In this document: one piece after another, positions 1 through 64,000 of the stretch | Position numbering within the stretch: position 1 is the first letter of the stretch | How the letters are laid out: each line of letters begins with the position of its first letter | Source of the DNA: an uncultured Lachnospiraceae bacterium | GTDB taxonomy: Bacteria > Bacillota > Clostridia > Lachnospirales > Lachnospiraceae | DNA length: 64,000 nucleotides | Reading direction: 5' to 3' | Assembly (NCBI GenBank): GCA_902781325.1 | Contig: CACZJD010000005.1 | Span: 24,836-88,835 of the forward strand | Position numbers and translations under genes: made by a program | Notes under the pieces: model-generated | What the model was told of the DNA's origin: nothing | Database searches by the model: none | The model's input: only the letters and a program-made list of their open reading frames with translations

Positions 1-1
1 A

Positions 2-1783
2 GGCAAGTACCTGGACAGAAGAATCGATGACAATACATTTTTGAACTTTGCCGACCTGATCCTGAATGATTCTGAAGACGCAGCGTACAATATTCCGCGG
101 ATAAGAAGTTCGCTGTCGATCCTCAAGGACGGACAGGCAGTCTTCACAAATCTGGAGAAGGTCTATCTGTACCGCTATGTTTTCTGTAAAGGACAGGAGG
201 CGGAGGACAGGATTGAATTTGAAAAGGAGAAAATAACTGCGATCCCGGATTCCGATATCCGCGCCGCGGTGCAGCAGATTCTGAGGGACCGGGAGAATCC
301 GGCTTACAGTGAGAATACACTGTTTCAGGACAAGCTTTTGTGGATTGCCCGCAGTTACGCGAAGCAGGGTGTCTGCTACGCGGAGATATCGGACACGACT
401 CTGGTCAAAAAAGAGGGAGCCCCTGCAATGCTGGCACAGGTTCATGCCGTCATGCCGGCAATTACGAAGGAGACAGGCGTGCTTCTGCGGTTTCTGGCGG
501 CGATCCGCCGGATTCCGCTGACGATCGTGAAGGATCAGGTGGAGACGGGAGATTATTTCAGGGAAAATCTGGAGACGCTCCGCTCGATCATTGCGGACCC
601 CTATGTGGCGGGGAGCGATATCATCGGCGAGGAGCTCAATGATATACGGGATATCGCGCCGGTGCTCCACGAACTTGTCAGGATTGCCAAGGAGGATCCG
701 GGATTTGTGCTCAGGATCCATGCCGGTGAGAACGACGGACTTCAGGACAACATCGCAAACAGTCTGAAGTGCGTGAGGGAGGCGCTTTTACCGGGGCAGA
801 AGATGCCGTATGTGCGGATCGGCCACGGGCTCTACACGCCGGATCTGCGCAGGGCGAAGGGAAAGGCGCTGATCAGCGCGCTGAAAGAGAGCGGCGCGGT
901 GCTGGAGTTCCAGATCACATCAAATGTGCGTCTCAATAACCTCAGCAGCATGAAGCGGCATCCTCTCAGACAGTACCTTGCGCTTGGGATCGGCTGTGTG
1001 CAGGGAACCGACGGAGGCGCCCTGTATGGAAGCGATTCGATTGACGAGCAGCTCTCTCTGGAGAAGATGCTGGGGCTCAGCGACGAAGAGATGCATTTGA
1101 TGAGAGTCTGTGAGGACAGAATCCTGCACCAGAGTTTGAAGGCGTTTGAAACCAAAAGCGCGGCTTATGGAAAAAATGCCGGACCAAAGGCAGAGAAAGG
1201 TGCGGAAGAACCGGAGCTCTCCCTGATCGGGAAGCGCTCGCTCCGGGCTTCGGAGGCACTGGCGGATCAGATCAGAGAAATGCCTTCGGATAAGACCCCT
1301 ATAGTGATCGTCGGCGGCAGTTTCAGCCATGACAGCCACAAAGTGAGGATGACTGAAGAGAATAAGAAGAGGATCGACGATCTTTTGGCAAAAGAGGACC
1401 CGGAGAAGGCTTTCTTTGTGATCGGGCATGCTCTGCGCGGTTATGAACAATATCTGGTAAAGGAGAACCGGGGGAGGTTCGAGGTCTTTGCCATGGTGCC
1501 GTCCATGATCACGGAGCCGGAGTACCGCAAACTTCGCGCGGCGAGAGCAGGGATCCGGGTTTCGATCGAACCGGTGCCAATGGGCACTTACAAGAGTTTT
1601 GCTTATGAGATCTTTAAGAGGAGGCCTTCGAGACTGATCGCTTTCGATGGAAATATCGCAGGGGCGAATATGATCCAGGAGGCCAAGAACAGCAAGTATC
1701 CCTGCGTTATCCATGTCAACAGCAGATGTAAAGCACTGAAAGTAAAGGCGGACTCTCTTGAAGGATATGTTAAACTGTTCTGA
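2..1783 (+). CDS. Adenosine deaminase-like protein with extra C-terminal domain (5'-partial)
   Basis: The reading frame is open from base 2, so the true start and the N-terminal HxH metal site lie outside the window. The visible part has adenosine/AMP deaminase landmarks: HAGEN near 719, RIGHG near 818, an ITSN motif near 916 and GTDGG near 1000. In classical deaminases the last motif is TDD, so the second Asp is replaced by Gly here. From about 1295 to the stop a second alpha/beta domain follows, starting with a hydrophobic strand and GGSFSHDS and ending with FDGNIAGANMI. That pattern resembles SLOG/Rossmann nucleotide-binding domains, but the assignment is tentative. The family hydrolyses adenosine-type purines to inosine-type products; the role of the fusion is unknown. 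An ECF sigma gene follows 120 bp downstream. Confidence 0.8.
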   Translation, partial: GKYLDRRIDDNTFLNFADLILNDSEDAAYNIPRIRSSLSILKDGQAVFTNLEKVYLYRYVFCKGQEAEDRIEFEKEKITAIPDSDIRAAVQQILRDRENPAYSENTLFQDKLLWIARSYAKQGVCYAEISDTTLVKKEGAPAMLAQVHAVMPAITKETGVLLRFLAAIRRIPLTIVKDQVETGDYFRENLETLRSIIADPYVAGSDIIGEELNDIRDIAPVLHELVRIAKEDPGFVLRIHAGENDGLQDNIANSLKCVREALLPGQKMPYVRIGHGLYTPDLRRAKGKALISALKESGAVLEFQITSNVRLNNLSSMKRHPLRQYLALGIGCVQGTDGGALYGSDSIDEQLSLEKMLGLSDEEMHLMRVCEDRILHQSLKAFETKSAAYGKNAGPKAEKGAEEPELSLIGKRSLRASEALADQIREMPSDKTPIVIVGGSFSHDSHKVRMTEENKKRIDDLLAKEDPEKAFFVIGHALRGYEQYLVKENRGRFEVFAMVPSMITEPEYRKLRAARAGIRVSIEPVPMGTYKSFAYEIFKRRPSRLIAFDGNIAGANMIQEAKNSKYPCVIHVNSRCKALKVKADSLEGYVKLF

Positions 1784-1831
1784 GAGGAGAATGCTTCGGT
1801 TCGCAGAAACGTAATTAAATGTCAATCGATT

Positions 1832-1857
1832 TGTAAGACTTCACCTGTCTCAGCGTC
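1832..1857 (+). promoter_or_regulatory. Possible ECF-type promoter of the sigma operon
   Basis: TGTAAGA at 1832-1838 and CGTC at 1854-1857 are 15 bp apart, about 50 bp before the sigma-factor start. This resembles the AAC-type -35 and CGTC -10 of ECF promoters and would fit autoregulation. It is a weak, pattern-only call. Confidence 0.25.
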
Positions 1858-1905
1858 ATTTAGAGTATAAGCGGTGTGAGAGCACCTGCATAAAAGGGAA
1901 AATCC

Positions 1906-2472
1906 ATGGAAGATACCGCAATCATCGATCTGTACTGGAAGAGGGACGAACGGGCCATCGTCGAGACGGATCAGAAATATGGGAAATATTGTCACACAGT
2001 GGCGTACAATGTCCTGTACGATGTCGAAGATTCAAGGGAGTGCGTCAATGATACCTGGCTGCGCGCCTGGAACAGCATGCCTCCTAAAAGGCCTTCTGTG
2101 CTGCGCGCGTTTCTTGCCAAAATAACTAGAAATCTGGCTTTTGACAGGTACCGGGCGAAAAGCGCGGCGAAAAGAGGAAACGGCACTATGGAAGCCGTTC
2201 TCGATGAACTGGCGGAGTGCGCGGACCTGTCGGGAAACTGGAATGCGGAGGAGGCCTATATAGCCGCTGAGCTGAAGGAAGCCATCAACCGGTTTGCGGA
2301 GGGACTGCCCGCGAGAGAATGCGATCTGTTTGTGAGAAGATACTTTTTTGCAGAAGCGATCCCTGATATTGCACGGCGTTATCAGATGACGGAGAACAAT
2401 GTCACTGTGAGCCTGAGCAGGATCAGAAAGAAACTTCGCAAGTATCTGAAGGAGGGGGAATTTATCGAATGA
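1906..2472 (+). CDS. RNA polymerase sigma factor, ECF/sigma-70 family
   Basis: A 188-aa protein with the two-domain layout of ECF sigma factors. Residues about 20-90 match region 2, with DVEDSRECVNDTWLRAWN followed by a Phe/Leu-rich segment and DRYRAK for -10 recognition. Residues about 125-183 match region 4, with a helix-turn-helix ending in SLSRIRKKLRKYL. It would direct RNA polymerase to a small stress or envelope regulon. The next gene starts inside its stop (ATGA at 2469), so the two are translationally coupled, as is usual for a sigma factor and its membrane regulator. The target genes are not known; the DUF4349 lipoprotein just downstream is a candidate. Confidence 0.93.
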   Translation: MEDTAIIDLYWKRDERAIVETDQKYGKYCHTVAYNVLYDVEDSRECVNDTWLRAWNSMPPKRPSVLRAFLAKITRNLAFDRYRAKSAAKRGNGTMEAVLDELAECADLSGNWNAEEAYIAAELKEAINRFAEGLPARECDLFVRRYFFAEAIPDIARRYQMTENNVTVSLSRIRKKLRKYLKEGEFIE

Positions 2473-3263
2473 GAGCGGAGGACTTGTTTGAAGCGATAGG
2501 CGAAATCGATGAAAGGCTGATCGCCCGCAGCGACCGGAGAGTGCGCAGTTCTCAGGAAAGGACTTCCTCCGGAAAAACCGGAAAAAGAGCGGGCAAAAGG
2601 AAAAACAAAAGAAGCATAGGCGCGGAGATCTACCGCTTTTCAGTGGTCGCGATGTCGACGGCAGTTGTTGTTTTCCTGCTCCTTATGGCGAAGGACATTC
2701 TGGGAATCCGCAATCTCTCCGATATCAGGAACCGTTTGGATTCGACCCAGAAGAGCAGCGTCACTGAGACGATGCAGGCGGAAGAACCTGCAGCGGAGCA
2801 GACGGAAGAAGCTGCATCTGAAAAGGCGGAAGCTTCTGCGGAGATGAGAGACGAAGATAACGGGAATGCGGAGGCGGCCGAGGAGGCGGATGAAGCGACA
2901 CGCGGAGGCAATTATGGCAGCAAGACCGCGGTGGACATGCTCGGAGATCTTAAGGGAGACTATGTAGACCTTGAGATCATCTCGGCAGAGGACGAGGCAA
3001 ACGGCGGCAGCCGCATGGTGCCGGAGTACACCGAGGAAGGAGAGAAAGCCCTCTCGGAAGCGTTTTCAAAAGGGAAACCTGCCCCGGCGATGTTTGCGAA
3101 GACCGGTGAAGCCACTTACTATGTATACCTCACAAAGAGGAATGGTGAGGTGCACAGAGTCGTTTTCTATGAAAACGCGTATGTCAGCATGGACAATATT
3201 CCCGGAGTTGTGATGAAGATTTCACAGGCGGATTATGAAGAGGTAGAAGCCCTTTTCCGCTGA
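2469..3263 (+). CDS. Single-pass membrane protein, putative anti-sigma factor
   Basis: A 264-aa protein overlapping the sigma-factor stop by 4 bp. It has a basic N-terminal region (residues 1-55, rich in Arg/Lys), one membrane helix at about residues 57-76, an acidic Ala/Glu-rich linker (about 95-145), and an extracytoplasmic domain (about 150-264) with no recognised family. The topology and coupling fit an anti-sigma factor or sensor. No zinc-binding HxxxCxxC motif is present, so it is not a ZAS-type anti-sigma. The function is inferred from position only. Confidence 0.7.
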   Translation: MRAEDLFEAIGEIDERLIARSDRRVRSSQERTSSGKTGKRAGKRKNKRSIGAEIYRFSVVAMSTAVVVFLLLMAKDILGIRNLSDIRNRLDSTQKSSVTETMQAEEPAAEQTEEAASEKAEASAEMRDEDNGNAEAAEEADEATRGGNYGSKTAVDMLGDLKGDYVDLEIISAEDEANGGSRMVPEYTEEGEKALSEAFSKGKPAPAMFAKTGEATYYVYLTKRNGEVHRVVFYENAYVSMDNIPGVVMKISQADYEEVEALFR

Positions 3264-3276
3264 AGGGAGGATCATT

Positions 3277-4455
3277 ATGAAAAAGTTTAAACTGGCGGCA
3301 ATTGCTGTTTTGGCGGCGTCCCTGTGCCTGACCGGCTGCGGCGGCGCATCAAACTCGAACAGTGCTTCTTATAAGGAGGAGTCCGGGGCAGCGGGAGACT
3401 ATGCCTACGAATCCTACGCCGGGGAATCCTATGCCGCGGAAGAAACCGCGCAGATGGCAGAGGGAGAGGAGTACACGGCGGACGGCGGATCAACGGAATC
3501 AGCGCTGCGGGCGCAGGACGGCCAAAAGATCGTCTACACAGGCAATCTGAGTATTCAGACTCTGGAATACGACAAGTCCGCGGCCAGTATCCGCAAAAAG
3601 ATCAAGGACGCCGGAGGTTTCTCGGAAGCTGAGAGCGAGCGCGACAACGATTACTACTGGTACAATCGCAGCGGCGGTTCGGGCAACACGCGCTATCTGA
3701 ATATCACTGCCAGGATTCCCTCTGAGAAGTTTGAGGACTTCATTAATTCTCTGAGCGGAGACGGAAAAGTCATGAGCCGCTCTGTAAACGCGGAGAATAT
3801 CAGTCAGGTTTACGCGAATAAAGAGACTTACAAGAAGTCGCTCGAGAAGGAGCAGGAGAGGCTCCTGGAGATGATGGACAAGGCGCAGACCATTGAGGAA
3901 ATGATCACCGTGGAGTCCAGACTTTCGGAAGTGGAGCGCCAGCTGAATGTTTACAGGACGGACCTGGCGCAGATGGACAAGGATGTGGAGTTCTCCACAG
4001 TCTATATTGAACTGCAGGAAGTGAAGCGCTATACAGAGGAAGTGAGCAGCACAACTTTCGGTGAGGAATTGAAATACGCGTTTGAAGACGCAATAAATAG
4101 TTTCAAAAACTTCTGCGAAGGTATTATACTGTTTGTTGTAAGAAACTTCCCTTATCTGATCATCCTGGCAGTGATCATTGTGCTGATCGTTCGGGCCATT
4201 GGCAGGAGCAGGGCTAAGAGGATCGCGATGATGTCGGATCCGGAATACGCGAAGATCGTGAATGCGAAGGCGCGGGCAAAAGCGGAAGCAGACGCGAGAA
4301 AGAGAGCGGAGAAGGAGGCGAAGCGCAAAGGGCGCAGGGGCCTCTTTGGGAAGAAGGATCGGCCCGCGGCAGAGCCGAAGCCCGAAATGACAGGTACGAC
4401 AGATGCTGCAGAGACAGCTTCAGAACCGGCGGAGACATCAAAAGACAGTAAGTGA
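3277..4455 (+). CDS. DUF4349 domain lipoprotein
   Basis: A 392-aa protein. A lipobox LTGC places the lipidated Cys at residue 21. A low-complexity linker leads to the DUF4349 region (about residues 85-255): KIVYTGNLSIQT, then a coiled-coil stretch (KETYKKSLEKEQERLLEMM) and an Ile/Glu-rich end. A membrane helix at about 287-307 is followed by a basic, Ala/Lys-rich cytoplasmic tail. DUF4349 proteins are envelope proteins of unknown function. It begins 14 bp after the putative anti-sigma gene behind GGGAGG, so it is most likely the third gene of the sigma operon. Confidence 0.9.
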   Translation: MKKFKLAAIAVLAASLCLTGCGGASNSNSASYKEESGAAGDYAYESYAGESYAAEETAQMAEGEEYTADGGSTESALRAQDGQKIVYTGNLSIQTLEYDKSAASIRKKIKDAGGFSEAESERDNDYYWYNRSGGSGNTRYLNITARIPSEKFEDFINSLSGDGKVMSRSVNAENISQVYANKETYKKSLEKEQERLLEMMDKAQTIEEMITVESRLSEVERQLNVYRTDLAQMDKDVEFSTVYIELQEVKRYTEEVSSTTFGEELKYAFEDAINSFKNFCEGIILFVVRNFPYLIILAVIIVLIVRAIGRSRAKRIAMMSDPEYAKIVNAKARAKAEADARKRAEKEAKRKGRRGLFGKKDRPAAEPKPEMTGTTDAAETASEPAETSKDSK

Positions 4456-4505
4456 GAAGGCTGCGGCGAGTGCGCAGGCCGGAAGAGTAGCGGAGACTTC
4501 TATAC

Positions 4506-5942
4506 ATGAATTATCTTTGCACAGAGTATTATTTGTTATTGTTTTTAACATTGATTCTATACTATATAATCCCGAAAGGAAAACAATGGATTGCACTGCT
4601 GATCGGCAGTGCAGTCTTTTATTGTCTTGTCGCAGCTGACCTCATGCAAGTATGCTTGTTTTTGGCCACGATCGTTCTGAGCTTTTTGGGAGCGAGGATG
4701 ATTGAACGAAGCAAAGAGGAAAAACAGCGGCGCTTTATGCTGTGGGCCTTCATTATTCTGACAGCCGCGCCGCTTCTGCTTCTGAAAGGAAAGGATTTTC
4801 TGCCTGCACCGGATTCCGGAAGGTTTTCTCTGATAGTGCCGGTTGGCCTGTCTTTCTATACTCTTCAGATCATCGCCTACCTGGCAGATGTTTACAGGAA
4901 TAAGATCGCGGCACAGCGCAATCTGTTCAAATACGCGCTCTTTATTTCCTTTTTCCCGCAGATCATCCAGGGGCCTATTCCTCGCTATGAACAGTTGGGA
5001 TCGCAGTTGTTTGGTGGGGCCCGCTTTCGAATGGAGAATATTGTCCGGGGAAGCCAGCGGATCCTGTGGGGCCTTTTCCTGAAACTGATGATCGCGGACA
5101 AAGCGGCTGTCGCGGTTAATGAGATCTTTGACAATTACAGGATGTATGCGGGAGCATATATCTGGATTGCAGGCATTTTGTACAGCCTGCAGCTCTATAC
5201 GGACTTTTTATCCTGCACGACGCTCGCGCAGGGAGCTTCGGAACTGTTTGGCATTGAGATCATCGATAATTTTCATCATCCCTATTTTGCCGTATCTGTG
5301 CAGGATTTCTGGCGCAGATGGCACATCTCTCTGAGCACATGGCTGAAGGACTATGTCTACATACCGCTGGGAGGAAGCCGCGCCGGGAAACTGAGAAAGT
5401 ATATCAATCTGTTCATTACGTTTCTGATCAGCGGGTTCTGGCACGGGGAAGGCGTGAAATTTATTTTCTGGGGTCTGCTGCATGCTGTTTACCAGATAGT
5501 CGGATCGATCACCCGCAAAGGCAGAGACCGTCTGTATGAGATGCTGTTAATGCCGAAGGGAACCTTTGCATGGAAATTGTATCGTACGATCGGCACCTTT
5601 TTCTGGGTAATGCTCGCATGGATCATATTCAGGGCGGAGGGACTGCGCGCCGGACTTCATATGATCCGGTCCATGTTCACGGTCTATAATCCCTGGATTC
5701 TTCTCAACGGAGCGCTTACTTCCATAATGCCCTATCAGCAGTGGGAACTGCTTGCGGCAGCTCTTTTCGTGCTGTTCACAGTCAGCAGAGCTCAGGAAAA
5801 GACAGAAGTGAGAAACTGGATCGCGCAGCAGCATATCACGATCCGATGGGGTCTTGCGCTGGTGTGTATAGCTGTCATTCTGGTATTTGGCACTTACGGC
5901 TTAGGTTATGATGCGCAGGCGTTTATATACGGAGGATTCTAA
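4506..5942 (+). CDS. MBOAT family O-acyltransferase (AlgI/DltB-like)
   Basis: A 478-aa polytopic membrane protein. It carries the MBOAT signature around residues 270-295 (WRRWHISLSTWLKDYVYIPL followed by GGSR) and the catalytic His motif SGFWHGEG near residue 320. Family members move acyl groups across the membrane and onto extracellular polymers such as alginate or teichoic acids. The next gene encodes an SGNH-type protein, the usual partner that finishes O-acetylation outside the cell. No glycan-synthesis genes are visible nearby, so the acceptor is unknown. Confidence 0.92.
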   Translation: MNYLCTEYYLLLFLTLILYYIIPKGKQWIALLIGSAVFYCLVAADLMQVCLFLATIVLSFLGARMIERSKEEKQRRFMLWAFIILTAAPLLLLKGKDFLPAPDSGRFSLIVPVGLSFYTLQIIAYLADVYRNKIAAQRNLFKYALFISFFPQIIQGPIPRYEQLGSQLFGGARFRMENIVRGSQRILWGLFLKLMIADKAAVAVNEIFDNYRMYAGAYIWIAGILYSLQLYTDFLSCTTLAQGASELFGIEIIDNFHHPYFAVSVQDFWRRWHISLSTWLKDYVYIPLGGSRAGKLRKYINLFITFLISGFWHGEGVKFIFWGLLHAVYQIVGSITRKGRDRLYEMLLMPKGTFAWKLYRTIGTFFWVMLAWIIFRAEGLRAGLHMIRSMFTVYNPWILLNGALTSIMPYQQWELLAAALFVLFTVSRAQEKTEVRNWIAQQHITIRWGLALVCIAVILVFGTYGLGYDAQAFIYGGF

Positions 5943-5946
5943 AAAG

Positions 5947-7452
5947 ATGAGGGGGAAAACCACCAGAGTACTGAAGACCGTGGTATTCTGCATGCTCGTA
6001 GCTGCGATCGTTGTAAGGACCAGCAGTATCCTGAGGCTCAAGGGAAAAGAGTATCTGGCATATTATTTCAGTGAGCAGTACAGAGAATTCTATAATATGG
6101 AAAAAGATACTGTGGATGTACTGTTCCTGGGAACGAGTCACTCTTATTGCGGTTTCTCGCCACAGGATTTTTATGATCTCCACGGGATAAGAAGTTATAA
6201 CCTGGGAAGCAGCCGGCAAGGCATATGGCTCAGTTATTATTGGCTGAAAGAGGCGCTTAAGACACAAAAACCGAAGATAGTTGTCCAGGAAGTGCATTAT
6301 GCCAACGAGTCGAATGAGAATGCGACTTCCATACAGAAGGCACTATCCAACATGAAATGGTCGCGGAATAAAGCAGAGGCTGTCAGTGTGGCGGTGGAAG
6401 AGTATCCCGAGCTCAGTTTTAAGAGTTTTATTTTTCCGAACATACAGTTTCACGGCAGATGGAGTGAACTGACTGCAGAGGACTTCCCGCAGCCGGAGGT
6501 CCGCGATACGGGGGCGCTCAAAGGATTCGCGCCAACACGGGAACGCCTTGGAGAAACGGAGTATAAACTGATTCGGGGAACTGATGATGAAAGAGAAGAT
6601 GATGAAGGATCCGGCTTAGAATATCAGCCTGAGACTACAGAAGAAACACCGTGGCTTGATCTTTCAAAAGAATACATGGATAAGATAACAGCTCTGTGTA
6701 AGGAAAACGGGATCACGCTGGTCTTGGTAAAGACTCCGGCAGCCCGCGGGTGGTCGGTGGAGGACCACAATGGTGTGGAGTCCTATGCGCAGGAGAACGG
6801 ACTGGCCTTCTATGACTTGAACACATCGAAGTACTATAGAGCGATGGATTATGATATTTCCGTGGATAATAAAGATGAGGGGCATGTCAACATATGGGGA
6901 GCGGAAAAAATTGCAGATCTTCTGGGAAGCCTTCTGATCAGTGAGCAAAATGCTCCCAGTATACAAGATGAGCAATGGGAGGAGACGGCGGCTTATTCGG
7001 AAAAGATCAAAAAAGAGTGTGAGCTCATATATATCGACAACACGGAGATGTACCTGAAGGCACTTTCAGAAGGCGATTACGATGTCTTTGTATCCGTAAA
7101 AGGCGGCGCTTCAGAAATGAAAGAAAACCTGAAGGAAGCGATGCGGGAGATCGGCGTCACAAAGCCTATGGACGACTTTTATACCGCTGCCTGCGATACG
7201 GGAAACTCTGTGAAACAGGAAGATACCGGGGAGGGAAGGGCGCTTGTTGAAGGAACCATTCATAACGGGCTGATCGGATACAAAGTTAGCAGCAGTTATG
7301 ATTATCAGGATGTCGCAAGCATTCTGATCGACGGCAAAGAGTACTCTCTGAACAGGGAGGGAGTAAATATTGTCGTTTACAGCAAAACACTCCAAGCAGT
7401 TCTGGATTCGGTCTGCCTGGCGTCAGATCACGACTATGAACTGCAAAGATGA
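5947..7452 (+). CDS. SGNH/DHHW-type acetyltransferase-like protein with C-terminal ILEI-like domain
   Basis: The start is set at ATG 5947, 4 bp after the MBOAT stop, with GGAGGA about 11 bp upstream; an ATG at 5908 in the same frame would overlap the MBOAT gene. The protein is about 501 aa. An N-terminal signal-anchor helix (about 5-27) is followed by an SGNH fold: GTSHSYCGF holds the block I Ser and DEGHVNIWG fits the block V Asp-x-x-His. The last ~130 residues contain DYDVFVSVKGGAS and GVNIVVYSK, resembling the interleukin-like ILEI/PANDER beta domain. It probably acts outside the membrane with the MBOAT protein in polymer O-acetylation. The ILEI call is tentative. Confidence 0.82.
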   Translation: MRGKTTRVLKTVVFCMLVAAIVVRTSSILRLKGKEYLAYYFSEQYREFYNMEKDTVDVLFLGTSHSYCGFSPQDFYDLHGIRSYNLGSSRQGIWLSYYWLKEALKTQKPKIVVQEVHYANESNENATSIQKALSNMKWSRNKAEAVSVAVEEYPELSFKSFIFPNIQFHGRWSELTAEDFPQPEVRDTGALKGFAPTRERLGETEYKLIRGTDDEREDDEGSGLEYQPETTEETPWLDLSKEYMDKITALCKENGITLVLVKTPAARGWSVEDHNGVESYAQENGLAFYDLNTSKYYRAMDYDISVDNKDEGHVNIWGAEKIADLLGSLLISEQNAPSIQDEQWEETAAYSEKIKKECELIYIDNTEMYLKALSEGDYDVFVSVKGGASEMKENLKEAMREIGVTKPMDDFYTAACDTGNSVKQEDTGEGRALVEGTIHNGLIGYKVSSSYDYQDVASILIDGKEYSLNREGVNIVVYSKTLQAVLDSVCLASDHDYELQR

Positions 7453-7491
7453 AAAACAGCAGGCATCTCAACCGATGCCTGCTGTTTTTTT
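7452..7491. terminator. Bidirectional rho-independent terminator
   Basis: The arms ACAGCAGGCAT and ATGCCTGCTGT enclose an 8-nt loop and are flanked by an A run on the left and a T run on the right. It lies between convergent genes ending at 7452 (+) and 7506 (-) and can serve both. Confidence 0.9.
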
Positions 7492-7505
7492 CAATCATGC
7501 TTTTT

Positions 7506-8336
7506 TCAGTCGTGCCTCTGGGTGAAGTCGCTGTAGACTTCGGCAAAGAGAGCGGAATGGGGCAGGCGCTCTGTCCGCAGTCCTGCCATAGTCAGATGGG
7601 TCGTATCGCCGATGCGGGTCGCGCGGAAATTCGCAATGCCTCTCTGGCGCTCTTCGGTGTAGACTTCCGTGACTGAGGAAGTGGGCATGCAGAAGGACTG
7701 CAGAGGCACAAAGGGCGAGATGCTCCACAGATGAGAGAGCAGCACGCATGTGATGCCGAAGTGGCAGAAGAAGGTAAGAGTCTCGATGCTCTCGCGCTCA
7801 ACGCGGTAGTGGCGGCCTTCACGCACATAGCCGTGCTCGGCCAGCAGATCGTCAAAGGAGGAGATGACGCTGTCGTAGATGGGCAGCAGGTCGGAGTTGA
7901 GCGCGACCAGAGTCCCGCGCCAAGCTACGTAATCGGAATAGGCGGGATGCTCCGTATAATAGGAGGGGTACATATCCCATACGATCCTCTTTTTAAATGA
8001 TCCGTCGGACAGAGTCTTGATATAATAGGCGTCCTGCAGCAGTGTGGCGTCGTTTACGTCCACCTGGGCGGGAAACTCCCGCAGCCAGTCCAAAGTGGTG
8101 AGAATGTCTCCGCAGTTAACAGCGGCAGCAGCGCCGCGCGCACCGGGGACAGCGCGTCCAAGGGTGATCGCGGCAGTTTCCTGCGCCCGTCCTAAGGGGG
8201 ATGCATAGCAGGTCCCCAAATGCATCTTTGTGCTCGACCGCAGAGCGCAGAGAGCCTTGGCTTCATTGCGGCCGATCTCATTCAGGCAGTCGCTCGCGTA
8301 ATCCGGATCTCCGTGCCGGATGAATAGTAATCTCAT
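7506..8336 (-). CDS. Histidine phosphatase family protein
   Basis: The start is set at 8336, where GGAG lies 5 bp before ATG; an in-frame upstream start at 8357 has no such site. The protein is 276 aa. Residues 1-10 give MRLLFIRHGD, the RHG phospho-His motif of the phosphoglycerate mutase-like superfamily, and YASPLGRAQETA supplies the second conserved Arg. The C-terminal half contains FFCHFG, the second catalytic His. At 276 aa it is longer than the usual ~200-aa members, with an insertion in the middle. The substrate cannot be predicted. It is monocistronic and convergent with the SGNH gene. Confidence 0.88.
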   Translation of the reverse strand: MRLLFIRHGDPDYASDCLNEIGRNEAKALCALRSSTKMHLGTCYASPLGRAQETAAITLGRAVPGARGAAAAVNCGDILTTLDWLREFPAQVDVNDATLLQDAYYIKTLSDGSFKKRIVWDMYPSYYTEHPAYSDYVAWRGTLVALNSDLLPIYDSVISSFDDLLAEHGYVREGRHYRVERESIETLTFFCHFGITCVLLSHLWSISPFVPLQSFCMPTSSVTEVYTEERQRGIANFRATRIGDTTHLTMAGLRTERLPHSALFAEVYSDFTQRHD

Positions 8337-8488
8337 AATATCTCCATTCCACCGCACAGCCGCGCGGCATGTATTTGCACTTTGTAGTAACGAAAGGTTT
8401 GTGCGATAATAATGTTGTTCATGTAATACATTTTACTTGAAATTTACCGGGAATTGTAAACAGATTGCAGATAAAGACGAGATATGGC

Positions 8489-9676
8489 ATGAAAAAGAAC
8501 AGCAATGATCCATGGCCGGCAGTGCGGGCCAAATTATTCAAGATGGTTTCGGTCGGCGTGATCGACGAACCGATCAATCAGGCATACGATACGATCAGTA
8601 TCGTCGCACTTCTTGCAAACCTGCTGGTCAGCGTGATGGCTACTTTCGACAATCTCCAGGCAGCGTACGGGAGTATCTTCCTTTTGGTGGAGCAGGTGAC
8701 GGTGTTTTTATTCGGAGTCGACTACGTGCTGCGCGTGATCACCGCGCCGGAACTGTACCCGGAGGAGACGCCCGCAGGAGCCGCGGCAAAATATTGCCTG
8801 TCCCTGTCCGGTATCATAGATCTGCTCTCTTTTTTGCCCTACTACCTGCCGGTATTCTTCCCGTCCGGCGTCGCGGCCTTCAGAATGTTCCGCGTGGTCA
8901 GGATCCTGAGGCTGTTCCGGATCAATGCGTACTATGATTCTCTCAATGTCATCACGGAGGTCTTAAAGAGCAAGAAGCAGCAGCTTCTCTCCTCAGCCTT
9001 CATCATTGCGACACTGATGCTCGGTTCAAGCCTGTGCATGTACAGTCTGGAGCACGAGGCGCAGCCGGAGGTGTTCTCCAATGCCTTTTCGGGCATCTGG
9101 TGGGCCGCATCGACACTTCTGACAGTAGGCTACGGAGACATCTATCCGATCACGCCGCTGGGCAAACTCTTCGGCATATGCATCACCTTCCTCGGCGTCG
9201 GAATGGTGGCGATCCCTACCGGTATCATCAGCGCCGGATTTGTCGAACAATATACACAGTTCGCGCTGCTGGGGGACAAGAGAAGAGACGAGACCCTGAG
9301 ATTCATCAGCATAGAACTGACTCCCGGTGACTCCTGGACCAATCAAGCCATCCGTGAATTGAAGCTCCCGGCAGGCCTTCTCATCGCGATCGTCAGAAGG
9401 GGAAAGGATTCCATCGTGCCCAACGGAGATCTGGTGCTCGAAGCCGGAGACATAGTCGTTCTCGGCGCGGAGCCGCTTCCCGGCACGGATAACATGGAAC
9501 TGAGGGAAATGACCATCTCTTCCAAACACAAGTGGAAAGACCAGGCGATCCGCGATCTTGATATCTCCCGGCAGACCTTTATCATCATGGTGAAGCGGGG
9601 CGACAGGAAAATCGTTCCCCGCGGCTCGACGGTCCTGCAGGAGGGCGACAGCGTTTACATGTATAAGAAAGCGTGA
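8489..9676 (+). CDS. Voltage-gated-type potassium channel with two TrkA_C domains
   Basis: The chosen ATG at 8489 gives 395 aa; a TTG at 8465 in frame would add 8 residues, and neither has a strong ribosome site. Six membrane segments span about residues 25-235. An S4-like helix RMFRVVRILRLFRIN is present, and the pore filter TVGYGD is unambiguous. After the pore, instead of a full RCK (TrkA_N) domain, there are two consecutive TrkA_C-like modules, ELTPGDSWTNQAIRELKLP... and a second with SSKHKWKDQAIRDLDI. TrkA_C domains of Bacillota transporters often bind c-di-AMP, so this channel may be ligand-gated. It is followed by a strong terminator. Confidence 0.92.
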   Translation: MKKNSNDPWPAVRAKLFKMVSVGVIDEPINQAYDTISIVALLANLLVSVMATFDNLQAAYGSIFLLVEQVTVFLFGVDYVLRVITAPELYPEETPAGAAAKYCLSLSGIIDLLSFLPYYLPVFFPSGVAAFRMFRVVRILRLFRINAYYDSLNVITEVLKSKKQQLLSSAFIIATLMLGSSLCMYSLEHEAQPEVFSNAFSGIWWAASTLLTVGYGDIYPITPLGKLFGICITFLGVGMVAIPTGIISAGFVEQYTQFALLGDKRRDETLRFISIELTPGDSWTNQAIRELKLPAGLLIAIVRRGKDSIVPNGDLVLEAGDIVVLGAEPLPGTDNMELREMTISSKHKWKDQAIRDLDISRQTFIIMVKRGDRKIVPRGSTVLQEGDSVYMYKKA

Positions 9677-9714
9677 CGCGCAGGAACGCATCAATATTGT
9701 TTCAGACACAAATA

Positions 9715-9750
9715 AATGCAGGCGGGTGACCGCCTGCATTATCTTTTTTT
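9715..9750 (+). terminator. Rho-independent terminator of the K+ channel gene
   Basis: AATGCAGGCGG pairs perfectly with CCGCCTGCATT across GTGA and is followed by a run of seven T at 9744-9750. Confidence 0.93.
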
Positions 9751-9774
9751 CGGAACGGGCCTCAGGGATCAGCC

Positions 9775-11010
9775 TCACACCGCCGCGATCAGGATCAGCA
9801 GCTCAGCGCTCTTCTCCATTTCCTGCACAGAGGCGTATTCAAAGCGCCCGTGGAAGTTGTAGCCGCCGTTGCACAGGTTGGGGCAGGGAATGCCCATATA
9901 GGTGAGTCTTGCGCCGTCAGTGCCTCCGCGAATGGGGCGGGTGATGGGCTCGATGCCGAGCCGTCGCATGGCTTCTTCCGCGCGGGTGATCAGATGCATG
10001 TGATCCTTGAGCGGAATGGCCATGTTGTAATACTGGTCGCGCAGCGTGATCTTGAGAATATCCCTGCCGGCAAAAGATTTGTACTTGGCATTGATGAACT
10101 TGGCCGCGTCGGTCATATACTCTTTTCTGGCCTGGAACTTGTCATAGTCATGGTCGCGTATGATGTACTTGAGGACAGCGTGGTCCACGCGTCCTTCCAT
10201 GCTGTCGAGATGATAAAAGCCCTCGTACCCTTCCGTGTGCTCCGGGCGTTCTGAAGCCGGGAGCATCGCGTTAAATTCCATACCGACCAAAACAGCGCTC
10301 AGCATCGCGTTTTTGGCATCTCCGGTGTGGGTACTCCTGCCCGTGATCTCCACACGCGCGGAGGCCGCGTTGAAACACTCATATTCGATCTCGCCGAGCT
10401 TACTGCCGTCTACGGTATATGCCTCATGCGCGCCGAACAGCTCCGTGTTGAAGTGGTCGACGCCGGCGCCGATCTCTTCGTCCGGCGTGAAGGCGACGCA
10501 GATGGTCCTGTGAGGGAGTTCCGGGTGTGAGGTGTAGTAGGCGAGCAGGTTCATGATCTCCGCGACACCTGCTTTGTCATCGGCGCCGAGCAGAGTCTTG
10601 CCATTTGTGACGATCAGATCTTCACCGATGTGGTTCTGCAGCTCCGGGAAAGCTTCGTGGCGCATCACGATGGACTCACTGCCTGCGTGGCCTTTGAAGA
10701 GCAGGATGCTGTGGCCCTGGTAATTCTCCTCGATTCGGGGATGGACGTTTGCGCCGCTTGCCGCCGGTGAAGTGTCCATGTGCGCAATAAAGCCGATGGC
10801 GGGCTCTTCGCCGGGGAGTTTGGCGTAGACATAGCAGTTCTTGCGGTCATAGTGCGCCTCGACGCCCATCTCATTCAGCTCTCTGTAAAGAAGCTTTGCC
10901 AGGTCATGCTGCCTGGCGGTGGAGGGCTGGGTGCCGGTGTCTTCGGCTGACTGCGTGTCTATTTTGACATATCTGAAAAATCTGTCGATCAGATCCTGAT
11001 TCTTGATCAT
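9775..11010 (-). CDS. pepT: Peptidase T (tripeptide aminopeptidase)
   Basis: A 411-aa protein, the normal PepT length. M20 metallopeptidase landmarks are present: GFIAHMDTSP with the first zinc His/Asp, GADDKAGVAEI with the bridging Asp, FTPDEEIGAG with the catalytic Glu pair, and the C-terminal GGTDGARLTYMGIPCPNLCNG. The enzyme removes the N-terminal residue of tripeptides in the cytosol. It starts with AGGAGG about 7 bp before ATG and diverges from yfbR. Confidence 0.96.
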   Translation of the reverse strand: MIKNQDLIDRFFRYVKIDTQSAEDTGTQPSTARQHDLAKLLYRELNEMGVEAHYDRKNCYVYAKLPGEEPAIGFIAHMDTSPAASGANVHPRIEENYQGHSILLFKGHAGSESIVMRHEAFPELQNHIGEDLIVTNGKTLLGADDKAGVAEIMNLLAYYTSHPELPHRTICVAFTPDEEIGAGVDHFNTELFGAHEAYTVDGSKLGEIEYECFNAASARVEITGRSTHTGDAKNAMLSAVLVGMEFNAMLPASERPEHTEGYEGFYHLDSMEGRVDHAVLKYIIRDHDYDKFQARKEYMTDAAKFINAKYKSFAGRDILKITLRDQYYNMAIPLKDHMHLITRAEEAMRRLGIEPITRPIRGGTDGARLTYMGIPCPNLCNGGYNFHGRFEYASVQEMEKSAELLILIAAV

Positions 11011-11076
11011 TTAGGTGCCTCCTCATGATAATTGTATTTCTTTGTGTTTCTATGATAGCACTCGGGCGCCGGTCAG

Positions 11077-11085
11077 TGTTATACT
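11077..11085 (+). promoter_or_regulatory. Extended -10 promoter of yfbR
   Basis: TGTTATACT is a TGn-TATAAT-like extended -10 element about 35 bp before the yfbR start. No good -35 is seen, as is usual for this class. Confidence 0.5.
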
Positions 11086-11119
11086 AGATGTCACTATTGT
11101 AAAAGAAAGAGGAAAACCT

Positions 11120-11722
11120 ATGACATATAACTTTTTTGCCACGCTGTCGAGAATGAAATACATCGAACGCTGGGCGCTGATGAGAAATGCGCGCGAGGAG
11201 ACACTGAGCGAGCACACGCTGGACGTCGCGATGATCGCACATGCGCTGTGCGTGATCGGCAATAAACGGTTCGGGAAATCGCTCAACGCGGACCGCGCGG
11301 CACTGATCGGGCTTTACCACGACGCGTCGGAGATCATCACCGGCGACATGCCTACGCCGGTCAAGTATTACAACGACGACCTGCGGGACGCATACAAAGA
11401 AGTGGAGCGGGCGGCGGAGCAGAGGCTTTTAAAGCAGCTGCCGGAAGACCTGCAGGGTGTCTACGGCGAGATCTTCGAGGGGGATTCTTCCGAAGAAGAC
11501 AGCTATATGCGCCGGCTCGTGAAGGCGGCGGACAAGCTCTCAGCGCTGATCAAGTGCATGGAGGAGACGGGGGCCGGAAACGGCGAGTTCCGGACAGCGC
11601 AGGCATCTACTCTCAGGGCAGTGGAGAAACTGGCCTGGGAAATGCCGGAAGTGAAGGTTTATCTGGAGGAGTTCCTGCCTCCCTATGGCAGCACATTGGA
11701 TGAACTTCTCGGGAGAGGATAG
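11120..11722 (+). CDS. yfbR: 5'-deoxynucleotidase, YfbR-like HD domain protein
   Basis: ATG 11120 gives 200 aa, the length of YfbR (199 aa), with AAGAGGAAA upstream; the frame is open from 11015 but the extra residues match nothing. The HD signature is complete: RWALMRNAREETLSEHTLDV, then YHDASEIITGDMPTPVKY, then VKAADKLSALIKCMEE. The family removes phosphate from dNMPs in nucleotide salvage. The decayed yfcE-like gene follows 36 bp later, probably in the same transcript. Confidence 0.93.
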   Translation: MTYNFFATLSRMKYIERWALMRNAREETLSEHTLDVAMIAHALCVIGNKRFGKSLNADRAALIGLYHDASEIITGDMPTPVKYYNDDLRDAYKEVERAAEQRLLKQLPEDLQGVYGEIFEGDSSEEDSYMRRLVKAADKLSALIKCMEETGAGNGEFRTAQASTLRAVEKLAWEMPEVKVYLEEFLPPYGSTLDELLGRG

Positions 11723-11758
11723 TGCCCGCGCCGGGAAGCGGCGGAATGGAGAGTATTT

Positions 11759-12194
11759 ATGAAAGTATTGGTAGTCAGCGATTCCCACGGAAGACATGAT
11801 CTTCTCCGCAAAGCCATCGGACACGGGGCGCGAATACATCGTGCATGCGGTAGCCGGCAACATGGACTGGGGAACGCCGGAAGACAGCAGTCTTGCATTT
11901 GACATGGGAGGACATAAGGTGTTCCTGACCCATGGACACCATTACGGCGTTTCCTACACGCTGGCCAACCTGCGGGAAGCCGCGGAGAACTGCGGGGCGG
12001 ATGTGGCGATCTACGGTCACACCCATATGCCGGCGCTGGATGAGCAGAATGACATTCTGCTGCTCAATCCGGGCAGTGTGTCCAAACCCAGGCAGTCGGG
12101 ACTGAAGAAGACTTACGCGGTGATCACGATCAATGATAAGACCGGGAAGATGTCGGTGAAATTCAAGAGTCTGCCTATGATTGGCTGGATCTGA
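11759..12194 (+). pseudogene. YfcE/MJ0936-type metallophosphodiesterase, internally deleted and frameshifted
   Basis: ATG 11759 opens MKVLVVSDSHGRHDLLRKAI, the standard beginning with the metal-binding DSHG, but this frame stops at 11900. The rest of the protein continues in another frame from about 11820: YIVHAVAGNMDWG, FLTHGHH, YGHTHMP and NPGSVSKPR. Joining the frames leaves almost nothing between RKAI and the GNxD region, where the family normally has about 30-40 residues including the LIHLGD metal motif. So motif II is missing as well as the frame. Either a real inactivating deletion or a consensus gap could produce this. A new start at 11796 would give a 132-aa fragment without the first two metal motifs. 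Confidence 0.85.
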
Positions 12195-12207
12195 AGACGG
12201 AGCATTA

Positions 12208-12235
12208 TAAAAAACGGCGGTGAGCCGTTTTTTTG
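12208..12235 (+). terminator. Rho-independent terminator after the yfcE remnant
   Basis: AAAACGGC and GCCGTTTT pair around a GGTGA loop, followed by T residues, starting about 15 bp after the stop at 12194. Confidence 0.85.
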
Positions 12236-12292
12236 TGGGATAATCCGGTCGCGCGCAGTGTTTGTCATGGGGATTTGTTGATTCCAGGTGCG

Positions 12293-12633
12293 GTTGGGTA
12301 CAGAGGGGCGAGGTTGCGGATTTGTTCCACCTGGATTTTGTTGATTTTGGGCGCGGTTGGGCACAGAGGGGCATTTTTAGAAATTGTTCTCCAGGGCTTT
12401 TGCTGATTTTGAACGTAGTTGGGCACAGAAGAACATTTACAAGAAATAATTCTCTTTCCGCGAGGAAATTCTTGGAGAAGAAATCAAGAAAAACCTTGCA
12501 GTGCCCAACAGCCTTCAACTCATCGAAAAACCAAGGGGAAGAAATCAAAAAGAACCCTTACAGTGCCCAACAGCCGTCAAACCATCGAAAAACCGAGGGG
12601 AAGAAATTAAGAATGCCCAGAACAGTGCCCAAC
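12293..12633. repeat. Array A of ~62-bp repeat units that switch orientation
   Basis: Three units in plus orientation start with GTTGGGYAC at 12293, 12356 and 12418. Three units in minus orientation end with GTGCCCAAC at 12501-12509, 12563-12571 and 12625-12633. Spacing is 62-63 bp. The whole unit is conserved, including TTCTCC..GG.TTTTG.TGA, not just the edge motif. The 83-bp centre between the opposed units contains CAAGAA...TTCTTG complementary arms. A partial unit precedes the first one. A second, closely similar array lies at 13697-14098 in the same overall orientation. Confidence 0.88.
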
Positions 12634-12674
12634 GGGGGAATAAGGATTCATGACGCTTCGCCCCGAAACGCCGT

Positions 12675-13511
12675 TCAATATAAAGGGACAGTTTCACAGG
12701 AGAAAAATTCTCTGAGTTTATCTTGAGCAATTGTAATATCAAAAGGGCGGCCTTCGCTCTCGTAAGTCAGGATTAAATTGTAATCGGGAATAAGACCATT
12801 GTTGATGTAAATTCGCATTTTTTGAATGAAGTCTGAGCGATATTCCGGCATATGGAGAGCTCCGACATGTTCCCAATAATAGGTTTTTCCGGTGACAGGA
12901 TGACGAATCGTGAAATCAGGATAATAGATATGCCCGCCAATTTCCAACTTGCATTCATAACGATAAGGGATGTGCTGTGCAGAAAGAAGCATTACGATGA
13001 ATGCTTCAGATTTAGAACGGACCATTGTCCCGTCAACGGTCGGAACGTTTTTGTGTTCAGGATGGTAAGGATTAGTTTCGTACTCTTCATGAGCCCATCT
13101 TTTCAATTCTTCAGACAAATCATCTGAGGTCGGCAACTCTTCGTCTTCCAGAAGATTAAAAAGCAGTGGCACATTAAGAAGGTCTTTAAGAGCTGAATTC
13201 TGGCTGTATTTTGCCAAAAAAGAATCCATTGCACTAAGCTGGTTTTTAATATCCTTAAGGCGTTTACTGTGGAACCTTTTTCGAGCAAGCTGCTTCGCGA
13301 AATTTCGATTCTTACGGGAAATATAAATTTTCTTATTGAGGCCATCCTTATCAGTAACGGAGACATAGTACTTGTAGTAAGTCCTCCCTTTGGAAGTGTT
13401 TTTACTGTAGATGAGCGTGCCAACTGGTGCTTCGCGAAGAAGCTTTTCCAGCTTGCGCTTCTCCTGGATCAAGGATTCACGAGTGTCTTCTATGATGTTT
13501 TTCAGTGTCAT
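12675..13511 (-). CDS. Uncharacterised protein with PD-(D/E)XK-like nuclease domain
   Basis: A 278-aa protein starting behind a strong GGAGG/AAGGAG region. Residues 1-100 are basic and coiled-coil-like, with a segment resembling a short beta domain (GRTYYKYYVSVTDKDG). The C-terminal half contains RSKSEAFIVMLL, YRYECKLEIGGHIYYPDFTI and YYWEHVGALHMPEY. This Glu, Asp, Glu-x-His order matches the restriction-endonuclease-like (PD-(D/E)XK) fold with a replaced terminal Lys. The gene lies between two direct copies of a 62-bp-unit repeat array. I know similar proteins in Lachnospiraceae only as hypotheticals. Nuclease activity and any link to the repeats are inference. Confidence 0.7.
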   Translation of the reverse strand: MTLKNIIEDTRESLIQEKRKLEKLLREAPVGTLIYSKNTSKGRTYYKYYVSVTDKDGLNKKIYISRKNRNFAKQLARKRFHSKRLKDIKNQLSAMDSFLAKYSQNSALKDLLNVPLLFNLLEDEELPTSDDLSEELKRWAHEEYETNPYHPEHKNVPTVDGTMVRSKSEAFIVMLLSAQHIPYRYECKLEIGGHIYYPDFTIRHPVTGKTYYWEHVGALHMPEYRSDFIQKMRIYINNGLIPDYNLILTYESEGRPFDITIAQDKLREFFSCETVPLY

Positions 13512-13696
13512 GGGGCTCCTTTCCTCCGAATGGAGATAGAAATGAAATGTGAAAGTGTAAATTGGTTTGTTCCGACTGTCGCCTGATGATTACGGCGAGA
13601 TCCATCGGAAGAACGATTATTCCTAGATTATATGGCGAATGGAGATGGGAGGCAAGAAGGAAGAGTTGGAATTTGTGCGGCTGGTTTTTAGGCGTG
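13512..13696. other. Intergenic segment upstream of the nuclease gene
   Basis: It holds the nuclease ribosome site next to 13512 and a degenerate partial repeat unit (GTTGGAATTTGTGCGG near 13665). I see no convincing gene or promoter. Confidence 0.4.
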
Positions 13697-14098
13697 GTTG
13701 GGCACTAGGTTGATTTGTTGGAAATTGTGCTCCTGGGATTTGGTGATTTTGAGCGTGGTTGGGTACCAGGTTGGTTTTGGGGGAAATGTTCCCCCAGGAT
13801 TTTAGTGATTATGGGCGCGGTTGGGCACAGAGGGGCATTATTAGAAATTGTTCTCCAAGGTTTTTGCTGATTTTGAACGTAGTTGGGCACAGAAGAACAT
13901 TTACAAGAAAGAATTCTCTTTCCGCGAGGAATTTCTTGGAGAAGAAATCAAGAAAAACCATTGTAGCGCCCAACAGCCTTAAAATTAGTGAAAAACCGAG
14001 GGGAAGAAATCAAGAAAAACCCTTGCAGTGCCCAACAGTCTTTAAATCATCGAAAAACCGAGGGGAAGAGATTTAGAATAACCATCACAGTGCCCAAC
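13697..14098. repeat. Array B of ~62-bp repeat units that switch orientation
   Basis: Four plus-oriented units start with GTTGGGYAC at 13697, 13758, 13820 and 13882. Three minus-oriented units end with G(T/C)GCCCAAC at 13966-13974, 14028-14036 and 14090-14098. Spacing is 61-62 bp. The last two plus units, the 84-bp centre and the three minus units run parallel to array A with only scattered differences. Both arrays end with CCAACGGGG. The array sits directly before the 3' end of ygiQ. Confidence 0.88.
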
Positions 14099-14109
14099 GG
14101 GGCACAGAG

Positions 14110-16092
14110 TCAATGCTTCTTCGGCCCGGAGCGTCGCCCGGAACTCCCGGATTTGCTAGAATTGCCGCGCGGCTTACGTGAATCATGCGCAGTCTGAGAA
14201 CCGCGTGATTTCTGTGACTTCCGCGAATCAGAAATTCCCCGCGGCGAAAGCGAATCGGTTGCTCTCCGCGGTTCCCTGGGCGGGATCAGGAATTTCTCTC
14301 CGAATCCAATCAGGTCGCTGCGGCCTTCCCGGAGGAGAGCTTCCTTGACCAGGGCGTAATTCTTGGGATCCCTGTACTGGATCAGCGCGCGCTGCATCGC
14401 TTTTTCATGCGGGTCGCGCGGCACATACACTTTCTGCATCGTGGAAGGGTCGCCGCCGCGCATGGTTGTCGGGTCAAGACCGGTGTAGTACATGCAGGTG
14501 GAGATCGTGCCCGGCGTCGGGTAGAAGTCCTGCACCTGCTCCGGCATGTAGCCGAGGTCGCGGATATATTCAGCGAGGGCGATCGCGTCCTTCATGGTGC
14601 TGCCCGGGTGGGAACTCATCAGGTAGGGCACGATATACTGATCTTTGCCGAGCTTTTCATTCATTTTCTCGAATTCGCGGCAGAAAGCGTTGTATACGTT
14701 CACCGAAGGCTTGCCCATTTTGGAGAGCACATTGTCCGAGATGTGTTCAGGTGCCACTCGGAGCTGCCCACTGACATGATACTCGCAAAGTTCCCGCAGG
14801 AAGGTCCGGTCCTTGTCTGCCAAAAGATAGTCGAATCGGAAGCCTGACCTGACGAACACTTTTTTGACGCCCGGAAGGGCGCGGAGCTTTCTAAGGAGCG
14901 AGAGGTAGTCGCTGTGGTCGACTTTGAGGTTGGGACAGGGCTGAGGATATAGGCAGCGCCGGTTCTTGCAGGCTCCCTTGGTGAGCTGCTTGTCGCAGGC
15001 GGGGCGTCTGAACTCCGCGGTGGGACCTCCGACGTCGTGAATGTATCCTTTGAAGTCGGGGTCTTTCAGGCAGGTCTTAGCCTCCTCGAGGATAGACTTA
15101 TGGCTGCGGGCCTGAACGATTCGGCCCTCGTGGAAGGTGAGAGCGCAGAAATTGCAGTCGCCAAAACAGCCCCTGTTCGAAGTGAGGCTGAATTTGATCT
15201 CGCTGAGCGCAGGGATGCCGCCGTCTTTCTCATAAGAGGGGTGATAGGCGCGCATGAAGGGCAGCGCGTAGACGTCGTCCATCTCCTGGGTGGTCAGGGG
15301 CTTTGCGGGCGGGTTCTGCACGACGAAAAGTTTGCCGTCGTAAGCTTCGTACAGGCGCTTTGCCTGGAAAGGATCTGTGTTCTCGTGCTGGACCGCGAAA
15401 CTGCAGGCGTACTGTCTCTTGTCGCTGCGGACCTGCTCGAAGTCGGGGAGCCTTATGGCGTCGTAGATGCTCTCCTCGTCGCGGGTCTTGTAGACGGTTC
15501 CGTCGATGTAAGTGATGTCGCGAATATCAAGGCCGGAGGCGAGGGCATCGGCGATCTCAGGAATACTGTGTTCGCCCATGCCGTAGGAAATCAGGTCCGC
15601 ACCGGAATCGAGAAGGATCGAGCGGCGGACCTTGTCGGACCAGTAGTCGTAGTGGCTGAGCCGGCGGAGGGAAGCCTCAATTCCGCCGATGATGATGGGC
15701 GTTCGCTTGTAGGTCTGCCGGATCAGGTTGCAGTAGACAATGACTGCGTAGTCGGGGCGCTTGCCGATGACTCCTCCGGGGGAATAGGCGTCTTGATGGC
15801 GTCTCTTTTTTGCCACTGTATAATGGTTGACCATGGAGTCCATGTTGCCGGAGGAGACGAGGAAGCCCAGACGCGGTTCTCCGTAAATCTGTACGCTCTT
15901 CGGATCGCGCCAGTCGGGCTGGCAGACCAGGGCGACGCTGTAGCCGCGGGACTGCAGCAGGCGGCAGATGATCGCGGTGCCGAAGCTCGAGTGGTCCACA
16001 TAAGCGTCGCCGCTGACATAGACAAAGTCGGGCCGGTCAATGCCGTCCGCTATGAGGTCTTGTTTGCTGATGGGTAGAAAGCCGTTGGGCAT
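14110..16092 (-). CDS. ygiQ: YgiQ family radical SAM protein
   Basis: A 660-aa protein, the normal size of YgiQ. It starts behind AAGGAG. The radical SAM cluster motif is GCFGDCNFC (Cys-x3-Cys-x2-Cys), preceded by the N-terminal B12-binding-like part (PDWRDPKSVQIYGEPRLGF) and followed by the family's Cys-rich RRCLYPQPCPNLKVDHSDY. The C-terminal tail is Arg/Ser-rich and low-complexity. The substrate is unknown; members are conserved iron-sulfur SAM enzymes. Repeat array B lies just past its stop. Confidence 0.95.
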   Translation of the reverse strand: MPNGFLPISKQDLIADGIDRPDFVYVSGDAYVDHSSFGTAIICRLLQSRGYSVALVCQPDWRDPKSVQIYGEPRLGFLVSSGNMDSMVNHYTVAKKRRHQDAYSPGGVIGKRPDYAVIVYCNLIRQTYKRTPIIIGGIEASLRRLSHYDYWSDKVRRSILLDSGADLISYGMGEHSIPEIADALASGLDIRDITYIDGTVYKTRDEESIYDAIRLPDFEQVRSDKRQYACSFAVQHENTDPFQAKRLYEAYDGKLFVVQNPPAKPLTTQEMDDVYALPFMRAYHPSYEKDGGIPALSEIKFSLTSNRGCFGDCNFCALTFHEGRIVQARSHKSILEEAKTCLKDPDFKGYIHDVGGPTAEFRRPACDKQLTKGACKNRRCLYPQPCPNLKVDHSDYLSLLRKLRALPGVKKVFVRSGFRFDYLLADKDRTFLRELCEYHVSGQLRVAPEHISDNVLSKMGKPSVNVYNAFCREFEKMNEKLGKDQYIVPYLMSSHPGSTMKDAIALAEYIRDLGYMPEQVQDFYPTPGTISTCMYYTGLDPTTMRGGDPSTMQKVYVPRDPHEKAMQRALIQYRDPKNYALVKEALLREGRSDLIGFGEKFLIPPREPRRATDSLSPRGISDSRKSQKSRGSQTAHDSRKPRGNSSKSGSSGRRSGPKKH

Positions 16093-16145
16093 GAGGGACT
16101 CCTTGTAATGGTCTTAGTATGCGGGCTGTTTTGGTTATTATACCA

Positions 16146-16154
16146 TGTTATAAT
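16146..16154 (+). promoter_or_regulatory. Extended -10 promoter
   Basis: TGTTATAAT is a perfect TGn-TATAAT element, about 85 bp before the lipoprotein gene at 16238. No clear -35 is present. Confidence 0.6.
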
Positions 16155-16237
16155 GGATGTGTATCAGGTTGGGAAATCTCCAAACCTGCAGAAGACGGCA
16201 GCCTTTAACAGAATATGCTACAGGAGGCGGGAAATAG

Positions 16238-17953
16238 ATGAGAAAAACAATTGCAGCAGCAGTGATCACAGCAATGATCGCAGGAGCTCTCTGCGGATGC
16301 GGAGCAGGTGCGCCAAAGGAGCCGGCTTCACAGGACGCAGCACAAAACGAAGCCGCGCAGGAGCAGGATGCAGCTTCGCAGGACCAGCAAACGGAGGCCG
16401 AAGCGGTTCAGGAAGAGACCGCTCAGACGCAGGAAACAGCACAGTCCGCGGAAGCAGAGTCCGACGTTGTGCGCCCCGTATATAAACTGCAGAGCCACTC
16501 CCGTATGGAAGAGAAGGACCTCACGCTGATCGCAAGCGGCTCCTACGACACAGTCAGGCTTACAGAAGAAACGGCTATGAACTATATCTATCTGAATAAA
16601 GCCATTGAAACAGAGAATGACCTGATCGCAGAGAAGTATGAGAAATCATTCGCAGAGGTCAAGGAAGCGGCTGAGAACGCTATAGCTGAGCAGAGAGATG
16701 ATACGGAAGAATTTCCTGTCGGAAATATGGAAGGAAAGATCGTGCCGGTCCGGTGCGATGAGTCAGTTCTGAGTTTTTATGAAGTGTCCTCTGTGTATTA
16801 TCCCGGCGCGGCGCACGGCTCTGTGGGCTACAGCGGATACAATTATAAGCCCGAAAACGGCGCACAGATCACACTTGCGGATGTCTTTACGGACCTCGCA
16901 GCACTGAAGCCAGTCGTGGCAAAATATCTTCGCGCCCAGGCTGACGGATCACCGATAGAGGATGCGGAGGATGCGCTGCAGTTCTATTTTGACGAGGGCA
17001 ATATGGACGCCCTGACATGGGTGATCGATCAGGACGGCGTGACATTCCTTTTCGCGCCTTCCGATATCGCGCCTTATGCGATGGGAACACTGGAAGCCAG
17101 GATATATTTTGACAGGGAGCCCTCTCTCTTCACCGGTAATTACGGACCTTCCAAGGAAGGTTATGTGAAACCTTTGAGCCCGTATACTGAGATGACAGTG
17201 GATTTGGACGGAGACGGCACGGACGAGAAACTGTCGGTGACCGGCACATATGAAGAGGGAAACGAGATCTACGCGTATTCCGGCATTCAGGTTTGTGTGG
17301 GAGATCAGGTCTGCACGACGGAGCTGTACTGCTTCAGCATGCAGCCGAGCTTTGTGCACATAGAAGACGGAAGGAATTATGTATACGTGGTGACCGGAAC
17401 AGATAACGATTATCCGGAACTGAGTGTATTTGCGATCAAAGACAATGTTCCGTCGTTCGTTGGCAAAATGGACGGGACCGGTTATGCGTCTGCTTTCTAT
17501 TCGGCCTACGTGGACGGTAAGTACAGCCTGGAACAGAGCGTTAACGAGCGCTATCCGATGATCGACCCGTCGAAATTCGCACTCGGCACAAGAATGCAGC
17601 TTATGAGCACATACAGCGGCCGCCGCTTCTACAAAGTGGGAGAGGACGGAATGCCCGCTCCGCTGACAGATTTATACGAGATTGACGCGGATATCACGCT
17701 CACCACCCTTGTGCCTGTGAAGGCGGAAGTGGTGGACATCCTGACGGAAGAGCCGACAGGCGAGGAGAAGGAGATCCCGGTCGGAACGAAACTGAATTTC
17801 TGGAGGACAAACGGCACTGACACCGTTGACTTCCGGACGGATGACATGAAAACCGGGGAAGCTTTCCGCGTCAAAGTAGAGACGGGGGACGGCCAGACGG
17901 TGAACGGTATTAAGCTGCAGGAAGCTTTTGACGGGACAGTGTTTGGAGGATGA
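16238..17953 (+). CDS. Lipoprotein with DUF3298-like (RsiV-type) domain
   Basis: A 571-aa protein behind GGAGG. Signal peptide with lipobox LCGC, lipidated Cys at residue 21; then an Ala/Gln/Glu-rich linker to about residue 82. Residues about 90-290 resemble the DUF4163/DUF3298 pair found in RsiV: YYPGAAHGSVGYSGYNY followed by ITLADVF. The remainder (about 310-571) has an EF-hand-like DLDGDGTDE and beta-rich segments. It is probably an envelope-exposed protein of unknown role. There is no sigma gene beside it, so an anti-sigma function is not supported. Confidence 0.82.
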   Translation: MRKTIAAAVITAMIAGALCGCGAGAPKEPASQDAAQNEAAQEQDAASQDQQTEAEAVQEETAQTQETAQSAEAESDVVRPVYKLQSHSRMEEKDLTLIASGSYDTVRLTEETAMNYIYLNKAIETENDLIAEKYEKSFAEVKEAAENAIAEQRDDTEEFPVGNMEGKIVPVRCDESVLSFYEVSSVYYPGAAHGSVGYSGYNYKPENGAQITLADVFTDLAALKPVVAKYLRAQADGSPIEDAEDALQFYFDEGNMDALTWVIDQDGVTFLFAPSDIAPYAMGTLEARIYFDREPSLFTGNYGPSKEGYVKPLSPYTEMTVDLDGDGTDEKLSVTGTYEEGNEIYAYSGIQVCVGDQVCTTELYCFSMQPSFVHIEDGRNYVYVVTGTDNDYPELSVFAIKDNVPSFVGKMDGTGYASAFYSAYVDGKYSLEQSVNERYPMIDPSKFALGTRMQLMSTYSGRRFYKVGEDGMPAPLTDLYEIDADITLTTLVPVKAEVVDILTEEPTGEEKEIPVGTKLNFWRTNGTDTVDFRTDDMKTGEAFRVKVETGDGQTVNGIKLQEAFDGTVFGG

Positions 17954-17998
17954 GACAGGGGACAGTCCCTCTGACTTTGTTGAGACAACAAAACAGTA

Positions 17999-18032
17999 GC
18001 AGCCGGAGGATATGTACTCCGGTTGCTTTTTG
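17999..18032 (+). terminator. Rho-independent terminator of the DUF3298 lipoprotein gene
   Basis: GCAGCCGGAG and CTCCGGTTGC pair around an 8-nt loop and are followed by TTTTT. A related hairpin recurs at 19060-19094. Confidence 0.85.
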
Positions 18033-18059
18033 TTTCAGGGACAACTGATTCCCATGAAT

Positions 18060-18112
18060 CCGTAATTGACGATATAGTACTCGCATGCTACAATATCCGT
18101 AATTAACGATAT
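18060..18112 (+). promoter_or_regulatory. Promoter with duplicated operator for the XRE-DUF4160 operon
   Basis: TTGACG at 18066-18071 and TACAAT at 18089-18094 are 17 bp apart, near the sigma-A consensus. The 16-mer CCGTAATTGACGATAT (18060-18075) overlaps the -35, and CCGTAATTAACGATAT (18097-18112) sits over the start site. Two near-identical sites at these positions suggest repression, most simply by the XRE protein encoded next. Confidence 0.7.
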
Positions 18113-18132
18113 TCGGAAGAGAGGTACATGTT

Positions 18133-18762
18133 ATGACTGTCGGACAGCGGATTTTTTACCTTTTGGAAGAAAAGAAAATGACGCAAGTGGAGTTCTCCAA
18201 ACGAACCGGAATTGCAACGACTACGATCAGCGATTGGAGAAAGAAGAACACGAATCCGGGATCCGAGAAGATCATGCAGATCTGTGCAGCTCTCGAAGTG
18301 ACCCCGGAGTATCTGCTTTCCGGTGTTTGCGAGGACAGCGACAGAGGGAAAGCTGTAGACTATATGGTAATTCCTCAGGGAACAGAAGAGCGTGAACTGC
18401 TGGAACTGTTTAACGAGATGCAGTGGCTGGAGCGGGCCCGCTTGTTGGAATATGCGAAGAAACTGTCAGAAAAGAAGAGCAGTGCTTATAAAAGTAAGGA
18501 AAAAAAGGCAATGAAAAAGATTGCGGAATTCTGTGACATTGAGATTTATATGGATGAAGAATTCTCAGGCAGACCTGCTGTTGATGTAAACTATCTCGAC
18601 GACGATGTACAGGGCAGTATTGATCTCGAACAGGGCGTAATAAAAGGCAATTTCTCCAAATATGTGCTCCCCGTGATCGAAGCGTGGTTAAAAGAACACA
18701 GGGAAATGCTGCTGGGAATGTGGAAGGAGAAGAAGATTGACCTTATTCCGGCGTGGGAGTGA
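18133..18762 (+). CDS. XRE family regulator fused to a DUF4160-like domain
   Basis: A 209-aa protein behind GAGAGG. Residues about 5-62 form an XRE helix-turn-helix (KKMTQVEFSKRTGIATTTIS). After a linker, residues about 130-205 match the DUF4160 pattern: IEIYMDEE, a DIDLEDG-like SIDLEQGVIKG, and WLKEHREMLLGMW. DUF4160 proteins are often paired with DUF2442 in small two-gene loci suspected to be toxin-antitoxin-like. Here it is fused to a DNA-binding domain and followed by a small unknown gene. Autoregulation is suggested by the two operator-like repeats in its promoter. Confidence 0.82.
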   Translation: MTVGQRIFYLLEEKKMTQVEFSKRTGIATTTISDWRKKNTNPGSEKIMQICAALEVTPEYLLSGVCEDSDRGKAVDYMVIPQGTEERELLELFNEMQWLERARLLEYAKKLSEKKSSAYKSKEKKAMKKIAEFCDIEIYMDEEFSGRPAVDVNYLDDDVQGSIDLEQGVIKGNFSKYVLPVIEAWLKEHREMLLGMWKEKKIDLIPAWE

Positions 18763-18767
18763 TCGCT

Positions 18768-19001
18768 ATGGCATGCAAGGCTGTAAAAAAGCTGCTTGGG
18801 TATGAATTATGTCTGATGGAACCTGAAGGAACACTATACTATTCGGATTCGATTGCGGTGATCAGGAAGGCAGAGTATACGGAAATCTTCAATATTGAGA
18901 CAATGCGGCATGAGATCGGAGATATAATCAAGCGGGAAGTAACTCGAAAAACAATATATCAGTATATCAAAGACCACAGAAAGGATTTTGGAGTCTGTTG
19001 A
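18768..19001 (+). CDS. Small protein of unknown function, partner of XRE-DUF4160
   Basis: A 77-aa protein; ATG 18768 follows GGGAG by about 8 bp and lies 5 bp after the previous stop, so it is in the same operon. GTG 18753 is in frame but overlaps the upstream gene. The sequence mixes short strands and a basic C-terminal helix (DIIKREVTRKTIYQYIKDH). It does not clearly match DUF2442, the usual DUF4160 partner, though its size and position fit that slot. No function is assigned. Confidence 0.6.
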   Translation: MACKAVKKLLGYELCLMEPEGTLYYSDSIAVIRKAEYTEIFNIETMRHEIGDIIKREVTRKTIYQYIKDHRKDFGVC

Positions 19002-19059
19002 CATATCTCTGAATTCTCTTATCAGTTTTCTTGCATATAGTAGATAAGAACCGATTTGA

Positions 19060-19094
19060 AGCAGCTGGGGGACGGATCCTCCGGCTGCTTTTTG
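19060..19094 (+). terminator. Rho-independent terminator after the XRE operon
   Basis: GCAGC...GGGA and TCCTCCGGCTGC pair imperfectly, followed by TTTTT. The apex differs but the outer stem resembles the 17999 terminator. Confidence 0.7.
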
Positions 19095-19332
19095 TGTCAG
19101 GGAGACAAGGGCCCTTGACTCACGGCAGGATCACTTCGACATTATATCTCTCGCACGTCTCCCGCATGCTTCCATCCCCGGAGTCGCCATCGGCGTTAGA
19201 AACGGAGCCAAGGGTTTCCTGGTCCTGACGGTAGAGGCGACGATGAAGACAGTTGAGGAGTCAGATGTCGAACCGACCTGCATTTACGAGTCGCTGGATG
19301 AGATGAGAAAATATATATGACAGGAATAGTAG
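19095..19332. other. Probable gene-remnant segment
   Basis: No intact gene is seen. On the minus strand one open stretch ends with a plausible protein C-terminus (GSMRETCERYNVEVILP, stop near 19123). On the plus strand another ends at 19320 (ESDVEPTCIYESLDEMRKYI). Neither has a start. They look like decayed ends of small genes, but chance cannot be excluded. Confidence 0.3.
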
Positions 19333-19382
19333 TCGTCACATTAAGGATTTATTCTTAGTGTGACGGCTTATTTTGTTATAAT
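19333..19382 (+). promoter_or_regulatory. Hairpin and extended -10 promoter of the HD/GH32 operon
   Basis: CGTCACATTAAG and CTTAGTGTGACG (19334-19365) form a stem with a T-rich tail and may terminate leftover transcription. Just after it TGTTATAAT (19374-19382) is a perfect extended -10, about 60 bp before ATG 19446. Confidence 0.6.
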
Positions 19383-19445
19383 ATATATCAGACTTGAAAA
19401 AACGCAGGACCCGGAGGCAGCGGGCAGCAGGGGGGAAAGGCTTTT

Positions 19446-19889
19446 ATGACAGGAGAAGAAAAGATCGCAGCTGCGAGGCTGATCGCGAAGCTTGCCCATA
19501 GAGGGCAGGTGGATAAAGCCGGAAATGACTATTTTTCACATCCCGAGGCAGTGGCAGCGATGCTGGATACACCTCAGGAGAAGGTCGTGGCGTATCTGCA
19601 CGACACTGTAGAGGATACGGAAGTCACGGTCGGGGAGATTCGGGAGATCTTCGGGGACGAGATCGCAGACGCCGTAGCGCTCATGACACATGCGGGCGGA
19701 GTGCCTTATATGGAATATGTGAAGGAGATCGGGAAGAACCCGCTTGCCAGGAAAGTGAAGCTGGCGGACCTGACCCATAATATGGACATCAGGAGGATCA
19801 AGGATCCCGGTCCGAAGGATTATGACCGCATTGAGAAGAAGTACAAGCCTGCTTACGAATATCTGAAAGGAGAAAGAGATGGAAAGTGA
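19446..19889 (+). CDS. HD domain hydrolase (SpoT/MESH1-like small phosphohydrolase)
   Basis: A 147-aa protein. It keeps the (p)ppGpp-hydrolase HD motifs: AHRGQVDKAGNDYFSHP, the metal-binding LHDTVEDTEVT, and KLADLTHNMD. At this length it is only the hydrolase domain, with no synthetase or ACT domains, like the MESH1-type small alarmone hydrolases; other nucleotides are possible substrates. Its last 11 bases overlap the start of the GH32 gene, so the two are translationally coupled, an unusual pairing. Confidence 0.88.
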   Translation: MTGEEKIAAARLIAKLAHRGQVDKAGNDYFSHPEAVAAMLDTPQEKVVAYLHDTVEDTEVTVGEIREIFGDEIADAVALMTHAGGVPYMEYVKEIGKNPLARKVKLADLTHNMDIRRIKDPGPKDYDRIEKKYKPAYEYLKGERDGK

Positions 19890-21369
19890 TCGGTTGAAAA
19901 AAGCCAGAGAATATGAGGCCGAATACGGAAGTCAGATCACAAAGGAGGAGAGGCCGGTCTACCACGTCACTCCGACAGTGGGATGGCTCAATGACCCGAA
20001 CGGCTTTTCCTGCTTTGGCGGGCAGTATCACTTGTTTTATCAGTACAATCCCTACTCTACGCATTGGGACTCCATGCACTGGGGGCACCTGGTATCAGAG
20101 GATATGCTGAACTGGAAAAGGCTCCCGGCCGCAATGGCGCCGGACGAATGGTACGACAACTTCGGCGTCTTCTCGGGGAGCGCACTGACAGCGCCGGACG
20201 GGAGGCATCTGCTCATTTACACAGGTGTGGAAGAGAAGAGGAACCCGGAGGGCGGATTGATTTTCCGGCAGACGCAGAACCTGGCTTTCGGCGACGGCAC
20301 AGACTATGTCAAATACGAGAAGAACCCGGTGATCACGCCGGAAATGCTCCCGGAAGGATACAGCGCGGCAGACTTCCGCGATCCCAAGATCTGGTATGAG
20401 GAGAAGGAGGGTCAGTATTACGCGATCATCGGCGTCAGTACCGAAAAGAACGGCGGCGCGGTCGTCCTGTTCCGGAGCCCGGATCTCTACGGCTGGGAGT
20501 ATGTGTCGACTCTCGATCAGAGTTTCAATGAATATGGGTATATGTGGGAGTGCCCGGACATGTTCCGCCTGGGAGATACGGATTTCATCCCGATCCTCCC
20601 GATGAAGATGACAGCGAAGGGTACCGAGTTCCATGCCGGCAACAACGCGGCCTATCTTGCGGGGACCTATGACAGGGAAACACATGCCTTTACGCGCAAG
20701 GAGATCCGCTCTATTGATTACGGCATTGATTTCTACGCGTCCCAGAGCACGGTCGCGCCGGATGGCAGAAGAGTACTCATCGCCTGGATGCAGACGCCGG
20801 AGACCATGCACAGGACGCCTCCGGGAGCTAAGTGGTTTGGACAACTCACAATTCCCAGAGAGCTTTCTGAAAAGGACGGACTTCTGATCCAGAAACCGAT
20901 CCGGGAGATTGAAGCGTATCGCAAAGAATCTGTTTTCTATGAAGATGTACTTGTCAGGGAGTGCACGAAGCTTTCCGGCGTCGAAGGCCGAAGCCTTGAC
21001 CTGACAGTGCGGGTGAAGCCCGCAGAGGGCGGCCTCTATCAGAAATTCACAATAAAGGTCGCAGAGGATGAGGAGTTCTATACCTCAATCACTTATGATC
21101 CTGCTGACAGTATGCTGTATTTTGACCGGACCTACTCGGGATTTACGCACTACATCATTTCCGAGCGGAAGGCACATGTGCGGGATCGCTGCGGCGAGAT
21201 CCTGCTGCGGCTCATGATTGACAGGTTCTCGGTGGAAATCTTTGTCAACGACGGCGAGCAGGTGATGTCGAACACGATCTACACGCGCCAGTCTGCGGAC
21301 GGGATCTCCTTTGAGGTGTCAGGCGGCGCGGCAGTCATCGATGTGGAGAAATATACGATTGAGATGTGA
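19879..21369 (+). CDS. Glycoside hydrolase family 32 (sucrose-6-phosphate hydrolase/fructosidase)
   Basis: A 496-aa protein without a signal peptide, so cytosolic. The GH32 signatures are WLNDPNG (nucleophile Asp39), WGHLVSEDMLNW, FRDPKIW and ECPD with the acid/base Glu. A C-terminal beta-sandwich covers about residues 345-490 (FSVEIFVNDGEQVM). It cleaves terminal fructose from sucrose, sucrose-6-phosphate or short fructans. No PTS or ABC transporter for such sugars is adjacent, so the exact substrate is open. GGAG precedes the start, which overlaps the HD gene. Confidence 0.95.
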   Translation: MESDRLKKAREYEAEYGSQITKEERPVYHVTPTVGWLNDPNGFSCFGGQYHLFYQYNPYSTHWDSMHWGHLVSEDMLNWKRLPAAMAPDEWYDNFGVFSGSALTAPDGRHLLIYTGVEEKRNPEGGLIFRQTQNLAFGDGTDYVKYEKNPVITPEMLPEGYSAADFRDPKIWYEEKEGQYYAIIGVSTEKNGGAVVLFRSPDLYGWEYVSTLDQSFNEYGYMWECPDMFRLGDTDFIPILPMKMTAKGTEFHAGNNAAYLAGTYDRETHAFTRKEIRSIDYGIDFYASQSTVAPDGRRVLIAWMQTPETMHRTPPGAKWFGQLTIPRELSEKDGLLIQKPIREIEAYRKESVFYEDVLVRECTKLSGVEGRSLDLTVRVKPAEGGLYQKFTIKVAEDEEFYTSITYDPADSMLYFDRTYSGFTHYIISERKAHVRDRCGEILLRLMIDRFSVEIFVNDGEQVMSNTIYTRQSADGISFEVSGGAAVIDVEKYTIEM

Positions 21370-21376
21370 GGATAGG

Positions 21377-21407
21377 AAAACGCGGCCTCTGCGGGCCGCG
21401 TTTTTTG
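21377..21407 (+). terminator. Rho-independent terminator of the GH32 gene
   Basis: AACGCGGCC and GGCCGCGTT pair around a short loop, followed by TTTTTT. It lies between convergent genes. Confidence 0.93.
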
Positions 21408-21417
21408 TGTCCGGTGG

Positions 21418-22477
21418 TCATATCGGCAGGATGCAGGTGGGCTTTACCGCCTGCATTTTCATGTCCAGGAGTGACAACTTTTCGGCGCGGCGATCGAATC
21501 GCAGCGCTGTGACCAGATCGGAATCCTGGTTGGCGACCAAAAGATGGATGTCCGGATCTTCAGGGTCATCACTTTCGAAGACATTGAAATCCCTGGGCGT
21601 GATCCCGCCGCACAGGCAGCGGCAGCGGAACGCCGAGATGCTCTGATAGCCCAGCCGGCTGGAGACAAAGAGGTACTTGCCGTCCTTCGTGAAGCGGATC
21701 GCGCAGCCTATACTTCCGTTGTCAGCTGTGGGGGGCTGCATGAGAGCCGGATCAGATGGGCTGGCTCCGGATGCGCCGTCACAGACAGCAGAGATCTGCT
21801 GCTCAAGGATGTACTTGTCACTTTCAGGATCAAATCGATAAGTGAAGATCGTATTGGCCATTTCCGTGAGCACAAAAAGCATGTCGGGATGTTTGTCACT
21901 GAAGGCCAAATGCCTGGGACCAGAACCATCCGGCAGGCGGATGCTGCGGTTTGTCTCCTGAAGCTTATGAGCTTTGCGGTCAAGCTCGTAGACATAGACC
22001 ATGTCCAGGCCTAGGTCACAGATCAGGACTTCATCCCTGTCTTTGTGGAAAACGGCATAGTGAGCGTGCGGCCCTTTCTGGCGGTCCGAAGAGTCATAAC
22101 CAACGCCGCTGTACTGGCGGAAGGATCGTGCCGTCCGGATTCAGGTCATAGAGGGAGACCGTTCCGCTGCCGTAACCTGCGACCAGAAGAAATTCACCGC
22201 GCTCATCGACACTGATGTGACAGGGGCCTCCACTTGCGCAGGGCAGGCTGTTCAGGACAACCTGATCCCGGATCGCGTAAACGGACACGCCGGCGGCAGT
22301 TTTCCCGAAAGTATACAGGATTCTGTCCGCGGAGAGAGCGAGGTAGGTGGGATCGGAGATTTCCCGCATCGAGTGAAGTGTCGAGAAAGATCCGGCTTCA
22401 AAATCAGCTTCACAAAGGCAGAGGGAATCCTGCCCCGCAGAAGCATGCGTGCCTATAAAAAATCGGAGTGTTTTCAA
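21418..22477 (-). pseudogene. Lactonase family beta-propeller protein (6-phosphogluconolactonase-like), frameshifted
   Basis: The gene opens with TTG at 22477 behind GGAG: FFIGTHASAGQDSL, SDPTYLALS, SGGPCHISVDERGEFLLVAGYGSGTVSLYDLNPDGTILP. It then runs into a stop. Shifting frame near 22111-22120 restores the family sequence (QYSGVGYDSSDRQKGPHAHY, DEVLICDLGLDMVYVYELD, SGPRHLAFS, TKDGKYLFVSSRLG) to the stop at 21418. Total length would be about 353 aa, normal for this family of cytosolic seven-bladed lactonases. Only one frame break is seen and little sequence seems lost. It may be a recent mutation or a sequencing error. Confidence 0.85.
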
Positions 22478-22666
22478 AGTTTTCTCCTTACCAAAGCATC
22501 ATTCTGTGCCGAAAAACTATCGCTGAATGTTTCAACCACATGTACGCGATAGCTTCTGGCCGTTTACTGTCCACCGATGATCAGTTTCTGGCAGATTATC
22601 ACTTTCATCATACAGCCTCTGCGGGAGACAGACAACCGTTGCCAAATGTACTGTTCCTTTGGCTTG

Positions 22667-22808
22667 TATACCTGAAAGGGTATAGTTAAATGCGCAATAC
22701 AGCGCAATACACCCGATAAGGTATAATGCGACGGCATAATCATTGACAATATACCCGAAAGGGATCATTATAGAGTATATGAAGAGTTACTATACCTGAT
22801 AGGGAGTA
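22667..22808. promoter_or_regulatory. Four phased operators and promoter of the hipBST-like operon
   Basis: Four copies of an 18-bp pseudo-palindrome close to TATACCYGAWAGGGTATA start at 22667, 22708, 22750 and 22791. The steps are 41, 42 and 41 bp, about four helical turns, so all lie on one face of the DNA. TTGACA at 22743-22748 and CATTAT at 22766-22771 (17-bp spacer) form the likely promoter, with the third operator filling the spacer. The fourth ends 4 bp before the hipB start. The HipB-like XRE protein is the obvious ligand. Confidence 0.8.
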
Positions 22809-22812
22809 TATC

Positions 22813-23013
22813 ATGAGCACGATTGGTGATTATATTAAGCAGGAGAGAAAAAAGGCAGGGCTTACGCAGGAGGAATTCGCGCTTCGCGCAGGACTGGGAC
22901 TTCGATTTGTCCGGGAACTGGAACAGGGGAAGGAAACTGTGAGAATGGACAAAGTGAATCAGGCCCTGAGAATGTTTGGTATGGAGGCAGCTCCCGGAAG
23001 GATTAGGAAATGA
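22813..23013 (+). CDS. HipB-like XRE antitoxin/regulator
   Basis: A 66-aa protein, essentially a single XRE helix-turn-helix (residues about 5-60: KKAGLTQEEFALRAGLGLRF). It starts behind GGGAG. Size, order and the operator array upstream fit HipB of hipBA/hipBST operons, which represses the operon and contributes to toxin neutralisation. The next gene overlaps by 4 bp (ATGA at 23010). Confidence 0.9.
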   Translation: MSTIGDYIKQERKKAGLTQEEFALRAGLGLRFVRELEQGKETVRMDKVNQALRMFGMEAAPGRIRK

Positions 23014-23339
23014 GTGGAATTAACAGGAAAGCAACCGTTTATGTGCAAAAGATGCCGGCAGGCAGACTGGAAGAGACAGAGGACGGTTACAGATTTGCCT
23101 ATTTTCCTGAGTATTGTGACAGGGAAGGGGCGATTGCAGTAAGTCTGACTCTTCCTCTTCGAATGGAGCCATATTCATCAAAAGTGCTGTTTTCCTTTTT
23201 TGACGGACTGATCCCGGAGGGATGGCTTCTGAGGGTCACTCAGGAGACATGGAAACTGGACTACAGGGACCGGTTTGGAGCGCTGTTGGCTGCTTGCGGT
23301 GATTGTATTGGAGATGTCAGTATTCAAAGAGAGGAGTGA
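23010..23339 (+). CDS. HipA N-terminal subdomain protein (HipS-like)
   Basis: A 109-aa protein matching the N-subdomain 1 of HipA kinases: YFPEYCDREGAIAVSLTLPL and LFSFFDGLIPEGWLL are typical. In classical hipBA this part is fused to the kinase; here it is a separate gene, as in the three-gene HipBST toxin-antitoxin systems, where HipS acts as the antitoxin. It overlaps hipB by 4 bp and ends 2 bp before the kinase gene. Confidence 0.88.
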   Translation: MSGINRKATVYVQKMPAGRLEETEDGYRFAYFPEYCDREGAIAVSLTLPLRMEPYSSKVLFSFFDGLIPEGWLLRVTQETWKLDYRDRFGALLAACGDCIGDVSIQREE

Positions 23340-23341
23340 CA

Positions 23342-24301
23342 ATGCGCTGCTTGTACTGTGGAAGGGAAATGTCCGGAAAAATCTCTGAGATGGAACGGGA
23401 AAGCGGTTGGCACAAAAGATGTGTAAAGGCCTTTTTCGGAACAAACACAATGCCGATACTTGATCTGACGGAGGACGGTCTGTTGCAGCTTGCGGCCAGA
23501 ATGACCGGCAAGGGACTGACAGTTCCCGGTGTTCAGAAAAAACTATCGCTGCACTTGTCACAGGATCCGGACTGCAGGCTTACGATCGTAGATTATCCGA
23601 CAGGCTATATTTTGAAACCGCAGACGTCAGAGTATCCGTATCTGCCGGAATACGAGGACCTGGTCATGAGACAGGCGAAGATCGCAGGGATACGAACTGT
23701 ACCTCATGCGCTGATCAGGATGGGAAGTGAAAATGCATATATTACCCGGAGAATTGATCGGCAGATCGGACACGGACAGGTTCAGATGTATGCAATGGAG
23801 GATTTTTGCCAACTGTCCGGGAGGCTGACGGAAGACAAGTATAAGGGATCATATGAGAGGTGTTCTGATCTTATACCGCAGTACTCAATGCATCCCGGCT
23901 TGGACCTGGCAGAGTTTTATTTGAGGATTGTTTTTTCGTTCATTACCGGAAATTCTGACATGCATTTGAAGAACTTTTCCTTGCGGGAGATGACTCCGGG
24001 TAAAAGAGATTTTGTTCTTTCAGATGCATATGATCTCTTGCCGGTCAACATTGTTTTGCCTGCAGACAAGGATCAGACGGCGCTGACACTGAACGGGAAG
24101 AAGAGAAATCTGAGGAAAAAGGACTTCATTGCTCTTGCAAAGCGATGTGATCTGACAGAGAAAACGGCACTTCGTATGATTGCCGGCTTGATTGGAAAGA
24201 GAGAAAAGCTGGCGCAGCAGATCGACACTTCGTTCTTGCCGGAGAGCGAAAAGGAAAAAATGAGGGGGCTGATGGAAGACAGAATAGAAGTGCTGATGTA
24301 A
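23342..24301 (+). CDS. HipA-like serine/threonine kinase (HipT-like toxin)
   Basis: ATG 23342 lies 2 bp after the HipS stop, with GAGAGGAG before it; 319 aa. The frame is open further upstream, but that overlaps hipS. The N-terminus has a Cys-x2-Cys ... His-x3-Cys pattern (CLYCGREM, GWHKRC) that could bind zinc and is seen in other stand-alone HipT-like proteins. The kinase core shows GVQKKLSL (nucleotide loop region), the catalytic loop FITGNSDMHLKNFSL and the metal motif LSDAYDLLP. Known HipT/HipA toxins phosphorylate aminoacyl-tRNA synthetases and stop growth; the target here is unknown. Confidence 0.9.
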   Translation: MRCLYCGREMSGKISEMERESGWHKRCVKAFFGTNTMPILDLTEDGLLQLAARMTGKGLTVPGVQKKLSLHLSQDPDCRLTIVDYPTGYILKPQTSEYPYLPEYEDLVMRQAKIAGIRTVPHALIRMGSENAYITRRIDRQIGHGQVQMYAMEDFCQLSGRLTEDKYKGSYERCSDLIPQYSMHPGLDLAEFYLRIVFSFITGNSDMHLKNFSLREMTPGKRDFVLSDAYDLLPVNIVLPADKDQTALTLNGKKRNLRKKDFIALAKRCDLTEKTALRMIAGLIGKREKLAQQIDTSFLPESEKEKMRGLMEDRIEVLM

Positions 24302-24309
24302 CAGGATAG

Positions 24310-25215
24310 CTATGCTTCTCTGATCTTCCGGTTGAGTGTGTTCAGCACGTGCTTTTTGTCCGCGCTCCACTGCGGCGCGATGAGCAGGCGCTTGGGCCCG
24401 TCGCCGGTGAGTCGGTGGACTACCGTCTGCGGAGGCAGAAGTTTCAGGCTGTCAACCACAAGATCACAATAAGAATCCAATGTAAACAGAGGGAACGGAT
24501 CAGCCCCGTACTCACGGGCCAGTTCGGTCCCTTTTAATATGTGCAGGAGTTGAAGTTTGATGCCATCGAGCGCCGGAGTCAAAAGAGAGAGGTAGCGCAC
24601 GGTCTCCAGCATATCTTCGCGCGCCTCGCCGGGGAGGCCAAGGATGACGTGTACGATGACTTCGAAGCCCTCGTCCTTCAGCCGCCTGTAGGCGTCCTCA
24701 AACACTTCAAGCTTGTAGCCGCGGTTGATGCGCCCCGCAGTCTTTTCATGGATGGTCTGCAGGCCCAGCTCGATCCAGACGGGCTTGTCGTATTCTGCGC
24801 GCAGATCTCTTAACATCGCGATCATTTCCGGCAGCAGACAGTCCGGGCGGGTGCCCAGATCGAGCGCGACAATCTGCGGGTGCTGCAGAGCTTCGGAGTA
24901 GATCCTGCGCAGGCGTTCGGGGTCGCCGTAAGTGTTGGTATAAGACTGGAAGTAGGCGATGTAGCGGCGGTCCTGTGGAGCGATGGAGGCCGATATTTTG
25001 GCATCTACGCGCTTTCTTGCCTCCTCGATCTGCTCGCCAATGGGAAGAAGAGGCGCGGCAAAATCACCGGAGCCGCCCTCCGAGCAGAAGGTGCAGCCGC
25101 CGGTGCCTATTGTGCCGTCGCGATTAGGGCAGGTGCAGCCGCTCTGCAGGGACAGCCGGTATACTTTGGTGCCGAAGCGGGCGCGCATGGCGTCGTTAAA
25201 GGAAAGATAGTTCAT
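24310..25215 (-). CDS. TIGR01212 family radical SAM protein (YhcC-like)
   Basis: A 301-aa protein of normal family length. The cluster motif is CTCPNRDGTIGTGGCTFC, the expanded Cys-x8+-Cys-x2-Cys spacing typical of the YhcC/TIGR01212 family. Further family blocks are QSYTNTYGD, LGTRPDCL, WIELGLQT and HVILGLPGE. The biochemical role is not established. It is convergent with the hipT-like gene, with only 8 bp between stops and no terminator. Confidence 0.94.
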   Translation of the reverse strand: MNYLSFNDAMRARFGTKVYRLSLQSGCTCPNRDGTIGTGGCTFCSEGGSGDFAAPLLPIGEQIEEARKRVDAKISASIAPQDRRYIAYFQSYTNTYGDPERLRRIYSEALQHPQIVALDLGTRPDCLLPEMIAMLRDLRAEYDKPVWIELGLQTIHEKTAGRINRGYKLEVFEDAYRRLKDEGFEVIVHVILGLPGEAREDMLETVRYLSLLTPALDGIKLQLLHILKGTELAREYGADPFPLFTLDSYCDLVVDSLKLLPPQTVVHRLTGDGPKRLLIAPQWSADKKHVLNTLNRKIREA

Positions 25216-25582
25216 AATAGTATACCCTGTGATATTATAGCAGAAGAATAATGCATCAGGGCCGGCGGGGATCAGTCACGTCGGTCTTTTCTACAAAATC
25301 ATCCATCTTTTTGTCAAAAAAGTACATTGTTTACGGGAAAGAAAAGGGCTAATATCTTTAAAAACCGAAAACGATTAAGATTTCTTTGTAAAAAATCAAA
25401 AAAGCGTATGGATTTTGAAGAAGAACTGCGTAAGTAAAAATGTCCGGCGGGGCAGAGAGTTAAAAACAGCCGCCGCCGGTTTACATACAGGCAATACTCC
25501 GCGGGAACAATCTTCCGCCGGTTTATATATAAGCAAGATGATTAATTAAAGAAGTTAAGAAGTTAAGAAGGAAGTAAGAAAA
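25216..25582. other. Intergenic region with short direct repeats
   Basis: It contains an extended -10 for the minus-strand gene at 25234-25242 and two 15-bp direct repeats, CCGCCGGTTTACATA (25473-25487) and CCGCCGGTTTATATA (25515-25529), 42 bp apart. An A/T-rich tract runs up to the HAD gene's ribosome site. No gene is evident. Confidence 0.5.
25234..25242 (-). promoter_or_regulatory. Extended -10 promoter of the YhcC-like gene
   Basis: Read on the minus strand, TGCTATAAT is a perfect TGn-TATAAT element, about 20 bp before the start codon at 25215. Confidence 0.6.
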
Positions 25583-26890
25583 ATGGAAGCATTTAAAAAA
25601 TGGAAAACAATCGCGATCGCATCGATCCTTGTCGCGGTGATCTCCCTCGGCGGCCTCTGCTACACAGTAGTACGCACCGGCTCTGTACAGACGGGAACAC
25701 AGACAGCGCCGGCAGCAGAGCAGACAGCAGCGGCAGGCGGACAGACTTCTGCAGAGACTCAGGTCAAAGCAGTCGACGCCGACGAGATGCTCAGCCTCTG
25801 GAACGAGGGAGCTCCGGCAAGAGAAGCCCTGACCGCTTATATGGATACGATCACAAAAGAGGGAAGTCCTGATTTCATCCCTGTTGAGGACCGTATCGCG
25901 GTATTCGACTTCGACGGAACGCTGTTCTGCGAGACAGACCCGAACTATTTTGACTATACACTGCTGGTATACCGTGTGACTGAGGACCCCGAATACAAGG
26001 ACCGCGCGTCTGAGTTTGAGAAGATGGTCGCAGCGAAGATCATTGACCAGAACACTAACGGCACCAAGTACGCGGAGCTTCCCGTAGAGCACGGACAGGC
26101 AGTAGCTTCCGCTTTCAAGGGCATGACAATGAGGGAATTCCTCGACTATATCCAGGAGTTCAAAAAACAGCCTATGCCCAGTTATGAGGGTATGACCCGC
26201 GGCGGCGGCTTCTATGAGCCCATGCTTCAGATCATCGAGTACCTCAAGGCTAATGATTTTACAGTATATGTCATCAGCGGCACGGACCGCTTCATCTGCC
26301 GCGGCATTATGGAGAACAGCCCTCTCGAGCTTCCCAACAGCCAGATCATCGGTTCTGATGAAACCATTGTGGCTGGTCTGCAGAATGGAGAAGACGGCCT
26401 TAATTATACTTTCACACAGGGCGATGACCTGTATCTCGGCGGCGAGTTCATCATCAAGAACCTGAAGATGAACAAGGTTTCCGTGATCAACAGCGAGATC
26501 GGCGTACAGCCCGTTCTGTCCTTCGGCAATACGACCGGTGACGCCGCGATGTGCAACTACGCGCTGAGCAACAATCCTTACAAGAGCCTTGCTTTCATGC
26601 TCTGCTGCGACGACCTTGAGCGCGAGAACGGCAACATCAAGAAGGCCAACGACATGTATAAGCTGTGTGAAGAGAACAACTGGATCCCCGTTTCCATGAA
26701 GAATGACTGGAAGACCATCTACGCAGAGGGCGTAAAATATATCGGCAAGCAGGCGGCTGAGCCCGCTGCAGCGGAACAGCCTGCCGAGCAGACCGTTGAG
26801 CAGCCCGCTGTTGAAGAGCCTGCTTCCGAGCAGCCTGCAGCCGGGGAACCTTCTACAGAGGAGCAGGAAGTCCTGGATAATGCGGCCTGA
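25583..26890 (+). CDS. Exported or membrane-anchored HAD family phosphatase
   Basis: A 435-aa protein behind AAGGAAG. A single hydrophobic helix (about residues 9-30) acts as signal or anchor, followed by an Ala/Gln/Thr-rich linker. The HAD core shows motif I AVFDFDGTLFCETD (nucleophile Asp), motif II VYVISGTDR and a late SFGNTTGDAAM acidic motif. The last ~45 residues are a Glu/Ala/Pro tail with repeated (E)QPA/EEP units. HAD phosphatases are mostly cytosolic, so an extracytoplasmic member is notable; it probably dephosphorylates small molecules outside the membrane. It is monocistronic. Confidence 0.88.
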   Translation: MEAFKKWKTIAIASILVAVISLGGLCYTVVRTGSVQTGTQTAPAAEQTAAAGGQTSAETQVKAVDADEMLSLWNEGAPAREALTAYMDTITKEGSPDFIPVEDRIAVFDFDGTLFCETDPNYFDYTLLVYRVTEDPEYKDRASEFEKMVAAKIIDQNTNGTKYAELPVEHGQAVASAFKGMTMREFLDYIQEFKKQPMPSYEGMTRGGGFYEPMLQIIEYLKANDFTVYVISGTDRFICRGIMENSPLELPNSQIIGSDETIVAGLQNGEDGLNYTFTQGDDLYLGGEFIIKNLKMNKVSVINSEIGVQPVLSFGNTTGDAAMCNYALSNNPYKSLAFMLCCDDLERENGNIKKANDMYKLCEENNWIPVSMKNDWKTIYAEGVKYIGKQAAEPAAAEQPAEQTVEQPAVEEPASEQPAAGEPSTEEQEVLDNAA

Positions 26891-26920
26891 CCTTCCTGAA
26901 AGCAGGAACTCTTTAAAATC

Positions 26921-26968
26921 AAGCTGATGACAGCTGTATGAGAGACATACAGGGCCATCAGCTTTTTT
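26921..26968 (+). terminator. Rho-independent terminator of the HAD gene
   Basis: AAGCTGATG...CTGTATG pairs with CATACAG..CCATCAGCTT, followed by TTTTTT. Confidence 0.9.
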
Positions 26969-27087
26969 GACGCCGGAAACTCTTTAGCAGGATGGCCCGC
27001 TTTTTTGTCGAAAGATGACCATCAGGCGGACAGAAGTGGTAGAATATTCGGGTAGGCGTGTTTTAGACCTCGGAGGGAGAACATACA

Positions 27088-27549
27088 ATGTCGGTGGAAA
27101 AAGCCAAGAAGTATCTGAGGGAGAAGGGATATCTTGACCGGGTCATCGAGCCGGATGTATCCACTGCGACAGTGGAACTGGCAGCAGCCGCCATCGGTGT
27201 AGAGCCGGGCCGGATCTGCAAATCTCTGTCTTTTATCATCGATGACAGGCCGATCCTGATCCTTGCTGAGGGCATGGCCAGGGTCGATAACAAAAAATAT
27301 AAAGAAGAATTCGGCAAAAAAGCGAAAATGATCCGGCGGGAACAGGTGGAGGAACTGATCGGCCATGAGGCGGGCGGCGTATGTCCCTTCGGAGTCAATG
27401 AAAACGTCGAGATCTATCTGGACGGGAGCCTGAAGAAATGGGACACGGTATATCCGGCGGCCGGCAACGCAAACAGCGCGGTGAGACTGGAACTGGGCGA
27501 GTTGGAGAAACTGGTGAGCGCCAGAAAATGGGTGGATGTGTGTAAGTAA
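27088..27549 (+). CDS. ybaK: YbaK/EbsC family aminoacyl-tRNA deacylase
   Basis: A 153-aa protein of the YbaK/ProX editing family. Family features are AIGVEPGRICKSLSFI, the conserved Lys45 region, HEAGGVCPFGV and the C-terminal GNANSAVRL. These proteins remove misattached amino acids, often from Cys- or Ala-type mischarged tRNAs, in trans. GGAGGG precedes the start. It is followed after 77 bp by the LysM gene, possibly on the same transcript. Confidence 0.92.
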   Translation: MSVEKAKKYLREKGYLDRVIEPDVSTATVELAAAAIGVEPGRICKSLSFIIDDRPILILAEGMARVDNKKYKEEFGKKAKMIRREQVEELIGHEAGGVCPFGVNENVEIYLDGSLKKWDTVYPAAGNANSAVRLELGELEKLVSARKWVDVCK

Positions 27550-27626
27550 CAGGGAAGCCTGTGTTTTGGCAAGCTATATGGTAAGTCGGGCAGAACTCAA
27601 GCGCTCCCGGCGGAAAGGGGAAATAC

Positions 27627-28640
27627 ATGAAAAGAGCAACATTATTTGCAGCGGCGGCGGGACTTCTTATGTCCGGGACGCTCCTTGTGACGGCGGTGCC
27701 GGTCACAGTATTCGCGGCTGAGACTGCCGAGGCCGGAAGCGCGGCGGTCGAGACTTCCGGAACCGGAAATTCAGCGGCGCAGGCAGCAACGGCTGCTGAG
27801 ACCGGAAGCACAGCGGCCAAAAAAGGATATGTTCATGATCCCATGGAGAATCCTAAAGCGGCGCAGGATATTATCGTGAACCGCGAGGCTGTATACGGAT
27901 ATTCTCCCAGCCCGCTCTCCACGCGGCTCAGAGAGTTCGTGGACATCATAGATTGGACGAATGAGGCGGAAGTCGCCGAAGCGCGTGACAAGAGACTTCA
28001 GTATTACGAGACGGAAGAGATCCTGTATCAGACGATCGAGACAATGCTCGACGAGAATAAGAGTATTGAAGAGATTGCCAGGGCAGTCAGCAAGAAGAGA
28101 AACGAGCTTCGCCTTGAAGCCTACATCGGAGATCCGGACGGCCTCAAGAGGGTGAAGCAGAGCAATCTCGACACTTACGGCAACGAAGAAGGCCCTACTA
28201 TCGATTATCTCTATGAGAAATACGGTTCATGGGAAGCGATCCTTCAGAAGGCACTTTCTTCGAATCCCGGAATGGATGCCTGCCTCGGACTGTATGACGA
28301 CTTTTATGAGTTCTACGGCATCGAAGAGAAGGTGCAGCTCAAGATCACGGAAGAAGCAGTAAAGACTGACGCGAGCGGGAAGAAGCTTTACACAGTCAAG
28401 AAGGATGACAACCTCTGGAAGATCGCGGAGACGATCTACGGCGACGGATCCAAATGGAATCTCATCTATGAGGCCAACAAAGAAATCCTGGAAAATCCGG
28501 GTGATCTCAGGGTGGGCATGGAACTGGTGATCCCGGAGGCCCCTCAGAAGAAGGGCGGCGAAGCGGCGGCTTCTGCGACTACAGCGACAGCTTCCGCAGC
28601 GACGACAGCTTCCACGGCGGCAGCGGCTCAAACGGAATAG
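27627..28640 (+). CDS. Secreted LysM domain protein
   Basis: A 337-aa protein with a signal peptide (cleavage likely near residue 31 after VFA) and an Ala/Thr-rich stretch. A helical central region (about 65-245) has no recognised family. A LysM domain at about residues 255-306 (YTVKKDDNLWKIAETIYGD ... LRVGMELVIP) binds peptidoglycan. An Ala/Thr-rich tail closes the protein. It is likely a cell-wall-associated protein; no catalytic domain is visible. Confidence 0.88.
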   Translation: MKRATLFAAAAGLLMSGTLLVTAVPVTVFAAETAEAGSAAVETSGTGNSAAQAATAAETGSTAAKKGYVHDPMENPKAAQDIIVNREAVYGYSPSPLSTRLREFVDIIDWTNEAEVAEARDKRLQYYETEEILYQTIETMLDENKSIEEIARAVSKKRNELRLEAYIGDPDGLKRVKQSNLDTYGNEEGPTIDYLYEKYGSWEAILQKALSSNPGMDACLGLYDDFYEFYGIEEKVQLKITEEAVKTDASGKKLYTVKKDDNLWKIAETIYGDGSKWNLIYEANKEILENPGDLRVGMELVIPEAPQKKGGEAAASATTATASAATTASTAAAAQTE

Positions 28641-28656
28641 GCATTGAATTAAAATG

Positions 28657-28711
28657 AAAGGTGGTATTGCACCTTGCTTGTTGATTGGCAAGATGCAATA
28701 CCACCTTTTTA
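28657..28711. terminator. Long hairpin terminator, LysM gene / aldo-keto reductase
   Basis: AAAGGTGGTATTGCA pairs with TGCAATACCACCTTTTT across an inner stem CCTTGC/GGCAAG. It is flanked by A and T runs and lies between convergent genes. Confidence 0.9.
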
Positions 28712-28739
28712 CTTGTCCTATATGTTTGATCTGCAGGCT

Positions 28740-29765
28740 TCAGACACTGACCTCTCCGGCCAGGATCCTCTTATAATCTGCCAGATTCTTGCGCAGTAGT
28801 TCGGGCGTATCGAGTTCATAGGGACAGCGCTTTGTACACTGGCGGCAGTTTATGCAGTTCTCGATCTTCGCCATCTTTTCCTGCCAGGTCTCGGAGAGCC
28901 AGGAAGCGGAGGGCGCCCTGCGCACCATCAGAGACATGCGGGCGCAGTTGTTGATCTCAATGCCCATGGGGCAGGGCAGGCAGTAACCGCAGCCGCGGCA
29001 GAAATCCCCGGCGAGTTCGTCCTGCTCGCCTTTGATGTAGGCGGCGATCTCTTCTGTCATGGAGGGTGTGTTCTCCATGTAAGAGAGCCACTCGCGCAGC
29101 TCGTTCTCGCGCTGGATTCCCCAGATCGGGACGAGGCCGTCAAATTGTGCCATATAAGCCATGGCGGCGTCGGAGCGGGTGATCAGGCCGCCGGCCAGCG
29201 CTTTCATGCAGATAAAGCCCATGTCTTTTTCCACACACGCGCGCACCAGAGCGATCTCCTTTTCAGAAGAAAGGTAGCTGAAAGGATACTGCAGGGTCTC
29301 GTAGAGCCCCGATTCAATGATCTCCTGCGCCACGGCCAGCTTGTGCGTCGTGATGCCGATGTGGCGGATCAAGCCTTTCTCTTTGGCCTGCTCGAGACAT
29401 TCATACATGCCGGTCCCGTCCCCGGGCCTGTAGCACCGGGGCACCATGTGCAGCTGATAGATATCGATATAATCGGTCCGCAGATTTTTAAGGGACGTCT
29501 CGAGATCTTTCCAGAAGCCCTCCGGCGTCTTGGCTGCGGTCTTGGTGGCTATGTATATTTTGTCACGCATGCCGTCGAAGGCTTCACCGACCTTCTCCTC
29601 GCTGTCTGTATAAGCTCTCGCTGTGTCGAAAAAGCGCATGCCTCCTTCATAGGCCTCCCGCAGGAGCTTCACCGCAACCTCCTTGCTGTCACGCTGGATC
29701 GGAAGACATCCGAAAGCGTTCTGGGGAACGATGATTTCCGTGCGGCCGAGTCTGACATTCTTCAT
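28740..29765 (-). CDS. Aldo/keto reductase with C-terminal 4Fe-4S region
   Basis: A 341-aa protein. The N-terminal TIM barrel has the AKR tetrad (Asp/Tyr in FFDTARAYTDSEEKVG, Lys in YIATKTAAKT, His in YQLHMV). The C-terminal ~75 residues hold CRGCGYCLPCPMGIEINNC and CINCRQCTKRCP, two cysteine clusters typical of the ferredoxin-like AKR subgroup common in anaerobes. It probably reduces aldehydes or ketones with iron-sulfur electron transfer; the substrate is unknown. It lies just downstream of the broken pectinesterase on the same strand. Confidence 0.93.
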   Translation of the reverse strand: MKNVRLGRTEIIVPQNAFGCLPIQRDSKEVAVKLLREAYEGGMRFFDTARAYTDSEEKVGEAFDGMRDKIYIATKTAAKTPEGFWKDLETSLKNLRTDYIDIYQLHMVPRCYRPGDGTGMYECLEQAKEKGLIRHIGITTHKLAVAQEIIESGLYETLQYPFSYLSSEKEIALVRACVEKDMGFICMKALAGGLITRSDAAMAYMAQFDGLVPIWGIQRENELREWLSYMENTPSMTEEIAAYIKGEQDELAGDFCRGCGYCLPCPMGIEINNCARMSLMVRRAPSASWLSETWQEKMAKIENCINCRQCTKRCPYELDTPELLRKNLADYKRILAGEVSV

Positions 29766-29804
29766 GGTAATACCTCGCAGATTCCTGATCTTGTTTGCAG
29801 TTCC

Positions 29805-30609
29805 TTATTTCTTCACCCACTTCACTCGTCCGTCAACCGCGGGAGACTCATAAAAACGAGCTGTGCGGTCGCGGTTCGTGTCGTTCCACTTGTCAAAGCC
29901 CAGAGGGCTGATGTGCGGCCCATAGGTACAGTTCTCGAAGCGGCACAGGCCGTAGTCGCGCCAGGGCCTTGCCAGATAGATGCTTCCGTCCGTGACGGGC
30001 GGGAGCGGCGGCATAGCCGATATCCCGGGCGTCGCAGAGGGAACGGATCTCGCAGTTATCAAACAGCGTATTGCCGCAGCCGAATATGAAATCCACGGTG
30101 CCCTCGATGAGGCAGTCCTCGAAATACTGGCGGCAGGAGATATCCCGGCGAAGATGATCCGGCAGGAAACCGTCATAGCGCTCGATCAGATCTTTCGGGA
30201 GAGGTCCGAGGAACAATGTGTCCTGGGTGGAAGTGAGCCGGCAGTGCTTCATATGGAAATCGTCCGCGTAGACAGTCAGAGCGACCTCCTGTCCCTTCGT
30301 TTCCGGGTGCAGAGAGCCGTTTACGACAGCCAGGTCCTCCATGGTGATATGGTCCGCGCAGACCGCCATGGTCCAGGTCCGGAAGGTGTTGTATTCCTTC
30401 CCGTCGGCGTGGATCTTGTTCGCGTAGTCATCCCAGATGATGCGGGTTTTGTCCATGCCTGCGCCCCGTATCGTCAAAGAAGGTACAAAAACAGTGCATT
30501 TTACGCGAAAATCGCCTTCCGAAAGTTGAATAAAGTCACCTGGAGAGGACTGATCCAAAACGGCCTGAAGGTCGTCATCAGGGGTCAAAATATTGTGAAA
30601 AGTGCCCAT
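29805..30609 (-). pseudogene. Pectinesterase (CE8), frameshifted with probable internal deletion
   Basis: ATG 30609 follows GGAGG by 4 bp. The first frame gives a right-handed beta-helix pectinesterase: LTIRGAGMDKTRI, LTSTQDTLFLG with the catalytic Gln/Asp region, and the hallmark GTVDFIFG. After RDIGYAAAPA the frame is lost near 29990-30005. The rest (SIYLARPWRDYG, YGPHISPLGFDKWN) continues in another frame to 29805. Between these parts the family usually has about 30 more residues (a YGFVFxNC segment), so bases seem deleted as well as the frame shifted. The enzyme would remove methyl esters from pectin; no signal peptide is seen. Confidence 0.86.
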
Positions 30610-30621
30610 AAAACCTCCGGT

Positions 30622-30649
30622 AATATAGTAAAAATAGTACAATTGACAA
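30622..30649 (-). promoter_or_regulatory. Promoter of the pectinesterase gene
   Basis: On the minus strand TTGTCA (30649-30644) and TATATT (30627-30622) are 16 bp apart, just before the GGAGG of the pectinesterase gene. Confidence 0.55.
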
Positions 30650-30662
30650 GAAAATCTTCCTG

Positions 30663-30860
30663 ATAATCATTATACCTGTCCTGACAGATAAATAAAGAAA
30701 ATATCCGAAAAAGTCGGTTTTGTATATAAATATCGCTATTCTGTCCATGTACTTTGGACAAAGTAGTAATTTATAATTTATACACTTGTTTTAGGTCTTT
30801 TGTTGCATTTTTAAGACAAGAGACAGCAAATTTAGTGTAAAATGTCAATGAGGGGACGAA
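30663..30860. promoter_or_regulatory. Leader region of the pectin operon
   Basis: An A/T-rich segment ahead of the ~24-kb plus-strand locus. It holds the inverted repeat GTCCA-TGTACTT-TGGAC (30743-30759), a candidate operator, and TAAAAT (30838-30843) as a possible -10. No clear -35 was found. Confidence 0.35.
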
Positions 30861-31405
30861 GTGGGGAAGAAGAGAAGTTGGAAACAATACCGGGCGATAG
30901 ACCTGGCTATGTTTGCAGGGATGCTGGTCATCTTTGAGTTCATTATAGTGATGGCAGCGCGGTTCTGGTTTCCGGGACAGCCGTTTACAGATACTGGGGA
31001 GTCATCCACGCCGTTTTAGGGGGAGTTGTCTACAGCTTCATGTCTGGAGCGGCAGCTCATCAATATCTGATCTATGTAGTGGGTAATATCTTCTCACTGA
31101 TTTCTGTTTATATTTTGATAAAGGTCGGCAAGGAAAAGGTTCGGACGAATACATGGGGAATGTTGTATCCGATCCTTGTTCTGCTGCTCATGCAGACCGG
31201 AAGGGCGATCGTGGCCCTTCTTTTGGGCGCAGAACCGGCGAACATTGTGGGCTTCTATACAACAGACAGCCTGTCAATGCTCTTTACATTCGTGATCATC
31301 TGGATAGCCCGTAGGCTGGACGGGGTCTATGAAGATCAAATACATTACCTGCTGCGCGTCAATGCGAAGGAGGGAACGGAAAAGGAGGTAAATTATGAAA
31401 GCTAA
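30861..31405 (+). pseudogene. Small multi-pass membrane protein at head of the pectin importer operon, frame-disrupted
   Basis: GTG 30861 follows GAGGGG and encodes a basic start (GKKRSWKQYRAIDLAMF) and a first membrane helix, then stops at 31017. In a second frame the protein goes on from about 30986 (YWGVIHAVLGGVVYSFMSG), with three more membrane helices, to the stop at 31405. A frame change near 30985 joins them into about 180 aa; a few residues may also be missing at the joint. The 3' end overlaps the LplB-type permease by 11 bp, so it belongs to the operon. I do not recognise the family. Internal ATG 31040 could still start a 121-aa truncated protein. Confidence 0.7.
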
Positions 31406-32450
31406 GGCGGCGGATTACCTCGTCTACGACCAAGAGTCGGGGACCTATCGGGAAGATCCGGAACAGGCCGTACGCGACGACGTGGAGAAGCATTATTGGC
31501 GCCATGTGGGTCAGACGATCCTCAAGGACTGGCGACTTTATCTGATGCTCGTCCCCATGATCCTGGTATTCCTGTTCTGGCGCTATTTCCCGATGTACGA
31601 ACTCCTGGGGTGCTTCAAGGTATCGGACAACGTAAAGCCCGTATCTGAGCAGTTCTTCTCGGGTTTCTCGTATTTCAAACGGCTCCTGTTTGCAGGCGAC
31701 GGCCTTTCCACAGATTTCTGGAGGGCGCTGCGCAACACGTTCCTGCTAAGTTTTTATGGCCTGTGTTTCGGCTTCCCTATGCCGATCATACTGGCACTGT
31801 TTTTCAACGAGGTGCGCTCCAACGCGGCGAGAAGCGTATATCAGGTGCTCACCTATCTGCCTAAGTTCATGTCCACCGTTGTCATGACATCACTGGTAAC
31901 CATGCTTGTCAAGCAGGGCTCCCTGACAACCGGAATGGGAATTGTCAGCCAGTTCCTCGTCAAGATCGGAGCGATCAGTTTTGACGTTGCCAACGCGGGT
32001 CTTCTGAACAACCCGGCTTTCTTCAGGTCGATCTACCAGATCAGCGGTATCTGGGAGAGTGCCGGTTACGACAGTATCGTATTCTTTGCGGCCATCATTG
32101 CCATTTCACCTACCAGCTACGAAGCGGCACAGATTGACGGCGCAGACAAATGGGCTCAGATGAGATATGTTGTCCTGCCCAGTATACTGTCAACGATCGT
32201 GATCATGCTCATCACCAGGATCGGTTCACTGCTGAACATCGGCTATGAGAAAGTATTGCTGCTGTACAATCCCAACACATATGTGACGGCGGACGTCGTT
32301 TCCACCTTCGCAAACAGAAATGGTATGGGTTCCGGCGCCGGCGTCGGAATAGCGGCGGCGGCCGAAATGATGAACAACGTCATCGGCATGCTGCTTGTCA
32401 TCGGTGCTAACACAATCGCCCGTAAGGCATCTAACACATCACTATACTGA
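31395..32450 (+). CDS. Sugar ABC transporter permease, LplB type
   Basis: A 351-aa protein with six membrane helices and a long, polar N-terminus (about 50 residues). The binding-protein-dependent transport EAA loop is EAAQIDGADKWAQMRYVVLPS. The LplB/YtcP class imports oligosaccharides, often pectin-derived ones, and needs an LplC-type partner, which follows directly. AAGGAGG precedes the start. Confidence 0.94.
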   Translation: MKAKAADYLVYDQESGTYREDPEQAVRDDVEKHYWRHVGQTILKDWRLYLMLVPMILVFLFWRYFPMYELLGCFKVSDNVKPVSEQFFSGFSYFKRLLFAGDGLSTDFWRALRNTFLLSFYGLCFGFPMPIILALFFNEVRSNAARSVYQVLTYLPKFMSTVVMTSLVTMLVKQGSLTTGMGIVSQFLVKIGAISFDVANAGLLNNPAFFRSIYQISGIWESAGYDSIVFFAAIIAISPTSYEAAQIDGADKWAQMRYVVLPSILSTIVIMLITRIGSLLNIGYEKVLLLYNPNTYVTADVVSTFANRNGMGSGAGVGIAAAAEMMNNVIGMLLVIGANTIARKASNTSLY

Positions 32451-32462
32451 TAAGGAGGGGCT

Positions 32463-33353
32463 ATGAAGAGGAAACTGGAAATCTCTGAGTTGATCTTTAA
32501 AGTCATCAGCTATACCCTGCTTACGGTATTTGCCCTTTGCTGCCTGTATCCGTTTGTATACGCGATCAGCGCTTCCATAAGCGGAAGGACAGCGGTTGAG
32601 TACGGCCAGATCGTGCTCTTCCCCAAGGACATTCAGTTTGACGCCTTTAAGCTGATGTTTAATGACAACATGTTCTGGAACGCGTATTCCAACACGCTGT
32701 TCCTGACCCTGTTCGGCACGCTCTGGGCAATGTTCGTCGCCATCCTCGGCGGCTACGCGCTGTCCAAAAAGAGACTGCTGTTCAGAAAATTCTTCAACTT
32801 CTTCCTGGTTTTTACCATGTGGTTCTCCGCAGGTATCGTACCTCAGTACCTGAACTACCTGGCAACCAAGGAAGTGTTTAATTCCATGGGAATCATGGAT
32901 GATAAGTGGCTCGTAGTTATCGCCATGGGTATGGCGGCCATGAACATCATCCTGCTTCGTAATGCTTTTGAGGGAGTTCCTTCCGAGATCGAGGAAGCCG
33001 CGATCGTTGACGGCGCGACTGAAATGCAGGTCCTCACACAGGTATATCTCCCGATGAGCAAATCCACGATCGCGACGGTAGCGCTGTTCTTCGCAATTTC
33101 GCGCTGGAATGGATATTTCTGGGCACGCCAGATGATCTCCAACCAGAACGAGCATCCGCTGCAGGTATTTATCCGTCTGAGACTGGAGCAGTACACGGAT
33201 CCCGAGGCAATGGCAGGCTGGAACAAAGCGTTTGCTTCTGACTCGGTAATCTATGCACTGATCGTTTGCTCGATTGTACCGATCCTTATTATCTATCCTT
33301 TCATCCAGAAATATTTTGCCAAGGGCACAAACGTCGGCGGTGTTAAGGAGTAA
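32463..33353 (+). CDS. Sugar ABC transporter permease, LplC type
   Basis: A 296-aa, six-helix permease, partner of the upstream gene 12 bp away. The EAA loop is EIEEAAIVDGATEMQVLTQV followed by YLPMSK. GGAGG precedes ATG. Together they form the translocation channel for the lipoprotein at 33414. Confidence 0.94.
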   Translation: MKRKLEISELIFKVISYTLLTVFALCCLYPFVYAISASISGRTAVEYGQIVLFPKDIQFDAFKLMFNDNMFWNAYSNTLFLTLFGTLWAMFVAILGGYALSKKRLLFRKFFNFFLVFTMWFSAGIVPQYLNYLATKEVFNSMGIMDDKWLVVIAMGMAAMNIILLRNAFEGVPSEIEEAAIVDGATEMQVLTQVYLPMSKSTIATVALFFAISRWNGYFWARQMISNQNEHPLQVFIRLRLEQYTDPEAMAGWNKAFASDSVIYALIVCSIVPILIIYPFIQKYFAKGTNVGGVKE

Positions 33354-33413
33354 TTCAGAAATAGCGATAATAAGAGAGTTAACCAAGGTTGATTCATATT
33401 CAGGAGGAATAAT

Positions 33414-35618
33414 ATGAAAAAGATCAAATCAGTACTCGCTCTGACCCTCGCGGCGGCCATGAGCACATTGCTGCTCGCAGGCTGCGGACCCAAGATCCAG
33501 GTCCAGCAGAACGGCGCGCCTTCAGGAAGCGGAAGCCAGGAGACACAGGCTGCCGCTGATACCGGCGCAGCACAGCAGACAGCAGAGACGGCTCCGGCTG
33601 AGGCAGCTCCCGCAGCGGCTCTGACCTATGCGCCCGGAACCAAGCTTCGCATGGCGACCGGTTACAACAGCACAAAGACCGGCCTCAGCTTCGATGCAGA
33701 GACAGCAGGCTCCGGTATCACACTGGCCGACGGCGTTACCTATAACGCTGGCGACCTCAAGCCCACATGGGTAGCAGTTCAGGAAAAGCTCGGCGTTGAG
33801 TTCGAAGACAAATACCAGGGCAACAGCGCCAGCAAAGAGTTCGAGTATTGGAAAGAGCGTCTCGGCGACGTAGATATGGTTTCCGGTACAGCAGCTCTGC
33901 TGACAGAGAACGGCGAGGCAGGAAGCCTTGTAAATATCGCTGAGTATCTTGATTCCATGCCTAACTTCAAGGCATATCTGGATGCTAACCCGATCGTTCG
34001 TCTCTCCATCACCGGCAACACCGACACAGGCGCTATCTATTTCAGCCCCTATTTCGACGGTGTTAACGATATCGAGCGTATGCCTCTGATGCGTGTTGAC
34101 TGGGTACAGAAGCTCCTTGACGGCGAAGGCGAGTTCACCGCGGATGCTTCCAATACTACAGCGGATCCTGTTTATCAGCCTTATATGCCCACAGAGGGCA
34201 AGGTCGAAGTTGACGTAGTCAGCGCAGACGGCTCCAAGGCTGAGAAGGTTACAAAGGACTATGACGCAGCAGGCAACATCGTTGCCAAGATGAACGAAGC
34301 AGGTTCCATGGACGGCGTTACTGCTGTCAACATGCTCCGCACATATATCGACGAAGCTTACGGCGGATACTATGGAACACAGCGTTCCGACCTGTTCGTA
34401 GGCCAGAATGCAGCATGGGATGCAGATGAGCTGGTAGCTCTGCTGCGCTGCGTAAAAGCAAATCCCCAGACACTTAACGGCACAGATACCATCCAGGGTC
34501 TGTTCACACGTGAAGAGAACAACAACCAGCGCCGCGTAGACCTGTTCCGTTTCGCCGGAACACTGTTCGGTGTCCGCGGTCTTGAGTCCCGTCAGGATTA
34601 CCTGTATGTTGGCAATGACGGCGCTCTGCACGATGCTCGTCAGGACGCAGCAGCTTATGAGGCTCTTGACAGAGTACACACAATGCTGCAGGAAGGCCTT
34701 GTTTCTGACGGTTTCGTAGGCAGCACAGAAGAGAACACCGGCAAGTACCTTGAGAACGATCTCGGCTTCATGCACTATGACTACAACCAGACCCAGACCA
34801 TCCTTAACGAGACCAAGCTCCAGAAGGATGAGGGCGAGAAGTACATGGCAGTTATGGTTCCTGTAGCTCGCTGGTATGACGGCACAAATGACGACGGTGT
34901 TTACATGCACTTCACAGAGTCCTGGCGTTCTGTTAAGACAGACGGCTGGGGAATCTCCAAGGCAGGCGTAGGATCTGATACAGACAAGCTCAACGCAGCT
35001 CTTGCTCTGATCGACTTCGCATACACACCCGAAGGAATGGTTCTTCTGAGCTATGGTCCCGATGCATTTATCAAGCAGGGTGAGACATTCGAGTTCAACG
35101 GAACTCAGCAGCCCGTTATCGCTGACGCGACCAAGGAAGAGCTTTGGGAACTGGCAGACGGCAACTACACCAACTTCGCCCGTTACTATCTCGGTTCCAC
35201 ACTTTCCTTCGTAAAGAACCAGGCATTCGAGTATCAGTGCACAACTGAGATCGGTCAGGAAGGCGCAGGCCACATCTCCAAGGCGATCGCTCTCGGCGTT
35301 GTTAAGCACCCTGAACTCGCAGTTGCTGATAACCAGTGGTACACCTCTGTTCCCACCGTTCTTCCCAACACCAGTGTTGAGAACGAAAAGATCGGCGGCT
35401 ACACTGAGCTGAAAGAGAAATTCAGCCAGCAGAAGGATGGCGAGAACGTTCTGGTCAACATGATCATCGGCGGCTACAGCGCTCTGGATTCTTCCGTGAA
35501 CGACGCGCAGGGAGCAGCGGATTATGTTGCAAACAACTGGAGCGGCAAGCAGTACCTTGGTCTCAAGGAAGCAGCTTGGCAGCGTGACCTTGCTTATTAT
35601 CAGGGCTTTGCCAAGTAA
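33414..35618 (+). CDS. Extracellular solute-binding lipoprotein of the pectin importer
   Basis: A 734-aa protein behind AGGAGG. Lipobox LLAGC gives the lipidated Cys at residue 24, followed by a Gln/Ala/Thr linker to about 68. The rest is a large type-1 sugar-binding protein (LipoO/LplA class, normally 500-560 aa, here with extra length, e.g. around residues 235-290). Codon use is strongly biased, as expected for an abundant protein. It should deliver oligogalacturonides or related pectin fragments to the LplB/LplC channel; the ligand is inferred from the neighbours. A GC-rich hairpin follows its stop. Confidence 0.92.
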   Translation: MKKIKSVLALTLAAAMSTLLLAGCGPKIQVQQNGAPSGSGSQETQAAADTGAAQQTAETAPAEAAPAAALTYAPGTKLRMATGYNSTKTGLSFDAETAGSGITLADGVTYNAGDLKPTWVAVQEKLGVEFEDKYQGNSASKEFEYWKERLGDVDMVSGTAALLTENGEAGSLVNIAEYLDSMPNFKAYLDANPIVRLSITGNTDTGAIYFSPYFDGVNDIERMPLMRVDWVQKLLDGEGEFTADASNTTADPVYQPYMPTEGKVEVDVVSADGSKAEKVTKDYDAAGNIVAKMNEAGSMDGVTAVNMLRTYIDEAYGGYYGTQRSDLFVGQNAAWDADELVALLRCVKANPQTLNGTDTIQGLFTREENNNQRRVDLFRFAGTLFGVRGLESRQDYLYVGNDGALHDARQDAAAYEALDRVHTMLQEGLVSDGFVGSTEENTGKYLENDLGFMHYDYNQTQTILNETKLQKDEGEKYMAVMVPVARWYDGTNDDGVYMHFTESWRSVKTDGWGISKAGVGSDTDKLNAALALIDFAYTPEGMVLLSYGPDAFIKQGETFEFNGTQQPVIADATKEELWELADGNYTNFARYYLGSTLSFVKNQAFEYQCTTEIGQEGAGHISKAIALGVVKHPELAVADNQWYTSVPTVLPNTSVENEKIGGYTELKEKFSQQKDGENVLVNMIIGGYSALDSSVNDAQGAADYVANNWSGKQYLGLKEAAWQRDLAYYQGFAK

Positions 35619-35653
35619 TTAAACCGCCCAATTTAAGATCTTACTAAGTCCGC

Positions 35654-35678
35654 GGCCGGACGTCACAGGCGCCCGGCC
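35654..35678 (+). other. Intercistronic hairpin after the binding-protein gene
   Basis: GGCCGG and CCGGCC pair around a 13-nt loop with no T run. It may protect the 3' end of the abundant binding-protein mRNA and reduce downstream expression. Confidence 0.55.
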
Positions 35679-35716
35679 CGGATGAAACCGTTACTCAACA
35701 AATGGTGGAGGTCATC

Positions 35717-36307
35717 ATGTACAAAAAACAGTTGACAGTGCAGAAGATCCTTTGTATTGCAGCGGTCATCGTGAGCGCAGTGGTATTCCTCTATGCACTT
35801 GGTATTATGACCGACCTGTATGACGCGCTGTATGATACGATGCGCAACCCTAACGATGTATTTCAGACAGATGTTCCCGGCTCTATTGTGTACTACAATA
35901 TGCAGGATTTTAACAACTACTTCCTGAAATACAGCATCGGTCTGATCCTGCTCGCCGTACTGCTGTTTATCACAAATACCCATGTGCGCAGGAAATATTA
36001 TATCGGCAACTATGTCGCTACGGGTCTCTTTGCAGTTGCAAGTGTTGCAATCTCCATTTTCGGACATACCTACATTGAAATCTTCAAGGGGCAGTTCCTT
36101 CAGGTGGATTTTGCCGCACTTAAAGAACACGCGGAGATGTGGGGCACGCTCTATACAGAGTCCACGTTCTGGTTTGATATTCATTACCTTGTATTTGCGC
36201 TCCTGCTCATCGTAGCGGCGCTGCTGGTGGCGAATGCAGTCTGGAAGACGAGGCTCATGAAAGAGGAGCAGCAGCTTCTTCGCGGAGGAAAGGGGGTGCA
36301 GGCGTGA
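35717..36307 (+). CDS. Four-helix membrane protein of unknown function in the pectin importer operon
   Basis: ATG 35717 follows GGAGG by 5 bp; ATG 35702 is in frame but lacks a site. The protein is 196 aa, with hydrophobic helices at about 8-30, 73-92, 100-122 and 158-180. An extracytoplasmic loop (about 31-72) contains YYNMQDFNNYFLKY. It matches no transporter family I recognise. It sits between the binding protein and the ATPase gene, coupled to the next gene (GTGA overlap at 36304). It may be an accessory subunit. Confidence 0.75.
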   Translation: MYKKQLTVQKILCIAAVIVSAVVFLYALGIMTDLYDALYDTMRNPNDVFQTDVPGSIVYYNMQDFNNYFLKYSIGLILLAVLLFITNTHVRRKYYIGNYVATGLFAVASVAISIFGHTYIEIFKGQFLQVDFAALKEHAEMWGTLYTESTFWFDIHYLVFALLLIVAALLVANAVWKTRLMKEEQQLLRGGKGVQA

Positions 36308-36795
36308 ATATGAACGACGAACAGACGATCGCACGCGACCGGATGAGATTTATTAAGAATTCCCAGTCCGCAAACCTTTGCTACCTCGGAATCCTGCTGA
36401 ACGTGTTCTATTTTGTCAGTATTTATAAGTCAGATGTAGGAACTTACTACTACAACATCCTGATCGGTATATCGATTGTTTACAATCTGATCTTCATGCT
36501 GGCAGTTTTCCTTTCCTCGGAAGCGGTCAAGAATTACAACAAGAATTATTCTTATGTGCTCGCACTGGTCGGCATTCTTCAGATCGTAAGATTATTCATT
36601 ATTCCCATGCGTGCGCATACAGCGACGACCGTAGTAAACAATGAACAGGTTCTGGTAATGCACAACGGCCAGTTCATAAGAGTCTGCATCTATCTTGTTC
36701 TGTCTGCGGTCTGCCTTCTGGCAGCGGCAGCGATCAATTTCAAGAAGTGCAACGAACTGAGCGAGCATTTGAAAGCAATCGGCGCCCAGAGTTAA
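36304..36795 (+). CDS. Four-helix membrane protein of unknown function, second in series
   Basis: 163 aa from GTG 36304, which overlaps the previous stop; ATG 36310 is an alternative and uses the same GGGGG site. Four hydrophobic helices (about 20-40, 50-72, 80-100, 125-147). A polar loop before the last helix holds NNEQVLVMHNGQFIR. Unknown family. Tight coupling to its neighbours suggests a role with the importer. Confidence 0.75.
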   Translation: MNMNDEQTIARDRMRFIKNSQSANLCYLGILLNVFYFVSIYKSDVGTYYYNILIGISIVYNLIFMLAVFLSSEAVKNYNKNYSYVLALVGILQIVRLFIIPMRAHTATTVVNNEQVLVMHNGQFIRVCIYLVLSAVCLLAAAAINFKKCNELSEHLKAIGAQS

Positions 36796-36810
36796 TAAGG
36801 AGAAAAAGAC

Positions 36811-37884
36811 ATGGCAACGTTGAACTTACAGCATATCGATAAGATATATGATAATAACGTTCAGGCAGTCTTTGACTTCAATCTGGACGTAAAAGACGGA
36901 GAACTGATCGTTCTGGTCGGTCCCTCCGGATGCGGAAAGTCCACTACGCTGCGCATGGTCGCAGGCCTCGAGGACATTTCCAACGGCAAACTCCTGCTGG
37001 ACGGCAAAGACATCACAGCAGCACCGGCCAAGGACAGAGATATGGCGATGGTATTCCAGAGCTACGCTCTGTACGGCCACATGACAATTTACGAGAATAT
37101 GGCATTCTCCCTGACACTGCGCAAGGAGAATCCGAACGTGATCCATAAGAAAGTTCTGGCGGCGGCAGAGATCCTCGGACTCACCAGCCAGCTGAACAAG
37201 AAGCCGGCACAGCTTTCCGGCGGTCAGAGACAGCGTGTGGCAATGGGTCGTTCCATTGTCCGTAACCCCAAGGTCTTCCTCTTCGACGAGCCGCTTTCCA
37301 ACCTGGATGCCAAGCTCAGAGGCGCGACAAGACGTGAGATCCTGCTGCTGCACAAGCGCCTGCAGGCGACCATGATGTATGTCACGCACGACCAGACCGA
37401 GGCTCTTACGCTGGCTGACAGGATCGTGTGTATGTCCATGGGACATGTTCAGCAGGTGGGAACACCTCTTGAACTGTACGATGATCCGGACAACATTTTC
37501 GTAGCAAGTTTCATCGGCCTTCCTCCTATGAATTTCTTCGACGTCACTGTCGGTGACGGCGTCCTCAACGGACAGGGATTCTCAGTGAAACTGACCGAGG
37601 AAGAGAAGAGCACACTTGCTTCTTACAGAGGCAAAGAGATCGTTCTGGGTGTCCGCCCCGAGAATATCGAGGAAGGCACGGAAGTTCCCGTAGATGTGCA
37701 GAACAACGAGAACCTTGGTATGAACACACTGGTTCACGGCTACATCGCTAATGGCGGTCCCAGGATCGTCGCGAAGCTCAAGGGCTGGAAAGAGCTCAAG
37801 GCCGGCGATGGTATTTCCTTCTCCTTCAAACGGAAGCATTTCTTCGACAAGGAGACAACAAATGCGATCAGAGGAGGTAAGTGA
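36811..37884 (+). CDS. Sugar ABC transporter ATPase, MsmK/UgpC type
   Basis: A 357-aa protein with Walker A GPSGCGKST, signature LSGGQRQRVA, Walker B VFLFDEPLSNLD, the switch His in YVTHDQTEA, and the C-terminal regulatory OB domain (GVRPENIEEG). It energises LplB/LplC-type importers and can serve several. It starts behind AAGGAG, 15 bp after the upstream membrane gene. A second ATPase of this type is encoded at 42697. Confidence 0.96.
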   Translation: MATLNLQHIDKIYDNNVQAVFDFNLDVKDGELIVLVGPSGCGKSTTLRMVAGLEDISNGKLLLDGKDITAAPAKDRDMAMVFQSYALYGHMTIYENMAFSLTLRKENPNVIHKKVLAAAEILGLTSQLNKKPAQLSGGQRQRVAMGRSIVRNPKVFLFDEPLSNLDAKLRGATRREILLLHKRLQATMMYVTHDQTEALTLADRIVCMSMGHVQQVGTPLELYDDPDNIFVASFIGLPPMNFFDVTVGDGVLNGQGFSVKLTEEEKSTLASYRGKEIVLGVRPENIEEGTEVPVDVQNNENLGMNTLVHGYIANGGPRIVAKLKGWKELKAGDGISFSFKRKHFFDKETTNAIRGGK

Positions 37885-37886
37885 AG

Positions 37887-38450
37887 ATGGAAAAGAAAAA
37901 ACCCGGAGCACTGAGCGAACTTTGGCGCAAATTCCTGGTAGCGCTTAAGCGCAGACCTCAGAACATCGCGCTGGCATCACTGGTAATCACTTTCCTGTTC
38001 TATTCGCTTAACCTGATGTATATTTCCGATACGACGGCTAAGATCCAGGGAACGGGAATGGGACTGTGCGGATTCTGCGTAATGCTGTTCTCCATGCTGT
38101 CCTTCATGTGCTTTATCAATGCGTTCCCTTATCGAAAAAAGCCCAATGTGCCGATGATCGTTCTCATGTTCATCATGTTCGCGATCATTATCGGCGCAGA
38201 CTATCTGTATCTGCAGCAGATCTACAGCGCTGTCAACCGCCCGGATAACCCGATCGTAGTTACAGTAGCCACAATCTACATTGCATATGCGGAATGGTAT
38301 CTGAGAATTCATATTATGCTGATGTGCATCACTATCGCGCTGATCGTCCTGCTTCCTGTTTACAGCAAGATGATCCGCAAGATCAAGACTTCGATTGAGG
38401 TCGAGGACAACGGCGAGATGGGTGCGATCGATCTTACCGGAGAAGCATGA
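37887..38450 (+). CDS. Four-helix membrane protein of unknown function, third in series
   Basis: ATG 37887 (187 aa) or GTG 37881, which overlaps the ATPase stop; GGAGG lies at about 37872. A basic N-terminus is followed by four hydrophobic helices (about 30-48, 58-78, 90-108, 137-157) and an acidic tail (EVEDNGEMGAIDLTGEA). No family was recognised. It is coupled to the ATPase gene. Confidence 0.72.
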   Translation: MEKKKPGALSELWRKFLVALKRRPQNIALASLVITFLFYSLNLMYISDTTAKIQGTGMGLCGFCVMLFSMLSFMCFINAFPYRKKPNVPMIVLMFIMFAIIIGADYLYLQQIYSAVNRPDNPIVVTVATIYIAYAEWYLRIHIMLMCITIALIVLLPVYSKMIRKIKTSIEVEDNGEMGAIDLTGEA

Positions 38451-38516
38451 TCCAATCCTTTGGGGCGGAAGCGTCCGGCTCCGGCCGATGCTTCTGCCCG
38501 ATTTAGAGCAGAGAGT

Positions 38517-39152
38517 ATGAGTAAGAAAACTGGCAAAAGACAGAACCGTAAACCGGATGTTACCAAAGAGGCAGGGTATTACAGGCTCAAGACACAGGCG
38601 GTAAAGGATCTGGTGGAAGCGGATGAGAGCAACTCTCCGGAAGTATCCGAGGAGGAACTCAATAAATACCGCTCCGGTCCCAAGATCAAACTTGCGGACG
38701 GGGTCAAGATACTTATCCTGAAATTCTGGTTCGCGGGAGCGGTGTGCTTCTTCTTTATATGGGGCCTGAGCGGATACATGGCAGATATGCTGGATACGCT
38801 CTTCGTGACGGGCATCGCCATGGGGATCGTAACGGATCTTCTGACCAACAACGCGATCAGGTTCTTTGAGGCAACGCCGGGAGGCAATGACCGCTACATC
38901 ATGGTCACACATCGCGGTTACTTAAGCTTCTTTTTGAACATACTTTATGCGTTTGTGGTGCTTTTCTTCGTCTACAGTATTTATGCGGTCATCAATTTTA
39001 CTGTGACCCGGATCACCGGCAACACGGACACGATCCCCCTTGGCGTGGGACCGATCATGTTCGGGCTCTTCTACCTCGGGGTAGACCAGCTGCTGATCAA
39101 ATGCAAACATACAATTACAGATATTGTAAGGAAAGCACAAAAAGTAAATTAA
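38517..39152 (+). CDS. Membrane protein of unknown function, fourth in series
   Basis: ATG 38517 gives 211 aa; the frame is open from 38460, but the upstream part looks non-coding. A long basic/acidic cytoplasmic N-terminus (about 1-65) contains KRQNRKPDVTKEAGYYRLK. Three or four membrane helices follow (about 72-92, 98-115, 140-162, 180-198). Unknown family. It ends 11 bp before the GH28 gene and closes the series of small membrane proteins. Confidence 0.7.
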   Translation: MSKKTGKRQNRKPDVTKEAGYYRLKTQAVKDLVEADESNSPEVSEEELNKYRSGPKIKLADGVKILILKFWFAGAVCFFFIWGLSGYMADMLDTLFVTGIAMGIVTDLLTNNAIRFFEATPGGNDRYIMVTHRGYLSFFLNILYAFVVLFFVYSIYAVINFTVTRITGNTDTIPLGVGPIMFGLFYLGVDQLLIKCKHTITDIVRKAQKVN

Positions 39153-39163
39153 GAGGTTTTGTT

Positions 39164-40729
39164 ATGATAAAGATCCTTTATCTGGGAAGCAGTTCCGTAT
39201 GCATGGAGCTGCAGAATGACAACCCCTATTACGCACCTGAGGAATATACCGTTTCCATGGGCGGAAGACCTATTCTGCGAAGGAACACGAATGTATTCTC
39301 TCTCTTCGAGCTGACGCCGGATACGGAGTACACCGCTGCTGTCGAGTATCAGGGAATCAAGGAAGAGATTTCTTTCAAGACCCGCACGGAGACATGCTGT
39401 GTCAGCGTCAAAGATTTCGGCGCAGTCGGCGACGGCGTTCATGAAGACACGGCAGCCATACAGGCGGCTGTGAATTTCGTGCCTGAGGGCGGCAGGATCT
39501 ATTTCCCTGCCGGAACTTATCTCACACTTCCGATCGCGCTCAGGAGCCACATCACACTGGAACTGAGCGAGAAAGCGGTCCTTCTGGGATCCACGGAAAG
39601 AGAGCGCTACCCTATTTTGGCAGAGGTTGCCAGAGATCCTTTCACAGGACAGGAAACACCGCTCTCCTCCTTTGAGGGAAATGAGGTTCCGGCCTATATG
39701 TCCCTTCTGCACGGCGCTTACGCACAGGACATTACCGTGGTTGGACTTGGCAGGATCGACGGAAACGGACAGAACGGCGACTGGTGGAAAGAGTTTGAAA
39801 ACTTTCCCGCTATGCGCCCCAGAGCCGTTTTCCTCAATCGCTGTGAAGACGTCACATTCCACGGGGTTACAGTCGCGAACAGTGCGTCTTGGCATATGCA
39901 CCCGTTCTTCTCGAAGAACATCGGTATGTATGACATGTACATTGAGGCTCCCAAGAACAGCCCCAATACCGACGCGATCGACCCCGAGAGCTGTGATCAG
40001 GTCGAGATCATCGGATGCCGTTTCTCGGTGGGAGATGATTGCATCGCTATCAAATCGGGCAAAATAGAGATGGCCCGCAAATACAAGACACCGGCTGATC
40101 ACCACACGATCCGCAACTGTCTGATGGATTTCGGACACGGAGCGCTGACGCTGGGAAGCGAGCTGGCGGGCGGAATCCGCAACGTGAGTGTAACGAAGTG
40201 CCTCTTCCACGCCACAGACCGCGGCCTCCGCATCAAGAGCCGCAGGGGCAGAGGAAAAGACAGTATCATAACAAATGTCGAGTTTGATAATATCCGCATG
40301 GACGGTGTGCTCACGCCCATCGTCATCAACTTGTGGTATAACTGCTGCGATCCTGACAGATTCACGGAATATGTGTGGTCGAGAGAACACCTGCCCGTGG
40401 ACGACCGCACGCCGCATATGGGAACTTTCTGTTTCCGTAATATGGAGTGCACGGACGCAGAGGCGGCGGCCTGCTATATTGACGGCCTGCCGGAGAGCCC
40501 TATTGACAAGGTGATCCTGGAAAACATTTCCATCTCCTTTGCCGAGAACGCTCAGCCGCATGTACCGGCGATGCAGAATTTTGCAAAAGAGAGATGCAAA
40601 CTGGGCCTGTATCTGGACAACGTCAGGGAGATCGAGATCCGGAACGTGAAGATGAAGGGCCAGGACGGCGAGATGGTCATCGCGGATCACTACGAAAAGT
40701 TAATTACGGAAGGATTTGATCAGGAATGA
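39164..40729 (+). CDS. Glycoside hydrolase family 28 (polygalacturonase/exo-galacturonosidase)
   Basis: ATG 39164 (521 aa) follows AAGAGG. An N-terminal fibronectin III-like domain (about 1-85) is followed by the right-handed beta-helix. GH28 catalytic motifs are present: SPNTDAIDPESC, VGDDCIAIKSG, GHGALTLGSE and RIKSRRGRG. There is no signal peptide, so it works inside the cell on imported oligogalacturonides, releasing galacturonate. It overlaps the GH105 gene by 4 bp. Confidence 0.95.
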   Translation: MIKILYLGSSSVCMELQNDNPYYAPEEYTVSMGGRPILRRNTNVFSLFELTPDTEYTAAVEYQGIKEEISFKTRTETCCVSVKDFGAVGDGVHEDTAAIQAAVNFVPEGGRIYFPAGTYLTLPIALRSHITLELSEKAVLLGSTERERYPILAEVARDPFTGQETPLSSFEGNEVPAYMSLLHGAYAQDITVVGLGRIDGNGQNGDWWKEFENFPAMRPRAVFLNRCEDVTFHGVTVANSASWHMHPFFSKNIGMYDMYIEAPKNSPNTDAIDPESCDQVEIIGCRFSVGDDCIAIKSGKIEMARKYKTPADHHTIRNCLMDFGHGALTLGSELAGGIRNVSVTKCLFHATDRGLRIKSRRGRGKDSIITNVEFDNIRMDGVLTPIVINLWYNCCDPDRFTEYVWSREHLPVDDRTPHMGTFCFRNMECTDAEAAACYIDGLPESPIDKVILENISISFAENAQPHVPAMQNFAKERCKLGLYLDNVREIEIRNVKMKGQDGEMVIADHYEKLITEGFDQE

Positions 40730-41865
40730 CAGATTACAGCAGAATCGATGCCTATGTGCTGCGCCTGATAGAGGAGTCCACACCTGAACGCACTGCCTGG
40801 AATCTGGAGAAGATCCGGGAAGGCAAGAAGGTGGAATGGAACTATATTGACGGCTGCATGCTGACGGCACTTATGGAAATGACTTCCATCACGGGAGATG
40901 AGAGATATGCTGCTTTCGCGGAAAAGGTCATCGATCATTTTGTGCAGGAAGACGGCAACATTCTGACTCTGAAACCCGAAAAAGCAAATCTTGACGATAT
41001 CAACGAGGGAAGAGTGCTGTTTGAGCTTTATAAGAAGACGGGTACAGAGAAGTACCGTCTCGCGGCGGACCGCCTTATGGAGCAGGTCAAAGCGCAGCCC
41101 AGGACCTGGGAAGGAAACTTCTGGCACAAAGCCATTTATCCCGATCAGGTATGGCTCGACGGCATCTATATGGCACAGCCCTTTTACGCACTGTATGTGA
41201 AGAACTTCGGAGACGGAGATTTCTCGGATATAGTGAAGCAGATAGGGACAGTGCACCTGAGAATGCGCTCTAAGGAGAAGGGACTTTACTTCCACGGCTA
41301 TGATGCCTCGAAGAAAGCTTTCTGGGCAGATCCGGAAACCGGCTGCTCACAGAACTTCTGGCTTCGTTCTCTCGGATGGTTTGCGGTGGCTCTCGCGGAC
41401 CTTGCAGACATTATCCCCGAGGGAGAGAGCAGGGATGAGCTCACCGGAATCTTCAAAGATCTCATGGAGCACATGATCGAATACGCCGACCCGGAGACCG
41501 GACTGTACTGGCAGGTGCCGGACCAGCAGGGACGGGAAGGCAATTATCTTGAGACCAGCGGCAGCGCGATGATGGCATATGCCATGCTCAAGGGCGCAAG
41601 GCTGGGGATCCTGCCGGAGAAATTCGCCGAGCAGGGAGAGAAGACTTTTAACGGGATCATCGACCGCTACCTGACATTTACCGAGACCGGACTTAATCTC
41701 GGCGGGATCTGTCTTGTCGCGGGACTTGGACCTGAGAACAACAGACGCAGAGACGGTTCCTACGCATATTATATCTCTGAGCCTGTTGTGGAAAACGACG
41801 CAAAAGGAGTGGCGCCTTTTGTCCTGGCATATACGGAGATTAAAAGGAAAAAGGGAACTGATTGA
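40726..41865 (+). CDS. Glycoside hydrolase family 105 (unsaturated rhamnogalacturonyl hydrolase, YteR-like)
   Basis: A 379-aa (alpha/alpha)6-barrel protein of normal length, without a signal peptide. Family blocks are YIDGCML, NFWHKAIYPDQVWLDGIYMA with the catalytic Asp, FWLRSLGWFAVALADL and NYLETSGSAMMAYAMLKG. It removes the 4,5-unsaturated uronate left by pectate lyases, giving substrate for KduI. It overlaps both neighbours by 4 bp. Confidence 0.95.
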   Translation: MTDYSRIDAYVLRLIEESTPERTAWNLEKIREGKKVEWNYIDGCMLTALMEMTSITGDERYAAFAEKVIDHFVQEDGNILTLKPEKANLDDINEGRVLFELYKKTGTEKYRLAADRLMEQVKAQPRTWEGNFWHKAIYPDQVWLDGIYMAQPFYALYVKNFGDGDFSDIVKQIGTVHLRMRSKEKGLYFHGYDASKKAFWADPETGCSQNFWLRSLGWFAVALADLADIIPEGESRDELTGIFKDLMEHMIEYADPETGLYWQVPDQQGREGNYLETSGSAMMAYAMLKGARLGILPEKFAEQGEKTFNGIIDRYLTFTETGLNLGGICLVAGLGPENNRRRDGSYAYYISEPVVENDAKGVAPFVLAYTEIKRKKGTD

Positions 41866-42644
41866 TGAATGACATCATTTATGTGGGAAGGCATGCGCTG
41901 ACGCTGCGCGTGTCTGATCATGCACATGAGAGTTGGGAATTGATCTATTGCACGAGTGGTAAGGGCCAGATCAGCTTTGAAGACAGGACATTTACCTACC
42001 ATAACGACAGCCTTGTTATTATCCCGCCCATGGTCACTCATTCCAATTGGAGCGATTCGGGATTTACGAACATCCATGTAAACATCGTGGACTCGACCCT
42101 CAACTTCAGAGAGCCGATCATATTATCCTGTTCCTCCAATGCTTTTCTCAGACAGGCGTTTGAGGCGGCATTCTATTATTATTCAAATAACGGAATCGGC
42201 AGAACAACGCTGCTCCCGGTTTATGGCCAGCTGATCGCTTCCACAGCGCACATGCTCTCATCGGACATTTCGCACAGCGATGTGGTCCAGCAGGTCATAA
42301 ACGACATTTTAAAAAACTATCCCGATGCGGATTACGACCTGAACGCATATCTGCAGAACCTGCCTTTCAGTTTTGAATATCTCAAGAAGATGTTCAAGAA
42401 TGAAGTGGGAATGACGCCCAGGCAGTTTCTCACAGATAAGAGACTGGAAAACGCGGCCAACAATCTGGCGCTTTCCGGCTGCGGATCCAGCATCTCACAG
42501 ATCGCAAGGCAGAGCGGGTTTCAGGAGCCCCTGTATTTTTCCCGTCTGTTTAAGAAGAAATACGGCGTCTCGCCGAAAAACTACACACCTGACAAACTGG
42601 AACCGCCCACAACGGATTCTGACAGCACAAAGATCATTTTGTAG
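41862..42644 (+). CDS. AraC family transcriptional regulator with cupin sensor domain
   Basis: A 260-aa protein. The N-terminal cupin-like domain (about 10-80; HAHESWELIYCTSGKGQISF) is the likely ligand sensor. Two C-terminal helix-turn-helix units (about 150-245) end with QEPLYFSRLFKKKYGVSP, the AraC signature. Its place inside the pectin operon suggests local control by a pectin-derived sugar. It overlaps GH105 by 4 bp. Confidence 0.94.
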   Translation: MMNDIIYVGRHALTLRVSDHAHESWELIYCTSGKGQISFEDRTFTYHNDSLVIIPPMVTHSNWSDSGFTNIHVNIVDSTLNFREPIILSCSSNAFLRQAFEAAFYYYSNNGIGRTTLLPVYGQLIASTAHMLSSDISHSDVVQQVINDILKNYPDADYDLNAYLQNLPFSFEYLKKMFKNEVGMTPRQFLTDKRLENAANNLALSGCGSSISQIARQSGFQEPLYFSRLFKKKYGVSPKNYTPDKLEPPTTDSDSTKIIL

Positions 42645-42696
42645 GCGGCAGCAGACAGGGGCGAAAGAAGCCATCAATGTGTGAGGAGGCAGTAAA

Positions 42697-43776
42697 ATGG
42701 CATATTTAACGCTGAAAAACATCAACAAGATCTATCCGAATGGATACCACGCCGTTCACAATTTCAATCTTGATATTGAGAAGGGCGAGTTTATCGTTTT
42801 CGTCGGACCTTCCGGATGCGGTAAATCCACGACACTTCGAATGATCGCAGGCCTTGAGGACATTTCCAACGGCGATTTCCTGATCAACGGGAACAGAGCC
42901 AATGAGTGGGGCCCGAGACAGAGAGAGGTGGCGATGGTATTCCAGAGTTACGCTCTGTATCCGCAGATGACGGTCTTTGACAATATTGCATTTGGCCTGA
43001 CGCTTCAGGGCGTCGATGAAGATGTCATCGAAGAGAAGGTTAATCATACCGCCGCGATCCTGGGCCTGACAGACTATTTGGACCGTCTTCCCAGAGCTCT
43101 TTCGGGCGGCCAGAGACAGCGTGTTGCCATCGGCCGCGCCCTCATCAGAAAGGTCGGCGTCTTTTTGATGGACGAGCCGCTCTCCAACCTGGACGCGAAG
43201 CAGCGTGTTACGATGCGTTCCGAGATCGCGCAGATCCACAAATCCACCGGAGCTACGACCATCTATGTTACGCATGACCAGACAGAGGCTATGACTCTGG
43301 CTGACAGGATCGTAGTTATGAAGGACGGTTATGTGCAGCAGATCGGTACTCCCTATGAGTTGTATTATGATCCGGTAAATGTTTTCGTCGCCGGATTCAT
43401 CGGCGAGCCTCCCATGAACTTCATCCGCGGCACGGTTACCGGCGGCAAGATCAAGTTCGGTGACAACGAGCTCGACCTTTCCAGGAAACTTGGCAGCAAG
43501 ATCAAGGACTACGAAGGAAAGCCCATCGTATTCGCGTTCCGTCCTGAGCATATTGAGCTCGGCAAGATTGACGGCGCTTATCAACTGACCTCCATGGTAG
43601 AGCTTACAGAGATGCTCGGCGATAATACCAACGTCTATGTGACGGCAGGCGAGGACAAGGCGATCCTTAAGGTCGACCCTCACGACACACCGGAAATCGA
43701 CGAGCAGATCACATTCTCTATTCCTGTGGAAAGCGTATATCTCTTCGACGGAGAGACAGAGATGGTGATCAAGTAA
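42697..43776 (+). CDS. Second sugar ABC transporter ATPase, MsmK/UgpC type
   Basis: A 359-aa protein with GPSGCGKST, LSGGQRQRVA, LMDEPLSNLD, YVTHDQTEA and a C-terminal OB domain. It is clearly related to but distinct from the ATPase at 36811. It starts behind GAGGAGG, 52 bp after the AraC gene. No permeases are next to it, so it may energise the same importer or one elsewhere. Confidence 0.95.
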   Translation: MAYLTLKNINKIYPNGYHAVHNFNLDIEKGEFIVFVGPSGCGKSTTLRMIAGLEDISNGDFLINGNRANEWGPRQREVAMVFQSYALYPQMTVFDNIAFGLTLQGVDEDVIEEKVNHTAAILGLTDYLDRLPRALSGGQRQRVAIGRALIRKVGVFLMDEPLSNLDAKQRVTMRSEIAQIHKSTGATTIYVTHDQTEAMTLADRIVVMKDGYVQQIGTPYELYYDPVNVFVAGFIGEPPMNFIRGTVTGGKIKFGDNELDLSRKLGSKIKDYEGKPIVFAFRPEHIELGKIDGAYQLTSMVELTEMLGDNTNVYVTAGEDKAILKVDPHDTPEIDEQITFSIPVESVYLFDGETEMVIK

Positions 43777-43795
43777 TCAGAGCTTAGGAGGAATT

Positions 43796-44638
43796 ATGGA
43801 CATTCGTTATTCAGCAAGTCCGAACGATGTAAAAAGGTACACAACAGAGGAACTTCGAAATGAATTCCTGATCACAGATCTGTATGTACCGGATACTGTA
43901 AAGGCAACATATTCTCACGTGGACCGCGTGGTGATCCTGGGAATCATGCCTGTCAGCGAAGAAGTTTCGATCGACAAAGGAATCGACATCTGGCATAACT
44001 TCGGAACAGAGTATTTCCTTGAGCGCCGTGAAGCCGGAGTGTTCAATATCGGCGGCAAGGGATATATCGTGGCGGACGGCGTGCGCTATGATATGGGATA
44101 TGAGGACTGCCTCTATATCACTAAAGGTGTGAAAGAGGTGTATTTCGGAAGTATTGACGGAGCAGATCCTGCCCGTTTCTATCTCGCGTCATATCCTGCA
44201 CACAAGGCGTGCAAGACGACATTCCTCTCTTTTGACAAGGCGAACCACCGTCCCTGCGGCGATGAGAAGAACGCCAACAAGAGAGTGATCAACCAGTTCA
44301 TTCATCCCGATGTGCTGGAGACATGCCAGCTTTCCATGGGACTTACCCAGCTGGCTCCCGGCAGTGTCTGGAACACAATGCCCAGCCACACGCACGAGAG
44401 AAGAATGGAAGTTTATACATATTTTGAGATTCCTGAGAATGAAGCAGTAATGCACTTCATGGGACAGCCGCAGCAGACAAGAAACATCGTCATGCAGAAT
44501 TACGAGGCGGTCATCTCCCCTTCCTGGTCGATCCACAGCGGCTGCGGTACCTCCAATTACACCTTTATCTGGGCAATGGGAGGAGAAAATCAGGCTTTTG
44601 ACGACATGGACAATCTCAAGCCCAATGAATTGAGATAA
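43796..44638 (+). CDS. kduI: 5-dehydro-4-deoxy-D-glucuronate isomerase
   Basis: A 280-aa protein of normal KduI length. Landmarks are KRYTTEELRNEFLI near the start, the zinc site MPSHTHERRMEVYTYF with the His/His/Glu set, and WSIHSGCGTSNYTFIWAMGGEN. It converts 5-keto-4-deoxyuronate, from unsaturated galacturonate, to 2,5-diketo-3-deoxygluconate, the substrate of the KduD-like enzyme that follows. AGGAGG precedes ATG. Confidence 0.97.
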   Translation: MDIRYSASPNDVKRYTTEELRNEFLITDLYVPDTVKATYSHVDRVVILGIMPVSEEVSIDKGIDIWHNFGTEYFLERREAGVFNIGGKGYIVADGVRYDMGYEDCLYITKGVKEVYFGSIDGADPARFYLASYPAHKACKTTFLSFDKANHRPCGDEKNANKRVINQFIHPDVLETCQLSMGLTQLAPGSVWNTMPSHTHERRMEVYTYFEIPENEAVMHFMGQPQQTRNIVMQNYEAVISPSWSIHSGCGTSNYTFIWAMGGENQAFDDMDNLKPNELR

Positions 44639-44694
44639 AGCAACTTATAAAGGACAGGGATCCGCGGCAGGATCCTGGAAAAGGAGGATTTACT

Positions 44695-45495
44695 ATGGAT
44701 ATGAAAGATTTCCGTCTTGACGGCAAAGTAGCGCTGATCACAGGCGCTGTCTATGGTATCGGATTTGCCATTGCAGAGGCTTATGCAGCAGCGGGCGCCA
44801 AGATCGTTTTCAACTGCCTCAGTGAAGATGCAAAGGAAAAAGCTCTTGCTTCTTATGCTGAGAAAGGCATTGACGCATTAGGCTATGTGGCAGACGTAAC
44901 AAAGGAAGATGAAGTCCAGGCTATGATCGCCGATATCGAGGAGAAACTCGGCGGCGTTGACATCCTTGTCAACAACGCAGGCATCATCAAGAGGATCCCT
45001 ATGTGCGAGATGTCCGCAGCTGATTTCCGTGCTGTTGTCGACGTCGACCTGAACGCTCCTTTCATCGTGTCCAAGGCTGTTATTCCGGGCATGATCAAGA
45101 AGGGCCACGGCAAGATCATCAACATCTGCTCTATGATGAGTGAGCTGGGCAGAGAGACCGTATCCGCTTACGCGGCAGCTAAGGGCGGCCTCAAGATGCT
45201 GACCAGAAATATCTGCTCCGAGTACGGTGAGCACAACATCCAGTGCAACGGCATCGGACCCGGCTACATCGCTACTCCTCAGACCGCTCCTCTTCGCGAG
45301 AGACAGCCCGATGGATCCAGACATCCTTTCGATCAGTTCATCATCGCCAAGACTCCCGCGGCACGCTGGGGCACAGCTGAAGATCTGCAGGGACCTGCAG
45401 TATTCCTGGCTTCCGACGCTTCCAACTTCGTAAACGGCCACATCCTTTATGTTGACGGCGGCATCCTTGCTTACATCGGCAAGCAGCCCGGCTGA
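44695..45495 (+). CDS. kduD: Short-chain dehydrogenase, KduD/gluconate 5-dehydrogenase type
   Basis: A 266-aa SDR with TGAVYGIG nucleotide loop, NNAG, catalytic Ser in NICSMMSELG and the YAAAK pair. The insertion RQPDGSRHPFDQFIIAKTP is typical of the IdnO/KduD-like group of anaerobes. It would reduce 2,5-diketo-3-deoxygluconate to KDG. Adjacency to kduI supports KduD rather than gluconate 5-dehydrogenase. AAGGAGG precedes the start. Confidence 0.88.
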   Translation: MDMKDFRLDGKVALITGAVYGIGFAIAEAYAAAGAKIVFNCLSEDAKEKALASYAEKGIDALGYVADVTKEDEVQAMIADIEEKLGGVDILVNNAGIIKRIPMCEMSAADFRAVVDVDLNAPFIVSKAVIPGMIKKGHGKIINICSMMSELGRETVSAYAAAKGGLKMLTRNICSEYGEHNIQCNGIGPGYIATPQTAPLRERQPDGSRHPFDQFIIAKTPAARWGTAEDLQGPAVFLASDASNFVNGHILYVDGGILAYIGKQPG

Positions 45496-45526
45496 TCATT
45501 TTTGTAAAAGAGTTATGGAGTAGAGT

Positions 45527-46888
45527 ATGAGCCGGCGAAGTGTAAAAATAGCTTATATCGGCGGCGGTTCGAAGGCGTGGGCGAGATCCTTTATGCAGGA
45601 TCTTGCCCTGGCCCCGGATCTGGCCGGCGAAGTTGCGCTCTATGATATTGACGTTCCCGCCGCAGAGCGGAATCAGATCATAGGCACAAAGATACAGGAG
45701 AAGGAAGAGGCTCTGTCTGATTTCAGATATACAGTGTCCCAAACGCTGGAAGAAGCACTCACAGGCGCCGATTTCGTGATCATTTCCATCCTTCCCGGTA
45801 CTTTTACACAGATGCACACGGATGTACATGCTCCGGAAGAATACGGTATTTTGCAGTCCGTGGGTGACACTGTGGGACCTGGTGGGGTCTTCCGTGCGCT
45901 GCGGACTGTTCCTGTTTATGAGGGATTTGCCGAGGCGATCCGGAAATGCTGTCCTGACGCCTGGGTCCTTAATCTTACCAATCCCATGAGCATCTGTGTG
46001 AAGACGCTGTACCGGTGTTTTCCGCAGATCAAGGCTTTCGGATGCTGTCACGAAGTATTCCACACGCAGGACTTCTTATGCTGCGTTCTGAAAGAACTGA
46101 CAGGCATCGAGGTCAAAAGAGAGGATATCTATACGGACGCATCCGGCATCAATCATTTCACGTGGATCACGGAGGCGCGATATCAAAATATTGATTTGAT
46201 GAAGCTCATGCCTGAGTTTATGGATCGCTATTTTGACACGGGATACTACGAGAACGGACCGGCTGACCAGTGGACCCGCGACACCTTCGCCTACGGAAAC
46301 AGGGTGAAGATGGATCTCCTTAAGAAGTACGGCGCGCTTGCGGCAGCGGGAGACCGTCACCTGGTGGAATTTGTCGATAACAGCTGGTATCTCAAGGACC
46401 GGGAGACTGTGAAGAAATGGCACTTCGGCCTGACCACGGTGGACTGGAGAATCGCCAATCAGGACAAACTGATCCGGGAATCCGTTGAGATGGCGGAGGG
46501 CCGCCGGGAAGTGCCGCTGGCACCTTCGGGAGAGGCGCTCGTCGATATGCTTCGCGGTATCATGGGCCTTAAGACAGTGATCACCAATGTCAACCTCCCC
46601 AACAGGGGACAGATGCCCGGCCTGCCGGAAGGCAGTATCGTGGAGACAAACTGTATTTTCACCAACGGATTTGTGGATCCTATAGTATCGAAACCGCTCC
46701 CCGCGGGAGCCCTCGCACTGGTGAGAAGAAACAGCGACAATATCGATCTTCTCTCAGAGGGAATAGCGGAGAGAGACGAGAAGAAGATCTTCGCGGTTTT
46801 CATAAACCAGCCACTTTGTGCTGGACTTGAATTCGACAAGGCAATACAATTATTTAATAAGATGCGTGTTTCCGGAAAAACAATTTGA
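45527..46888 (+). CDS. GH4 family alpha-galacturonidase (LplD-like)
   Basis: A 453-aa NAD- and Mn-dependent glycosidase of family 4. It has AYIGGGSKAW (NAD loop), LNLTNPMSI, the metal motif GCCHEVFH and INHFTW. GH4 members cleave by a redox mechanism in the cytosol. The LplD branch acts on alpha-galacturonides, which fits this locus; alpha-glucosidase or glucuronidase activity is the alternative. Confidence 0.9.
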   Translation: MSRRSVKIAYIGGGSKAWARSFMQDLALAPDLAGEVALYDIDVPAAERNQIIGTKIQEKEEALSDFRYTVSQTLEEALTGADFVIISILPGTFTQMHTDVHAPEEYGILQSVGDTVGPGGVFRALRTVPVYEGFAEAIRKCCPDAWVLNLTNPMSICVKTLYRCFPQIKAFGCCHEVFHTQDFLCCVLKELTGIEVKREDIYTDASGINHFTWITEARYQNIDLMKLMPEFMDRYFDTGYYENGPADQWTRDTFAYGNRVKMDLLKKYGALAAAGDRHLVEFVDNSWYLKDRETVKKWHFGLTTVDWRIANQDKLIRESVEMAEGRREVPLAPSGEALVDMLRGIMGLKTVITNVNLPNRGQMPGLPEGSIVETNCIFTNGFVDPIVSKPLPAGALALVRRNSDNIDLLSEGIAERDEKKIFAVFINQPLCAGLEFDKAIQLFNKMRVSGKTI

Positions 46889-46977
46889 GCCAGGTTATAA
46901 GGAGACCGCGTCAAAAGGATGTTCCGACAACCCATAGTTTTACAGACCAATGTTTAGTATTTAAGGAGAGACGAATT

Positions 46978-48471
46978 ATGGAAATTCTGAATTATGAAGT
47001 ACTGGAAAAATCCGGATATGACGGATATATTCTCAAAGATGCTCCCGAGAAGGTTATGCAGTTCGGCGAAGGCAACTTCCTCCGCGCATTCGTAGATTAC
47101 TGGTTTGACGTATCGAACGAGAAAGCTGACTGGAACGGCAAATGTGTCCTGGTACAGCCCATCAAGCCCGGCCTGGCTGAGATGATCAACAAGCAGGAAG
47201 GCCTCTACACACTGTATCTTCGCGGCCGCGAGAACGGCGAGAAGGTCGACAGGAAGAGAGTTATCTCCTCTGTCTCCAGATGCCTTAACCCCTATGAGGA
47301 GGAAGGCTTCAAGGCCATGATGGAGCTGGCAGTCTCCGACGATCTCGAGTACATCGTATCCAACACGACAGAGGCAGGAATTGTCTATGATCCCTCCTGC
47401 AAGTTCGAGGACAAGCCCGCGAACTCCTTCCCCGGCAAGCTTACCCAGGTGCTCTACGAGCGCTTCAAGGCAGGCAAGAGCGGCCTTGTGATCCTCTCCT
47501 GCGAGCTGATCGACAACAACGGCAAAGAGCTTCAGAAGTGTGTGAACCAGTACATCGACCAGTGGGAACTCGGCGATGATTTCAAGAAATATGTAAATGA
47601 GGACTGCACATTCTGCTCGACCCTGGTCGACAGGATCGTTCCCGGCCGTATCCGCGACGCGGAAGAAGTGGCACGCCTCGAAAAGATCAACGGCTATTCA
47701 GATCCGCTGCTGGTCGTCGGCGAAGTCTTCGGCGTATGGAATATCGAAGGCCCGGCATGGCTGGAGGAGAAACTCCCCTTCAAGAGAGCCGGCGTCAACT
47801 GCATCGTAGTACCGGATGTAACGCCTTACAAGAAGAGGAAAGTCCGCATCCTGAACGGCGCGCACACAGGCTTCGTTCTGGGCGCATATCTTGCAGGCTT
47901 CAGCATTGTGCGTGAGTGCATGGAGAACGCAACAGTTCTCGGCTTCATGAACAAGATGCTCTATGACGAAGTTATTCCGACTCTGCCTTTGGACAAGAAT
48001 GACCTGATGAACTTCGCGCAGGCTGTTCAGGACAGATTCAATAACCCCTTCGTCAACCACGAGCTGATGAGCATCTCTCTCAACTCCACATCCAAGTGGA
48101 GAGCAAGATGCTTCCCGAGCTTCGTTGAGTATGTTGAGAAGTACGGCAAACTTCCTGCATGCCTGACGACGAGTTTTGCGGCCTATATCGCGTTCTATTC
48201 CAGCAACATCCAGGAGCTGACGGATGCGGGCCTTGTCTGCAAGGATCCTCAGGGAAGAACTTACACAATTTCCGACGATCGCTGGGTACTGGAATTCTAC
48301 TATGATCACAAGGATGACGATGCAGCGACTCTGACACATGCGGTCATGACTAACGAGCAGATGTGGGGCGAAGACCTCACCAAGATCGAAGGCTTCGAGG
48401 CTGAGGTCGCAAGAATCCTTGGCGTGATCCGCAAGGACGGCACTCTGAAAGCTTATGCTGCATGCCTTTAA
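46978..48471 (+). CDS. uxaB: Tagaturonate reductase
   Basis: ATG 46978 follows AAGGAGAG and gives 497 aa, close to E. coli UxaB (483 aa). The upstream frame back to 46885 overlaps the GH4 stop and is not needed. The mannitol-dehydrogenase-type fold starts VMQFGEGNFLRAFVDYW; PYKKRKVRILNGAHT carries the conserved Lys. It reduces tagaturonate, made by UxaC, to altronate with NADH. Confidence 0.95.
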   Translation: MEILNYEVLEKSGYDGYILKDAPEKVMQFGEGNFLRAFVDYWFDVSNEKADWNGKCVLVQPIKPGLAEMINKQEGLYTLYLRGRENGEKVDRKRVISSVSRCLNPYEEEGFKAMMELAVSDDLEYIVSNTTEAGIVYDPSCKFEDKPANSFPGKLTQVLYERFKAGKSGLVILSCELIDNNGKELQKCVNQYIDQWELGDDFKKYVNEDCTFCSTLVDRIVPGRIRDAEEVARLEKINGYSDPLLVVGEVFGVWNIEGPAWLEEKLPFKRAGVNCIVVPDVTPYKKRKVRILNGAHTGFVLGAYLAGFSIVRECMENATVLGFMNKMLYDEVIPTLPLDKNDLMNFAQAVQDRFNNPFVNHELMSISLNSTSKWRARCFPSFVEYVEKYGKLPACLTTSFAAYIAFYSSNIQELTDAGLVCKDPQGRTYTISDDRWVLEFYYDHKDDDAATLTHAVMTNEQMWGEDLTKIEGFEAEVARILGVIRKDGTLKAYAACL

Positions 48472-48489
48472 TTGTTAATCTGCAAGGCT

Positions 48490-48505
48490 GTGCAAAATAT
48501 TGCAC
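48490..48505. promoter_or_regulatory. Inverted repeat before uxaA
   Basis: GTGCAA-AATA-TTGCAC has perfect 6-bp arms and lies about 20 bp before the uxaA start. It may be an operator or a small mRNA stem. Confidence 0.35.
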
Positions 48506-48524
48506 CCGGAAATGAGAGGTAACC

Positions 48525-49997
48525 ATGCCTATATTTATTCAGATCAACGACATTGATAATGTAGCAGTTGCCCTCCATCCCGCGCCCGCAGGCACCGCTT
48601 TCGGCGGTGCCGCAGCGGTGGAGGAGATCCCTCAGGGCCACAAGATGGCGCTTAAGGACATCGCAAAAGGCGACATGATCATGAAATACGGCCTGCCCAT
48701 CGGGCACGCCACCAAGGATATCACAGCCGGCCAGTGGGTTCACACCCACAACATGATGACCAACCTCAAGGGAGAGGTGGAATACACCTACGACCCCGCG
48801 GTTCCCTGCGTCGCGCCCCTTAAGCCCAAGACCTTCATGGGCTACAGGAGAAAAGACGGAAGAGCGGCGATCCGCAATGAGATCTGGATCATTCCCACCG
48901 TCGGCTGCGTCAACGATGTTGCCAAGACTCTGGTCCGTGACAATCAGGACCTGGTCAAGGGAAGTATCGACGGACTCTATACATTTACCCATCCTTTCGG
49001 ATGCTCCCAGACCGGGCATGACCACGCCCAGACCAGAAGACTTCTGGCGGCGCTGTGCAGACATCCCAACGCGGGCGCTGTTCTGGTACTGCATCTGGGA
49101 TGCGAGAACCTGACTCACGATCAGTTCGTCGCGGAACTCGGCGACTATGATCCCGACAGGGTGAAATTCCTCACCTGCCAGCAGGTAGAGGATGAGCTTG
49201 AGGCAGGATCAGCTCTCCTTAAAGAACTGGCGGAGTACGCTTCCCAGTTTAAACGCGAAGAGATGCCTGTCAGCGAACTGGTAGTCGGCATGAAGTGCGG
49301 CGGATCCGATGGTCTGTCCGGCATCACAGCCAACCCTACAGTCGGCAGATTCTCCGATCTTATGACTGCTATGGGAGGAACTACGATCCTCACGGAAGTG
49401 CCCGAAATGTTCGGCGCGGAGAACTTCCTGATGAGCCGCTGCGTGAACGAAGGCGTCTTCGAGAAGGCTTCCAACATGCTCAACGGCTTCAAGGATTACT
49501 TTATCAGCCACAATGAAGTCGTCTATGACAACCCCAGCCCCGGCAACAAGCAGGGCGGCATCACCACTCTCGAGGACAAGTCCTGCGGATGCGTCCAGAA
49601 GGGCGGCAGAGCTCCGATCATGGACGTTATCAACTACGGCGAGCAGGTTAAGACCAAAGGTCTGAACCTTCTGTACGGCCCCGGCAACGATCTGGTCTCC
49701 TGCACAGCTCTTACGGCAGCGGGATGCAACCTGATCCTGTTCACCACCGGCAGAGGAACGCCTTTCGGAGCACCCGTTCCCACAATGAAGATCGCTACCA
49801 ACACACCTCTCGCGACGAAGAAGGCCAACTGGATTGACTTCAACGCAGGTGTTGTCGCTGACGGCGTCAAGACTCTCGACGAGGCGGGCGCGGATCTTCT
49901 TGATCTTGTCTGCGAAGTTGCCTCCGGCAAACTGACCAGCACAGAGCGCAAGGGATTCAGAGAGATCTCGATCTTCAAGGACGGCGTAGTGCTGTAA
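48525..49997 (+). CDS. uxaA: Altronate dehydratase
   Basis: A 490-aa protein matching UxaA. The N-terminal SAF-like domain (about 1-90) contains KMALKDIAKGDMIMKYG, and the C-terminal dehydratase domain contains HPFGCSQTG, MKCGGSDGLSGI and the iron-binding DKSCGCVQKGG. It dehydrates altronate to KDG. The start follows GAGAGG. Confidence 0.96.
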   Translation: MPIFIQINDIDNVAVALHPAPAGTAFGGAAAVEEIPQGHKMALKDIAKGDMIMKYGLPIGHATKDITAGQWVHTHNMMTNLKGEVEYTYDPAVPCVAPLKPKTFMGYRRKDGRAAIRNEIWIIPTVGCVNDVAKTLVRDNQDLVKGSIDGLYTFTHPFGCSQTGHDHAQTRRLLAALCRHPNAGAVLVLHLGCENLTHDQFVAELGDYDPDRVKFLTCQQVEDELEAGSALLKELAEYASQFKREEMPVSELVVGMKCGGSDGLSGITANPTVGRFSDLMTAMGGTTILTEVPEMFGAENFLMSRCVNEGVFEKASNMLNGFKDYFISHNEVVYDNPSPGNKQGGITTLEDKSCGCVQKGGRAPIMDVINYGEQVKTKGLNLLYGPGNDLVSCTALTAAGCNLILFTTGRGTPFGAPVPTMKIATNTPLATKKANWIDFNAGVVADGVKTLDEAGADLLDLVCEVASGKLTSTERKGFREISIFKDGVVL

Positions 49998-50042
49998 AGC
50001 GCTTGCGAACCTGTTAATGTGACGGATCACAGTTAAGAATGC

Positions 50043-50084
50043 AGGCGCGCGCATCGGAAGGATTTCATGAAGATGTGCGCGCCT
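50043..50084 (+). other. Strong hairpin after uxaA
   Basis: AGGCGCGCGCAT and ATGTGCGCGCCT pair around a long loop, without a T run. It may attenuate transcription between uxaA and the MATE gene or stabilise the mRNA end. Confidence 0.55.
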
Positions 50085-50139
50085 ATGTAATATGACTGTT
50101 CTGTCAGGTATTTTTGATAAGTAAGGATGATGAATAGAA

Positions 50140-51561
50140 GTGAGTGCCCATCAGAAGGATGAAGAATTCAGGAAATTCTCTCTGAGCGCACATCCGCTGC
50201 GGCTGCTCATCACAGTTTGCGGGCCGCTGGCCATTTATCAGGCATTTCAGCAGATCTTTACGATTCTGGACACTATTATGGCCGCGCATGTGAGCGCGGA
50301 TGCGGTATCTGCCATTGCGGTCCTCGCCCAGATCACCCTGATGATCCAGGCGGTGGGAACGGGACTTGCGGTCGGCGGATGCATTAAGATCTCGGAGGCT
50401 TACGGACAAGGCGATTACAAGCTGGTTCAGCAGAGGACCAGTACACTGTACGCTATGGCGGTGCTGGTGAGCGTGCTGCTGGCGCTTACAATTATCCCTT
50501 TTGCAAAGCCTTTTCTGCGACTGTTAAATACCCCGGAGGACCTGATCACAGTGGGAGCCGGTTATTTCCGTCTCCAGATGCTGAACCTGATCGTGAGTTT
50601 TTTTAATACAGTGTTTATTGCTGTGGAGAGAAGCCGCGGACACAGCAGGCGGATCATGTTCCTGAACCTGGCGGTGATCGCCGTCAAGCTCAGCTTGTCC
50701 GGATTATTTGTCTATATTTTGAAGTCAGGCGTCATCATGATCGCGGTCGCGACTCTTTGCAGCCAGCTGGTCCTCTTAACTTATGCGCTTTCGCATATGC
50801 CTACCGACGAGGGGGCTTTTCGGTTCACTCCGGCGGCGGTGCAGTTTAAGTCGAGGATCCTGCTGCCGATCTTTCAGCTGTCCTTTCCGGTGACAGCGGA
50901 GAAGATGCTGTTCGCGGCAGGAAAGGTCACCGTCAACTCCATGGCGGGCGTTTACGGCAAACTCACGGCAGGAGCGCTGGGAGTCTCTAACAATATCGGA
51001 GGCCTGACGACGAACTGGCACTCCGGAATGCTGGACGGAGCTTCTTCCGTCATCAGCCAGAACCGCGGCGCAGGCAAATACCGCAGGACGGAGAGGCTGT
51101 TCTACTGGCTTCTCCTCATTGATGTGATGATCGGCCTGATCGGCCTGATCGCGGTAAATTTCACGCTGCCATATCTGGCGCAGATTTTTGCCAGCTCGAG
51201 AGAGCAGTTTGATCAGGCGTTCTGTGATATGATCGTCTCGATCCACCGCTGGGAGATGCTCGGATATATAACACTTGGCGTCAACTCCGCATGCAACGCG
51301 CTGATGCTGGGCTACGGATATGCTAAGAGAACGATGCTCCTGAATATGGCGAGAGTGTTTGTGTTCAGGATCCCTGTCTTGTGGTATCTGCAGAACTACA
51401 CGCTGATGGGTGCGGAAGCAGTCGGCGTTACAATGATGGTAAGTAATATAGCAACCGGAATATGCTCCGCGCTTGTCGTGATCCCCGTGATCCGGGAGAT
51501 CCGCAGGATGTCGGAAAAATATGAAGCCGGAGAGCCTGACGGCGGTCAGTATTTTGAATAA
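50140..51561 (+). CDS. MATE family efflux transporter
   Basis: A 473-aa protein with about 12 membrane helices, starting at GTG 50140 with AAGGA about 12 bp upstream. The two MATE halves are recognisable (MAAHVSADAVSAIAVLAQ near residue 50; AGALGVSNNIGGLTTNWHSG near 280). These transporters export drugs or metabolites using Na+ or H+ gradients. It is odd inside a uronate operon; it could export an intermediate or be a bystander. Confidence 0.92.
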   Translation: MSAHQKDEEFRKFSLSAHPLRLLITVCGPLAIYQAFQQIFTILDTIMAAHVSADAVSAIAVLAQITLMIQAVGTGLAVGGCIKISEAYGQGDYKLVQQRTSTLYAMAVLVSVLLALTIIPFAKPFLRLLNTPEDLITVGAGYFRLQMLNLIVSFFNTVFIAVERSRGHSRRIMFLNLAVIAVKLSLSGLFVYILKSGVIMIAVATLCSQLVLLTYALSHMPTDEGAFRFTPAAVQFKSRILLPIFQLSFPVTAEKMLFAAGKVTVNSMAGVYGKLTAGALGVSNNIGGLTTNWHSGMLDGASSVISQNRGAGKYRRTERLFYWLLLIDVMIGLIGLIAVNFTLPYLAQIFASSREQFDQAFCDMIVSIHRWEMLGYITLGVNSACNALMLGYGYAKRTMLLNMARVFVFRIPVLWYLQNYTLMGAEAVGVTMMVSNIATGICSALVVIPVIREIRRMSEKYEAGEPDGGQYFE

Positions 51562-51575
51562 CAGGAGGAAAGCCT

Positions 51576-52430
51576 ATGCAGCTGGGAATTCGTCTGCATG
51601 ATATTCATACTAAACTCGGTCCTGAATTCCAGACCATGGAGAAAAGGGCACAGACGGCAAGAGAGGAAGGGTTCACCTGCGTTCATCTCGCTTATTCCAA
51701 GGTGATCAAGGGGTATACCTTTGATGACTGCGCGCTGACAGAGGGCCTGGCAAAATATACCAGGAGGGTATTTGAAGGCCAGGGCCTGGATGTGGCTGTC
51801 CTTGGCTGCTATCTGAATCTGGCCCATCCGGATCCGGATAAGCTTAAGGAGATCCAGAGCAGGTACTACGGGCACCTTCGCGTGGCGTCCCTTCTGGGAG
51901 CCGGCGTGGTGGGAACCGAGACCGGCGCTCCTAACGCCCAGTACAAGATGGATGCCAATACGCATTCAGAGGAAGCGCTCGATACATTTATCCGGGGGCT
52001 TGCGCCTGTAGTGGAGAGAGCGGAGAAATGCGGCGTTACGATGGCCATTGAGCCCGTCTGGAAGCACATCGTATACAGCCCGGACAGAGCAGTGAAAGTG
52101 CTGGAGGCGATACAGAGTCCCAACCTCAGGATCATTTTTGACCCGGTCAATCTCCTGTATCCCGGAAACCTCGACGAGCGCGGCAAAGTGATCGGAGAGG
52201 CAATGGAGAAGCTGTGCGATCGGATCGCAGTCGTTCATCTCAAGGACTGTGTCCCTGATGGAGATGACCTCAAGAGCATCGCGGCGGGAACCGGCGTTAT
52301 GGATTACAAGGAGATCCTGAAGTTCATAAAGGCGAGAAAGCCTTATATTCATACAACTTTGGAAAATACTACGGATGAGAACGCGGTGAGTTCCAGAATG
52401 TATCTGCAGGAGATCTATGACGGACTGTGA
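51576..52430 (+). CDS. Sugar phosphate isomerase/epimerase family protein (TIM barrel)
   Basis: A 284-aa AP-endonuclease-2-like TIM barrel: MAIEPVWKH with a metal Glu, LRIIFDPVNLLYP and VHLKDCVPDGDD with the metal His. It starts behind AGGAGG, 14 bp after the MATE gene. Such proteins epimerise or isomerise keto sugars; here a uronate-derived sugar is likely, but the step is not defined. Confidence 0.88.
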   Translation: MQLGIRLHDIHTKLGPEFQTMEKRAQTAREEGFTCVHLAYSKVIKGYTFDDCALTEGLAKYTRRVFEGQGLDVAVLGCYLNLAHPDPDKLKEIQSRYYGHLRVASLLGAGVVGTETGAPNAQYKMDANTHSEEALDTFIRGLAPVVERAEKCGVTMAIEPVWKHIVYSPDRAVKVLEAIQSPNLRIIFDPVNLLYPGNLDERGKVIGEAMEKLCDRIAVVHLKDCVPDGDDLKSIAAGTGVMDYKEILKFIKARKPYIHTTLENTTDENAVSSRMYLQEIYDGL

Positions 52431-52475
52431 TCCGGGAAGAGTTTTACGGGAAACACTATGAGAAGGAGGAAAGAA

Positions 52476-53561
52476 ATGGTTCATAAAAACCCGCTTCTGG
52501 ACGATGAAAGCGGACAGAAATTTATTACTTTCGGCGAGATCATGCTCCGCCTGACGCCTCCCAACTACGGAAAGATCCGTGTGGCAAACAGTTTCGACGC
52601 CAGTTATGGAGGAAGTGAGGCCAACATCGCTCTGGCCCTGGCTAACCTGGGTGTGGACAGTACCTTCTTTACAGTGGTACCGAACAATTCCCTCGGAAAG
52701 AGTGCAGTGCGTATGCTGCGAAGCAATGATGTGCACTGCACGCCTGTGATCCTCTCCAGCAAACAGGAGACGCCGACCCACAGACTCGGAACTTACTATC
52801 TGGAGACCGGTTACGGGATCCGCCCCAGCAAGGTCACCTATGACCGCAAACACAGCGCCATCACGGAATACGATTTCTCAAAGATCGACGCGAGAGAGCT
52901 TCTGGAAGGATTCGACTGGCTTCATCTCAGCGGAATTACCCCTGCCCTTAGCGAGAGCTGCGCGGAGTTTATGATCCGCCTGATGCAGACCGCCAAGGAG
53001 ATGGGCCTTAAGGTCAGCTTCGACGGCAACTTCAGAAGTCTTCTGTGGACCTGGAACGAGGCGAGGGATTTCTGCACGAAGTGCCTTCCTTACGTGGATG
53101 TGCTCTTTGGCATTGAGCCGTATCATCTCTATAAAGATGACGAAGACCCTTCAAAGGGAGACGTCAAGGACGGAATCCCGCTGCAGCCCAGTTATGAGCA
53201 GCAGGATGAGGTCTTCCAGGCCTTTGTGGAGAAGTATCCCAATATCAAATGCATCGCGAGACATGTGCGTTATGTCCACTCCGGAAGTGAGAACAGCCTG
53301 ATGGCCTATATGTGGTACAAAGGGCACACTTTCGAGAGCCGCCTGTTCACTTTCAACATCCTGGACAGAGTCGGCGGCGGCGACGCATTCGCCAGCGGTC
53401 TGATCTATGCGTATATGCATCATTTCAAACCTATGGATATGGTGAACTTCGCGGTGGCTTCGAGTGTCATCAAGCACACGATCCACGGCGATGGAAATAT
53501 CACAGATGATGTCGACAGCATCATCAACCTCATGAACATGAACTACGATATCAAGCGCTGA
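52476..53561 (+). CDS. kdgK: PfkB family 2-keto-3-deoxygluconate kinase
   Basis: ATG 52476 follows AAGGAGG by about 6 bp; the in-frame ATG 52458 lacks a site. 361 aa. PfkB signatures are FDASYGGSEANIALALANLG near the N-terminus and the ATP/catalytic motif DRVGGGDAFASGLIYA. Context (UxaA makes KDG) supports KDG kinase, giving KDPG. The KDPG aldolase is not in this window. Confidence 0.9.
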   Translation: MVHKNPLLDDESGQKFITFGEIMLRLTPPNYGKIRVANSFDASYGGSEANIALALANLGVDSTFFTVVPNNSLGKSAVRMLRSNDVHCTPVILSSKQETPTHRLGTYYLETGYGIRPSKVTYDRKHSAITEYDFSKIDARELLEGFDWLHLSGITPALSESCAEFMIRLMQTAKEMGLKVSFDGNFRSLLWTWNEARDFCTKCLPYVDVLFGIEPYHLYKDDEDPSKGDVKDGIPLQPSYEQQDEVFQAFVEKYPNIKCIARHVRYVHSGSENSLMAYMWYKGHTFESRLFTFNILDRVGGGDAFASGLIYAYMHHFKPMDMVNFAVASSVIKHTIHGDGNITDDVDSIINLMNMNYDIKR

Positions 53562-53592
53562 TATCACAACAAGAAAAGGAGAACAACATATC

Positions 53593-55026
53593 ATGAAACC
53601 TTTTATGGACAAAGATTTCCTGCTGGAGACCGAGACCGCGAAGCACCTGTTCCATGACTACTCAGATCCGATGCCTCTGGTGGACTATCACTGCCATATC
53701 TCCCCCAAGGAGATCTATGAGGACCGCCGCTTCAACAACATCGCTGAAGTATGGCTTGGCGGCGAGAACCCTGACGGCACCTATTTCGGTGACCACTACA
53801 AATGGCGTGTAATGCGTTCCAACGGAACACCGGAAGAGTATATCACAGGCCACAAGCCGGACTTCGAGAGATTCGTGAAATTCGCGGAGGCTCTGGAGAT
53901 GGCAATCGGAAATCCTATGTATCACTGGTCCAACGCCGAGCTGCACAAATACTTCGGCATCACGGAGCCTCTGACGGTTGATAACGCCAAGGAGATCTGG
54001 GACAAAACCGCTGATATGCTGCAGAATGATCCCAACATGTCGGTCCGCGGCCTGATCAAGCAGTCGAACGTGGCTTTCATCGGCACGACCGATGATCCGA
54101 TCGACAGCCTGGAGTGGCACGAGAAGATCGCAGCAGATCCTTCCATCGAAGTCAAGGTCTGCCCTTCTTATCGTCCCGACAAAGCGATCAACATCAACAA
54201 GGAAGGCTTCGCTGAGTACATCGGCAAGCTCGCAGCATCGGTAGGCAAAAAAGAGCTGGCCAGCGCACAGGAAGTCATCGACGCTCTGATCGAGCGCCTT
54301 GAGTTCTTCGCTAAGCTCGGATGCCGCGCAAGCGACCACGGCCTGGATTACATTCCTTTCCGTCCCGCGACGGCTGAGGAAGTTGACGCTGTCTATAAGA
54401 AAGTTATGGCAGGAGAAGCCATTACTGTTGAAGAGGCTGAAAAGTACCAGACTGCGGTTCTGCTGGCTCTGGCCAAGGCTTATCACCGTCTTGGCATCGC
54501 GATGCAGCTCCATTATTCCTGCTACCGCAATGCTAACGAAAGGATCTTCCGCAAGATGGGTCCCGACACCGGCGTAGATATGATCGCGCAGAACACCTGC
54601 GGCGAGGACATCGCACGCCTTCTGTCCGCACTGGATATGACAAATGAGTGCCCCAAGACCATCATCTACTCCCTCAACCCCGCTGACAATGAGCAGATCG
54701 GCACCATGCTGGGCTGCTTCCAGTCTGACGAGGTGCCCGGAAAGATCCAGCACGGCAGCGCATGGTGGTTCAACGACACCAAGAGCGGCATGGAGGACCA
54801 GATGAAGTCCCTCGCAAACCTCGGCCTTCTGGGCAATTTCGTGGGAATGCTGACAGACTCCAGATCCTTCCTGTCCTATGCAAGACACGACTACTTCCGC
54901 CGCATTATGTGCAACCTGATCGGCAAATGGGTTGAGAACGGCGAGTATCCCAACAACGAGGCTTCTCTTAAGAAGATCGTTGAGGGCATCTCCTACAAGA
55001 ACGCAGCGAGATATTTCGGACTGTGA
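53593..55026 (+). CDS. uxaC: Uronate isomerase (glucuronate/galacturonate)
   Basis: A 477-aa protein of normal UxaC length. Landmarks are LVDYHCHISPKEIYEDR with the metal HxH, the NIAEVWLGG block, SDHGLDYIPF, and LTDSRSFLSYARHDYFRRI. It converts galacturonate to tagaturonate, the entry step for UxaB. It is the last gene before a strong terminator. Confidence 0.97.
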   Translation: MKPFMDKDFLLETETAKHLFHDYSDPMPLVDYHCHISPKEIYEDRRFNNIAEVWLGGENPDGTYFGDHYKWRVMRSNGTPEEYITGHKPDFERFVKFAEALEMAIGNPMYHWSNAELHKYFGITEPLTVDNAKEIWDKTADMLQNDPNMSVRGLIKQSNVAFIGTTDDPIDSLEWHEKIAADPSIEVKVCPSYRPDKAININKEGFAEYIGKLAASVGKKELASAQEVIDALIERLEFFAKLGCRASDHGLDYIPFRPATAEEVDAVYKKVMAGEAITVEEAEKYQTAVLLALAKAYHRLGIAMQLHYSCYRNANERIFRKMGPDTGVDMIAQNTCGEDIARLLSALDMTNECPKTIIYSLNPADNEQIGTMLGCFQSDEVPGKIQHGSAWWFNDTKSGMEDQMKSLANLGLLGNFVGMLTDSRSFLSYARHDYFRRIMCNLIGKWVENGEYPNNEASLKKIVEGISYKNAARYFGL

Positions 55027-55060
55027 TCTGTACGAAAACCAGAATAAAACGGCTCCAAAA

Positions 55061-55097
55061 AAGCGCCGCCGCATTTGAAAAAATGCGGCGGCGCTTT
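55061..55097 (+). terminator. Rho-independent terminator of the pectin locus
   Basis: AAGCGCCGCCGCATTT and AAATGCGGCGGCGCTT pair around GAAA-like bases, followed by TTTTT. Confidence 0.95.
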
Positions 55098-55140
55098 TTT
55101 GTTTAATTTGTGCAAGAATCTTCCTTTTGTTTAGAAGATG

Positions 55141-55203
55141 TTGCCAACAGTTAATATGTGTTTAAATGTAGTTTTGCCCAGTTTAGTAATTGTTTATATT
55201 TAT
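55141..55203. promoter_or_regulatory. Two tandem copies of a putative operator before yhcH
   Basis: A 30-bp motif at 55174-55203 (TTGCCCAGTTTAGTAATTGT plus TTATATTTAT) matches 63621-63650, in the cupin promoter, at 25 of 30 positions. A more diverged copy (TTGCC..CAGTTAATATGTGT..) starts at 55141. TATAAT at 55228-55233 is the likely -10 of yhcH, so the motif lies over or just before the -35. Confidence 0.6.
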
Positions 55204-55282
55204 CTTCCATTTTAAGCGTGCGCATTGTATAATTTAGTAGATACATTATTGAACACAGCCTGGCTCAAAAAGGGAGGTGACA

Positions 55283-55735
55283 ATGTTTTTTTGCAACGTC
55301 AGCATAGCTGAGAAATACAACTATCTGGAAGAGAAATTTACAGTTGCATACAAATGGCTTGCACAGACCGATATCAAGAATCTGCCGGAGGGCTTCTATC
55401 CGCTGATGGGAGACGATGTCATCGCAGGGGTTCAGGAATATTCAACTTCACCGTGGGAAGAGAGGAGATTCGAGACACATGAGAAGTATTTCGATATCCA
55501 GTACATGGTGACAGGGGATGAGATGTTCGGCGTATGTAAGAGGGACGGACTTAAGGAGATCGACAGGATCGATGAGAATGACGTTGTGTTCTACAGCGAT
55601 CCGGATCTCTACGGACAGGTGCTCCTGCGGGAAGGCGATCTCATCGTCGTAGCACCCGAGGACGCCCATAAACCCCGCTGCGCGGCAGGCGCGCCCGCTC
55701 CGGTCAAGAAGGTCGTTGTAAAAGTCAAAATATAA
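55283..55735 (+). CDS. YhcH/YjgK/YiaL family protein
   Basis: ATG 55283 follows GGGAGGTG by 4 bp; GTG 55277 is in frame. 150 aa. It is a cupin-like single-domain protein: WEERRFETHEKYFDIQYMV, DGLKEIDRIDENDVVFY and APEDAHKPRC with metal-type His residues. Family members are encoded with sialic acid or uronate genes and may act as sugar isomerases or anomerases. It starts the second catabolic module. Confidence 0.92.
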   Translation: MFFCNVSIAEKYNYLEEKFTVAYKWLAQTDIKNLPEGFYPLMGDDVIAGVQEYSTSPWEERRFETHEKYFDIQYMVTGDEMFGVCKRDGLKEIDRIDENDVVFYSDPDLYGQVLLREGDLIVVAPEDAHKPRCAAGAPAPVKKVVVKVKI

Positions 55736-55773
55736 CTGTTTCAACACATGTTTAATAAGTAAGGAGGTTAATT

Positions 55774-56466
55774 ATGCAAGTAGTATACGATATGGGTAAT
55801 GGCATGCGCATGGTCGATCTTTCCAAACTGGTAGATCCGGCAACCGAGACCAGAAGATGCAAGCTGTACCGCTTCAACACCGGCGGTCCGATCCCGGATT
55901 TCCACACAAACTTTGATATCATGAGCCATCTGGGAACCCATGCGGAGTGCCCTTATCACCATGATGACAACTGGCCGGACGTCACCGGACTTCCGCTGAC
56001 AACTTTCGTAGGCCGCGGTGTCTATGTGGATTTCAAGGACACTGTAGCTCCCTACACACACATTACAAAGGCTGACCTTGACAGAGTAGCTTACAAGGTT
56101 AAAGAAGGCGATATCGTTATCATCGATTCTTCCTATAAGCTTGAGCCCTTCACGAAGGCAACCAACACAGAAGTCGACAAGAGACTCCTGATCAATGCTG
56201 AGTCCGCAGAGTGGTTCCGCGATCACAAGGTCAAGGCAGTAGGCTTCGGCGATGGCGTTTCCATCGAGAACTGCAACGAAGATGTCAAGCCTTTCCATGA
56301 CATTCTCCTTGCAGAGAACATCATTTTCATCGAAGTTCTCAAGAACCTCGAGTACCTTGAAAAGGATGTATTCTTCATGTCCTTCTCCCCGCTTCCGATC
56401 GTCGGCCTGGATTCCAGCCCGGTTCACGCATATGCAATCGAGGGAATTAAGGAATTTTCTGAATAA
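55774..56466 (+). CDS. Cyclase family protein (metal-dependent hydrolase, KynB-like)
   Basis: A 230-aa protein of the PF04199 family. It has SHLGTHAECPYHHDDNWPD, the HxGTHxExPxH metal site, and IDSSYKLEP further on. Related enzymes hydrolyse N-formylkynurenine, isatin or small lactones/amides. No tryptophan or purine genes are nearby; the context points to a carbohydrate acid or lactone. AGGAGG precedes the start. Confidence 0.9.
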   Translation: MQVVYDMGNGMRMVDLSKLVDPATETRRCKLYRFNTGGPIPDFHTNFDIMSHLGTHAECPYHHDDNWPDVTGLPLTTFVGRGVYVDFKDTVAPYTHITKADLDRVAYKVKEGDIVIIDSSYKLEPFTKATNTEVDKRLLINAESAEWFRDHKVKAVGFGDGVSIENCNEDVKPFHDILLAENIIFIEVLKNLEYLEKDVFFMSFSPLPIVGLDSSPVHAYAIEGIKEFSE

Positions 56467-56481
56467 AGGAGTTTTGACAGT

Positions 56482-57399
56482 ATGAGAATAGCAGTTATCG
56501 GCGCAGGCGCCATGGGCTCCATTTACGGAGGACATCTATCATTACATAATGACGTTTACCTTGTTGATACCAATCCGAATGTAGTCGCGGCAGTCAATGA
56601 AAACGGACTCAAGCTTCAGGAGTACGGAACTGATAATCTGTATCATCCCAAGGCGGTCACTTCCACAGAGGGTATTGAGCCCGTGGATCTGATCATCCTG
56701 TTTGTCAAGGCGCTGTTTTCCAAGGCGGCACTGGCTGGCAACAAGGCACTGATCGGTCCCAATACTTATGTGCTGACTCTTCAGAACGGTTCGGGCCATG
56801 AGGATATCCTGGGCGAGTTTGTCGATCTGGATCATATCATCATCGGCACGACCGAAGACAACGGTGCGGTGCTCGGCATGGGCTATATCCGTCACGGCGG
56901 AGAGGGCAATACCAACGTCGGCATGCTCGTAGAGGACAAGGAAGGCTTCCTTCCCAAACTTAAAGAATCCTTTGATTCCTGCGGCTTCAACGTGCGCATT
57001 CATTCCGTGATCCAGCAGCTCATCTGGGACAAGCTTTTCACCAATGTGTCGCTCAGCGCAGTGACCGGTGTTCTGCAGTGTGAGATCGGCTATATCGCCG
57101 CTAATGAGTATGCATGGAAGATGACAACTGCTTTGATCCACGAGGCAGTGGAAGTCGCGCACGCGCTGGGACTTAAGGCGGACGAGGAAGAGATCACCGA
57201 GAAGGTCAAAAAGACATCGGTGGGCTCTCCTGAGGGCGTGACCTCGATCTGCGCGGATATACGCGCCGGAAGAAGAACGGAAGTCGACACTATCAGCGGT
57301 TCCGTTGTCCGCGCTGCCAAGAAGGCGGGCGTTGCTGTTCCGACTCATGAGTTCGTCGTGAACACGATCCACGCGCTGGAGGGAAGACCGAAGGCGTAA
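56482..57399 (+). CDS. Ketopantoate reductase-like (ApbA/PanE) dehydrogenase
   Basis: A 305-aa protein with the Rossmann start IAVIGAGAMGSIYGGHLS and the C-terminal family block KKTSVGSPEGVTSICADIRAGR...TEVDTISGSVV. PanE reduces 2-dehydropantoate for pantothenate synthesis, but no other pantothenate genes are here. It more likely reduces or oxidises a related 2-keto or 2-hydroxy acid in this module. It begins 15 bp after the cyclase gene. Confidence 0.9.
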   Translation: MRIAVIGAGAMGSIYGGHLSLHNDVYLVDTNPNVVAAVNENGLKLQEYGTDNLYHPKAVTSTEGIEPVDLIILFVKALFSKAALAGNKALIGPNTYVLTLQNGSGHEDILGEFVDLDHIIIGTTEDNGAVLGMGYIRHGGEGNTNVGMLVEDKEGFLPKLKESFDSCGFNVRIHSVIQQLIWDKLFTNVSLSAVTGVLQCEIGYIAANEYAWKMTTALIHEAVEVAHALGLKADEEEITEKVKKTSVGSPEGVTSICADIRAGRRTEVDTISGSVVRAAKKAGVAVPTHEFVVNTIHALEGRPKA

Positions 57400-57412
57400 T
57401 GCAGGGGAAAAA

Positions 57413-57427
57413 TGTAAAGGATTTACA
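57413..57427. promoter_or_regulatory. Palindromic candidate operator before the ribose-type ABC operon
   Basis: TGTAAA-GGA-TTTACA has perfect 6-bp arms, 54 bp before the binding-protein start. Its AAATGTAAA half also occurs in the minus strand of the cupin promoter motif at 63641-63650. Confidence 0.45.
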
Positions 57428-57480
57428 GAAATAAATCACTTTGCTTTTTTGCATAATTATTATTTTTAGGAGGGCAACAT

Positions 57481-58524
57481 ATGAAAAAGAGAGTTATCGC
57501 ACTCGCGCTCACAGCAATCATGGCACTGAGCCTTGCAGCATGCGGCGGCGGCGGAACGACCACCAGAGAGGACAACAATGCATCTGCAGGTGCTGCGGCA
57601 GGCGGAAGCAGCGCTAAGGTAAAGGTTGATCCTTATGCAGGCGACGAAGTCAAGATCGCTTACATCGCACATGATATCGGAACTCCCAATAACCAGGGCT
57701 GGAAAGAGGGTATCGAGAGAGAATGCGCATCCTGGTCCAACATCAAAGTCGATTCTTACGGCGCTGAAGAGTCCGCAGAGACTCAGGTGCAGATCATGAC
57801 AGACTGCATCAACCAGGGCTACAATGCGATCATTCTGCAGTGCTCTGACGGAACTGCTCTGGCTCCCAGTGTAAAACAGGCTGAGGAAGCAGGCATCCCG
57901 GTTATCACAGTTAACCTTGACTGCTCAAGCGACACGATCCACAGCGCGCTGGTCATGGCTGTTGACTACGACGCAGGCCGTATGGCAGCAGACAAGATGG
58001 CTGAGCAGATGGGTGAGGCCGGCGACATCGCGATCATTCAGGGTGTTCCCGGACTTGAGCGTACTGATAACCTTGAGAAGGGCTTCCGTGACACAATCGC
58101 TAATTATCCTAACATCAAGATCGTTGACGCACAGTCTGCATCCTTCCAGAAGGATACAGCTATGACAGTTATGAACTCCTTCCTGCAGTCCTATCCGGAT
58201 CTTAAGGGCGTATTCGCAATCAACGACGCAATGGCAGAGGGCGCTGCGCTTGCAGCACAGTCCGCTAACAAGAAAGGCCAGATCTGCATCTGGGGCGCTG
58301 ACGGTGAGAAGGACGCACTTGCAATGATCGAGAGCGGCGACATGGCAGGCACGATCTACACGAACAGCTGGGACGAAGGTTCCACAGCAGCTAAGATCGC
58401 TCTGCTTATGATCGGTTCCGAGTATGATTACACATGCCTGACCGCAACTCCTAAGGTCATCATGGAGCCCATCGTTGTTACTGCTGAGACCGTTGGCAAC
58501 ATTGCACCGGAAGACCGCTGGTAA
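57481..58524 (+). CDS. Sugar-binding lipoprotein, RbsB/type-1 periplasmic-binding family
   Basis: A 347-aa protein behind AGGAGGG. Lipobox LAAC gives Cys21. The binding fold shows KIAYIAHDIGTPNNQGW, YNAIILQCSDGTALAPSV, AIIQGVPGLERTDNLEKGF, VFAINDAMAEGA and IWGADGEKDAL, typical of ribose/galactose-type binding proteins. It feeds the two permeases and RbsA-type ATPase downstream. The ligand is unknown. Confidence 0.94.
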   Translation: MKKRVIALALTAIMALSLAACGGGGTTTREDNNASAGAAAGGSSAKVKVDPYAGDEVKIAYIAHDIGTPNNQGWKEGIERECASWSNIKVDSYGAEESAETQVQIMTDCINQGYNAIILQCSDGTALAPSVKQAEEAGIPVITVNLDCSSDTIHSALVMAVDYDAGRMAADKMAEQMGEAGDIAIIQGVPGLERTDNLEKGFRDTIANYPNIKIVDAQSASFQKDTAMTVMNSFLQSYPDLKGVFAINDAMAEGAALAAQSANKKGQICIWGADGEKDALAMIESGDMAGTIYTNSWDEGSTAAKIALLMIGSEYDYTCLTATPKVIMEPIVVTAETVGNIAPEDRW

Positions 58525-58549
58525 TCAATTTTTTCCAGTGAATATGAGC

Positions 58550-58576
58550 GGGCGGGAATCTTTATGATACCCGCCC
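58550..58576 (+). other. Intercistronic hairpin after the RbsB-like gene
   Basis: GGGCGGG pairs with CCCGCCC around a 13-nt loop, with no T run. It is placed like the hairpin after the other binding-protein gene (35654) and probably tunes the ratio of binding protein to permease. Confidence 0.65.
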
Positions 58577-58688
58577 TTATGCACTCCCGTCGAAAACGTG
58601 CTGACGTATTTATACCTGTCAGTGGCGGAAGAGTCCGGCAGCAGTATATATTTTGCGCGGGAATGTATAAGAGAGGAGGAAATAACAA

Positions 58689-59699
58689 GTGAAACGGATG
58701 AATCAGACAACGATGCGGCGCCTGATTTCGATCGGTATGCTGGTCATACTTGTTGTATTGTTCACCATCCTTGCAGGAGCGGGCAAAGGCAAGTTCTTCA
58801 ATTTTGACAACCTGATCGAGGTAGTCAGAGACGCATCCATACCGGCGATCATTGGCGTTGGCGTTACATTTATCATTATCACAGCAGGCATTGACCTTTC
58901 AACCGGAAGTATGATGGCGCTGGTAGGCATGACAATGGCAAACATTTATGCCTATACACTGCTCCCTTTCTCGGTAATGATTCTCGCCGGAATCCTTGTA
59001 GGACTGCTGTGCGGATTCTGCAATGGTGTGATCGTAGCCAAATTCAATGTCCCTGAATTCATCGGTACATTGGCGACCATGAGTATTTTCAGGGCAATGA
59101 CCTACATCATCGCGATCAGGGACGCCAACGGCGTTATCAAGAGCCAGCCGATGAATCACTCCGGTTATACCTGGCTCGGCGGCGGATTCGGCAAGTTCTA
59201 TTTTGTCATTATCGCGATGATCATCATCGTTGCTGCAGGACAGATTATCCTGAAGTATACACGTTACGGAACAAATCTGTATTCTGTAGGTGCGAGCAAG
59301 AAGGCTGCGACCCTTTCCGGTATTGACGTAGCGAAGACCAGACTGATCGCTTATGTGATCACAGGCTTTACAGTAGCAGTCGGTGCTGTTTTCACAACAG
59401 CGAGACTGCAGAGTGCTACCACTGCAATCGGTATGGACTTCGAGTTCAACCCGATCGCGGCAGCAGTTGTCGGCGGCGTGGCGCTGTCCGGCGGATCCGG
59501 TGACGTTATCGGAACACTGATCGGTGCGCTGTTTATGGCGACACTGGAGAACGGCGTACGTAAACTGTCGATCAATACGGCATACCAGTATGTCATCAAG
59601 GGCGCGATCATCATCGCAGTCGTTATCTTCGATGCTACATACAAGGCACGCATGGATCGCAAGGCAAGAGAAGAAGGAGCTAAGGAGGGGCTTGAATAA
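58689..59699 (+). CDS. Ribose-type ABC transporter permease 1 (RbsC-like)
   Basis: A 336-aa membrane protein with 8-10 helices, starting at GTG 58689 behind GAGGAGG. Family motifs are GIDLSTGSMMALVGM, IVAKFNVPEFIGTLATMSI, and ALSGGSGDVIGTLIGALFMA. It forms the channel with a second permease encoded at 61213, or two alternative homodimers are made. Confidence 0.94.
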   Translation: MKRMNQTTMRRLISIGMLVILVVLFTILAGAGKGKFFNFDNLIEVVRDASIPAIIGVGVTFIIITAGIDLSTGSMMALVGMTMANIYAYTLLPFSVMILAGILVGLLCGFCNGVIVAKFNVPEFIGTLATMSIFRAMTYIIAIRDANGVIKSQPMNHSGYTWLGGGFGKFYFVIIAMIIIVAAGQIILKYTRYGTNLYSVGASKKAATLSGIDVAKTRLIAYVITGFTVAVGAVFTTARLQSATTAIGMDFEFNPIAAAVVGGVALSGGSGDVIGTLIGALFMATLENGVRKLSINTAYQYVIKGAIIIAVVIFDATYKARMDRKAREEGAKEGLE

Positions 59700-61216
59700 T
59701 GGCAGGAAATACATTAATTGAAGCCAAAGGCATTTATAAGAGCTTTTCCGGCGTTCCGGTTCTTCAGGATGTCCATTTTGAAGTTAAAGCCGGTGAAGTA
59801 CACGCGCTGATGGGAGAGAACGGTGCAGGAAAGTCCACACTGATCAAGATCATCACTGGCGTTTATACAAAAGATGACGGCCAGATCTTCTGGGAAGGCA
59901 AGCCTGTCGAGATCAACAGCTATCAGGACTGCCAGAAACTGGGCGTGGCATGTATCTATCAGGAACTTTCTGTAATCCCGCCTCTGACGGTAGCACAGAA
60001 CGTTTACCTCGGCAGAGAGCCGCGCAAGGGCGTTTTCATTGACTACGCCAAAATGAACCAGATGACACAGGAACTGATCGATAAGTACCAGTTCCCCTTA
60101 AAGCCCACAACTGTAGTGGACAATCTGGGTATCGGCCAGAGACAGCTGATCGAGATCCTCAAGGGTCTGTCCCAGGATTCCAAGCTGCTGATCATGGACG
60201 AGCCTACTGCTTCCCTTTCCGGTAAAGAAGCGGAGATGCTGTTCAAGATTATCCAGAAGCTGCGCAGCGAAGGCGTTTCGATCATCTATATTTCCCACAG
60301 ACTTGAGGAAGTTTATATGCTTTCCGATCGTCTGACGATCCTGCGAGACGGTAAGAACGCGGCGATCCTTGAGAAACAGGATATCATTCCCGCCAAGGTC
60401 ATCGAGACCATGATCGGTAAGGTAGTCGATGAATCCGCCGGCTCCCGCAAGATGCTTCACTCTGATGACAGCGCGGAAGTCAGACTGGATGTCAAGAACC
60501 TCACAGACAAGACTGACCGCTATCGCAATATCAGCTTCCAGGTCCACAGAGGAGAGATCCTCGGCCTCGGCGGCCTGATCGGTGCAGGAAGAACAGAAGT
60601 TGTCCGTGCGATCTACGGTGTGGACAAGGCCGCATCCGGCGAAGTATGGCTGGACGGCAAGAAGCTCGATCCTTCTCCTAAGGCAAGCATCCTCGAAGGA
60701 ATCGGATTCGTTCCGGAGGACAGAAGAAATCAGGGATTCATTCCGCTTCTGTCCACGATCAAGAACGTTGCTCTTACCAACTACGACATTGTCAAGATCA
60801 GCGGTACCTCCATTTCGGATGCGGATGAGCTGGCAATGGCCAAGAGAGCGATCCAGGCCATCGATATCCGTCCCGCCGATCCCAACAAGCAGGTCGGCGT
60901 TATGTCCGGCGGTAACCAGCAGAAGGTCGTTCTTGGCAAATGGCTGATGAGAGATCTTAAGCTCCTGATCGTTGACGAGCCTACGGCCGGTATCGACGTC
61001 GGTGCTAAGGACGAGATCTATCAGATCCTGGAGAACCTTGCTAAGCAGGGCGTGGCGGTCATCGTTGTTACATCTGACCTGCAGGAGCTGCTTCGTGTCT
61101 CACACAGGATCATCGTCATGCGTAAGGGCGATATTGTGAAAGAGTTTAAGAATGTAGAGGTCACGCAGTCCAAGGTACTCTCCGCTGGACAGGGTGTAGA
61201 AGAGGAGGCGGAATGA
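59699..61216 (+). CDS. Ribose-type ABC transporter ATPase (RbsA-like, two nucleotide-binding domains)
   Basis: A 505-aa double ATPase starting inside the previous stop (TAATG). The first domain has MGENGAGKST and LLIMDEPTASLS; the second has the degenerate Walker A GGLIGAGRTE, the signature MSGGNQQKV and LLIVDEPTAGIDVGAK. This is the layout of RbsA/MglA/XylG proteins. Confidence 0.96.
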   Translation: MAGNTLIEAKGIYKSFSGVPVLQDVHFEVKAGEVHALMGENGAGKSTLIKIITGVYTKDDGQIFWEGKPVEINSYQDCQKLGVACIYQELSVIPPLTVAQNVYLGREPRKGVFIDYAKMNQMTQELIDKYQFPLKPTTVVDNLGIGQRQLIEILKGLSQDSKLLIMDEPTASLSGKEAEMLFKIIQKLRSEGVSIIYISHRLEEVYMLSDRLTILRDGKNAAILEKQDIIPAKVIETMIGKVVDESAGSRKMLHSDDSAEVRLDVKNLTDKTDRYRNISFQVHRGEILGLGGLIGAGRTEVVRAIYGVDKAASGEVWLDGKKLDPSPKASILEGIGFVPEDRRNQGFIPLLSTIKNVALTNYDIVKISGTSISDADELAMAKRAIQAIDIRPADPNKQVGVMSGGNQQKVVLGKWLMRDLKLLIVDEPTAGIDVGAKDEIYQILENLAKQGVAVIVVTSDLQELLRVSHRIIVMRKGDIVKEFKNVEVTQSKVLSAGQGVEEEAE

Positions 61217-62199
61217 TGAAGAATTTTAACTGGAGTAAATACAGTAAGCCGATCATCCTCGTCGCATTTATTGTTGTTTTGTCCATCCTTCGCCCGAAGG
61301 CATTCCTTTCACTGGATAACTTCAGTAACGTGCTGTGGTCAGTAGCAGTTATCGGTATCATGGTCTCCGGAACGATCTTCGTTTTCCTGATCGGCGGTAT
61401 CGACCTTTCCATTGCGACCTTGTGCGCGTTCTCCGCAGTTATTGCCGTCACGGTCACTCATAATATGGGAGATACGCCCGGCGCTGTATTTGCAGGTGTG
61501 TTTGCAGCTCTGATTGCAGGTGCCCTGGCAGGTGCCATTCACGGTATTGTCATCACGACGTTCAAGATCCCGGCTTTCCTGGTGACATTTGCCACGCAGA
61601 GTATTTTCCTCGGACTTGCTATGGTCATGACCAACAACAAGATCATCAGCTGCACAGTTCCCGCTTTCACGGCGATCGGTGCTTTCAAGATCCTTGGATT
61701 CCCGCTCCCTGTATACTTCATGGTGGTCATCGCGCTTGTCAGCTGGTATGTGCTCAGAAAGACTGTATACGGCAGATATGTCTATGCAGTCGGCGGCAAC
61801 CCTACAGCATCTGAGATTTCCGGTATCAACGTAAAGCTTGTATCGATCGTTTGCTACGTTCTCTCCGGTCTCACAACAGCTATGGGTGGTATCGTTCTCG
61901 CGTCCATGACGCAGCAGGCGTCCTCCTCCACCGGCGCAGGATACACCAATGACGTTATCACGGCAGCCGTTATCGGCGGTGTTTCCCTTCTCGGCGGCGA
62001 AGGTACCGTTCCCGGCGCGATCTTCGGTGCAGTCCTTATGGGACTTCTGAACAACGGTCTGAACCTGATGTCCGTACCGTCCACACATGCAGGACTGGTA
62101 AAGGGTCTGGTCATCGTAGTAGCAGTTGCGTTCGATGCTATGCAGCATGCTGATCAGTCCAGAAAGAAAGTTAAAAAGGTCAAAAAAGCAAACGCCTGA
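61213..62199 (+). CDS. Ribose-type ABC transporter permease 2 (RbsC-like)
   Basis: A 328-aa membrane protein overlapping the ATPase by 4 bp; GGAGG precedes the ATGATG start. It has GGIDLSIATLCAFSAVIA, IPAFLVTFATQSI and GVSLLGGEGTVPGAIFGAVL. Two non-identical permeases around one ATPase suggest a heterodimer. The C-terminus is Lys-rich. Confidence 0.94.
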   Translation: MMKNFNWSKYSKPIILVAFIVVLSILRPKAFLSLDNFSNVLWSVAVIGIMVSGTIFVFLIGGIDLSIATLCAFSAVIAVTVTHNMGDTPGAVFAGVFAALIAGALAGAIHGIVITTFKIPAFLVTFATQSIFLGLAMVMTNNKIISCTVPAFTAIGAFKILGFPLPVYFMVVIALVSWYVLRKTVYGRYVYAVGGNPTASEISGINVKLVSIVCYVLSGLTTAMGGIVLASMTQQASSSTGAGYTNDVITAAVIGGVSLLGGEGTVPGAIFGAVLMGLLNNGLNLMSVPSTHAGLVKGLVIVVAVAFDAMQHADQSRKKVKKVKKANA

Positions 62200-62245
62200 T
62201 CTTTTGGCTGAACAATCATAAATGATGTCAGAATGAGGATTACTT

Positions 62246-63160
62246 ATGAAAAAAATTGATGCACATTTACATTTGGCCAAGATCGTAGCAGGTTACTGCA
62301 GACGCGGTGAGCTGCGCGCCATCGGCGGCGGCAAATGCCAGTGGGGAAGCGGCGAAGTATTCCAGCTTTTCCCGCAGAACGGCGACTATGGCGATGACTG
62401 CTTCACAGCTGAGCAGGCTCTGGCGATCATGGACCGCAATGATGTGGAGAGAGCTGTTCTGATGAACGGCAGTATGTACGGCTTCCAGAATATCTATCAC
62501 GAGGAGCTTCTCGAGAAGTATCCCGATCGCTTCTGCCCTTCCTGTGAGGTGGAGCCTTTCGCTACCAATCACATGGAGACACTGCACAGATTCCTGGAAG
62601 AGAAGCATTTCCATCTCGTCAAATTTGAAGTCAGCTCCGGCGGCGGCCTCATGGGCTGCCACGATCCCTTCGATCTGTCAGGCGACAGAATGATGGAGAT
62701 CTACAAGCTGATCGAGAAGCATAAAGGCGTGGTTGCGCTGGATGTCGGCGATATTCTGATGGAGAGCCATCAGACCACCGCCCTGCTGCGCATTGCAGAC
62801 AGGTGCCCTGACCTCAAGGTCGTGATCTGCCACCTTCTTGCTCCTATGAGAGAGAAGAAGAAAGAGTGGAAGGCAGAACTGCAGATGCTCAGCCAGGCCA
62901 ATGTCTGGTTCGACATCGCGGCAATGCCCAAGATCATGTCCCCCGATGTCTATCCTTATCCTGAGACTGTTGATACTCTGGCGGAAGCGAGAGATATCAT
63001 CGGCGCGGACAGGATGATGTGGGGAACCGATGCTCCGTTCGCTGCAACGCAGGATTCCTACGAGCATCTCACGGATTATCTTGAGAAATCCAATGTATTC
63101 TCGCAGAAAGAGCTGGAAGATATCTACTACAACAACGCTAAACTTGTCTATTTCAGCTGA
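62246..63160 (+). CDS. Amidohydrolase family 2 protein (TIM-barrel metal hydrolase)
   Basis: A 304-aa protein. It shows DAHLHLAK (HxH metal site), VICHLLAP, and MMWGTDAPFAA with the catalytic Asp, matching the amidohydrolase-2 family of lactonases and decarboxylases. A Cys/Gly-rich insertion follows the first motif (residues 15-50). With the cyclase-type hydrolase and the PanE-like enzyme it may open a lactone or amide taken up by the adjacent importer. This is inference from context. Confidence 0.9.
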   Translation: MKKIDAHLHLAKIVAGYCRRGELRAIGGGKCQWGSGEVFQLFPQNGDYGDDCFTAEQALAIMDRNDVERAVLMNGSMYGFQNIYHEELLEKYPDRFCPSCEVEPFATNHMETLHRFLEEKHFHLVKFEVSSGGGLMGCHDPFDLSGDRMMEIYKLIEKHKGVVALDVGDILMESHQTTALLRIADRCPDLKVVICHLLAPMREKKKEWKAELQMLSQANVWFDIAAMPKIMSPDVYPYPETVDTLAEARDIIGADRMMWGTDAPFAATQDSYEHLTDYLEKSNVFSQKELEDIYYNNAKLVYFS

Positions 63161-63175
63161 GCCAAATGCTAAATA

Positions 63176-63224
63176 AAGGGGCCGGGAAGAAATGTCCTCC
63201 ATTTCTTTCCCGGCCCCTTTTCTT
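63176..63224. terminator. Bidirectional terminator between amidohydrolase and cupin genes
   Basis: AAAGGGGCCGGGAAGAAATG and CATTTCTTTCCCGGCCCCTT pair around TCCTC. T residues follow on both strands. Confidence 0.93.
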
Positions 63225-63239
63225 TTGCCGCAATTATTA

Positions 63240-63590
63240 TCAGGTTGTGTACAGGATCAGCGCGATCATCTCGATCGGCTCGCCGATGGCCTCGATGGAA
63301 TGGCACTCGCCGTCACCGCAATAGTATACATCGCCGGGCTGTACATCAACGATCGTGCCGTTGTCGTTGTACTTGCCGCTTCCGGAAAGGATGTAATAGG
63401 TCTCAGCGTCGCCCTTGTGCGTGTGGAGGCCGATCTTGCTTCCGGGATACACCGTCGTATGCCCGAATACACGTCCCTTATTCTCCATTTCCTCAGGTCC
63501 GTTCAAAAGGCTTCTCACAGTGATCTCACCGACACCGTTAAAGGGAGACGGCTTTCTGATGCTGATCTTATCGTCGCTTCTTCTAATCAT
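63240..63590 (-). CDS. Small cupin domain protein
   Basis: A 116-aa single-domain cupin: GLHTHKGDAETYYILSGSG carries the first metal motif (two His and a Glu) and GDGECHSIE the second His. It starts behind AGGAGGG. Small cupins are often sugar isomerases, epimerases or ligand sensors. It is convergent with the amidohydrolase gene, and its promoter contains the same 30-bp motif as yhcH, so it probably belongs to the same regulon. Confidence 0.9.
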   Translation of the reverse strand: MIRRSDDKISIRKPSPFNGVGEITVRSLLNGPEEMENKGRVFGHTTVYPGSKIGLHTHKGDAETYYILSGSGKYNDNGTIVDVQPGDVYYCGDGECHSIEAIGEPIEMIALILYTT

Positions 63591-63620
63591 GATTTACCCT
63601 CCTGTAAGCTGTGTGCATTA

Positions 63621-63654
63621 TTGCTCAGTTTAGATAATGTTTACATTTATTATA
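63621..63654 (-). promoter_or_regulatory. Cupin promoter with shared 30-bp operator motif
   Basis: On the minus strand TATAAT (63654-63649) is a perfect -10. The 30-bp motif at 63621-63650 overlaps it and the start site and matches 55174-55203 at 25 of 30 positions. Confidence 0.6.
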
Positions 63655-63761
63655 CTAGATGGGCGCGGTTTCTTAAATTGTTTCATATGCAAAAACCAAG
63701 ATTTGGTTCCCGGCTAAACATGTCTTTTTTGACCTGTATTATGTCATATCCGACATGCGGC

Positions 63762-63789
63762 TTGTATTTCTGCTTTCCGGTGCTATAAT
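63762..63789 (+). promoter_or_regulatory. Promoter of the antiporter gene
   Basis: TTGTAT (63762-63767) and the extended -10 TGCTATAAT (63781-63789), 16-bp spacer. Transcription would start near 63796, giving a leader of about 115 nt. Confidence 0.75.
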
Positions 63790-63833
63790 TGGAGCGTTCC
63801 AAAGAAAACCGCCAGGATGGACATGCTATGCTC

Positions 63834-63891
63834 ATGACTGACTGGAGTTTTTTTTTATTGCAGTGGCGCCGCAGGCGCTCTTATCAGTCAT
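63834..63891 (+). promoter_or_regulatory. Structured 5' leader before the antiporter gene
   Basis: ATGACTGA (63834-63841) pairs perfectly with TCAGTCAT (63884-63891). Inside, GGCGCC (63865-63870) and GGCGCT (63874-63879) form a second stem preceded by a run of nine T. The fold ends about 20 nt before the start codon. It could be a riboregulatory element; no known riboswitch class is recognised. Confidence 0.5.
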
Positions 63892-63911
63892 TATAGAAAA
63901 GAGGAATCGTT

Positions 63912-64000
63912 ATGAGCATGTTACTGGAAACTGCACTTGCGTTGTTTGCCGGGCTGATGATGACCCGTGTTTTCAAGTATATGAAACTGAACTTTCCGGA
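63912..64000 (+). CDS. Kef-type cation:proton antiporter (3'-partial)
   Basis: Only the first ~29 codons are in the window, starting at ATG 63912 behind AGAGGA. The visible LALFAGLMMTRVFKYMKLNFP is the usual first helix and loop of KefB/CPA2-type Na+ or K+/H+ antiporters. The family call rests on this short stretch. Confidence 0.55.
   Translation, partial: MSMLLETALALFAGLMMTRVFKYMKLNFP

Follow-up and report, generated by a model that had tools for sequence, protein, structure and literature searches.

A nuclease-like protein family and its type-matched, helically phased repeat arrays point to an undescribed kind of mobile DNA in gut Lachnospiraceae

In the window, that is, the whole 64,000-nucleotide stretch of DNA analysed here, a single 278-aa ORF (positions 12675-13511, minus strand) lies between two repeat arrays, one downstream of the gene (approximately 12270-12637) and one upstream (approximately 13686-14102). 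Both arrays are built around the core GTTGGG(C/T)AC. The downstream array consists of three forward units (cores at 12293, 12356, 12418) followed by three reverse units (12501, 12563, 12625). The upstream array consists of four forward units (13697, 13758, 13820, 13882) and then two to three reverse units (cores at 14028, 14090), with a unit length of about 62 bp. The core spacing is 61-63 bp in both arrays, forward cores come first, and both arrays end with CCAACGGGG. Thus the initial annotation, which described orientation-switching repeats of about 62 bp with a common end sequence on both sides of a single gene, is confirmed in these respects. The arrays were also said to run parallel over about 270 bp. 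They are indeed direct copies, but the parallel run is longer, as 12270-12637 can be aligned with 13735-14102 in direct orientation with 86% identity over 369 columns. A spaced double-core pattern has nine matches in the genome to which the window belongs (G000; 3.0 Mb, 82% complete), eight of them within the window arrays, and the reversed control pattern has none. The ninth match is on contig C67, near another paralogue. The paralogue at G000:C67:281-352 (L066; 29% identity) has a 63-bp array, and some of its units contain the GTTGGGCAC core, which may reflect shared descent or chance.

The neighbours of the gene are an ORF with the Pfam domain Metallophos_2 and a radical SAM ORF with the domains Radical_SAM_N and DUF3362, which we take to be yfcE and ygiQ, respectively. 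The reading frame of the yfcE-like gene is interrupted, because approximately 58-68 bp present in genomes G003, G060 and G013 are missing at about 11819-11830; the gap is either real or an assembly error. Beyond the radical SAM gene, at about 16150-19330, the blocks are arranged in another order in G060, and G033 and G013 lack about 1.3 kb.

No Pfam or NCBIfam family was found in the 278-aa protein, and none is common to more than one member among 68 homologues scanned singly. The AlphaFold2 model (mean pLDDT 92.7, pTM 0.62) has an N-terminal part and a C-terminal PD-(D/E)XK-like domain. The latter (residues 153-268; positions 12708-13055, minus strand) matches the PADLOC profile PDC-S68 with E=6e-27. 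Among PDB structures, the sole Foldseek match at E<=0.001 is Bax1 (E=8.9e-4, prob 1.00); the R2 endonuclease is matched with prob 0.97 at E=0.044. TM-scores are low because only one domain aligns. A profile search of PDB sequences gave no convincing match, and a viral structure library gave weak matches, all of them to nucleases. The PD-(D/E)XK-like domain proposed at the outset is thus supported weakly by the fold (Foldseek) and by the sequence through the PADLOC profile. An HUH Y1 transposase domain is absent from the window protein according to Pfam and is not shared among the 68 members; the fold is PD-(D/E)XK-like.

Positions E169, E186, D199, E214 and H215 are invariant in all 68 aligned members, and residue 231 is lysine in 64 and arginine in four. 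The last-acid motif reads E-H-x-G, where (D/E)XK would have a lysine; lysine 231 may stand in for it. E169, E186, D199 and E214 are putative catalytic acids, being conserved acids on a predicted PD-(D/E)XK core fold. The N-terminal part (residues 1-104; positions 13200-13511, minus strand) is predicted to form a helix, a three-stranded sheet and a long helix (H-EEE-H; pLDDT 96.9 when modelled alone) and has no PDB structure match at E<=0.001. It is a candidate array-binding domain.

Four more family matches were found in the same genome in addition to the window gene. At least one match was observed in 66 of 195 genomes, some of the matches being the nuclease domain of proteins of about 1200 residues. 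A scan of genome contigs yielded at least 573 relatives, and the titles of the best 80 of them are mostly Lachnospiraceae, plus two Fibrobacter succinogenes bins. Seven plasmid records match in the nuclease domain alone, including large AAA-ATPase or RecQ-annotated proteins, and three viral contigs match this domain. There are three matching phage records, one of which, a metagenomic record of 4.2 kb, covers 96% of the query with 24% identity. Open frames of about 1210-1240 residues that contain the nuclease domain, like PDC-S68, were observed at G096:C1:955731, G043:C52:57452 and G044:C18:51417.

Repeats pile up within about 600 bp of the family members. Coverage by short-range repeats was measured in 300-bp bins at 81 loci (not de-duplicated). 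In the two bins nearest the gene it is 23% and 21% on the upstream side and 16% and 10% on the downstream side, and more than 1 kb away it is 0.2-3%. A 10-mer with at least six copies is present near the gene at 41 of the 81 loci and two kb away at two of them; for at least five copies the numbers are 59 and 14. Among 136 non-redundant homologues, 105 have full 700-bp flanks and 31 have incomplete ones, and in 67 of the 105 the best 10-mer count is above all ten shuffles. The strict array test required at least five copies and a count above all shuffles. The initial annotation had considered the case of homologues regularly occurring without repeats. This does not hold for most of the family, as 82 of the 136 homologues pass the strict test, but 54 fail it, including L050. 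The test under-counts, since at L050 forward and reverse cores are visible by eye.

At 72 of the 82 array-bearing loci the cores are present in both orientations. The array is single-sided at 58 loci (upstream only at 41, downstream only at 17), and the remaining 24 have at least two cores on both sides. No unique, fixed-length hypervariable spacers of the CRISPR kind were seen by eye, and whole units resemble each other. Extreme arrays adjoin L191 and L065: one comprises 37 cores spaced 63 bp apart, and the other is built of a 14-bp unit repeated head to tail.

The spacings between cores of the same orientation cluster near 42, 53, 63, 74, 84 and 94 bp, that is, at whole turns of B-DNA. The median spacings at 77 loci are about 42 bp (3 loci), 51-54 bp (23), 61-64 bp (25), 71-75 bp (12), 83-85 bp (5), 93-94 bp (4) and 105 bp (1), with outliers at 35, 66.5, 97.5 and 132.5 bp. 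For these loci the phasing is R=0.80 at a period of 10.3, which none of 20000 jittered nulls reached; a motif-independent measure near the gene gave R=0.70 at 66 loci (0 of 5000 nulls). For repeats more than 1.5 kb from the gene (n=53), R=0.14 and 4972 of 5000 nulls were as high; these repeats favour multiples of three (33 of 53), like coding repeats. Whole-turn spacings are mixed inside single arrays, e.g. 52/63/74. We read the whole-turn spacing as marking sites for a protein on duplex DNA. However, the upstream array of the window, folded as a single strand with RNA parameters, scores better than 100 of 100 dinucleotide shuffles (z=-6.2), which counts against this as the sole reading; such a score is also what the forward-reverse symmetry would predict.

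The core sequence varies between family members and is specific to the nuclease. Motif similarity averages 2.3 for proteins less than 40% identical and 6.0 for those more than 60% identical (12 pairs). An exception is the pair L086 and L177, whose proteins are 70% identical and whose motifs have little similarity. Patterns of two array types, the window type and the type found at a paralogue on contig C78, with 94-bp spacing, were followed in 14 genomes. The analyst chose these genomes, which are related and have completeness values of 63-98%; the five-of-five and zero-of-nine counts below are therefore not independent trials.

The window-type pattern is present in eight of the 14 genomes, with 6, 24, 6 and 13 matches in G000, G024, G060 and G033, and 12, 1, 10 and 1 in G013, G036, G025 and G003; its control gave one match across all 14. 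All seven genomes with a nuclease at least 61% identical to the window protein have it. The match in G003 adjoins that genome's own 53% homologue on C68, and the other six genomes (G007, G045, G053, G054, G022, G056) have none. Five of the six matches in G000 are at the window gene, and the sixth is at the paralogue on C67. At 20 fetched window-type loci no nuclease was found by tblastn with ten family proteins. Clusters of at least three cores, all forward then reverse, are present at 15 of the 20, with centre gaps of 82-84 bp (12 clusters) or 143-145 bp (3). These 15 solo clusters represent 13 distinct sites, L328/L329 and L330/L331 being orthologous pairs.

The C78-type pattern was found in all five genomes with that nuclease (7, 8, 7, 5 and 8 matches, gene-side ones included) and in none of the nine without it; the control gave no matches. 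The C78-type arrays have a spacing of 94 bp on both arms, and centre gaps of 98, 108, 118-119, 129 or 139 bp. Among 30 loci kept from this search, 22 have no nuclease within about 1.5 kb. Thus, for the window and C78 types, the other adverse outcome considered initially, that repeats occur independently of the gene in different genomes, does not apply, as the array type tracks the nuclease type in the 14 chosen genomes. According to crude ORF calls for 35 array rows (some arrays counted twice), the flanking genes are convergent in 12, same-direction in 15, divergent in five, and of unknown arrangement in three. As 16 of the 35 rows overlap an ORF of at least 90 aa by more than 80 bp, the intergenic position is secure just where the genes were checked.

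Three array sites were resolved by comparison of genomes. At the first, a window-type array of about 390 bp is present in G033 and G013, between convergent ORFs with GH32 and lactonase Pfam domains, and absent from the window at 21403-21408. The flanks are 82-87% identical, and ACAAAA occurs on both sides of the insert versus once in the window. At the second, a window-type array is present in G013:C65 and G033:C100, G060:C83 and G003:C28 have 44-46 bp instead, and in G000:C86 a C78-type array replaces the window-type one. At the third, a C78-type array is present in G060:C11, G013 and G033 and absent from G003:C33 and G000:C71. As for target-site duplications, there is a 6-bp candidate at the first site, only TTT at the third, and none at the second. 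Another candidate empty site, at 22490 in the window, was rejected: one C78-type unit (TTCGGCACAGAA; approximately 22490-22520, minus strand) remains there, and the full array is found at the same place in G013. As this position proved to be a deletion remnant, the presence and absence of arrays could partly reflect deletion. The insertions at the first and third sites are in the A/T tracts of terminator-like hairpins. Targeting of transcription terminators was considered and dropped; no such preference is claimed, because among 91 array sides scanned, inward terminators numbered only 11 and outward ones 5. For the array in G024:C46, synteny with the relatives breaks down at one flank, next to an ORF that by eye looks like an integrase, and only the G022 spacing is shorter.

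The site between the radical SAM and Metallophos genes is occupied by the nuclease in G000, G060, G033 and G013. The initial annotation had proposed a test for repeat-free empty sites at yfcE/ygiQ. At this site G003, G053, G054 and G024 retain both neighbours without the nuclease. A second nuclease site adjoins a GntR/aminotransferase gene. The nuclease present there varies with the species, and four genomes (G045, G053, G056 and G022) have an empty site. The gene of a homing endonuclease interrupts its target site; here, complete arrays adjoin the nuclease gene, and at empty nuclease sites no array was seen except a possible remnant in G022. In the tree, the G024 nuclease at the GntR site joins the clade of the yfcE site (support 100/99), apart from the other GntR-site copies (100/100). 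Thus the location and the descent of the nucleases disagree.

The data describe a nuclease-like family with nuclease-specific phased arrays and, for two array types, gene-free array copies whose type goes with that of the nuclease from genome to genome and whose presence differs between species. We infer that the protein binds its own array, cuts DNA, acts in trans, and causes the copying or spread of the arrays. With moderate confidence we suggest that this is a two-part mobile system, a trans-acting nuclease and dispersed helically phased arrays, with a logic similar to that of RAYT/REPIN and with unrelated parts. A nuclease gene accompanied by one or two arrays would form the autonomous unit, and the gene-free arrays dispersed over the genome would be non-autonomous copies. 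Each nuclease would have its own core of about 10 bp, recognised by its N-terminal domain. Since the cores are whole turns apart, forward then backward or in alternating pairs, several nuclease molecules may occupy one face of the DNA. The assembled nuclease would then cut the DNA, whether at the array, next to it or at a target. Array copies, sometimes with the gene, would reach new sites with the aid of host repair.

A bolder claim, which we make tentatively and would put a little short of even, is that this is a new class of bacterial mobile DNA. In it, a PD-(D/E)XK-like nuclease without transposase or integrase chemistry would assemble on sites spaced by whole turns and drive the copying of these arrays, occasionally including its own gene. 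The specificity would be one-to-one and fast-changing, allowing several independent nuclease/array pairs to coexist in a genome and even to occupy an identical site in sister species. PD-(D/E)XK enzymes cut, and to our knowledge none joins ends. Further points against mobility are that there is no constant target-site duplication, that 54 of the 136 homologues fail the strict array test, and that in the window's own genome window-type arrays were found at the gene alone, plus one pattern match at the C67 paralogue. Of the proposals in the initial annotation, the mobile or repeat-spreading module with RAYT/REP-like logic is upheld in part. Gene-free arrays, type matching in the 14 chosen genomes, and filled and empty sites agree with it, whereas the protein is only presumed to bind, cut and move the repeats. 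Nothing was seen in support of a defence island, save that PADLOC labels the family with the related nuclease domain as candidate-defence.

As described in the portions of the literature cited here, a RAYT gene adjoins its own repeats, and REPs occur in forward-reverse pairs at many places, in several types per genome, with co-divergence of gene and repeat (PMC3116915, PMC8266576). RAYTs are described there as HUH tyrosine enzymes acting on folded single strands (PMC8266576), and REPs as high-copy palindromes of 20-40 bp (PMC3733652). To the extent of these accounts, the system reported here is similar to REP/REPIN with RAYT (TnpA-REP) in having a protein gene beside repeats, dispersed type-matched repeats, forward-reverse pairs, several types per genome, and co-divergence. 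However, the window protein looks like PD-(D/E)XK, not HUH. Unlike REPs, the units are 42-105 bp long and phased, the arrays are 300-450 bp, and there is a handful to tens of matches per genome (5-8 C78-type and 1-24 window-type matches per positive genome), not high-copy palindromes. As both the enzyme fold and the repeat design differ, this is not a member of RAYT/REPIN. BrickBuilt of Porphyromonas gingivalis is a MITE with an internal minisatellite, present in 19 copies in one strain, with 23-nt head-to-tail repeats and small inverted-repeat ends (PMC4596501). As far as its abstract goes, it resembles the present arrays as a dispersed non-autonomous element with a tandem array inside. However, the arrays here are phased, forward-reverse, and have a partner nuclease, and the BrickBuilt abstract names no partner protein.

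A gene between two multi-site arrays resembles composite transposons and those with multi-site ends, such as Tn7 and Mu. However, the arrays here are direct copies, each symmetric in itself, one array is present at 58 of 82 loci, and there is no transposase. ToxIN, a type III toxin-antitoxin system, also has a repeat array upstream of a nuclease gene; here, in contrast, arrays with B-DNA phasing and in both orientations occur upstream or downstream of the gene as well as at distant places, and the protein fold is different. PDC-S68 has a related nuclease domain over residues 153-268, but its profiles cover about 1200 residues versus 278 aa here, the N-terminus is different, and only the C-terminal domain of PDC-S68 is matched. 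The open-access literature searched contained neither the name PDC-S68 nor a description of a nuclease/phased-array system.

Some of the same observations could have other explanations. Helical phasing is what looping or wrapping proteins require, and the arrays upstream only (41 of 82 loci) and downstream only (17 of 82) would suit a regulatory or nucleoid system. In such a system the protein would bind the phased arrays cooperatively, repress its own gene and loop or fold the DNA; the distant arrays would be regulatory or architectural sites spread passively by recombination, and the nuclease domain would serve another purpose. We consider this unlikely, as arrays are gained or lost at otherwise syntenic sites, all 68 aligned members agree at the proposed nuclease residues, and the motifs diverge fast even among homologues more than 50% identical. 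It is less likely still that the protein is a selfish or defence toxin and the arrays are DNA decoys that titrate away a nuclease which otherwise would attack the DNA of invaders or of the host. The nuclease domain does match the C-terminus of a PADLOC candidate-defence family and large AAA-ATPase or RecQ-annotated plasmid proteins. However, the surroundings of the loci inspected showed no conserved partner gene, and decoys need neither whole-turn spacing nor copies distant from the gene.

The strong fold of the upstream array, which beats all 100 shuffles, would be expected if the array acted as a folded transcript or a folded single strand, as in type III toxin-antitoxin or REPIN-like systems. 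This seems very improbable, since the spacing fits whole turns of B-DNA, arrays are found on either side of the gene and far away, and there is no Rfam match in 11700-14700. Arrays downstream only (17 of 82 loci) and others far from the gene also disagree with the type III layout. Finally, ordinary tandem repeats could be chance neighbours of the nuclease gene, and 14 of 81 distant controls do reach five copies of a 10-mer. The contrast between near and far regions, the phasing and the type matching contradict this, and it can practically be dismissed.

If the two-part mobile system is real, it adds a repeat-spreading system based on a nuclease fold unrelated to the known repeat-spreading transposases, in a host family, Lachnospiraceae, that is abundant in guts and rumens. 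The 136 non-redundant homologues, 82 of them with a clear array, form a large natural set of protein/DNA-site pairs in which recognition changes quickly. Thanks to the whole-turn spacing, direct tests of how the protein and the DNA are arranged in their assembly are feasible, and the system is a concrete test of whether cutting and host repair suffice for DNA mobility.

Several other loci differ in arrangement between relatives. L134 and L136 have flanks that are 93-95% identical, whereas their nucleases share 72% identity and are in inverted orientation with respect to those flanks. The filled site of L134 also contains a gene resembling phosphoribosyl-pyrophosphate synthetases, with a start that by eye looks like a helix-turn-helix; this gene lies between the nuclease and the right flank and is absent from L136. 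L094 and L095 were considered as two copies of a moved element and rejected, since their identity extends over at least 10.6 kb, which looks like a large duplication or an assembly duplication. At L057 (G007:C157) and L050 (G036:C11), segments adjacent to the nuclease are inverted compared to the relatives, and therefore the arrays may be inversion endpoints.
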